Assembly: GCA_938003775.1 (NCBI GenBank)
Contig: CALKXZ010000425.1
Span: forward strand, 1-33,333
Length of the DNA stretch: 33,333 nt
Origin: an uncultured Granulosicoccus sp.
GTDB lineage: Bacteria; Pseudomonadota; Gammaproteobacteria; Granulosicoccales; Granulosicoccaceae
Direction: 5' to 3'
How positions within the stretch are numbered: the first letter of the stretch is position 1; every line of letters begins with the position of its first letter. Below, piece after piece: positions 1 to 33,333 of this stretch. Both the position numbers and the translations under genes were made by a program. The notes beneath the pieces are model-generated. The model was not told the DNA's origin and did not search any database. It worked only from the letters and a program-made list of their open reading frames with translations.

Positions 1-1
1 A

Positions 2-1600
2 CTGATCATCAAGGTGGCAGGCGACATACTTTCGGTGGAGGGTACGTTAGCGCCTGCTGACGACCCATCAACTCTAATAGAGAGTGCTCTCACCAGCTTT
101 AACTTAGATGTCGTTAGTAACGGCATCATTACGAACGAGAATATCGAAGCAGCCGATTGGATGAATTCAATTCAACGAGTCGTCCCATTGATGCAATCCA
201 TGCAACAACCACGTGTGGAGATCAGACAACGACAGATAACACTATCAGGTATTGCTCCCAACAGAAAAGTACATGACGCGATTATTAGCGAGGCGCTAAC
301 CTCGTTAGGCGAATATTCGCTAGTGGAGCGGATATCGGTTAAGGAGACAAAAAACAAACCAGCAACGGCAACAACACTGGTGTTGGCTACTAATTCGAGC
401 GAACTCGAAGAGACGACAGAACCTGGCAAACGACCATCAGCACCGGCAGTCGAATCAAACTCCGACACCAATGCCAAACCCGCCAAACCCGCTGAACCCG
501 CTGAACCCGCTGAACCTGCTGAACCCGCCAAACCCGCCGAACCTGCTGAATCAGTCAGCCCTGCTGAAGGCTTGGAGTCTGGCAATCTGGACGAGGAAGT
601 CGCCGTATCGTCCGTGACCGATGTTGAAGCAACAATGGCTGATACTGCCCTCGAGACACCTCCGCAGACCGGCGAACGGGTCGCTTCTGACCAATCGACC
701 CTCCCGGTTGACGCGTCTGAACAAGGAGCAATCATTGGCACGGTCGACTCTCGACAACCTCCTGAAGTTCTTGTGTCCACAGAAACATCGAATTCTGATC
801 AGACCATGCAAGCAGCGGATGAAACCGATGCTGCTCAGCCCTCATCGAAAACTGATATGAATGAATCGGCGCAGCTTGCTGCGCAGCCCGCTACCAACGG
901 GACAACGCAGAGATCACAGTCTGAGGGTATGTCACCGGCCGCTGACGACGACGTGGAGACACCCGAAATATCGGGCGATTCGCAATCACAGGCTGATCAA
1001 ACAAGACCCGTTGAAGTCGTCGCTTCGCATGCATCAGATGCACAAAGGGGTGACACGGATCGGGACAGTGCGGCAACCGATGACAATGCACCAACGAGTA
1101 CGGTCGATTCAGTAGACACATTAACAAACACCGCCGCCAATGAACCTGAATCACCAAATACACCAGCTCTGACAGAGACGGCTTCACTCCAGAGTAATAC
1201 CGACCCGACCGACACTGATGAAGCGTTGCAACCGGACCCTGTCAGTAATAGTCTGAAAACAGCCCTTGCACAGTTACCCAGCCTTCGAATCCTGTTCGAA
1301 ACTGATCTCAATATACTGACAGAGGAGAGCCTTGACACGCTGGATAAGATTGCCCAAATACTGATCCGATTCCCACAGACAAAGGTTGCTATCGAAGGCC
1401 ATACCGATGCGACTGGGACTCGCCAGGAAAATCTTGAATTGAGCTTGCTGCGTGCAACCACAGTGCGTGACTATCTGATAGATCAGGGCGTGTCTGTCTA
1501 CAACCTGCGTGCATTAGGCTACGGGGAAGAAAAACCAATTGCCAACAATCGAACAGTGGAAGGTCGGGCAAAAAATCGCCGCATCGATTTCACTTTTTAA
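2..1600 (+). CDS. OmpA-family envelope protein with BON-like N-terminal repeats (5' end off the window)
   Basis: The reading frame is open to the left edge, so the true start probably lies outside the window; a GTG at 14 is the first internal start-type codon but leaves the protein beginning in mid-domain. Counting from that GTG, residues 1-40 and about 66-109 look like two related BON-type alpha/beta units (V..G..LSVEGTLA and VEIRQRQITLSGIAP). These are followed by a Pro-Ala-Glu/Lys tandem stretch and a long acidic Ser/Thr-rich linker up to about residue 415. The last 105 residues are an OmpA C-terminal domain with GHTDATG, the LS..RA..V segment, GYGEEKP and GR..NRR, the pattern that binds meso-diaminopimelate of peptidoglycan. 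The architecture resembles BON-OmpA proteins (ArfA-like). Likely role: anchoring an envelope assembly to the wall. No outer-membrane barrel is visible. The next gene begins 21 bases downstream, so the two are probably co-transcribed. Confidence 0.88.
   Translation: MIIKVAGDILSVEGTLAPADDPSTLIESALTSFNLDVVSNGIITNENIEAADWMNSIQRVVPLMQSMQQPRVEIRQRQITLSGIAPNRKVHDAIISEALTSLGEYSLVERISVKETKNKPATATTLVLATNSSELEETTEPGKRPSAPAVESNSDTNAKPAKPAEPAEPAEPAEPAKPAEPAESVSPAEGLESGNLDEEVAVSSVTDVEATMADTALETPPQTGERVASDQSTLPVDASEQGAIIGTVDSRQPPEVLVSTETSNSDQTMQAADETDAAQPSSKTDMNESAQLAAQPATNGTTQRSQSEGMSPAADDDVETPEISGDSQSQADQTRPVEVVASHASDAQRGDTDRDSAATDDNAPTSTVDSVDTLTNTAANEPESPNTPALTETASLQSNTDPTDTDEALQPDPVSNSLKTALAQLPSLRILFETDLNILTEESLDTLDKIAQILIRFPQTKVAIEGHTDATGTRQENLELSLLRATTVRDYLIDQGVSVYNLRALGYGEEKPIANNRTVEGRAKNRRIDFTF
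473..550 (+). repeat. 9-bp tandem repeat encoding Pro-Ala-Glu/Lys triplets
   Basis: About nine degenerate copies of a CCCGCTGAA-like unit (variants with CCTGCT and AAA) run in frame and encode (PAE/PAK)n in the linker of the OmpA-family protein. Such Pro-Ala-charged repeats usually form extended spacers that cross the periplasm. The near-identical units make copy-number change by slippage likely. Confidence 0.85.
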
Positions 1601-1621
1601 AGCGACACTGATACCAAACTC

Positions 1622-2389
1622 ATGAATCAGATAACAGCACTAATATCCCTGTATTCAGAGATTATCGCTTTCCTTGTTGCAGCGAGCGTCATTAGCCTGT
1701 TTATTGGCTGGATGATCAATCGCTCAAGTGCAAAGCGACACCTGAATTCAACCATCGAGGGATGGGAAAAACGCTACTACGCACTTGAAGAGACATCCAG
1801 GTCTGATACTGAGAACCTGGAGGAACAACTGCAGACGCTTGCTGGCGAGAACAAGACACAGCGCAATACCAATCGGGTATTGACTGATTCACTGAAAAAA
1901 AATGAGTCTAGTATTCAGAAAGCGCGCGCAGAATCTATAGAGTTGAACCGACAACATGCCGAAACTCAGGAACGCTTGCAGCGCATTATTCAACAAAAAG
2001 ACCGTGAAATCGCAGAGCTAGGCAACCGCCTCAACCACAACACCGGCAAACAGACATCATTGGGCTCTACGCACATTGCTCCGAATATCTCAGGTACCGA
2101 TGCTGCCAAGAGTCGCCGACTGCATGATACAGATCTGAATCATGCCGACACTGTGGCGATAAACCCTCACGAACCATTCGATGCAACGGTGCAAATGTCC
2201 GCACAGGATCTGCGCAATAAATCCGTATTTGACGATCCACCGACTGCTCAAACGCCCGATGGAACCTTTGAAGACACGGCCGATCTCAGCGCTATGGTTA
2301 TGGATGACATGGAAGAGTCGACCGTTGCCTTAGACGATGAGGCACTGGCATTTGCTCAACATTCTGTGCCCTCGAGACACGGTAAATAA
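1622..2389 (+). CDS. Membrane-anchored coiled-coil protein, function unknown
   Basis: This 255-residue protein has one hydrophobic segment at about residues 12-31 followed by Arg/Lys-rich residues. It is therefore probably a single-pass inner-membrane protein with a cytoplasmic body. Residues about 45-138 are rich in Glu, Gln, Lys and Arg with heptad-like spacing and look like a long coiled coil. The remaining C-terminal part is low-complexity and acidic (DDMEESTVALDDEALAF near the end). I recognise no family. It starts 21 bases after the OmpA-family gene and ends 10 bases before the DsbA-fold gene. The context suggests an operon linked to the cell envelope, perhaps a partner that works with the peptidoglycan-binding protein from the membrane side; that is inference only. 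Confidence 0.8.
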   Translation: MNQITALISLYSEIIAFLVAASVISLFIGWMINRSSAKRHLNSTIEGWEKRYYALEETSRSDTENLEEQLQTLAGENKTQRNTNRVLTDSLKKNESSIQKARAESIELNRQHAETQERLQRIIQQKDREIAELGNRLNHNTGKQTSLGSTHIAPNISGTDAAKSRRLHDTDLNHADTVAINPHEPFDATVQMSAQDLRNKSVFDDPPTAQTPDGTFEDTADLSAMVMDDMEESTVALDDEALAFAQHSVPSRHGK

Positions 2390-2399
2390 CATCCAGCTA

Positions 2400-3026
2400 A
2401 TGAAAGGTTCTCTTATTTACGTACACGACCCCATGTGCAGTTGGTGCTGGGGATTCAAAACTGCGTGGGATACTCTTGCCAGCGAGCTGAGCGAAAACAT
2501 TAATACCCGTCTTCTATTAGGCGGACTGGCACCAGACAGTGACGAACCGATGCCTGTTTCTATGCAGCAAACACTGCGGCAGACTTGGAAGCACATCGAA
2601 TACGTCGTACCAGGTACACACTTCAATCATGAGTTCTGGACGACCAACCGACCCAGACGCTCCACCTGGCCATCGTGCAGGGCAATTCTGGCTGCCAGAG
2701 CGCAAAATGTCGCGTTCGAACAGCCGATGATAACGGCCATTCAAAGAGCGTATTACCAACAAGCACTGAACCCCTCAGATAAAGACACATTGGTATCTCT
2801 GGCAGTCAGCATCGGATGCGACCAGCAGCAATTCTCCGATGATTTGAATAGTGATGAAATTCGCAAACAATTGAATCGCGAAATTGAACAGGCTATGCAA
2901 CTGGGCATACAAGGATTTCCAAGCCTCGTATTCAAATCGCCCACTAATCATCACCACCAGATACCGATCGATTACAACAACCCACAGACAATGCTTGAAC
3001 AGATCGAACAATTGAATGTTGCGTAA
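2400..3026 (+). CDS. DsbA-family thiol oxidoreductase (CSWC active site)
   Basis: The 208-residue product starts MKGSLIYVHDPMCSWCWGF, with the CSWC redox motif right after the first beta strand, as in the cytoplasmic DsbA/FrnE-like proteins of the thioredoxin superfamily. The cis-proline loop is recognisable near the C-terminus (GIQGFPSLVF). There is no signal peptide, so it should act in the cytoplasm. I chose the ATG at 2400 because the homologous part begins there; an in-frame ATG at 2337 would overlap the previous gene by 53 bases and add 21 non-homologous residues. The gene follows the coiled-coil gene by 10 bases. The family includes glutathione-dependent isomerases and disulfide oxidoreductases; the substrate is unknown. 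Confidence 0.88.
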   Translation: MKGSLIYVHDPMCSWCWGFKTAWDTLASELSENINTRLLLGGLAPDSDEPMPVSMQQTLRQTWKHIEYVVPGTHFNHEFWTTNRPRRSTWPSCRAILAARAQNVAFEQPMITAIQRAYYQQALNPSDKDTLVSLAVSIGCDQQQFSDDLNSDEIRKQLNREIEQAMQLGIQGFPSLVFKSPTNHHHQIPIDYNNPQTMLEQIEQLNVA

Positions 3027-3118
3027 GTCACACCGCAGATAACAGTTAGCTAACCTGGTCACAGCACAATCAAACACAACCCGTATATTTCTTAAACCTG
3101 CCGTTATACCTCCCGTGG

Positions 3119-4816
3119 ATGTACCAGATCATGGGAATGACAACGACAAAAACTATAAGAAGATGTTTGTTGGTAGGCGCCATTGCTGCTTTGAGCGGAT
3201 GTGGCGGTGGAAACACAGCCACAGCACTCTTTTCTCAAGAGCCCGCAGTAGCCCCTGCACTTCCAGCAACTGAAGTTGCAAACGCGGCACCCGATGGCCC
3301 ATTGGCTCTCAACGATGCTTATCGTTTAGTAGAACAAGCGACCTTCGGTCCACAGCTAGCGGATATTCAACTCGCAGCCGGCGCGGGCCCGGAAGGCTGG
3401 ATAAATCAGCAAATGCAGATGCCAGCCACCTTTCTTAGTGACGGTCTGAGCCGGGCGAATTCCAGCCGCTGGAAAGAGTACGTCAATGTCTGGTGGCGAC
3501 ATGCCATCCAGGCTGATGATCAGCTACGCCAGCGTGTAGCATTTGCATTAAGTCAGATATTGGTGGTGTCGGCTCATGATGGCCTGGGCCAGGAACAATT
3601 CGGCCTTGCTAACTACTACGATATTTTATTGCGACACGCCTTCGGTAGTTACCGTGACCTACTGCACGAAGTGACGCTCAATCCGGTTATGGGTGAATAC
3701 CTGAGTATGAAAGGCAATCGCCAGTCTGATCTTGCTCAAAACATACAACCAGATGAAAACTATGCGCGTGAATTTCTGCAGCTGTTCACTATTGGTCAGG
3801 TAATGCTAAATGATGATGGTTCTGTACAGCTCAGTGACGATGGCGTACCTAAGCCTGCGTATGATCAGAACACCATAGAAAATTTTGCCCGTGTATTTAC
3901 CGGTTGGCACTTCTCCAACGCCGAAGATTTTCGCTGGCCAAAAAACAAAGACTATCTGTCACCAATGAAACCCTGGCAGGAATATCACGATACAAACCCA
4001 AAAGTGTTGCTGAGAGGCTATGAAGTTGCTGGTGGGCAAACCGCAGAACAAGATCTTTCTGCGGCGATCAACAACGCATTCAATCATCCCAACACTGGAC
4101 CGTTTATCGTCAAACAGTTGATTCAACGGTTAGTGACCAGCAATCCGTCACCCGGTTACGTCCGCGATGTGACCGCAGTATTCAATCGTAATGCGGCTGG
4201 CAAACGCGGTGAACTTGGCAGCGTGGTAAAAGCAATCTTGATGCATCACGAAGCCCGCCTGGGGCATCATGATAATCCGGATTCTTACGGCAAAATGAAA
4301 GAGCCACTGCTACGTCTCAGCCATCTATGGCGGGCATTCGAACCGGATACTATTCACTATGAGTTTAATTATGCTTGGGTTGAACAAGAGTTGGGCCAAG
4401 CACCACTGAATTCACCGTCGGTATTTAATTTTTACCGACCCGACTTCAGTCAGCCGGGTGATATCAGAGAACAAGGTCTTGTATCACCTGAATTTGAAAT
4501 TCTTGATGAAACCAGCGTTATAACAATAACTAGCAGGCTTCTGGCCAGCACTCTTTGGTCACACAACTACAAGAACGATACGGACGGGAAACGCATAGCG
4601 ATCAATATACGACGAGAGATGGATCTTGAACCTGATCGTGAAGCGTTACTGGATCATCTTAATCTGATATTACTGGGTGGACGCATGAGTCCAGAACTCA
4701 GAGCTGAAGTGAACTTGCTGATGGATGAACGCGACTATAAAAACGGTGCATCACAGCGAGTGGTTGAGGCAATATTTCTTATCGCCACGTCGCCAGAAGC
4801 CGCCGTACAGCGCTAG
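3119..4816 (+). CDS. DUF1800 family lipoprotein
   Basis: This 565-residue protein begins with a short basic stretch, a hydrophobic segment and a lipobox LSGC (Cys28 from this start), followed by a glycine-rich and then Ala/Pro-rich linker. It is therefore predicted to be an exported lipoprotein. The DUF1800 signature is present throughout: RLVEQATFGP near the start of the domain, RVAFALSQILVVS, and ENYAREFLQLFTIG, then FARVFTGWHF and the C-terminal SPSVFNFYRPDF. No enzymatic residues are established for the family. It pairs with the DUF1501 gene 78 bases downstream, a combination seen across many Proteobacteria and Planctomycetes. The start is uncertain: ATGs at 3119, 3131 and 3137 all give a usable lipoprotein signal and none has a clear ribosome binding site. 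Confidence 0.92.
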   Translation: MYQIMGMTTTKTIRRCLLVGAIAALSGCGGGNTATALFSQEPAVAPALPATEVANAAPDGPLALNDAYRLVEQATFGPQLADIQLAAGAGPEGWINQQMQMPATFLSDGLSRANSSRWKEYVNVWWRHAIQADDQLRQRVAFALSQILVVSAHDGLGQEQFGLANYYDILLRHAFGSYRDLLHEVTLNPVMGEYLSMKGNRQSDLAQNIQPDENYAREFLQLFTIGQVMLNDDGSVQLSDDGVPKPAYDQNTIENFARVFTGWHFSNAEDFRWPKNKDYLSPMKPWQEYHDTNPKVLLRGYEVAGGQTAEQDLSAAINNAFNHPNTGPFIVKQLIQRLVTSNPSPGYVRDVTAVFNRNAAGKRGELGSVVKAILMHHEARLGHHDNPDSYGKMKEPLLRLSHLWRAFEPDTIHYEFNYAWVEQELGQAPLNSPSVFNFYRPDFSQPGDIREQGLVSPEFEILDETSVITITSRLLASTLWSHNYKNDTDGKRIAINIRREMDLEPDREALLDHLNLILLGGRMSPELRAEVNLLMDERDYKNGASQRVVEAIFLIATSPEAAVQR

Positions 4817-4894
4817 ACCGGTTAGCTAAAAACATCCGCTTACACCTGATAAGCATCACCACAATAAGAACAGCAAAAAATTGCGGGTCACTCA

Positions 4895-6256
4895 ATGAAC
4901 AGTTTTACACGACGCAGACTGCTAAAGCTTGGATCGCAAACCATAGCCGGGGCTGGACTTGCATTGGGGCCACACCCAGCACTGACGCTGGCGCGCGCAG
5001 CAGACACACTGGACCACACACAGGGTGACTACCGCGCCCTTGTTTGCGTTTACCTGGAAGGTGGTTGTGACGGGTTCAGCCTGATGATGCCCACCGGCTC
5101 CTATGAACATCAAGAATTTTCATCTGCTCGCGGCGAATTAGCCATTCCGTATAACCAGCTAATCGGCCTAGGCGGTGGTGCATCACCGATTGGACTGCAC
5201 CCCAATGCAGCCGCGTTACAACCACTCTATGACGAGGGTCGTTTAGCCATGATCGCTAATGTAGGCACATTGATTGAGCCAACTACCGTGGAACAATACA
5301 AGAACAATACAGTGTTGTTACCGGCACAATTGTTTTCTCACAGTGATCAAGCCATACAGTGGCAGCAGCTGCAGGGTCGTGATCGAAGCACCGAGGGCTG
5401 GGGGGCGAAAGCGGCGCAGTATTTTTCTACCTACCAGGAACGCGACTATCTAACTTCTATTTCGCTGGCTGGCTCTAACTATTGGCAGTCCGGTAACGGA
5501 CAGCGTCCTTTCACACTAACAGAGTCAGGAGTGTTGCAGTACCAAGGACTCGAAGCTGACAGCGACTGGCAGACACCGAGGCGTGAAGCATTCGAACGAG
5601 TGCTGAATCAGCCGCGCAGACACCTCTTCACGCGCGCCTATGCGGATCTACAAAAACGTGCCATGTCAGTCACGACAGAGCTTGGTCGAGTACTAGAGAG
5701 TAATGCTGGGCTGTTTACCGATCAACCTGAAGGCAATGGCCTTGCCGAAAAACTAAGCATGGTAGCCCAATTGATCGCCGCACAAGATCAACTGGGATTA
5801 CGACGGCAGATTTACTACGTCAGCATGAGTGGGTTCGACGTCCATGATAATCAGAGCCGCGAGATTCCTGAGCTGTTCCAGGAACTGACAGATGCATTGG
5901 CATTTTTTCAAAATAAAATTGATCAAATGGGCAAAAGCGACAACATCACCACATTTACCGCATCAGACTTCGGCCGATCTTTAATGTCAAACGGCGACGG
6001 TACCGATCACGGCTGGGGAAACCACCTGATGGCGTTCGGCGGTGCAGTCCAAGGAGGCTCAATTTACGGCGCGCTCCCCAGCCTGGACGTTAACGGCCCC
6101 GACTCAGTCCACCGCGGCCGAATCCTCCCTACCACGTCCGCTAGCCAGTACGCCGCCACCCTGTTGCGCTGGATTGGCCTAGACGATGATCAGCTGACGG
6201 CAGTGCTGCCCAATCTGGACAACTTCACCACCCGCGACCTGGGCTTCCTCGGCTAA
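4895..6256 (+). CDS. DUF1501 family protein exported by the Tat pathway
   Basis: The 453-residue product begins MNSFTRRRLLKLG, a twin-arginine signal, followed by a hydrophobic stretch and Ala-rich cleavage region near residue 35. Export in folded form is therefore likely. The DUF1501 core follows, with VCVYLEGGCDGFS near the start, SQRDIQWQ-like surroundings (FSHSDQAIQWQ), FDVHDNQ, and the C-terminal DFGRSLMSNGDGTDHGWG block. As far as I know the family belongs to the alkaline-phosphatase/sulfatase-like superfamily, and the Asp and His residues in these blocks are plausible metal ligands, but the reaction is unknown. It is the second gene of the DUF1800-DUF1501 pair and probably acts with it on the outer side of the inner membrane. 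Length is typical of the family. Confidence 0.92.
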   Translation: MNSFTRRRLLKLGSQTIAGAGLALGPHPALTLARAADTLDHTQGDYRALVCVYLEGGCDGFSLMMPTGSYEHQEFSSARGELAIPYNQLIGLGGGASPIGLHPNAAALQPLYDEGRLAMIANVGTLIEPTTVEQYKNNTVLLPAQLFSHSDQAIQWQQLQGRDRSTEGWGAKAAQYFSTYQERDYLTSISLAGSNYWQSGNGQRPFTLTESGVLQYQGLEADSDWQTPRREAFERVLNQPRRHLFTRAYADLQKRAMSVTTELGRVLESNAGLFTDQPEGNGLAEKLSMVAQLIAAQDQLGLRRQIYYVSMSGFDVHDNQSREIPELFQELTDALAFFQNKIDQMGKSDNITTFTASDFGRSLMSNGDGTDHGWGNHLMAFGGAVQGGSIYGALPSLDVNGPDSVHRGRILPTTSASQYAATLLRWIGLDDDQLTAVLPNLDNFTTRDLGFLG

Positions 6257-6875
6257 TTAACCAACTCTCGTTGGCGGACACTTTACCCAGCAAGCACGCA
6301 GCCGCCAGCAGACACCCATGAATAGATTTTGTTAAACGCCCCTATGGCGATCAACTACAACAGCAGACACCCATTAATAAATCTCGTTAAGCGCCCATAT
6401 GGCGATCAACCACAACAGCAGACACCCATGTTTAGATTAGATTTCGGCAGAAGTCCGCTTGGTTAAGGTCTGTTACTGCCAGACATTAGCGATTATGCGC
6501 AGACTTAAAACGGGCTCAGCGCACTGAGTGTTACCAATGAACGATTAGGTAGCAAGATCGCCATCCGCTAATTATGGCCGTCACTGAGGCTAATAACCCT
6601 CAAACAATCTGATTGAGCCCCATAGCGCAAGCAATAGTCGATTCAAGCACGCCAAAGTCGGATTTATGGGTGTCTGAAATCGCGGTATAGCCTTTTCTTG
6701 TTTGACACGAATGTCGGCAAATGAGATTCTACGTCTCATTACTGGGCTAACCATGCCCCGGTATGCATGTGTCTCATCAGGCATTAGTAGATTTATAATG
6801 CAAGTTGCGACACGTGGTTATCGGGTAGTTGCCAATAGACGGTAGCGCCCACGACATCCATTTGGAGGAAACTGC
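6257..6875 (+). other. 619-base gap with repeats and no gene
   Basis: I see no convincing reading frame here. The left half holds the 55-bp tandem repeat described separately. An inverted copy of its core word lies at 6663-6675 (TTTATGGGTGTCT). The right end carries a strong ribosome binding site (GGAGG, 6864-6868) for the TRAP binding-protein gene. The promoter for that gene must lie in this gap but no good -35/-10 pair stands out. Confidence 0.7.
6306..6429 (+). repeat. 55-bp tandem repeat (two full copies and a third start)
   Basis: Units begin at 6306, 6361 and 6416 with CAGCAGACACCCAT. Units 1 and 2 are each exactly 55 bases and differ at about 7 positions (about 87% identity); unit 3 keeps the first 14 bases and then diverges. 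Each full unit carries a small hairpin, CGCC...GGCG (6337-6340 with 6346-6349, and 55 bases further on), inside a GTT...AAC frame. Units abut without spacers, so this is not a CRISPR array. It resembles a REP-type intergenic element. Confidence 0.85.
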
Positions 6876-7976
6876 ATGCGCAGCACACTGCTCAAGACGC
6901 TTGGTGCTTCGGTCGCCCTGACCGCACTAACCACCCTGACCGCACAAGCGGCCACTACTATCAAGATTCAATCGGTCCTGAACGATAAGGCCGATGAGAT
7001 CGTGATGCTGAAAGATTTCGCAACCACTGTCAGTGAGCTGACAGATGGCGAAATCAATATCGAAGTACTACCAAACAACTCAGTCGTTGCTGGTGCGGAC
7101 ATCATGGACGCCGTGGACAAAGGTCTACTCGACGGTGGATTTGCTTGGACTCACTACTGGTCAGGCAAACACCCAGCAGCCATGCTATTCGGTTCTCCAG
7201 TAGCTGGCGCTGGCGTTGGTATTGACAACATCGCTTTCCTGTCCTGGTTCCAATATGGCGGCGGCCGTGAACTTTATGATCGTCTCTGGGGCGAAATGGG
7301 CGTCAATGTGAAAGGCCTGTTGCTGCAACCTGTTGGCCCCGAAGCACTGGGCTGGTTCAAAGAACCTATCAACAGCATGGACGATTTTCGCAAGCTGCGT
7401 TTCCGTGCACCTCCAGGCATTCCTGGCCAGACCTATAACGACATTGGTGTAGCCGCTGTTGCCATGGGTGGTGGAGACATTCTGCCTGCGCTGGAAAAAG
7501 GCACTATCGACGCAGCGGAATGGTGCTGCCCGAAGCCTGACAGCGTATTTGGTTTCCAGAAAGTACTGAAGCATTACTACCTGCAGGGTTTGCATCAGGT
7601 AGTCGTTAACGCCGATATGTACATCAACGGCGACGTATGGGCGAAACTGACACCACTGCAACAAAAAGCAATGGAAGTGGCTGCTGATGCATCATTAAGC
7701 AAGTCCATGAGCTACCGCATCTATGAAAACGGTAAGGCCCTGAAGAACCTAGTTGACAACGAAGGTGTTCAATTACATGACACACCTGCTGACTACTTCA
7801 CTGAGTATATGGCTGCTGCAAACGCAACCTTGGAAAAGAATGCCGCTGAAAATGAATTCTTCAACGAAGTCTGGACTTCAATGAAAGAATTTGCAGAAGT
7901 TGCTGTACCTTTCTGGGCTGGTTCGCAAACATCCAATGCGGCTCTAGGTAATGCCTACGCCAATTCACTGAAGTAA
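6876..7976 (+). CDS. TRAP transporter substrate-binding protein (DctP/TakP-like)
   Basis: The 366-residue product has a clear Sec signal peptide (cleavage after AQA, about residue 25) and is then a typical TRAP binding protein. The central part has the family's ligand-binding Arg in KLRFRAPPG (Arg177). It also has the ...GGDILPALEKGTIDAAEW block (Glu215-Trp216) that in TakP-like proteins lines the pocket for carboxylate ligands. Organic acids such as 2-oxo acids or lactate are therefore the likely substrates, though several binding-site positions differ from TakP (AEWCCPKPDS instead of AEWxGP). It has a strong ribosome binding site, GGAGG, 7 bases before the ATG. It captures substrate in the periplasm and delivers it to the permeases encoded next, from which it is separated by a terminator hairpin. 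Confidence 0.93.
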   Translation: MRSTLLKTLGASVALTALTTLTAQAATTIKIQSVLNDKADEIVMLKDFATTVSELTDGEINIEVLPNNSVVAGADIMDAVDKGLLDGGFAWTHYWSGKHPAAMLFGSPVAGAGVGIDNIAFLSWFQYGGGRELYDRLWGEMGVNVKGLLLQPVGPEALGWFKEPINSMDDFRKLRFRAPPGIPGQTYNDIGVAAVAMGGGDILPALEKGTIDAAEWCCPKPDSVFGFQKVLKHYYLQGLHQVVVNADMYINGDVWAKLTPLQQKAMEVAADASLSKSMSYRIYENGKALKNLVDNEGVQLHDTPADYFTEYMAAANATLEKNAAENEFFNEVWTSMKEFAEVAVPFWAGSQTSNAALGNAYANSLK

Positions 7977-8044
7977 TAGTGTTACAAGCATCATTCATGC
8001 GTTGAACTTCATTACGTTCACAACTGACTAGATGCAAAACAAAC

Positions 8045-8084
8045 CAGGCCCCGTGAGCTCAACGCTTCGGGGCCTGATTCTTTT
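8045..8084 (+). terminator. Intra-operon terminator after the TRAP binding protein
   Basis: A perfect 9-bp GC-rich stem, CAGGCCCCG (8045-8053) with CGGGGCCTG (8068-8076), is followed by ATTCTTTT. Placed between binding protein and permease genes, it would end most transcripts and so give an excess of binding protein over membrane subunits. Confidence 0.85.
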
Positions 8085-8198
8085 AAGCCATCAGGAATAC
8101 AGGCTTGATTGACTTAGCATTAATTGATACGCCCTCGATCCGCTAACACTGTACCTTCACCCTCCCTTTCGACACTAAACACGACAGGCGCTCACCAC

Positions 8199-8885
8199 AT
8201 GGCTGAAGAAGTCGACCCCTCCAAATTAGAAATTGCAGACGAGCTTATTGCTGAGCGCCGATCTGCCGCTCCGGGCCAGTTGCCCGAAGACATGAACCCC
8301 TTGCACAGAAAGATCATTGGTTTCATCGATACCACGAATGATTGGGTTGGCAAGATTGTCTGCTGGTTCATTGTGCCTTTATGCCTGGCGATGGTGTACG
8401 AGGTGATTGCCCGCAAATTCGGTATTTCACCCAGCGCTTGGTTAGCTGAAATATCGCGGGTATTTAATAACCCAGATGCCCCAAGCCAAATTCAACCGGC
8501 GCCCACCCTGTGGGCCTACGATGTAAGCCGCATGCTGTACGGCGCACTTTTTATGCTGGGGGCTGGTTATGCGCTGTCCAAGGGTGTGCACATCCGAGCC
8601 GATTTCATCTATCGAAACTGGTCTGATCGCACGCAAGGCATTGTTGATCTTTTTCTGTATGTCACGTTGTATTTCGTCGCTATGGGTTTTCTGTTTTGGT
8701 ACGGCGCCGAGTACGCCTGGACAGCCTGGTCGCGTGGTGAACGTGCCATGGACACCGCTTGGATGCCACAACTGGGTCCCATTCGCTCTGCTATTCCTAT
8801 CGGTGCTTTCCTGCTGATCATGCAAGGGGTGTCCGAATCATTGAAAAGTTGGTATGCCGCAACCCGTGGGAGATGGCCGGTATGA
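8199..8885 (+). CDS. TRAP transporter small permease (DctQ-type)
   Basis: This 228-residue protein has a hydrophilic N-terminus of about 45 residues and then four hydrophobic segments, as expected for the DctQ subunit. The first begins near WVGKIVCWFIVPLCLAMVYEVIARK; the second follows WAYDVSRMLYGALFMLGAGYAL; then come VHIRADF and two more helices. I chose the ATG at 8199 (MAEEVDPSK); a TTG at 8124 would add 25 residues without family character. The insert between the first two helices (about 25 residues, NNPDAPSQIQPAP) is longer than in compact DctQ proteins and is typical of the subfamily with larger permeases. The stop codon overlaps the start of the large permease gene (ATGA), indicating translational coupling. 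Confidence 0.9.
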   Translation: MAEEVDPSKLEIADELIAERRSAAPGQLPEDMNPLHRKIIGFIDTTNDWVGKIVCWFIVPLCLAMVYEVIARKFGISPSAWLAEISRVFNNPDAPSQIQPAPTLWAYDVSRMLYGALFMLGAGYALSKGVHIRADFIYRNWSDRTQGIVDLFLYVTLYFVAMGFLFWYGAEYAWTAWSRGERAMDTAWMPQLGPIRSAIPIGAFLLIMQGVSESLKSWYAATRGRWPV

Positions 8886-10243
8886 GTCCTGAAATTATCG
8901 GTCTATTCATGATCGGGGCGATGTTGTTCGCCATCTTTATCGGTTTTCCCATTTCGTTCACGCTCATTTTTCTGGGTACCGTATTTGGCTACTGGGGTTT
9001 TGGCCAACTAACCTTCTATCTCGAGATGTTGCAGTTCAACAGCGCGATGATGGAGCAAACACTCTCAGCGGTGCCGTTGTTTATTTTCATGGGCATTCTG
9101 ATGGAACAAGCGGGCCTGATGGAGCGGTTGTTTACCGCCGTGCAACTCATGCTTTCTCGAGTTCGCGGTTCTTTATATATTGCGGTTTTGTTTGTATCCA
9201 CCATCTTCGCAGCAGCAACCGGTATTGTTGGCGCATCGGTCACTATCTTGGGCATCATGGCTGCCAAGACCATGAATCGCAGTGGTTACGATGTGCAACT
9301 GTCTGCAGGTGCCATCACTGCTGGTGGTACGCTGGGCATTCTGATTCCGCCCAGTATCATGCTAGTGGTTATGGGCCCCATCATGGAAGTGCCGGTAACC
9401 GACCTATTCGCAGCGGCAATTATTCCCGGCATGCTAATGGCCTTTCTGTATGTTGGTTACGCGCTAGTACGCTGCCATCTGAACCCATCACTCGGACCCG
9501 TACTTCCTGAGGAATACCGCGCCGATTCAATGTGGGTCATTGTTCGTGAATTCTTGTTAGGTCTGGTACCTCCAGCTGCGCTGGTTGGTTTCGCACTGGG
9601 AAGTATTCTATTGGGTCTTGCCACACCCACTGAGGGCGCGGCAATGGGCGCATTTGGCGCATTTCTGTTAACGGTTGCCTATCGCAAACTGACTTACAAA
9701 AAATTCCGCGATGCGCTGATTAAAACGCTGGAAATCTCGGTGCTCATCTTGTTTCTGGTGGCGGCTTCCAACTTTTTTGGTGCAGTCTTTTCCAAGCTTG
9801 GCACACCAGGGATGCTAACTGAGTACCTGCTAACGCTTGAGTTCTCGCCCTACATCGTTCTGATTATTATCATGGCGTTGATTTTCTTACTGGGCTGGCC
9901 TTTAGAATGGGTGCCGATCGTTTTGATCATCGTACCGATTTTGCTACCACTGGTTGAAAGCCTGGAATTCACGGGGGTCCTGGCTAACACACAGGATCGA
10001 CTTATCTGGTTCGGCATACTGGTGGCGGTAAATCTACAAACCGCGTGGTTATCCCCACCTGTGGCGTTGTCTGCCTACTTCCTTAAAGGTGTTGTGCCTG
10101 AATGGGATCTGAAGGACATCTACTTCGGCATGATGCAATTCATGGTCATCCAGCTACTGGGACTGATTCTGATCATCGCCTTCCCGATGATCGCCCTGTG
10201 GCTGCCACACTACTTCGACGCTCAAGCTGCTCTGGGCAACTAA
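8882..10243 (+). CDS. TRAP transporter large permease (DctM-type)
   Basis: The 453-residue product is almost wholly hydrophobic, with about a dozen membrane segments. It carries DctM signatures: FIGFPISFTL near the start, PLFIFMGILMEQAG, GTLGILIPPSIMLVVMG, ATPTEGAAMGAFGAF and LPLVESLEF. DctM is the Na+-coupled transport subunit that moves substrate released by the binding protein. The ATG at 8882 overlaps the TGA of the small permease by ATGA and has GGGAG about 10 bases upstream; an ATG three codons earlier (8873) is possible. An upstream in-frame start at 8759 lies deep inside the previous gene and is not credible. A strong terminator follows at 10273. Confidence 0.93.
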   Translation: MSPEIIGLFMIGAMLFAIFIGFPISFTLIFLGTVFGYWGFGQLTFYLEMLQFNSAMMEQTLSAVPLFIFMGILMEQAGLMERLFTAVQLMLSRVRGSLYIAVLFVSTIFAAATGIVGASVTILGIMAAKTMNRSGYDVQLSAGAITAGGTLGILIPPSIMLVVMGPIMEVPVTDLFAAAIIPGMLMAFLYVGYALVRCHLNPSLGPVLPEEYRADSMWVIVREFLLGLVPPAALVGFALGSILLGLATPTEGAAMGAFGAFLLTVAYRKLTYKKFRDALIKTLEISVLILFLVAASNFFGAVFSKLGTPGMLTEYLLTLEFSPYIVLIIIMALIFLLGWPLEWVPIVLIIVPILLPLVESLEFTGVLANTQDRLIWFGILVAVNLQTAWLSPPVALSAYFLKGVVPEWDLKDIYFGMMQFMVIQLLGLILIIAFPMIALWLPHYFDAQAALGN

Positions 10244-10272
10244 CGCGCCGTTTTCGTCGAGTACCAAACAGG

Positions 10273-10317
10273 CCCGCAATTGCTCGCGTTTAGCGCGCCA
10301 ATTGCGGGTCTTTCTTG
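10273..10317 (+). terminator. Rho-independent terminator of the TRAP operon
   Basis: A perfect 10-bp stem, CCCGCAATTG (10273-10282) with CAATTGCGGG (10299-10308), has a GC-rich loop and is followed by the T-rich TCTTTCTT. It lies 30 bases after the large permease stop. Confidence 0.87.
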
Positions 10318-10457
10318 GTTATCAGGGCGCGGTTTTCCCTTTTCGACTTAACCACTGGCCTGAATGATTGCAGGATTCCAGGCTAGGACGAACCAGGTAA
10401 TTTCAATGTTCACCCTACTCAATAAATTCAGAACGACAGTCGTGTCCGGAGAACACC

Positions 10458-11093
10458 ATGCTTGATCAATTTCTCGGTTTTGGTCAGATCATCATCGCTG
10501 ACCTTGTTCTTTCCGGTGATAACGCACTGATTATCGGCATGGCAGCAGCGGGGCTTGCGCCGCCACTGCGGAAAAAAGCCATTCTCTATGGGATGATCAT
10601 AGCCGCCGTTTTGCGCGTCGTATTTGCTGTCATCGCTACTAAACTGCTGGGTATTCCTGGCATTTACTTTATCGGTGGCTTGCTGTTGTTTTGGGTCTGC
10701 TGGCGATTATTCGCTGAAATTCGTCAGGGTGTGGACGCAGAAGCCGAGCATGCGATGGCCTTGGCTAGTGATGATTCAGAAGGCTACACAGGGGCACCCA
10801 GGCGGAGTCTGGGCGCAGCGTTACTATCAATCACCATTGCCGACATTTCCATGTCACTGGACAATGTTCTGGCGGTCGCCGCCATTGCTGACGGTGATAC
10901 TCGCCAACTGGTTTTCGGTTTGGCGCTAGCGATTGTGCTGATGGCTTTCGCCGCTACCATGATTATGAAACTACTGGCTCGTTACCCATGGATTTCGTGG
11001 GTCGGACTAATAGTGCTGGTTTACGTATCGGCGGACATGCTCTATCGCGGTGTTTTCGATCCGAGAACCGGAATCCTGGCCATGCTGACCTAA
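10458..11093 (+). CDS. TerC-family integral membrane protein (YjbE-like)
   Basis: The 211-residue protein has six or seven hydrophobic segments and the two acidic membrane motifs of the TerC/LysE-type superfamily: LVLSGDNALIIGMAA near the N-terminus (Asp21-Asn22) and ISMSLDNVLAVAAIA in the second half. Between the halves is a polar loop (residues about 90-118). TerC-family proteins of this short type are implicated in metal-ion handling, notably manganese export, often to supply exported metalloenzymes; the ion here cannot be told from sequence. A GGAGA ribosome binding site lies 6 bases before the ATG. I looked for a yybP-ykoY manganese riboswitch upstream and did not recognise one. Confidence 0.88.
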   Translation: MLDQFLGFGQIIIADLVLSGDNALIIGMAAAGLAPPLRKKAILYGMIIAAVLRVVFAVIATKLLGIPGIYFIGGLLLFWVCWRLFAEIRQGVDAEAEHAMALASDDSEGYTGAPRRSLGAALLSITIADISMSLDNVLAVAAIADGDTRQLVFGLALAIVLMAFAATMIMKLLARYPWISWVGLIVLVYVSADMLYRGVFDPRTGILAMLT

Positions 11094-11097
11094 ATAG

Positions 11098-11119
11098 CGA
11101 CTTAACAGGGCGTAAGTCG
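11098..11119 (+). other. Hairpin just after the TerC-family gene
   Basis: A 7-bp perfect stem, CGACTTA (11098-11104) with TAAGTCG (11113-11119), begins 5 bases after the stop codon. It lacks a T-tract, so it may be an mRNA 3'-end structure rather than a full terminator. Confidence 0.5.
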
Positions 11120-11264
11120 TGACAGACAAAGGTAGTCGGCAATGGGTTGCAGTGAGCTCCTGAACGGTGCAAACAAGCGTAATTAATCAATGACATCCCT
11201 TTAACCCATGAAGCCAAGCAGGTAACCTCTACGGTTCAACTGATTCATACGCAAATCAATACCT

Positions 11265-12257
11265 GTGAAAGCTCTGGTCTACACTGGCACGCAAAGTCTC
11301 GAATTCCGTGAAGAACCGATGCCTAAAGCATCGGCCAATGAGTCTCTCGTACGCATTGAAGCGTCCGGAATATGCGGCTCTGATATGCACGCTTGGCATG
11401 GTCACGATGCCAGGCGAGTTCCACCGATGATTCTGGGTCATGAGCTCTCTGGTGTTGTTATCGGTGGTACCAGAGACGGTGAGCGTGTGGCAATCAACCC
11501 GCTGATTACTTGCGGTCAGTGCCGCGATTGTCGTGCAGGTCTGCCCAATCTGTGCGCGTCACGGGATCTCCTCGGTCTGGGCAGAGCGGGTGGGTATGCC
11601 CAGCATGTTAGCGCTCCAACTGACAATCTACTGGCCATTCCAGATTCACTGCACGCAGTACACGCCAGCTTGATGGAACCCACGGCGGTATCGCTGCATG
11701 CGATACACCTCGCCGAGCGCGTGTTGAGCCGACCTATTTCAGAATGCCGTAGTCTGGTTATTGGTGGCGGTGCCATCGGCGCATTGGCTGCACTCATTCT
11801 TCAGCAAAAAGGCGCCCGTGAGATTGCAATAGCAGAGACCAGTGATTTTCGAAGAGACAGTTTGCAGGCCATGTGTAACGCCGTCGTTTACGACCCTCTA
11901 TCCGCCGACACCCCACCTGACAACCATTTTGAATTAGTCATAGATGCCGTCGGTAGTGGCGCTACTCGCAATGCGGCCAGCAAGCTCGTCAGAACAGGCG
12001 GTGTTATTTCACACATTGGGTTACAGGACAACGAAGCAGGTCTCGACACGCGTCGACTCACACTGCAGGAAATTAAATTCATTGGTAATTACACCTATAA
12101 CCCAAGTGACTTACAAGCGTCACTGGATCTACTCGCAGAAGGGGCGTTAGGCTCACTCAACTGGGTTGAAACACGCGCTTTGGCAGACGGTGCAGAGGCC
12201 TTCAACGACATACATCACGCACGCACATCAGCCCCCAAAATAGTATTACTGCCGTAA
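11265..12257 (+). CDS. Zinc-dependent medium-chain alcohol/polyol dehydrogenase
   Basis: The 330-residue protein is a medium-chain dehydrogenase with a GroES-like catalytic half and a Rossmann half. Catalytic zinc ligands are visible as Cys37 in GICGSDMH and His59-Glu60 in GHE. The structural-zinc lobe is CGQCRDCRAGLPNLC (Cys83, 86, 89, 97). The coenzyme-binding glycine motif is VIGGGAIGALAAL. The overall pattern is closest to sorbitol, threonine or galactitol-1-phosphate-type dehydrogenases, so oxidation of a secondary alcohol with NAD+ is the likely reaction; the substrate is not assigned. The start is a GTG and no good ribosome binding site precedes it. It stands alone between the TerC-family gene and a secreted-protein gene, 171 bases after the former. 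Confidence 0.9.
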   Translation: MKALVYTGTQSLEFREEPMPKASANESLVRIEASGICGSDMHAWHGHDARRVPPMILGHELSGVVIGGTRDGERVAINPLITCGQCRDCRAGLPNLCASRDLLGLGRAGGYAQHVSAPTDNLLAIPDSLHAVHASLMEPTAVSLHAIHLAERVLSRPISECRSLVIGGGAIGALAALILQQKGAREIAIAETSDFRRDSLQAMCNAVVYDPLSADTPPDNHFELVIDAVGSGATRNAASKLVRTGGVISHIGLQDNEAGLDTRRLTLQEIKFIGNYTYNPSDLQASLDLLAEGALGSLNWVETRALADGAEAFNDIHHARTSAPKIVLLP

Positions 12258-12408
12258 CCCCTATGATTTGCAATAGACAATCCTCTCAAACACCTGATCA
12301 CCCTACCTAAGCGCCATCGATTGAATTCCACAACCCGAAACATCCATGGTTTTGCGGGCCTTTATCCCTGCAGAAAGTCTCACTAACTAATGGAAATGAC
12401 GTTTATTC

Positions 12409-12438
12409 ATGGTTCAGTGCAAACTGGTGCTGAACCAT
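12409..12438. promoter_or_regulatory. Inverted repeat upstream of the secreted Cys-rich protein
   Basis: A perfect 9-bp inverted repeat, ATGGTTCAG (12409-12417) and CTGAACCAT (12430-12438), is centred about 60 bases before the ATG at 12484. No T-tract follows on either strand, so an operator is as likely as a terminator for the upstream dehydrogenase. Confidence 0.4.
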
Positions 12439-12483
12439 TACCTCATTCAAGTATCAATTGTTCAACTTCTGATTTAGAAAATC

Positions 12484-13290
12484 ATGACTGAGATCACCCA
12501 TACCAGAGTGCGAATAGTCCCTGACATCATCCAATGCCTAGTTGGCGTGACGCTGTTTATCATGCTATCTGTTATGAGTTTCAACGCCTATGCACTGGAA
12601 TTTGAATGTCAAGCACCTGGAGACACCCGCTACTTGCGTGTTGACATACCTGGAGAGGAACGCCTGTGCGAAGTCAGTGTCAAGTACCAGCTCACCGGTG
12701 AGCGCAGAGTCATGTGGTACGCAGAAAACGACACGCTGTTTTGCTCGGCTAAAGCCTATGAATTGCGCGAGAAATACGAGAACCTCTGGAATTTTAAATG
12801 CAGCAACTGGCCGGATACAGACGGCATTGATAAATTATCTCCGTCGCACAGAGCCATACTCGACGTTCAACTCAAATCGCTAATAACCCAAGGTCGTCAA
12901 TCCGCCGAGCCTTTTGAAGTGTCTGCCGTAAAAGCCACAGCGAGCACACCACTGGATCAACAACCGGGCACACTGGCACTGCAATTTTTTCTAACTACTG
13001 GTGATGTCACTCAAATCATTGTCAGTGATGGCCTTTCCTGGGAAGTGTTTGCAACCATAGACAACTTGGCTGAAAAAATAACAGGCGATGCAAATGTCAC
13101 CACCGCATTGATTGAAAACATTTCAGACAGTGGTGCGCTCGAAATCAGCACCACAGTGGCTGACGGTGCGACAAATGCCTGCTACGGCAATCAGGTTTTA
13201 ATGGTTCAGCCTGACAGCAATGTGTCGGTGCGAACAGTGCATCGGTATATTTGTGATAGTGCAAACGCCCGTGACAACGACCCAGGTTAA
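12484..13290 (+). CDS. Secreted protein of unknown function, cysteine-containing
   Basis: This 268-residue product has a hydrophobic stretch at about residues 12-33 ending in NAYA, a good signal-peptidase site. The mature part is therefore expected in the periplasm or outside. It begins with a compact region containing four Cys (42, 62, 87, 106), which could form two disulfides, and carries a further Cys pair near the C-terminus (NACYGN and RYICD). The C-terminal half alternates hydrophobic and polar residues as in beta-rich domains. I recognise no family. No clear ribosome binding site precedes the ATG. It is probably monocistronic: a 9-bp inverted repeat lies before it and the next gene is on the other strand. 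Confidence 0.75.
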   Translation: MTEITHTRVRIVPDIIQCLVGVTLFIMLSVMSFNAYALEFECQAPGDTRYLRVDIPGEERLCEVSVKYQLTGERRVMWYAENDTLFCSAKAYELREKYENLWNFKCSNWPDTDGIDKLSPSHRAILDVQLKSLITQGRQSAEPFEVSAVKATASTPLDQQPGTLALQFFLTTGDVTQIIVSDGLSWEVFATIDNLAEKITGDANVTTALIENISDSGALEISTTVADGATNACYGNQVLMVQPDSNVSVRTVHRYICDSANARDNDPG

Positions 13291-13318
13291 CAGCAGATAC
13301 GTTAAGCGACATACCCGC

Positions 13319-13657
13319 TTAGGCTAACGCCGTTCCATCTGGCACCGGCTCCATCGGTGCAACCAACACAATGGCCCCATCTTCTCGAGCCATACCGGTT
13401 ACCAGACACTCCGACATAAACGGACCAATCTGTTTCTTCGGAAAATTTACCACCGCCATAATCTGCTGCCCTAACAGGGCATCTCGGCTGTACAGATCTG
13501 TAATCTGTGCACTGGAGCGGCGAGTACCAATATACTCACCAAAGTCGATGGTAAGCTTCCATGCAGGGCGTCTGGCTTCGGGGAATTCCTGTACATCGAT
13601 AATGGTTCCCGCGCACAACTGCACCCGAGCAAAATCATCCCATTCGATCAGATCCAT
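13319..13657 (-). CDS. csaA: tRNA-binding-domain protein, CsaA-like
   Basis: The 112-residue product is a stand-alone EMAP/OB-fold tRNA-binding domain, the size of bacterial CsaA. It shows DFARVQLCAGTIIDVQEFPEARRPAWKLTIDFG, then SSAQITDLYS, the VVNFPKKQIGPFMSECLVTGM core and a C-terminal VAPMEPVPDGTALA. CsaA has been described as an export-associated chaperone and as a tRNA-binding dimer; the physiological role is not settled. I chose the ATG at 13657 (MDLIEWDDF), which matches the family start. A longer form from 13696 adds 13 residues with no family character. It is transcribed towards the secreted-protein gene, with only 28 bases between the two stop codons. Confidence 0.88.
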   Translation of the reverse strand: MDLIEWDDFARVQLCAGTIIDVQEFPEARRPAWKLTIDFGEYIGTRRSSAQITDLYSRDALLGQQIMAVVNFPKKQIGPFMSECLVTGMAREDGAIVLVAPMEPVPDGTALA

Positions 13658-14074
13658 AGTATTAGGTTTCTCTGTTTTTAATCTGTGTTGTAACAATGCG
13701 CGACCAACGCAACATCAATGGATGACTCAGGATTCTCACACCCAGATAAACGATATCAATAGCGCTGGAATCTTGACAATTCAGATGCGACAACAACCTG
13801 CGAGATGACTTGCCAGTCGTATTCATATCATCGTTCACCCAGTACTTTTTTAGCAGACGTAATTCAATATTTTACCGTAAGACACTAAGGTTTTAGGACC
13901 TACTTCAAGTTCCTGCCAGTAGTGGATCGCCCATGACTCCATAAAGGCAGAACCAAGCCGACACCAGTAGTGTCACTACAGCTGAATTTGTGCCCAAAGC
14001 CAGCGAATAGAAGCTTGCCGGTACAGATAAGCATTGTTGTCAGAAAACAATAATAACAAGAGAGGCAACCGGTT
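13658..14074 (+). other. Divergent 417-base gap, no gene seen
   Basis: This region lies between the divergent csaA-like and OmpA-lipoprotein genes and must hold promoters for both. It is AT-rich in parts (13850-13900). Two small inverted repeats are visible: GACAC/GTGTC (13960-13964 with 13970-13974) and ATTGTT/AACAAT (14033-14038 with 14046-14051), the latter just before the AGAGAGG ribosome binding site of the lipoprotein gene. I see no convincing promoter pair and no coding signal. Confidence 0.6.
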
Positions 14075-14761
14075 ATGAAAACACTTAGAATTACGCTCAT
14101 CGCCGCTACAACGACATTGATGGTTATCAGCGGCTGCGCAACCGATGATCCCAATCGACGAGCCAAGACCGGGGCCGCCATTGGCGCGATTGCTGGCGGT
14201 GTCATCGGTAATCAGACGAGTAGCAAAAACGGTAAGTACGTTGGCGCAGTTGTCGGTGCATTAACTGGTGCAGCCGTGGGCAACTACATGGACAAGCAGC
14301 AGCGCAAGCTTGAGCAGCAACTGGCCAAGGAGCGACGCGACAAACAAATTAGCGTGACCCGAATTGATGAAGAAACTCTGCGCCTTGATGTACGTAGCGA
14401 AGCATCATTCGACATCAACAGCGACAGAATCCAAGATGGCTTTCGTAATAGCTTAAAGACCATGGCTGAGGTGATCGATGAATATGATCAGACAGCCGTA
14501 CATATCATCGGGCATACGGATAGTACAGGCACACTAAGCTACAACCAGCAGCTGTCTGAAAAACGTGCGACATCGGTGTCGCGTTATCTCAGCCGTGCAG
14601 GTGTTGAGCGACCTAGAATGCGCTTTTCAGGCCGCGGAGAAACAAAGCCACTGGATACAAACGATACGGTGTCGGGCAGAAGCCGTAATCGCCGAGTTGA
14701 AATCTATCTAAAAACGATTGTTAAGGGTCGCGAGAACGACGCTTTTCGCGCACCCATCTAA
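14075..14761 (+). CDS. Glycine-zipper/OmpA-domain lipoprotein (YiaD-like)
   Basis: The 228-residue protein has a lipoprotein signal with lipobox VISGC (Cys21). A glycine-zipper segment (about residues 33-70, GAAIGAIAGGVIGN and VGAVVGALTGAAVGN) probably inserts in or packs against a membrane. A short charged helix follows, then an OmpA C-terminal domain with HIIGHTDSTG, the LSEKRATSVSRYL segment, GRGETKP and GRSRNRRVEI. It should tie the outer membrane to peptidoglycan, as YiaD-type proteins do. A good ribosome binding site (AGAGAGG) precedes the ATG. It is followed by a bidirectional hairpin and the convergent permease gene, so it is monocistronic on this side. Confidence 0.92.
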   Translation: MKTLRITLIAATTTLMVISGCATDDPNRRAKTGAAIGAIAGGVIGNQTSSKNGKYVGAVVGALTGAAVGNYMDKQQRKLEQQLAKERRDKQISVTRIDEETLRLDVRSEASFDINSDRIQDGFRNSLKTMAEVIDEYDQTAVHIIGHTDSTGTLSYNQQLSEKRATSVSRYLSRAGVERPRMRFSGRGETKPLDTNDTVSGRSRNRRVEIYLKTIVKGRENDAFRAPI

Positions 14762-14783
14762 CGGCTCTATAACATCAATAAAC

Positions 14784-14813
14784 ACGGCACTGTGTAATCA
14801 ATCACAGTGCCGT
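14784..14813. terminator. Bidirectional terminator-like hairpin between convergent genes
   Basis: A perfect 11-bp stem, ACGGCACTGTG (14784-14794) with CACAGTGCCGT (14803-14813), has an 8-base loop. It lies between the convergent lipoprotein and permease genes. T-richness is weak on the plus side and modest on the minus side (GTTTATTG). Confidence 0.75.
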
Positions 14814-14842
14814 TACTGACACGTTAATCGCTGTAACGACCA

Positions 14843-16642
14843 TTAACCCGATAAAGGCCAAGCCCACAGAATGGTGGGGACACTAATGGCCGTTATGACT
14901 ATCTCGAGTGGTAAGCCCATACGCCAGTAGTCGCTAAACTTATAGCCCCCCGGCCCCATGACTAATGTGTTGCATTGATGACCTATAGGTGTCAGAAAGG
15001 CACACGATGCACCGACAGCGACCGCCATCAGAAACGGATCTGCACTGACATCCAGCGCGTTGGCCATGGCAATACCCAGCGGTGCCATCACCAGTGCAGT
15101 TGCAGCGTTGTTGATCACATCAGACAACAACATGGTGACGACCAGCAACAATGTCAGTATCACCGGAATGGAGAGCCCAGCGGTTACCTGTATCAGACTG
15201 TCTGCCACTAATTGCGTTGTGCCGGTGGTGGTCAGGGCATTGCCCACTGGAATCATGGCAGCGAGCAATACAATTACCGGCCAGTCGATATCGTCGTAGA
15301 TCTGCCGTGTCGAGAGAATGCCAGTCAGCACGTAAGCACCAACGGCCAATATAAACGCCACCGGTAGAGTCACGATACCGGCAATACCCAGGCCAATAGC
15401 CAACGCAAAAATCCCACTGGCCAGTGCAATCTTGCGCGTACGGTTCAAATTAATCGGACGACGCATCAGTGGCCACAACCCCAGCTGACCAAATTGCTGA
15501 TCAACAGCGTCACTGTCACCGTGCAACATCAAAACATCGCCGGCTCGGAAAATCTGTTGCCGCAAGCGTTGAGTCACTGGCCGGCCATGGCGAGCCAGCC
15601 CGACCAATGCCAATGTTCGACCGGTCTGACGACGAATAAATTCTACGCCCTTACCAATCAACGGCGAGTCATTGCGGACAATACCTTCCGCCATAATTTC
15701 ATTATCCGGCGACGGCTGGATAAACGTTGGGGTCGCCGTGCTACTAAGTTCCAAGCCATGCCGGTCAAGGAATGCTTTTAAGTCATCTGAATTGGCGCGC
15801 AGTATTAAAATGTCCTCTTCGGCTATTTGATAACTGGCACGAATGGCGCGCGCGAAACGACGCTTGCCAGCAACACCAATCACTTCAACACTGTCTTCAT
15901 CCAATCCGTCAATCTCACCCAAGGTTTTACCGGACAAGGCAGAGCTGGCTGGCACCTTGGCTTCCGTCAGATAAACACCCGCTGAGAGCGATGCAGCGTC
16001 TTCCTTGAACTCCAGTCGCGCACGCGGTATCAGGCGCCAGCCCACCAAGGTAATAAAAGCAAATCCGACCAACGCAATCGGCAGTCCGACCGGCGTAAAA
16101 TCAAACATCCCAAAGGGCTCACCAAATTCCTTCTCACGAATGCTGGCCACAATGATGTTCGGTGGGGTGCCAATCAGGGTCATCATGCCACCAAGCAAGC
16201 TACCAAACGCTAACGGCATCAGGATCAAACCGGGGGATCGACGTCTCTCCTGAGCCGTGGACAGGGCAATCGGCAGTAACAGCGCCAACGCGCCCACATT
16301 ATTCATAAACGCCGAAGCTACAGTGACGACGGCTGTCAACGCAGCAATATGAAGCACTGGGGTTTCTGTTAAATGGCTGATCCGGCTCGCCACCTCATCG
16401 ACCACCCCAGCATTACGCAGCGCACTGGAAATAATTAACACCGCAGCCACTGTGACCACCGCCGGATGTCCAAAGCCCGAAAACGCCTCATTCGGCTCGA
16501 CCAACCCTGCCAGCACGGCACACATGAGGCCAAACATGGCCACCAGGTCATAGCGCCAACGCCCACCCACAAAAGCGAGCAGGGTCACAAGCAGAATGGT
16601 GCTGATCATTATCTGAGGAGTGGCCATAAATGACGGCTTCAA
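14843..16642 (-). CDS. SLC13/DASS-type anion permease with two TrkA-C domains
   Basis: The 599-residue protein has two membrane halves separated by a soluble region. The first half has the SAFMNNVGALALLLPI and GGMMTLIGTPPNIIVA motifs of the divalent-anion:Na+ symporter superfamily. Residues about 205-395 form two TrkA-C (RCK_C) regulatory domains (AKVPASSALSGKTLGEI and then GIVRNDSPLIGKGVEFI). The second half repeats the transporter motif (SDVINNAATALVMAPL and FLTPIGHQCNTLVMGPGGY). Members transport sulfate, dicarboxylates or related anions; substrate is unassigned. Translation may start at the ATG at 16642 or at 16627. The gene is divergent from the DoeB-like gene, with about 116 bases between starts, suggesting shared control. 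Confidence 0.9.
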   Translation of the reverse strand: MKPSFMATPQIMISTILLVTLLAFVGGRWRYDLVAMFGLMCAVLAGLVEPNEAFSGFGHPAVVTVAAVLIISSALRNAGVVDEVASRISHLTETPVLHIAALTAVVTVASAFMNNVGALALLLPIALSTAQERRRSPGLILMPLAFGSLLGGMMTLIGTPPNIIVASIREKEFGEPFGMFDFTPVGLPIALVGFAFITLVGWRLIPRARLEFKEDAASLSAGVYLTEAKVPASSALSGKTLGEIDGLDEDSVEVIGVAGKRRFARAIRASYQIAEEDILILRANSDDLKAFLDRHGLELSSTATPTFIQPSPDNEIMAEGIVRNDSPLIGKGVEFIRRQTGRTLALVGLARHGRPVTQRLRQQIFRAGDVLMLHGDSDAVDQQFGQLGLWPLMRRPINLNRTRKIALASGIFALAIGLGIAGIVTLPVAFILAVGAYVLTGILSTRQIYDDIDWPVIVLLAAMIPVGNALTTTGTTQLVADSLIQVTAGLSIPVILTLLLVVTMLLSDVINNAATALVMAPLGIAMANALDVSADPFLMAVAVGASCAFLTPIGHQCNTLVMGPGGYKFSDYWRMGLPLEIVITAISVPTILWAWPLSG

Positions 16643-16758
16643 TGCTGGACAGGAAAGAAGAAAACGCGTGTGACAGCGTGTTGCATGGCTTTTGCATCAT
16701 TCACGAATCGGCCGATATTTAACCCGATTTGTTCCTACAGACACAGCACCCAGCGCAC

Positions 16759-17856
16759 ATGATGATCCAACCCTGCCCTAAGGTTCAAGCCACAAACATT
16801 GATCTGGACTTATCAGACACCCACAACTCTCTCCCGCAGTCCCTGCTTGGCACAGCAGACACCCATATAACGATCGACCCTTCCATGCCCGGCAAACAGC
16901 ACGGCCACCTGGTGCTGCCGTATGCCAACGCCGAATCAGGGACAAAGCAACTCAGGATTCCGGTGTGTTCGATCACCGGCACGCAGCCCGGTCCAACCGT
17001 AACGATGATGGCGGGGGTGCACGGTGATGAGTACGAAGGATCGTTGGCCTTACAGCGCATGGCACGGGGGCTGGCGGCAGATTCAGTTTATGGGTGTCTA
17101 ATATTGGTACCCGCGGTGAATACGCTGGGACTGCGCCGTGCGCGGCGTTGTTCGCCATTGGATGGGATGGATATGGATCGGTGTTTTCCAGGGACGGCGA
17201 TGGGCTCTATCAGCGAGCGTGTGGCTCACGAGATTTTCGAACGACTCATTCGCCCATCTGACCTCGTTGTGGATCTGCGCTCGGGGGGAGGGGCACTTGA
17301 ATTTGCGCCGCTGGCGGCTGTGCGGTTTATGGGTGTCTTAAATAGACCCGCTGAACTGCAGGCACGAGCTGAGGAGGCGATGATTGCGTTCGGCGCGCCA
17401 AACAGTGTGCGATTTCCAGCGAGTGTTTTTGGAAGCTGTCTGCAAGCGGCGGTGGATGCTGCCGGTAAGGCCTACGTGCAGACAGAGCTTGGTGGTGGCG
17501 GAGGCTGTCGTGCGGAGACCTTGGATATTGCCCAGGTCGGTTGTCATAACGTGCTGCGCCAAGTTGGGCTTCTCAAAAGTGAGGTGCAACTGCGCCATTC
17601 GCGCATGCTGGAAGTACGTGACAGCTCGTTCTATGTGTACGCAACCACTGACGGACTCTTCGAACCGCATGTGCATCTGGGCCATGAGCTCTGGCAGGGC
17701 GACACGTTGGCAAGCCTGATTAGCATTGACAATACAGGCAGCGAGCCTCATCTCGTTGCGGTGCCTCGAAACGGTGTACTGCTTGGACTGCACCACGGTG
17801 GTCCGGTGGCAGCAGGGGATTTAATTGCGGTGCTGGCTGATGAAGTGCAACGCTAA
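16759..17856 (+). CDS. DoeB-like succinylglutamate desuccinylase/aspartoacylase-family protein with altered metal site
   Basis: The 365-residue product aligns by eye with the zinc amidohydrolases of the AstE/ASPA family, closest to DoeB (N-acetyl-diaminobutyrate deacetylase). It has PGKQHGHLVLPYA, then GVHGDEYEG with the first two zinc ligands (His88, Glu91), CSPLDGMDMDRCFPG, and TELGGGGGCRAETLDIA with the catalytic Glu region. The third zinc ligand normally lies in VDLHSGG, but here the sequence is VDLRSGG (Arg174, codon 17278-17280), and the usual NMNR is DMDR. Deacetylase activity is therefore doubtful; a changed or lost function is inference. I chose the ATG at 16759; a TTG at 16729 would add 10 residues. 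The gene also holds four copies of a short DNA word shared with the intergenic 55-bp repeat. It is divergent from the anion permease. Confidence 0.85.
   Translation: MMIQPCPKVQATNIDLDLSDTHNSLPQSLLGTADTHITIDPSMPGKQHGHLVLPYANAESGTKQLRIPVCSITGTQPGPTVTMMAGVHGDEYEGSLALQRMARGLAADSVYGCLILVPAVNTLGLRRARRCSPLDGMDMDRCFPGTAMGSISERVAHEIFERLIRPSDLVVDLRSGGGALEFAPLAAVRFMGVLNRPAELQARAEEAMIAFGAPNSVRFPASVFGSCLQAAVDAAGKAYVQTELGGGGGCRAETLDIAQVGCHNVLRQVGLLKSEVQLRHSRMLEVRDSSFYVYATTDGLFEPHVHLGHELWQGDTLASLISIDNTGSEPHLVAVPRNGVLLGLHHGGPVAAGDLIAVLADEVQR
16815..17338. repeat. Four copies of the AGACACCCAT word inside a gene
   Basis: Copies lie at 16815-16823 (9 of 10 bases), 16857-16866 (as part of ACAGCAGACACCCAT, identical to the start of 55-bp units 2 and 3), and, inverted as TTTATGGGTGTCT, at 17087-17099 and 17326-17338. 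The last two are identical 13-mers read in different codon phases (VYGCL and FMGVL). The word is otherwise confined to 6310-6675 in this window. Confidence 0.75.
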
Positions 17857-17954
17857 AAATCCGCTGACTTTCGATAGGCTGCGATTCAATTTTGATCCGT
17901 TCATCGGTACACTTAGCGCAGACTAAGTTGACCTGATTTGTACGCACCTGCCTG

Positions 17955-18821
17955 ATGAGCTCTTCACACAACGGTTCACAGGCCTTGGCAATCTCGGTTG
18001 TCATACCCACACACAATCGATTAGCAACACTGTCTAATGCGATTGAGTCTGTGCTGACGCAGACTTATCCAGTGCACGAACTCATCATTGTGGATGACGG
18101 TTCCGAGGATGGAACCTACGACTGGCTGCAGTCACACTACCCTGAAACGCTTATTATCACGCAGCAGAACCAGGGGGTATCACATGCCCGTAATCGAGGT
18201 ATTGAGCATGCAACCGGGGACTGGATAGCACTACTTGATTCAGATGATCGCTGGTATCCCAACAAACTGGCCAGGCAGGCTTTGTCTATTGCACGCGAAC
18301 CACACTACCGCTTGTGTCACTGCGACGAGCATTGGGTCCGCAATGGCAGACGCGTAAACCCGAAGGTCAAGCATCGAAAGTACGGCGGCAATATATTTGA
18401 ACAGTGCCTGCCTTTGTGTGCGATTTCACCATCGGCTGTATTGCTCAAGCGCACCTTGCTAGACGATGTTGGTTTATTTGATGAGTCATTACTGGCGTGC
18501 GAGGACTATGATCTGTGGCTGCGTGTCTGCGCTCGCGAAACCGTACTGTATGTTGATGAACCATTGCTGGAAAAAACCGGTGGCCATGATGATCAGTTGT
18601 CCCAGCGCTATCCCGCTATGGATCGATTCCGTCTATACGCACTGGCTAAGTTAATTCGTAGCCAATGCCTGGATGCTAAACAACACGATAGCGCACTGCG
18701 CACGTTTCACGAAAAATTGCGCATCTTCTGTCAGGGCGCTCATAAACGTCATCGTCAGGATGCCATTCAATCCATGCGATCAGATTATGGCGATCTGGTT
18801 AGTCCAGATTTTCAATGGTAG
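17955..18821 (+). CDS. Family 2 glycosyltransferase
   Basis: The 288-residue protein is a GT-A fold, family 2 glycosyltransferase. It has SVVIPTHNRLATLSNAIESVLTQ at the start, IIVDDGSEDGT (Asp47-Asp48), HARNRGIEHATGDWIALLDSDD with the metal-binding DSD (Asp95-Asp97), and an ED pair in CEDYDLWLR (Glu183-Asp184) as candidate catalytic base. It transfers a sugar from a nucleotide sugar to an unknown acceptor at the cytoplasmic face. No membrane helix is present. It is not in a polysaccharide cluster: neighbours are the DoeB-like and DUF6164 genes, so the product cannot be guessed from context. The TTATTATCAC-rich codon use is ordinary for the window. Confidence 0.9.
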   Translation: MSSSHNGSQALAISVVIPTHNRLATLSNAIESVLTQTYPVHELIIVDDGSEDGTYDWLQSHYPETLIITQQNQGVSHARNRGIEHATGDWIALLDSDDRWYPNKLARQALSIAREPHYRLCHCDEHWVRNGRRVNPKVKHRKYGGNIFEQCLPLCAISPSAVLLKRTLLDDVGLFDESLLACEDYDLWLRVCARETVLYVDEPLLEKTGGHDDQLSQRYPAMDRFRLYALAKLIRSQCLDAKQHDSALRTFHEKLRIFCQGAHKRHRQDAIQSMRSDYGDLVSPDFQW

Positions 18822-18948
18822 AACGCAACCATGTTCATCACGCTGAAGCACAATGACAGGTTAATTTTTCTCACCACAGATGCCTCATAATGAAGAGATG
18901 GCAAGTGCCTGCATCCACCCCCTCTTTCGTCAACTCCACTGAACCATC

Positions 18949-19323
18949 ATGTCAAGATTAGTTTTTCGACTACGCAACGTTCCAGATGATGAAAGCGATG
19001 CCGTTAGGGCATTGATGGATGAACATGAATTTGACTGGTATGAGACCACTGCTGGCAATTGGGGAATTGCCATGCCCGGTATCTGGGTGCGTAATGCAAA
19101 CGATGCACCATTGGCAAGATCACTCATAGAAACGTATCAGCAGCACCGTAGCGACACCATGCGACGCGACTACGAATCCCAACGACGCGCCGGGCGTGCA
19201 CCCACGTTAATGCATAAAATTCGTCAACAGCCGTTACGGGTAATGGGAATCGTTGCGTTTTGTTTGTTCATATTGTTCGTGTCAATCAATCCTTTTCTAC
19301 AGCTGATCGGTTACACAAAATAA
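18949..19323 (+). CDS. DUF6164 family protein with one C-terminal membrane helix
   Basis: The 124-residue product begins MSRLVFRLRNVPDDESDAVRALMDEHEFDWYETTAGNWGI in outline, a pattern I associate with DUF6164: a ferredoxin-like fold in which a VPDDE turn and a YET..GNWG strand are conserved. The middle is a charged helix (about residues 60-90). A hydrophobic segment at about 97-117 likely anchors it in the inner membrane with the soluble part in the cytoplasm. Function is unknown. It appears monocistronic, with 127 bases before it and 464 after it. Confidence 0.8.
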   Translation: MSRLVFRLRNVPDDESDAVRALMDEHEFDWYETTAGNWGIAMPGIWVRNANDAPLARSLIETYQQHRSDTMRRDYESQRRAGRAPTLMHKIRQQPLRVMGIVAFCLFILFVSINPFLQLIGYTK

Positions 19324-19787
19324 CCAACAAGTAATGACAGCGAGTTGCTGACTATCATTCTGCACACAGCATGATTGGGTAATACATCAACACGCACAAA
19401 TCAAGTTGCCATTCCCTTTCAAGCCTGTAATACAGAGTTAACAGTTACCAACACAGACCTATACTGCTTTGCTCTTAACTGTATTTAAGCTTCAGAGCAC
19501 ACGCTATGTCGCTTTGCCTGTTCAGTGAATGAATAGGTATACAACATTAAAAAATGTTCATAACTATTCGGCTTAGGCTTTTAAGTTTCAATTCAGGTTT
19601 GAAACGTAGGCTCCAGGCACCTTGATAACAGGCCATGTGAACTAAACAACATGCATTAACGAATACATCGTCGCAGATTGTTTGCACTGGCTAGTGACCC
19701 AACATCGAGTGTCAAGCCAACTACTTCTGCAGACGACCTCGTCATATAAAGCACCCTTCAAACGTCTGAACCCAACAAGAGAGAGTC
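19324..19787 (+). other. 464-base AT-rich upstream region of the GH16 gene
   Basis: No gene is visible. Two inverted repeats stand out: AACATT (19543-19548) with AATGTT (19553-19558), and GTTTCAA (19585-19591) with TTGAAAC (19599-19605), a perfect 7-bp pair around a 7-base loop. They lie about 180-245 bases before the GH16 start, where operator sites for a substrate-controlled promoter would be expected. A GAGAG ribosome binding site precedes the ATG at 19788. No convincing -35/-10 pair was found. Confidence 0.55.
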
Positions 19788-21224
19788 ATGCGAACTTTGA
19801 TCATTGCGTTTTTTGTCGTCCTGGCTAGCACCACACTGGCCCAGGCTGACAATCAGCGACCTTCCGTTGTCAACAATGTCCGCGCCGATGCAATCGCGCC
19901 TACAACGGTTCGGGTCAGCTGGAACAAACCGTATGACAACGTCAGAGTTGCGGGCTACAACATTTACCGCAATGGCAATTATTACAAGACCGTTTTTAAC
20001 ACGACCAACTATCTGGACAATGGAGTCGGTGCCAACTCCAGCTATAACTATTCGATCAGCGCGTTTGACGATGCCCGCAACTATTCCCCCATCTCCTCTT
20101 CCACATCAGTTAGCACGGGTGGTGATAATTCACCCAGAGCAGTAGCGGCTGCCCCACAAAATAATAATGGCACACCGAACGCCCCTTCCGGTTTGCGAGC
20201 TGAAGCGCAAAGCAGTAGTGAAATAAAACTTACCTGGAACTCCTCTGGCAACATAGACGGTTACAATCTGTACCGCGATGGCAACTACTTCACCACCGTA
20301 AAGGGTCGAACCCATTACACCGCTCGCTCATTGAGTAGCGGCAAAGAGTACCGCTTCCAGGTCGTAGCATTTAATAACTCGCGCTACTCAACCAAGTCAG
20401 GCGAGGTGCGCGCCCGCACACAAGGCGGCAACCAAAACAGCAATTCGGGCAATCCATCATCTGGCACATCTAACAGTGGATCTGGTGCTGTGCCCAATGG
20501 CTATACATTGGTATTTAGCGATGAGTTCCGGGGTCGGGACATCGATTCTTCAAAATGGAATACCCGTTACCGATGGGGGCCTTGGCAGACTATTAACAAC
20601 GAGCAGCAATTTTATGTCGATCGACTCAACGACCGAAACTTCGGCTATTCGCCGTTTGAATTCGATGGTGAGCATTTGTCTATCGTTGCCAAGCCAACAC
20701 CGGGAAACCTTCGCGGCAAAGCGAACAACAAAGGGTATCTGTCGGGAGCCATGACCACGTATCAGAAATTTAAGATGCGCTACGGCTATGTGGAAATGCG
20801 TGCAAAGCTCCCCAAGGGCAAAGGGTTGTGGCCAGCGTTCTGGTTACTGCACAACCAGGAAAACGGTAAACGCCCCGAGATAGACGTGGTTGAGCTGCTG
20901 GGTGACAGGCCCAATATCGCGTATCAGACCTACCACTACTACGACAACTGGAACCTACGCTCAACACCAAGCTATGAAGCACGAGGTTCAGACTACACGC
21001 AAAATTTTCACACCTACGGTATGAAATGGGAGCCAGGGCGTATTACGTGGTACGTGGATGGCAAGGCTACTAATTCCTTCTCCAATGGCAACGTATCGTC
21101 TGAAGATATGTACCTGCTTGTGAATCTGGCTATTGGTGGTGCATGGGCCGGTAGCCCAAATGGCAGCACTCGTTTTCCGGCCAAGTACACTATCGATTAC
21201 ATCCGCGCGTATCGCAGACCCTGA
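19788..21224 (+). CDS. Secreted GH16 beta-glucanase with two FN3 domains
   Basis: The 478-residue protein has a Sec signal peptide (cleavage after AQA, residue 20). It has two fibronectin type III domains (about 25-110 and 130-212) that share the Y(N)xYR(N/D)GNY signature, a Gly/Asn/Ser-rich linker (213-236), and a C-terminal GH16 domain (238-478). The catalytic motif is EIDVVE, with Glu364 as nucleophile and Glu369 as acid/base, followed by the usual WPAFWLL and WYVDG segments. The NNEQQFYVD start resembles ExoK/laminarinase-type members. Hydrolysis of beta-1,3- or mixed-linked glucans such as algal laminarin is likely, the exact linkage being inference. No SusCD-like or TonB transporter lies next to it, so it is an orphan degradative enzyme or a self-polysaccharide modifying one. 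Confidence 0.92.
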   Translation: MRTLIIAFFVVLASTTLAQADNQRPSVVNNVRADAIAPTTVRVSWNKPYDNVRVAGYNIYRNGNYYKTVFNTTNYLDNGVGANSSYNYSISAFDDARNYSPISSSTSVSTGGDNSPRAVAAAPQNNNGTPNAPSGLRAEAQSSSEIKLTWNSSGNIDGYNLYRDGNYFTTVKGRTHYTARSLSSGKEYRFQVVAFNNSRYSTKSGEVRARTQGGNQNSNSGNPSSGTSNSGSGAVPNGYTLVFSDEFRGRDIDSSKWNTRYRWGPWQTINNEQQFYVDRLNDRNFGYSPFEFDGEHLSIVAKPTPGNLRGKANNKGYLSGAMTTYQKFKMRYGYVEMRAKLPKGKGLWPAFWLLHNQENGKRPEIDVVELLGDRPNIAYQTYHYYDNWNLRSTPSYEARGSDYTQNFHTYGMKWEPGRITWYVDGKATNSFSNGNVSSEDMYLLVNLAIGGAWAGSPNGSTRFPAKYTIDYIRAYRRP

Positions 21225-21248
21225 AGTAGTCTCTGGGGCAATCCCTCT

Positions 21249-21284
21249 GGGATTACCTGAGGGATTACCTGAGGGATTACCTGA
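21249..21284 (+). repeat. Three exact tandem copies of a 12-bp unit
   Basis: GGGATTACCTGA occurs at 21249-21260, 21261-21272 and 21273-21284, starting 25 bases after the GH16 stop. The first copy also pairs with AATCCC (21240-21245) to form a 6-bp hairpin with a three-base loop. It is a likely slippage site; no function is evident. Confidence 0.85.
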
Positions 21285-21459
21285 GTGGCTTGTGAAATAT
21301 GCAACAAATTTCACAACTCTGTGCGCGGCATCGTGGCCGGTCGTGTACAGACACGACATCGAAGCAATATACGACGTTTTGTTAGGTTAGATATGTGACA
21401 GCCATTTAACATGTGGGTTAGGGTATCGGTACACTGCAAAGAAAACCCTAATCCTCTCC

Positions 21460-23049
21460 ATGATGTCGCCGCCAGCCAGTGCCTTTGCCACGTCCATCAC
21501 GCATGCCCGGGTACACCGTTGTAACCGCTGCCTGCGGCGAATCACCCACCAGACTCTGGCTGCGCTGACCACGGGCATACTACTGGCAGGCTGCCAAAGC
21601 GTGGCGCCCGTGAATGCGCCGGATAATCATGTCCAGGTAATCGCACCAGCAAGCTCTGAAGAATTTGCAGACTCACAGGGCACCACTGAGACTACGACGG
21701 GCACAGACAACAACGCCTCCAATACGCTCGCCTATCAGCGCTCAATCGAGACCCCCTGGACGGAAATCATCCACACGCAGTTCGAACAGGCTCGGCGTCT
21801 CGTTGAACATGATCTGGATGTCGATCTGCAACAAGTACAGCTGCTATTGGTTGATGACCAACCGATCAATGCAGAAGTTGCTCGCGAAACACGTCGGCTG
21901 GTCAATGAACACTTTGGACTGTCCACCTTCTCCGAGCAGTTTCTGGACAAGGTCATGAAGAACCAGTCGGGTACGTATGCGGCCTTGTTCAGCTCAAGGC
22001 TTAAAGCTGTCATGGTGAGTCGCAGCATGTTGTCAAGCTATGAAAATTCCTTAGTGGCTGATCCTGACGTTCGCAACGCAGCTTTACTCACATTATTGAT
22101 TCATGAGCTCGTACACGCAGCCGATGATCAGCGTTATCGCATACACGAAAATCGCGCGCTTAATTTTCGTGCCTCCTTCGCTCAGTCGGCAACGTTTGAA
22201 GGACATGCACAATGGGTAACCCGGCGAATTTGTGCCGCCTACGGCTGTACATCAGGCCTGGATGCACTGGACAAATTCATGTTCAGTCGCGAATCCAAAC
22301 CCAACCAGCATACTCAACCCGTGGAAGCGATTAGTCGCAACGTTCTGGAATATTCGTATATTGAAGGCGAACGCTTTGTCACTCATCTGGCCAAGCGCCC
22401 CAATGGCAGGCAACTTATTGACACCCTGCTCGCTGCACCACCATTTGACCCGATTCAAATTCTGGATCCTGCCACCTTCCCCAACAGTGCACGTGAACAT
22501 CGCAATCAGCGATTAATCAATGCCAGTTTGAACATCGATCATCCGTGGGTCAAAGGACGCTGGATTGGTGTGGAAACTTCACCACTCAAAGGCGTTAATT
22601 TGCGGGCTGATCCTTCGCGGCGTCAAGCGGCTGTGGACGGCTTTACACGACTGATACAAGCGATGGTTGCCATGCAGCTCTACGACCGTGATTCGCCGGA
22701 TGCTAATCCCATGGAAGTGACGCTACTGCATGCGGAATCAGCTCATACAGCCGAGCTATTTGCCAGCACCCTACATGACAACAGCCAGATCGCTGATGCC
22801 ACGATTAACAACGAACCCTTACGCATTAATACCGGTGCAGGACACGAACAATCGCAAATGAACGTGCATTTGTATCGTACCCAGCTGAACAATGACACGC
22901 CCTACCGAACCACGGTCGCTGTGTCCGGCCCGTATGTGGTGCAAATTGCAGGTGTTTTGCCAGCATCAACATCGGGTATTGCCAACAACGCAACAGCGAT
23001 GGATGACTACGCCATCCGGGTATTGCTGAACCTGCAGTTAAATCGTTAG
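21460..23049 (+). CDS. Lipoprotein with a gluzincin-like metallopeptidase motif
   Basis: The 529-residue protein has an unusually long basic N-terminus (with CNRC at about 21-24) followed by a hydrophobic segment and a lipobox LLAGC (Cys45), so it is probably a lipoprotein. The catalytic part has LLIHELVHAADDQ (His215, Glu216, His219) and, 28 residues later, FEGHAQW (Glu247). This HExxH...E arrangement fits a zinc gluzincin-type peptidase. The rest (about 270-529) has no family I recognise. The domain order is signal, Thr/Asp-rich linker, peptidase core, unknown C-terminal half. No ribosome binding site is clear before the ATG at 21460, so the start is tentative. It is followed within 12 bases by the convergent HNH gene. 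Substrate unknown; periplasmic face of a membrane expected. Confidence 0.8.
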   Translation: MMSPPASAFATSITHARVHRCNRCLRRITHQTLAALTTGILLAGCQSVAPVNAPDNHVQVIAPASSEEFADSQGTTETTTGTDNNASNTLAYQRSIETPWTEIIHTQFEQARRLVEHDLDVDLQQVQLLLVDDQPINAEVARETRRLVNEHFGLSTFSEQFLDKVMKNQSGTYAALFSSRLKAVMVSRSMLSSYENSLVADPDVRNAALLTLLIHELVHAADDQRYRIHENRALNFRASFAQSATFEGHAQWVTRRICAAYGCTSGLDALDKFMFSRESKPNQHTQPVEAISRNVLEYSYIEGERFVTHLAKRPNGRQLIDTLLAAPPFDPIQILDPATFPNSAREHRNQRLINASLNIDHPWVKGRWIGVETSPLKGVNLRADPSRRQAAVDGFTRLIQAMVAMQLYDRDSPDANPMEVTLLHAESAHTAELFASTLHDNSQIADATINNEPLRINTGAGHEQSQMNVHLYRTQLNNDTPYRTTVAVSGPYVVQIAGVLPASTSGIANNATAMDDYAIRVLLNLQLNR

Positions 23050-23061
23050 TAACACCGAAGT

Positions 23062-23616
23062 TCAGGCAAACACACTGCCGTTGTCAGAAAACCGCGTCTT
23101 CAGAAATTCCATCTGATCGGCCAGAACATCCCGATTGGACAGATAGAAAAACTCATAGCGATTAGGCGCAAACGGCACGGCTAACAACTCCATATTGGCT
23201 TGCTCTGGCGTTAGATTGCCCTTGCGATTATTGCATCGTCGACAGGCGGTTACGCAATTAGTCCATATATCTTTGCCGCCACGTGAGGTAGGGATGACGT
23301 GATCACGTGAGAGATCGCGTACGGGGAAATCAACGCCACAATACATGCAGATTTGCTGGTCACGGGCAAACAGCAAACCATTGCTAAGAGCCGGCGTGAA
23401 TGCGTGTGTGTCTACGCGACCGTCGCAGGCAATAATGCTGGGTAATGCCAGTTCGGAGCGCACGCCAGAGTTGTTATAACCGCCACGTACGGTGTGAACG
23501 GTATCACCAATACTCCAGATGACCTGATCCTTGACAAGCAGAGTGGCGGTCTCCTGCCAGCTTAGCCAGGCGATTGGAGTACCAGCCTTGTTAAGGCGCA
23601 ATACTTTGCTGTTCAT
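23062..23616 (-). CDS. HNH endonuclease
   Basis: The 184-residue product has a C-terminal zinc-supported HNH domain: CMYC (Cys90, Cys93), DLSRDHVIPTSRGGKD with the catalytic His106, WTNCVTACRRCNN with Asn120 and zinc ligands Cys125 and Cys128. The N-terminal 85 residues are the helper region usual in this common gammaproteobacterial single-gene HNH family. It should be a metal-dependent nuclease acting on DNA; a biological target is not known and no restriction-modification partner or phage genes lie nearby. The CDS is preceded by a 145-base spacer that holds a 12-bp direct repeat. Confidence 0.9.
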   Translation of the reverse strand: MNSKVLRLNKAGTPIAWLSWQETATLLVKDQVIWSIGDTVHTVRGGYNNSGVRSELALPSIIACDGRVDTHAFTPALSNGLLFARDQQICMYCGVDFPVRDLSRDHVIPTSRGGKDIWTNCVTACRRCNNRKGNLTPEQANMELLAVPFAPNRYEFFYLSNRDVLADQMEFLKTRFSDNGSVFA

Positions 23617-23640
23617 GGTGCTGACTCGTTATTTTTCTCC

Positions 23641-23746
23641 TCATCGATTATCTTTGTATAACACATTGTCACCACAGGATTAACCCTGTAGGGGCAGAAA
23701 AATCCACAATCTGGGCCCGTGGAGATGCACTCGGTCATCGATTATC
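23641..23746. repeat. 12-bp direct repeat in the HNH/ABC gap
   Basis: TCATCGATTATC occurs exactly at 23641-23652 and 23735-23746, 94 bases apart, in a 145-base gap. Between them is a small hairpin, ACAGG (23674-23678) with CCTGT (23685-23689). This could be a regulator site pair or the edges of a small lost insertion. Confidence 0.6.
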
Positions 23747-23761
23747 AGGGTCGCCGGGTAC

Positions 23762-25624
23762 TTAGCCAGTTCCTAGAAATCCACCGGATTGCCGAGCCCA
23801 TAAGCGTGCGTATAAACCGCCCTTGGCAATCAATTGCTCATGGGTTCCTGACTCAACGATGCGCCCATCATCCAGAACGATTAACTTATCCAGCGCGGCG
23901 ATGGTGGACAATCGGTGCGCAACAGCCAGCACCGTTTTGTTTTGCATAAGCTGTGTCAGTTGCGCCTGAATCGAGGCTTCGACTTCCGAATCCAGAGCAG
24001 AGGTTGCCTCATCGAGTACCAGAATCGGGGCATCCTTGAGAATGACACGGGCAATAGCAATACGCTGACGTTGGCCGCCTGAGAGTTTCACACCACGCTC
24101 ACCCACATAGGCCTCGAGCCCTCGTCGCCCTTGCGGGTCTGTCAATTCAGGGATAAAACCCATAGCTTCGGCCTGTTCAGAGGCCACCATAATTTCCTGA
24201 TCGGTGGCATGGGCTTGTCCGTAGCGAATATTCTCTCGAATGGAGCGGTGCAACAGCGAGGTATCCTGGGTCACCACGGCGATGCAAGCGCGCAAGCTGT
24301 CCTGGGTAACATCGCGTATATTCTGACCATCAATCGTGATCTGCCCTTGGTCCAAGTCGTGAAAACGCATCAGCAAATTCACCAACGTTGATTTGCCAGC
24401 ACCCGATTTACCGACCAGCCCCACCTTCTCACCCGGTTTGATCTCAAAGCTGCAGTCCTGCACAACCACACCATTCAGTGGTTGAATAGTCTCACTGTTG
24501 TGCGCTTTATTGCCATAGCCAAAACCGACTGCATCAAACACAACGTGTCCTTGGGTGATATTCAGTGGCCGCGCATGCTCACTATCGGCAATAGCCAGAG
24601 GCTGGGAAATGGTGTCTATGCCATTTTGCACCGTCCCAACATTTTCAAACAACGAGGTGATTGTGCGCAGCACCCAGCTGGACATCTGATTTAGCCGAAT
24701 AACCAGACCATTGGCCACAGCGATCTCGCCCAGTGTGATTGATTCACTCATCCACAAGCCAATAGAGGCCGCGGCGGTACCGGCAATCAGCAAGGTATTT
24801 AGCACTGTCAGTGTGATCGTCATGCCCAGGATGGCACGCATCAACACCCGGAATGCATGAGTGTGACGACGCAAACCTTCACCGGCAAAGTCCTCTTCTA
24901 TCGTATGGTGGGCAAACAGCTTTACCGACTGAATGTTCGTGTAGCTGTCTACGACACGCCCCATCAGCGCCGAGTTTTCTTCGGACAAGCGCGATGACTT
25001 GCGCCTAACCGGTGGCACCATAAACACAACAACCGCTAGATAGGCTAGAAACCACAGCGTAATCGGCCACAGCAACCACACGTTAATATCAACAAAGAAC
25101 ACAATGGTGCCCACCAGATAGATAACCAACATCCAAGCGCCATCGATGATGTTGAGGACTGCCTCGCGCACGGCATGACCAGTTTGCATAACCTTCTGCG
25201 CGATCCGCCCGGCAAAGTCGTTCTGAAAAAAAGATAAACTCTGACGCAGCACGTAGCGATGATTTTGCCAGCGCGTCGCATTAGCAAGGCCAGGAGCCAG
25301 TGCCAGGTTAATGATGGCCCGTGTGCTAAGCAGCGAGATCGGGCGTATACAGATGACCACCACTGCCATCCACAGTAGACTAACCGCGTGTGTGCTCAGG
25401 AATGCCGAACGATCCCCGTTGCCCATCCAATCCAGAATACGGCCCAGATAGATATAGACATAAAGCTCGCTGAGTGCAGCAACGCCGGAGAGCACAAGCG
25501 TGCACAGCAATACACCGCGTATTGGCCACAGATAGAAACAGAAAAAATCGAGCGTACCCGCCGGTGGCTTTGTTGCAGGCTGCGGCCGCAACGGGTCGAT
25601 CAGAGATTCGAAATAGCGGAACAC
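23762..25624 (-). CDS. ABC exporter half-transporter (fused permease-ATPase)
   Basis: The 620-residue protein has a six-helix type I exporter membrane domain (about residues 30-330) and a C-terminal ATPase. The ATPase shows Walker A GLVGKSGAGKST, signature LSGGQRQRIAIARV, Walker B ILVLDEATSALD and an H-loop AVAHRLSTIAALDK. It is typical of homodimeric exporters related to MsbA and multidrug/lipid flippases, and the substrate cannot be assigned. The ATG at 25624 gives the full length. The gene lies downstream of a 66-residue protein gene (87 bases) and shares a 10-bp word with the region upstream of that gene, suggesting common control. Confidence 0.92.
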   Translation of the reverse strand: MFRYFESLIDPLRPQPATKPPAGTLDFFCFYLWPIRGVLLCTLVLSGVAALSELYVYIYLGRILDWMGNGDRSAFLSTHAVSLLWMAVVVICIRPISLLSTRAIINLALAPGLANATRWQNHRYVLRQSLSFFQNDFAGRIAQKVMQTGHAVREAVLNIIDGAWMLVIYLVGTIVFFVDINVWLLWPITLWFLAYLAVVVFMVPPVRRKSSRLSEENSALMGRVVDSYTNIQSVKLFAHHTIEEDFAGEGLRRHTHAFRVLMRAILGMTITLTVLNTLLIAGTAAASIGLWMSESITLGEIAVANGLVIRLNQMSSWVLRTITSLFENVGTVQNGIDTISQPLAIADSEHARPLNITQGHVVFDAVGFGYGNKAHNSETIQPLNGVVVQDCSFEIKPGEKVGLVGKSGAGKSTLVNLLMRFHDLDQGQITIDGQNIRDVTQDSLRACIAVVTQDTSLLHRSIRENIRYGQAHATDQEIMVASEQAEAMGFIPELTDPQGRRGLEAYVGERGVKLSGGQRQRIAIARVILKDAPILVLDEATSALDSEVEASIQAQLTQLMQNKTVLAVAHRLSTIAALDKLIVLDDGRIVESGTHEQLIAKGGLYARLWARQSGGFLGTG

Positions 25625-25689
25625 GGGCTTAGTCGATCCAACGACGGCCGCACAGGATATCCGAAAAACAGCGTTAAACTACATCCGAG

Positions 25690-25699
25690 CTAGACGGAT
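25690..25699 (-). promoter_or_regulatory. Copy of ATCCGTCTAG upstream of the ABC exporter gene
   Basis: On the minus strand the word ATCCGTCTAG lies 66 bases before the ABC exporter start. It is identical to the word at 25943-25952 in the LysR/66-aa intergenic region, where it forms half of an inverted repeat. Possible shared operator. Confidence 0.35.
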
Positions 25700-25711
25700 T
25701 TACAACACAGT

Positions 25712-25912
25712 TTATTTAGGCGCTGTGGCCAACGCTGTGCGCGCCGGTACGCCCATTGATGAGCGATACAGGCGGATACGCTCCCATGCCCGGTTTGGCA
25801 GACGGAAAAGCTGCTTGGCCAATCGCGATATTGCTTGTGAACGTAATGTTTTGGCCGTATTTAAGTAGTAAGCGTACTCAGCAGCCGTGACGCTTTGTCT
25901 TTCTACGCTCAT
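25712..25912 (-). CDS. Small basic protein, 66 residues, function unknown
   Basis: The product begins MSVERQSVTAAEYAYYLNTAKTL and continues into a basic amphipathic helix (RSQAISRLAKQLFRLP..AWERIRLYR). It resembles the small helix-forming proteins of the RSP_7527/DUF1127 type common in marine Proteobacteria (AEY..xA..LR..A...L), but the match is by eye only. No signal peptide or membrane helix is present. It is transcribed divergently from the LysR regulator with 112 bases between starts, and its start lies just downstream of an inverted repeat (25926-25948). I think it is real because of its position, divergent promoter region and normal codon use, but the function is unknown. Confidence 0.6.
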   Translation of the reverse strand: MSVERQSVTAAEYAYYLNTAKTLRSQAISRLAKQLFRLPNRAWERIRLYRSSMGVPARTALATAPK

Positions 25913-25925
25913 GTCTTGTGCCCTT

Positions 25926-25948
25926 GTCTAGTATGCTTATGCCTAGAC
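25926..25948. promoter_or_regulatory. Candidate LysR operator in the divergent promoter region
   Basis: An inverted repeat GTCTAG-N11-CTAGAC (25926-25931 and 25943-25948) lies 14-36 bases before the 66-aa gene start and about 77-99 bases before the LysR start. The spacing of two interrupted half-sites fits LysR-type operator geometry. Inference only; a second half-site-like word is found before the ABC exporter gene. Confidence 0.5.
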
Positions 25949-25960
25949 GGATAGTATTAG

Positions 25961-25989
25961 TTGATTTTTAAATCACAATCCCTGATAAA
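25961..25989 (+). promoter_or_regulatory. Candidate sigma-70 promoter of the LysR gene
   Basis: TTGATT (25961-25966) and GATAAA (25984-25989) are separated by 17 bases and lie 36 bases before the ATG. Each matches the consensus at 4 or 5 of 6 positions. A modest match, supported by position. Confidence 0.4.
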
Positions 25990-26024
25990 CTACAGTCAAT
26001 TGTGAATAAACAGCACATATAAGC

Positions 26025-26936
26025 ATGGATAAATACACGGAAATGCTGGTGTTTTCGAAAGCAGCCGATATGGGCAGCTTTTCGGCAGCAGCGCGCGAAT
26101 TAGACCTGACACCATCAGCCGTTAGTAAGCTGATCACTCGGTTGGAAGATCGCCTCGGTGCTCGTTTGTTTCAGCGCACCACCCGCAAGTTGAGCATGAC
26201 CGCCGAAGGCCATGCGTTTAATGATCGGTGCGGCGCTATCCTGGATGAAATTAAGCAGGCTGAAGATGCCGTTATGGCCTTGCACGACAAGGTCAGCGGC
26301 ACGCTACGAGTCACAACCGTATCCGCTTTTGCGCGCCTGCAGATGATCAAGCTCATGCCCGAGTTCATGGCGATGTACCCAGAACTGCGTGTTGAACTGG
26401 AGCTTAGCGAACGCGAGGTGGATCTGGTGGGTGAAAGCGTCGATGTAGCACTGGTGCTCAGCGACGGACTAACCGATGAATCACTGGTTGCCCGGCGCCT
26501 GGCCGTCAACAAACGCGTTATCTGTGCAGCACCGGATTATCTGGCCAAACACGGTACGCCACAGACACCAGAAGATCTTTTGGAGCATAACTGCCTGACG
26601 CATTCAGCCATTCAGCACTTCAATGACTGGGAATTCTCAACCGATAACGGCATTCGTGTGCAACGGGTCAAGGGTAATTTCCACACCAATTCGGCCTCAG
26701 CGCTGCATGAGGCGGTTAAGGGCGGCATTGGCATTGCCCGGTTGGCCACCTATGTTGTGCAGCCATCCATAGAGTCCGGCCTGGTTATTCCGCTGCTACA
26801 AGAACATGCCGTTGATACCTCCAGTATCCAGTTGGTATACCCGCATCGTCGTCACCTGAGTAACAAGGTACGGGTGTTCACTGACTTCATGGTTGGCAAG
26901 TTCACGCCTAACCCGCCGTGGGAACGCAGGGACTGA
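26025..26936 (+). CDS. LysR-family transcriptional regulator
   Basis: The 303-residue protein has an N-terminal winged helix-turn-helix (residues about 1-60: MLVFSKAADMGSFSAAARELDLTPSAVSKLITRLEDRLGARLF in outline). A LysR substrate-binding domain follows from about residue 88 (VSGTLRVTTVSAFARLQMIKLMPEF). This subfamily (with D.LTPSAVSK and RTTRKLSMTAEG) usually regulates a divergent neighbour. Here the divergent gene encodes the 66-residue protein, with the ABC exporter beyond it, and an interrupted inverted repeat lies in between. The effector is unknown. A hairpin overlapping the convergent glnK stop follows the gene by 17 bases. Confidence 0.93.
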   Translation: MDKYTEMLVFSKAADMGSFSAAARELDLTPSAVSKLITRLEDRLGARLFQRTTRKLSMTAEGHAFNDRCGAILDEIKQAEDAVMALHDKVSGTLRVTTVSAFARLQMIKLMPEFMAMYPELRVELELSEREVDLVGESVDVALVLSDGLTDESLVARRLAVNKRVICAAPDYLAKHGTPQTPEDLLEHNCLTHSAIQHFNDWEFSTDNGIRVQRVKGNFHTNSASALHEAVKGGIGIARLATYVVQPSIESGLVIPLLQEHAVDTSSIQLVYPHRRHLSNKVRVFTDFMVGKFTPNPPWERRD

Positions 26937-26952
26937 ACCTGATTCGAATACC

Positions 26953-27317
<365 letters not shown>

Positions 27318-27349
27318 TCAGTAGAGCGGGTTCAATCAGTTCTTGTTGG

Positions 27350-28540
27350 TTATCGAGAGGTTGAAGAGATCTTGTGGATACTCAAATCAGCCCCATTGAA
27401 TTCTTCCTCTTCGCTCAGGCGGATACCCACCAGCGCCTTCAGAACACCATAGACAGCAAATCCACCCAAGGTGGCAACGCTTATACCGGCCAGCGTACCA
27501 ATGATCTGACTGACCAGGCTAACCTGACCCAGTCCACCGAATAGTTCACTGCCAAAGATACCTGCTGCAATACCGCCCCAGGCACCGCACAGACCGTGCA
27601 AAGGCCAGACACCCAGTACATCATCAATACGCCAGCGATTCTGGGCCAACTTAAAGGTCACGACAAATAGAACACCCGCAATAGCACCCACGACCAAAGA
27701 GCCGACCGGGTGCATGATATCGGAGCCGGCGCACACCGCTACCAACCCTGCCAGCGGTCCATTGTGTAAAAAGCCTGGGTCCGCGCGACCGGCCATTAGC
27801 GCGGCAATAGCACCACCGGCCATGGCCATCAGTGAATTCATGGCAACCAAACCACTAATACCCTCAACGCTTTGCGCGGACATAACGTTAAAACCAAACC
27901 AGCCTACCGTTAGAATCCACGCACCTAACGCAAGGAACGGAATACTACTGGGTGCAAAGTTACTACTGGCTGCACCGCTGCGGTTGTATCGCCCCTGCCG
28001 GGCACCCAGCATAATCACAGCACCCAACGCCAGCCAACCACCCATGGCGTGCACCACGACAGAACCAGCAAAATCATGAAAAGCGAAACCGGTGGTGGAT
28101 TCAAGCCAGGCCTGAAACCCGAGATTGCCATTCCAGATGAGTCCTTCAAAGAACGGGTAGATCAGAGCGACAATAATAATAGAGGCTGCAATTTGCGGAT
28201 AAAAACGCGCACGCTCTGCAATTCCGCCAGAAATGATCGCCGGAATGGCTGCGGCAAACGTCAGTAGAAAAAAGAATTTGACCAGTGCAAAACCATTGTT
28301 TATGGCAAGCTCAGAGGCTGGTGCTAAAAAATCGATACCGTAGGCCAGTGGGTAACCGATGAAAAAATAAGCCACTGTGCACACCGCGAAGTCGGAAAAT
28401 ATTTTAACCAGTGCATTAACCTGATTTTTCTCGCGTACCGTGCCCACCTCCAGAAAGGCGAACCCGGCGTGCATGAACAGCACCAGGATAGCACCCAGCA
28501 GCACAAACATAACATCACTACCGACTTGCAATGACTCCAT
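27350..28540 (-). CDS. amtB: Ammonium transporter Amt
   Basis: The 396-residue product is an Amt/Rh family channel without a cleavable signal peptide, giving 11 or so membrane helices. It has MFVLLGAILVLFMHAGFAFLEVGTVREKN at the start in outline. It also has the pore histidines in FHDFAGSVVVHAMGGW and in WPLHGLCGAWGG. It conducts ammonium into the cell when nitrogen is scarce and is closed by GlnK, whose gene follows it. I chose the ATG at 28540 (MESLQVGSD), which has a GAGAAAC sequence upstream; a TTG at 28552 is less likely. The order amtB-glnK is the reverse of the common glnK-amtB operon. A sigma-54-like element lies just upstream. Confidence 0.95.
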   Translation of the reverse strand: MESLQVGSDVMFVLLGAILVLFMHAGFAFLEVGTVREKNQVNALVKIFSDFAVCTVAYFFIGYPLAYGIDFLAPASELAINNGFALVKFFFLLTFAAAIPAIISGGIAERARFYPQIAASIIIVALIYPFFEGLIWNGNLGFQAWLESTTGFAFHDFAGSVVVHAMGGWLALGAVIMLGARQGRYNRSGAASSNFAPSSIPFLALGAWILTVGWFGFNVMSAQSVEGISGLVAMNSLMAMAGGAIAALMAGRADPGFLHNGPLAGLVAVCAGSDIMHPVGSLVVGAIAGVLFVVTFKLAQNRWRIDDVLGVWPLHGLCGAWGGIAAGIFGSELFGGLGQVSLVSQIIGTLAGISVATLGGFAVYGVLKALVGIRLSEEEEFNGADLSIHKISSTSR

Positions 28541-28570
28541 TTTGTTTCTCAACTCGCCAAAAAGCGCTAA

Positions 28571-29860
28571 TCATAGCAAGCCACCAGCCGGTTCGCATCG
28601 GTTACCCACATTAGCCAGCAACACACGCTCCAGAGAATGTAATAGGTTGATCAGTTGATCGACCTGCTGGTCTATATCAGTCAATTCACGATCCAGCTCG
28701 TGGCCAGTCACACCGGCAGCCAGTCGCTGAACAAATCGTTGGCCACTGGCATGCAGGTGACGCAGCGGTTTTTCAATCTGCACAAACTGAGGCAGCGATA
28801 ACAACGCTTGACCTATGCCGAAGTACCATGTCCCGATTCGCGACTCTGTTACTTTGTCGTGCAGCTCGGGATCGATCACCGACTCCAACGCTACACCGTC
28901 CCCGACACGTGCGCAGAAAGCTGCATCAATCAGCCCTTTTCTGAAGCGTATTAGATTTAAACACATTTGGTGTACACGCCCGATCTGCGAGCCGTTAAAG
29001 TCATGCCGCGAAGACACAAAGCTGACAAAGTCATCCAATGACATGGGGCGAGCAATGAAGTAGCCCTGGGCCTCTTCACAACCGTAGGCGATCAAAAAAT
29101 TGTATGCAGCCTCGGACTCGATACCCTCTGCTACCGAGGTCATACCCAACTCACGAGCCATCGAAATCGTTGATCGCACAACATCCAAATTGCGTCTTGA
29201 AGTTGCCATACGTCTGACCACACCCTGATCAAGCTTGAGCGCATCAAAAGGTAACTGGCTGAGTCGATCAATGGACGAATAGCCCGTGCCAAAATCGTCC
29301 ATTAGAATTTTAATGCCCATCTGTTTCAAACGGACCAGATCGTCATACACACGATCAACATTACTCATCACCGCACTTTCAGTAATTTCTATCTGCAAAT
29401 CACGCGCGTTAATCGTACCGGCTTTCAATAGTTCACCAATACGCTGACTAATAGTACGAGTTGCCAGATCGTTGGGTGCAACGTTCATTGACAGAGACAT
29501 GGCTCGGCGCCCTCGTCCAGTGGCTACAACCGGCTGTGCAACATCAGACAACACTGATGTAATAGGCGCTGAACACGCAACAGCCATCTTTGACGTGTGT
29601 TGTCTCAGTTCGAGGCTAGCCGCAATCACCTGATCCAGCAACTTCAGCGTCAAGTCGTGAAGCAGGCCACTTTCCTCTGCCAACGGCAGGAATTCATCGG
29701 GCGATACGATTTCTTGACTGCCATCTTCCCAACGCACCAGCGCTTCAGCACCCACTACCTCACCACGTGACAAGCACACCTTGGGTTGGTAGTAGAGCAC
29801 CAGCTCGTCATTGTGCATCGCGCGTTCTAGCGCCTCGCGCGTTAGCGGGCTGTTGACCAC
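28571..29860 (-). CDS. EAL-domain c-di-GMP phosphodiesterase with CZB-like tail
   Basis: The 429-residue protein starts with an EAL domain (about 8-280) that keeps the expected catalytic residues: the E-A-L-V-R-W motif (Glu39), the Asn of SMNVAPNDL, Glu in EITES, DDFGTGYSS (Asp188-189), Lys209, and AEGIES with QGY. Hydrolysis of cyclic di-GMP to pGpG is therefore likely. An insertion of about 30 residues (about 88-118) interrupts the domain before the MNVAPNDL strand. From about 290 a CZB-like (zinc-binding chemoreceptor) domain follows (RVHQMCLNLIRF; TESRIGTWYFG; PLRHLH). There the usual Cys is Ser340 and one of two late His is Leu366, so zinc binding is doubtful. It has no sensor membrane segment. 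The GTG at 29860 is the likely start. It ends 30 bases before amtB. Confidence 0.9.
   Translation of the reverse strand: MVNSPLTREALERAMHNDELVLYYQPKVCLSRGEVVGAEALVRWEDGSQEIVSPDEFLPLAEESGLLHDLTLKLLDQVIAASLELRQHTSKMAVACSAPITSVLSDVAQPVVATGRGRRAMSLSMNVAPNDLATRTISQRIGELLKAGTINARDLQIEITESAVMSNVDRVYDDLVRLKQMGIKILMDDFGTGYSSIDRLSQLPFDALKLDQGVVRRMATSRRNLDVVRSTISMARELGMTSVAEGIESEAAYNFLIAYGCEEAQGYFIARPMSLDDFVSFVSSRHDFNGSQIGRVHQMCLNLIRFRKGLIDAAFCARVGDGVALESVIDPELHDKVTESRIGTWYFGIGQALLSLPQFVQIEKPLRHLHASGQRFVQRLAAGVTGHELDRELTDIDQQVDQLINLLHSLERVLLANVGNRCEPAGGLL
28575..28590 (-). promoter_or_regulatory. Candidate sigma-54 (-24/-12) promoter before amtB
   Basis: On the minus strand the sequence CGGCTGGTGGCTTGCT has the invariant GG-N10-GC spacing and a good -12 half (TTGCT); the -24 half is only a fair match to TGGCACG. 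It ends 34 bases before the amtB ATG and overlaps the last codons of the upstream EAL gene. Nitrogen-scarcity (NtrC) control of amtB is typical of the family. No upstream NtrC site was checked. Confidence 0.4.
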
Positions 29861-29928
29861 TGGACTGTTTTCTCTAAGATCAACTGGCGCTCACAAGCCT
29901 GAAATATTCATCGGTCGCCAGCGACACA

Positions 29929-32817
29929 TCAACGGCGGTAAGCTTTTAAAAACCGTGACTGTAACGCATCGTTAACCGACAGACTGGCGGGGCCTGCGGC
30001 AATCCAATCTCGTTCGAGCTTATCCAACAATTGCTTTGCATCATCCAGCCCAGCCGATGTCATACCTTCCTGCAGATGTTGCAACTGGTACTGCATACGC
30101 CTGGATTTATCTTCAGGCGGGGTGTCAACACCAGCAGCGACTTCCATTCGAATCAGCAGCTCGCGACGTTGCTCCTCATTCGCTGCATAGTCTGGTGTGG
30201 TCTTATTATTTATATGGCCCAACGCATCGTCCCGTCGCTTTTGTAACAGTGCGCCAATGTCAGGTGCAACACGAACCTCAGTTGCATCCCAAGCGTGAGT
30301 GACATCATCCACCAGTGTGTCCGCCACGGAATCGGGTTGTTCAACTGCTCGTTCAAGCTGTTCACACAGACTCACCAAACGGCGACGCTCTTCCAGATCT
30401 GCCCGTACACGTTTACGTGATGCATTTTCCTGGACGCGAGAACAGGCATCCAAGGCTTGACGGAAATCACGCAACAAAAATTTCTTGTCTCGTTCTGGGA
30501 ATTCGGCCAGAGCCTGAAACTCTGTTGACAGTCCCTGCACGTCTGATTCATCCAATGAATTGCTTCGCGATAACTGTTTGAGCCGCTTGATGATGTCCTT
30601 GGCACGGAATACATGTTCAAGCCCCGCTCGTTGTTTCTGGCGCTCAATTTGGTGCTGGTGTTTGAATATAGTCCCCAGGTGGCCATTGAATACCTCCCAC
30701 AAGGCCTGATCTTCCTTACGTCGCATGATGCCGACCAGTTTCCAGGCACTGAGCAGGCTCTTGGCTTGGTTGGCCGAATGCTGGGTGATTTCACCCTCCG
30801 CCAGCGCAGCTACTTTCTCTACCAGTGCTTGTTTGGCCGCCGCGTTAGCATCGTACTGTTCAGCCAGAGCAGTCTCGAAGGGTTTCAGTGCCGCTGAAAA
30901 CCGAGCCTCTAATGCCTTATCCGGTTTTCTATCGGGTACGCGATTCTTTGACCAGTCGCGCTTAGCGTTATTGACCTGTCGCACCACCGCTTTCCAATCA
31001 GGGTCAGAGGCCAGAGCCTCGTGTTTTGCCTCCAACGCCTCACACAGTTTTGCTTTGGCATCAAGCTTTTCCTGACGCTCTCGCTGTTTATTATCAAACC
31101 ACTCTTTGCAGGGCCCGTAAGCGGTATCGCCAGCGGTTTTAAAGCGGGACCATAAATCATTAGATGCACGACTCACACCCATCGCCTTCCAGGCGCTTTG
31201 CAACTCGCGAACTTCCTTGGCTAACGCCTCAGGCGAAAGTTCTTTGGCGGGCAAGGCTTCCATGGCGTCGCACAAAGCTTCTAGTTTGGGTCGGGCGGCG
31301 AAGTCCTGCCAATCAGCCATTTCGGCCAGCTGCTGCTCAGCGCGCACCAGCTTATCGCCCAGGCTTGAGCGTTCTCCAGGCTCCATGGCATCCAGTTTTT
31401 TCTGCAACCGGCGCAACATACTATTCGCCGGCCCCCACTTGCCTTCCTTGACAATACCGGACAAGGCCGCGAATTGCCGATGTGTCGCTTTGATACGGTC
31501 GCTGGATTCTTGTGTTGCCTTGCCAAGCCTGTCTTTCAGAACGCTCAGATGCTCGGCAAGCTGTTGCACATAAACCTGCTGCGACATGTCAATACCGGGT
31601 AACAACGAGGTGACATCGACCAGCGCTGAAACCCGCTTAATACGCGCCTTCAGGGCACCAGGTCGAGCCTTGTTAAGCTCATACGGCGGATCAAACAAAA
31701 CAACCACAGATTGACCATAAGCAAGCACATTAGCCGCAGCGGTGGAGGCAGATAACGTTGCGTCCGAACTCACCTGAGCTTGTAATGATTCCAATGCCGC
31801 CGGTAATGAAGATATTGAGTGCGGCGCTAGCTGTGGCAACACCACGTCCAACGCCGGGTCTTCAACCCGAGGCACCGGCTCTGCGGAGGCCTCGCTCACA
31901 TCAGCTGTAGTATTCGCTTGGGTAGATTCTACATCGGGTGCTGGGCTGTTCGATGATTGAATGCCTGCACGGTCGGCTACTGATGCCTCCCCACGCTCGA
32001 GTGCTTCGTTGCTGTTTTTTTCCGCGTGGGCCGCGGTGTATTGGTCAAGTTTGCTTTGCGCGCTGGCAACAGCTTTGGCAAATTCAGCCTCATGTTCAGC
32101 CGTATCCTGAACATCAAATGAGGCCCATTTTTCACGTACTGCCTGCAAACGCCCGCCGTGTTGTGGTGTCCAAATGCCTTCATTTAAACCACGGACCGCT
32201 TTCAGTGTCGTGTTGATAGCATGACCCTTGGCTATCAGTGCAGCCTCTGCAGCGGCTTCCGCATCCAGCCGCTGTTGCAATTGTTTCGCTACAACTTTGT
32301 CGCGAGAACGCACAGCTGTCAGTGCTGTGCGCAATGCATCGTGTTGAGACAGGCGCATGGCTGCTGCCAGGCGGGTATCGTGAAAACGCGACTGTTGGAC
32401 CACAACAACCAGTGAAGCCTCTTCTTCTATCGCGTTTAAAGCCATTTCACGTTGTTCGGGCACTGCTGCGTGTGCGGCGATCGGAATTGCCAACCGATTG
32501 GCATGCGAGCTGAGCAGTGCACGCACCGCAATATCGCTGATGGCACCATCATTGAGTTTGAGAATTAACCGGGCCTCGGCCGCCTCAGCAATGGCCTGGG
32601 CATCATCACCATTGGTATTGAGCAACTCACGCAGCGTATTCAGTTCATCAAGCTTACCAATCGCCGCAATACGAACGCTCAAGTCCTCGTCGTTACGAGC
32701 CAATTGCGCCAGCGTTTCTTGAGCTTGTTCGTCACTGACATCCAGATCGTCAATGAATCCGAGGCGGACATGGGAATCCTTGTGCTGATGTGCAGCTGTT
32801 TTGAGAAAATTTTTCAC
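29929..32817 (-). CDS. DUF349 domain-containing protein, 962 residues
   Basis: The protein begins with HEAT-like helical repeats (about residues 1-130, for example SVRIAAIGKLDEL), followed by a Glu/Ala/Ser-rich low-complexity segment (about 270-320). After that come several DUF349 repeats, recognisable by the W in LQSAWKAMGVSRASNDLWSRF, DWSKNRVPD and LLSAWKLVGIMRRKEDQALW motifs and by long charged coiled helices. DUF349 proteins are large cytoplasmic proteins of unknown role; some relatives are linked to RNA or nucleoid functions, but no activity is established. The start is a GTG at 32817. It heads the minus-strand block and is 68 bases upstream of the EAL gene. Its 3' end falls before an apparently separate EAL transcription unit or one operon; I cannot tell. 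Confidence 0.9.
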   Translation of the reverse strand: MKNFLKTAAHQHKDSHVRLGFIDDLDVSDEQAQETLAQLARNDEDLSVRIAAIGKLDELNTLRELLNTNGDDAQAIAEAAEARLILKLNDGAISDIAVRALLSSHANRLAIPIAAHAAVPEQREMALNAIEEEASLVVVVQQSRFHDTRLAAAMRLSQHDALRTALTAVRSRDKVVAKQLQQRLDAEAAAEAALIAKGHAINTTLKAVRGLNEGIWTPQHGGRLQAVREKWASFDVQDTAEHEAEFAKAVASAQSKLDQYTAAHAEKNSNEALERGEASVADRAGIQSSNSPAPDVESTQANTTADVSEASAEPVPRVEDPALDVVLPQLAPHSISSLPAALESLQAQVSSDATLSASTAAANVLAYGQSVVVLFDPPYELNKARPGALKARIKRVSALVDVTSLLPGIDMSQQVYVQQLAEHLSVLKDRLGKATQESSDRIKATHRQFAALSGIVKEGKWGPANSMLRRLQKKLDAMEPGERSSLGDKLVRAEQQLAEMADWQDFAARPKLEALCDAMEALPAKELSPEALAKEVRELQSAWKAMGVSRASNDLWSRFKTAGDTAYGPCKEWFDNKQRERQEKLDAKAKLCEALEAKHEALASDPDWKAVVRQVNNAKRDWSKNRVPDRKPDKALEARFSAALKPFETALAEQYDANAAAKQALVEKVAALAEGEITQHSANQAKSLLSAWKLVGIMRRKEDQALWEVFNGHLGTIFKHQHQIERQKQRAGLEHVFRAKDIIKRLKQLSRSNSLDESDVQGLSTEFQALAEFPERDKKFLLRDFRQALDACSRVQENASRKRVRADLEERRRLVSLCEQLERAVEQPDSVADTLVDDVTHAWDATEVRVAPDIGALLQKRRDDALGHINNKTTPDYAANEEQRRELLIRMEVAAGVDTPPEDKSRRMQYQLQHLQEGMTSAGLDDAKQLLDKLERDWIAAGPASLSVNDALQSRFLKAYRR

Positions 32818-33333
32818 ACTCGATACGCGCGCAAGTTCAACAGACCGGATAGGTGGACGCAGTATAACAACTGTCCTTGCTTGTCACCTGCCAACACTGA
32901 GTCAACCGCCGACAGCACAGCATTATGCAAGGAAAATCGAGCCCTAACCGGGACAGACGCCAGACTGATGGTCTGGGTGAAGCGATAGAAGGTGAGAGCG
33001 GGAACATTAGCGTCCCAACCCGACTCTACCTCTATGCCGCCTGCAAGCAACTGACGACTTCGACGCCACTACCTATTCAATTTTGTGCAGCATTGCCCAA
33101 AAACACCCAAGCAGCTGAGGTTTCTACCACGGGCACACCTGTAGCGGGGCACAGCCGGATTGGCGAGCGTCCTTCCAATCCTGGTAATCTACAGTCAAGA
33201 TTTGGATCATCAAACAAAGCTGTTCTGCTTCCCACCAAAATACCAATTTCATTTGTTTTCAGAGCCCATGCCAGGCGATGTTTGCTTTGGAGAACACGCA
33301 GGTGAAAGTTTCTCAGCGAGGACGCCCCTCTAT
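32818..33333 (+). other. 516-base right-end region with no convincing gene
   Basis: This region lies upstream of the DUF349 gene and runs off the window. A plus-strand frame of 63 codons from 33145 stays open to the edge, with an ATG at 33268, but it has no supporting family similarity. A hairpin GGATTGG (33157-33163) with CCAATCC (33175-33181) is visible. No promoter for the minus-strand gene could be picked out with confidence. A gene to the right may begin or end here, but the evidence is too thin to call. Confidence 0.5.

Follow-up and report, generated by a model that had tools for sequence, protein, structure and literature searches.

The window, the whole 33,333-nucleotide stretch of DNA analysed here, carries a DoeB-like gene in which one short DNA word recurs four times (Table 1). 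In accordance with a preliminary description made from the letters alone, four copies are present, one of them matching at 9 of 10 bases, and the two copies on the minus strand lie in identical 13-mers (TTTATGGGTGTCT) that are read in different codon phases (1 and 0). The earlier estimate that such a word should occur about 0.06 times in the window by chance agrees with the 0.066 computed from base composition; if one mismatch is allowed, nine matches are found against 1.8 expected, and none of 100 shuffled sequences got to nine. The word had also been described as confined, outside the gene, to the 55-bp repeats. This has to be corrected, since a reverse copy (6666-6675) and a 9/10 copy (at 27607) also exist. 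The wider profile of the word is AnCAGACACCCAYAWA with the core GACACCCA, and this profile is not palindromic. It shows neither GT[AG]G nor a consistent hairpin pairing and thus lacks what defines a canonical REP, namely GT[AG]G at the foot of a palindromic hairpin.

Table 1 Word copies and related features; positions are those of the window
Feature	Position	Strand	Remarks
DoeB-like gene (AstE/AspA-type deacylase)	16729-17856	+	holds the four words; Pfam AstE_AspA_cat E=1e-28
Word AGACACCCAC, 9/10 copy	16815-16824	+	codon phase 2, read SDTHN
Word AGACACCCAT	16857-16866	+	codon phase 2, read ADTHI
13-mer TTTATGGGTGTCT	17087-17099	+	word on minus strand, 17090-17099; codon phase 1, read YGCLI
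13-mer TTTATGGGTGTCT	17326-17338	+	word on minus strand, 17329-17338; codon phase 0, read MGVLN
55-bp tandem repeat, 2.3 copies	6306-6430	+	non-coding; word in each copy, at 6310, 6365 and 6420
Third 13-mer TTTATGGGTGTCT	6663-6675	+	non-coding; word on minus strand, 6666-6675
9/10 copy AGACACCCAG	27607-27616	+	within ORF 27350-28552; membership uncertain, may be chance
mutY word cluster			L021 (G000 C118), L271 (G024 C54), L272 (G011 C30), L229 (G018 C36)

Copies of the word were counted in the draft genome to which the window belongs (G000, 481 contigs, 4.58 Mb in total) and in a relative of the same genus whose chromosome is in one contig (G023, 7.78 Mb). The preliminary description had set its claim against a uniform background occurrence across the genome, and the occurrence is indeed not uniform. 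G000 has 38 copies of AGACACCCAT against 18 of the reversed word, on few contigs, and 21 copies of AGACACCCAYAAA, again on few contigs, against none of the reversed control. In G023, 19 of the 21 exact copies of AGACACCCAYAAA lie within 95 kb (7.241-7.337 Mb), with the 20th at 7.281 Mb in the same span, and the core is present 37 times in 120 kb as compared to three times for the control. When this relative is divided into 20-kb bins, the core peaks with 9 and 12 copies near the position of a transposase gene; the remaining bins hold 0-4 copies, apart from one with seven some 70 kb off. The word-rich contigs of G000 (C338, C421, C432 and C379) and the window all map to this same region. Contamination of the metagenome-assembled genome is an unlikely source of the word-rich contigs because, except for the one carrying mutY, they all have their counterparts in a single region of a complete relative. 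Forward and reverse words are about equally frequent (14 and 15), and this lack of strand bias speaks against a polar replication signal. G023 lacks about 6 kb of the window with a TRAP-type transporter and other genes (6260-12480), a segment that bears the 55-bp word repeats at its left edge; its flanking orthologues are at 7331.6 and 7332.2 kb in G023, with the segment missing between them.

The gene at the centre of the cluster lies outside the window, and about 20-45 kb separate it from the sequence homologous to the window. In G023 (7306611-7307612) it adjoins gpmI and encodes a Y1/HUH protein of 333 aa; the copy of G000 is at C432:1076-2062. Homologues with at least 57% identity are present in G000, G011, G018 and G024 and absent from the remaining 22 of the 27 genus genomes; the transposase-positive genomes (G000, G011, G018, G023 and G024) are exactly the five word-rich ones. 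The proteins of this clade have the motifs NHFH and YVDLNP, and Y, N and P are invariant in the alignment, as in the Y---NP signature of class 2 HuH enzymes. Profile matches were obtained to NCBIfam REP_Tyr_transpos (E=1e-10, 41.7 bits against a curated cut-off of 80) and to Pfam Y1_Tnp (E=0.0023, 18.5 bits against a curated cut-off of 23). Sequence searches of the PDB with the transposase gave no match, unlike a fold search, in which the RAYT-REP complex 4er8 came first (E=7e-4, TM 0.66 on the target), followed by IS200/IS605 transposases; the AlphaFold2 model of the transposase has a pLDDT of 86. YVDLNP is present in 69 of 71 relatives, whose hosts include Pseudoalteromonas, Shewanella and Colwellia. 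By length, motifs and hosts, the predicted protein fits TnpA-Y1 subclass 2.3 (REP-associated tyrosine transposase, RAYT), for which a median length of 325 aa, YVDLNP and an occurrence in Chromatiales and Alteromonadales have been described and for which neither automatic nor manual searches found a REP-like sequence (Quentin et al. 2018, PMC6006769).

The transposase gene of the window's clade is single-copy, is found in one place, beside gpmI, and is inherited vertically. Its flanks have no terminal inverted repeats: upstream words are reversed in G011 and G024, they are in both orientations in G018, and in G023 there is no word within 400 bp upstream of the gene. As a single-copy gene beside gpmI that lacks the usual flanking orientation, the transposase gene is probably immobile in this clade. 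A second, small word cluster was seen around mutY in G000, G024, G011 and G018; in G023, about 1 Mb separates mutY from the RAYT gene and the mutY words are missing. An inversion in G023 may have carried the mutY locus away from the RAYT gene.

The usual orientation is apparent from other Gammaproteobacteria. Scanning one genome per species gave 80 loci of the family (L142-L221), from Pseudoalteromonas, Shewanella, Colwellia, Marinomonas, Microbulbifer and others. Once the transposase gene was masked, 189 copies of GACACCCA were counted at these loci against 36 of the reversed word, and GACACCCA is the most widespread flanking 8-mer on either side of the genes. All 60 copies within 400 bp upstream are on the strand of the gene and all 37 copies 200-400 bp downstream are on the opposite strand. 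Counted by locus, the upstream word is present in 40 of 79 (none reversed), the downstream word in 22 of 77 (with one in the other orientation) and both in 18 of 76. The genes in these genera are thus flanked by terminal inverted repeats, the hallmark of TIRYTs and TIRtrons; a consistent hairpin was not found in the word at these loci. The exact word is present in only about half of them; in the others there may be variants, for instance GACAGCCA or GACACTCA, and GACATCCA is a further lineage variant. The earlier proposal of a REP fragment or binding site therefore stands in so far as the word is the core of the terminal inverted repeats of RAYT-like HUH transposases, but not in the sense of a palindromic GT[AG]G REP. 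The upstream word is often closely trailed by TTGACA-like bases in the 80 loci, so that an overlap with the promoter of the transposase gene, and with it a role in autoregulation, is possible.

Beyond 800 bp from the genes, the non-coding word density in the other genera is 0.184 per kb as compared to about 0.02 for permuted words, with Microbulbifer thermotolerans (L153) and L148 as the clearest examples of a non-coding interspersed repeat. Coding DNA of these genera is not enriched (0.031 per kb, within the control range). Coding arrays are therefore so far seen only in the window's clade, tandem copies in two ORFs of G028 aside; this genome belongs to another genus of the same family, and the copies are at L236 10372-10595 and L237 135-277. 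Near the gene, the five transposase-positive genomes have a coding word density of 0.35-0.68 per kb, as compared to 0.02-0.07 for permuted words, and the words inside genes occupy every codon phase and both strands.

That the DNA word and not the protein is conserved, as had been suspected from the window, is borne out by the alignment of orthologues, by synonymous shuffling and by 8-mer conservation. The DoeB orthologues of the transposase-positive genomes have words at the same aligned codons. The word at 16815-16824 is common to G023, G024, G011 and G018 and absent in G013, G006, G015 and G005; at 16857-16866 the core GACACCCA is present in G024, G011, G018 and G006, the last of which also keeps the protein motif DTH; the word at 17087-17099 is common to all five transposase-positive genomes and differs by one base in G013; and that at 17326-17338 is exact in G023 and kept as the core in G024 and G018. 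DoeB orthologues of G013, G015, G005 and G019 are without the word and those of G006 and G007 have one each. The words are thus not fixed codons in all orthologues; outside the transposase-positive clade, orthologues mostly lack them. The observation extends beyond DoeB: in the gene for a UvrD-like helicase, 5 or 6 of 6 words are at the same codons in G011, G018 and G024.

Chance or protein constraint as the origin of the repeats is hardly conceivable in light of these data. A few sites do sit in conserved protein motifs (VWVSE in mutY, DTH at 16857), as this explanation would have it, but permutation of synonymous codons in the five DoeB genes gave a mean of 3.15 and a maximum of 9 cores in 5000 trials where 22 are observed, and in 64 of 93 comparisons a word of G023 recurs in another genome at an unchanged codon position, against 9.15 expected. 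Several codon phases, both strands and the mostly word-free orthologues outside the clade also argue against it. For the set as a whole, it is refuted by shuffling, common positions and 8-mer conservation. At the protein level, the reading of the words (DTHK, FMGV, QTPI) follows the DNA.

Where MutY, GpmI and DoeB have word sites, those relatives that do not have the word carry non-word codons of the same length. The coding words consequently arose by substitution and not by insertion, and the idea of an insertion scar, also raised at first, has to be given up. The origin by same-length substitution bears as well on the view that the words are passively inherited residues of REP-like elements which the RAYT once inserted. 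The word does occur in other genera as a non-coding interspersed repeat near the RAYT, and the 55-bp tandem of the window resembles such an element; REP-like residues may therefore explain the non-coding copies. The coding copies, however, are conserved far above neighbouring sequence, as passive residues would not be: gap-free aligned words are identical in 63 of 76 cases against 7.3% of the other 8-mers of the same genes. This refutes the residues for the coding copies and makes them an improbable account of the words overall. Owing to the common ancestry of several genomes, neither these comparisons nor those of codon positions are independent.

A natural loss of the transposase is provided by G013. 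In the tree of GpmI, TatC and DoeB this genome is nested within the transposase-positive genomes (98.4/96), and the DoeB tree is concordant; no RAYT end was found in the 415 bases adjoining its gpmI. The five transposase-positive genomes may go back to one evolutionary gain, and G013 is a single loss. Seven coding words are common to G000 and G023 and are therefore older than G013. G013 has kept none of these seven, whereas G024, G011 and G018 together have kept 13 of 21 (Fisher p=0.005), in a test that comprises one event, small numbers, interrelated sister genomes and one tatC site in a poorly aligned tail.

Taken together, we regard it as likely that the word is the recognition sequence of a HUH (Y1) RAYT similar to subclass 2.3 and that the array of the clade persists through the enzyme. 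Against this count the gene's own flanks in the clade with their deviating word orientation, profile scores under the curated cut-offs, the mutY cluster, a gain that may have been a single one, the single loss, and the exact word in only about half of the loci of other genera. The data are best read as a domesticated transposase with a RAYT-dependent array of putative recognition sites in coding DNA. TnpA-REP proteins cut and rejoin single-stranded DNA at their own repeat (PMC8266576); by analogy, the RAYT would bind single-stranded DNA at the words and probably nick and rejoin it. The enzyme would act, together with its inverted words, as a mobile or REP-like system in most lineages, whereas in the window's clade the words would have been turned into a maintained array, point substitutions having made them over roughly 100 kb, including the DoeB-like gene, after which they would have been kept in place. 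Candidate forces that could keep them are a host function of the array, an enzyme that repeatedly rewrites near-matching sites, or a molecular drive via linkage to the transposase gene; the latter would explain that words fall off with distance. Our more specific proposal is tentative, and we put it at somewhat less than even: a domesticated single-stranded DNA transposase would keep a centromere- or uptake-like asymmetric site array in the surrounding genes, either as a host function (regional processing or recombination of single-stranded DNA) or by local molecular drive in which word-bearing linked fragments are preferentially copied, and protein sequences would adapt to the DNA word.

Short words made by substitution, on both strands, within genes and conserved, are also known from uptake sequences, matS and parS. 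DNA uptake sequences are spread over whole genomes; matS and parS are palindromes to which other proteins bind. To our knowledge, none of these arrays is centred on the gene of a HUH transposase. A site that organises the host chromosome, as parS, matS or Noc sites do, and that is bound by another protein, in a region that attracts or tolerates the RAYT, would share with the words their regional clustering, their presence on both strands and in genes and their strong conservation. We consider it unlikely: word density peaks at the RAYT, the word is non-palindromic, and in many genera it lies in inverted orientation on the two sides of RAYTs of the same family. An origin by substitution, presence on both strands, location in genes and strong conservation would equally be expected of a DNA-uptake-type sequence that biased import during transformation had spread, independently of the RAYT. 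This is very unlikely, as the words track one gene and are not genome-wide; their concentration in 95 kb of 7.78 Mb excludes a genome-wide uptake word with its hundreds of copies. The words are better accounted for by the recognition sequence of the RAYT.

The nearest published work is that of Nunvar et al. 2010 (PMC2817692) and that on TIRYTs (PMC3733652). The former described that repeats accumulate near rayt, in some marine Gammaproteobacteria within at most 200 kb, and, as here, repeat numbers track the presence of the cognate gene; those REPs are palindromic and mostly extragenic, whereas the word described here is asymmetric and lies in genes at fixed codon positions (PMC2817692). TIRYTs and TIRtrons (Di Nocera et al. 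2013) are likewise HUH transposase genes between terminal inverted repeats, and some of these repeats make up families, but they have the consensus GGGGWSAS, belong mostly to another subclass (2.1), and no conserved array embedded in coding DNA was described for them (PMC3733652). With subclass 2.3 the transposase shares a length of about 325-333 aa, YVDLNP, NHxH, extra internal and C-terminal parts and marine Gammaproteobacteria as hosts. It differs in that a non-palindromic inverted word flanks the genes where the survey reported no REP-like sequence, and in that the window's clade has a single-copy gene and words in coding DNA (PMC6006769). The word is thus a candidate cognate sequence for this subclass. 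A search of the open-access literature returned papers without evident connection and no report of the word, and its novelty is limited to that scope. What emerges is a transposase-linked site, born by substitution, that is strongly conserved inside protein genes and absent where there is no transposase. Mapped sites in several genomes together with one natural loss make binding, cutting and fitness effects, and with them the question of why RAYTs are retained by bacteria, directly testable.

Other repeats were seen along the way. Another word, the palindromic TCTACRYRYGTAGA, is repeated in many genomes of the genus, where the control has almost no matches, and in G013 it is present in tandem copies in a coding-like stretch beside gpmI (L285 121-254, G013 C262). 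Two repeats of the window are unrelated to the word, a 9/27-bp tandem repeat in a coding region (473-550) and three copies of GGGATTACCTGA in tandem (21249-21285).
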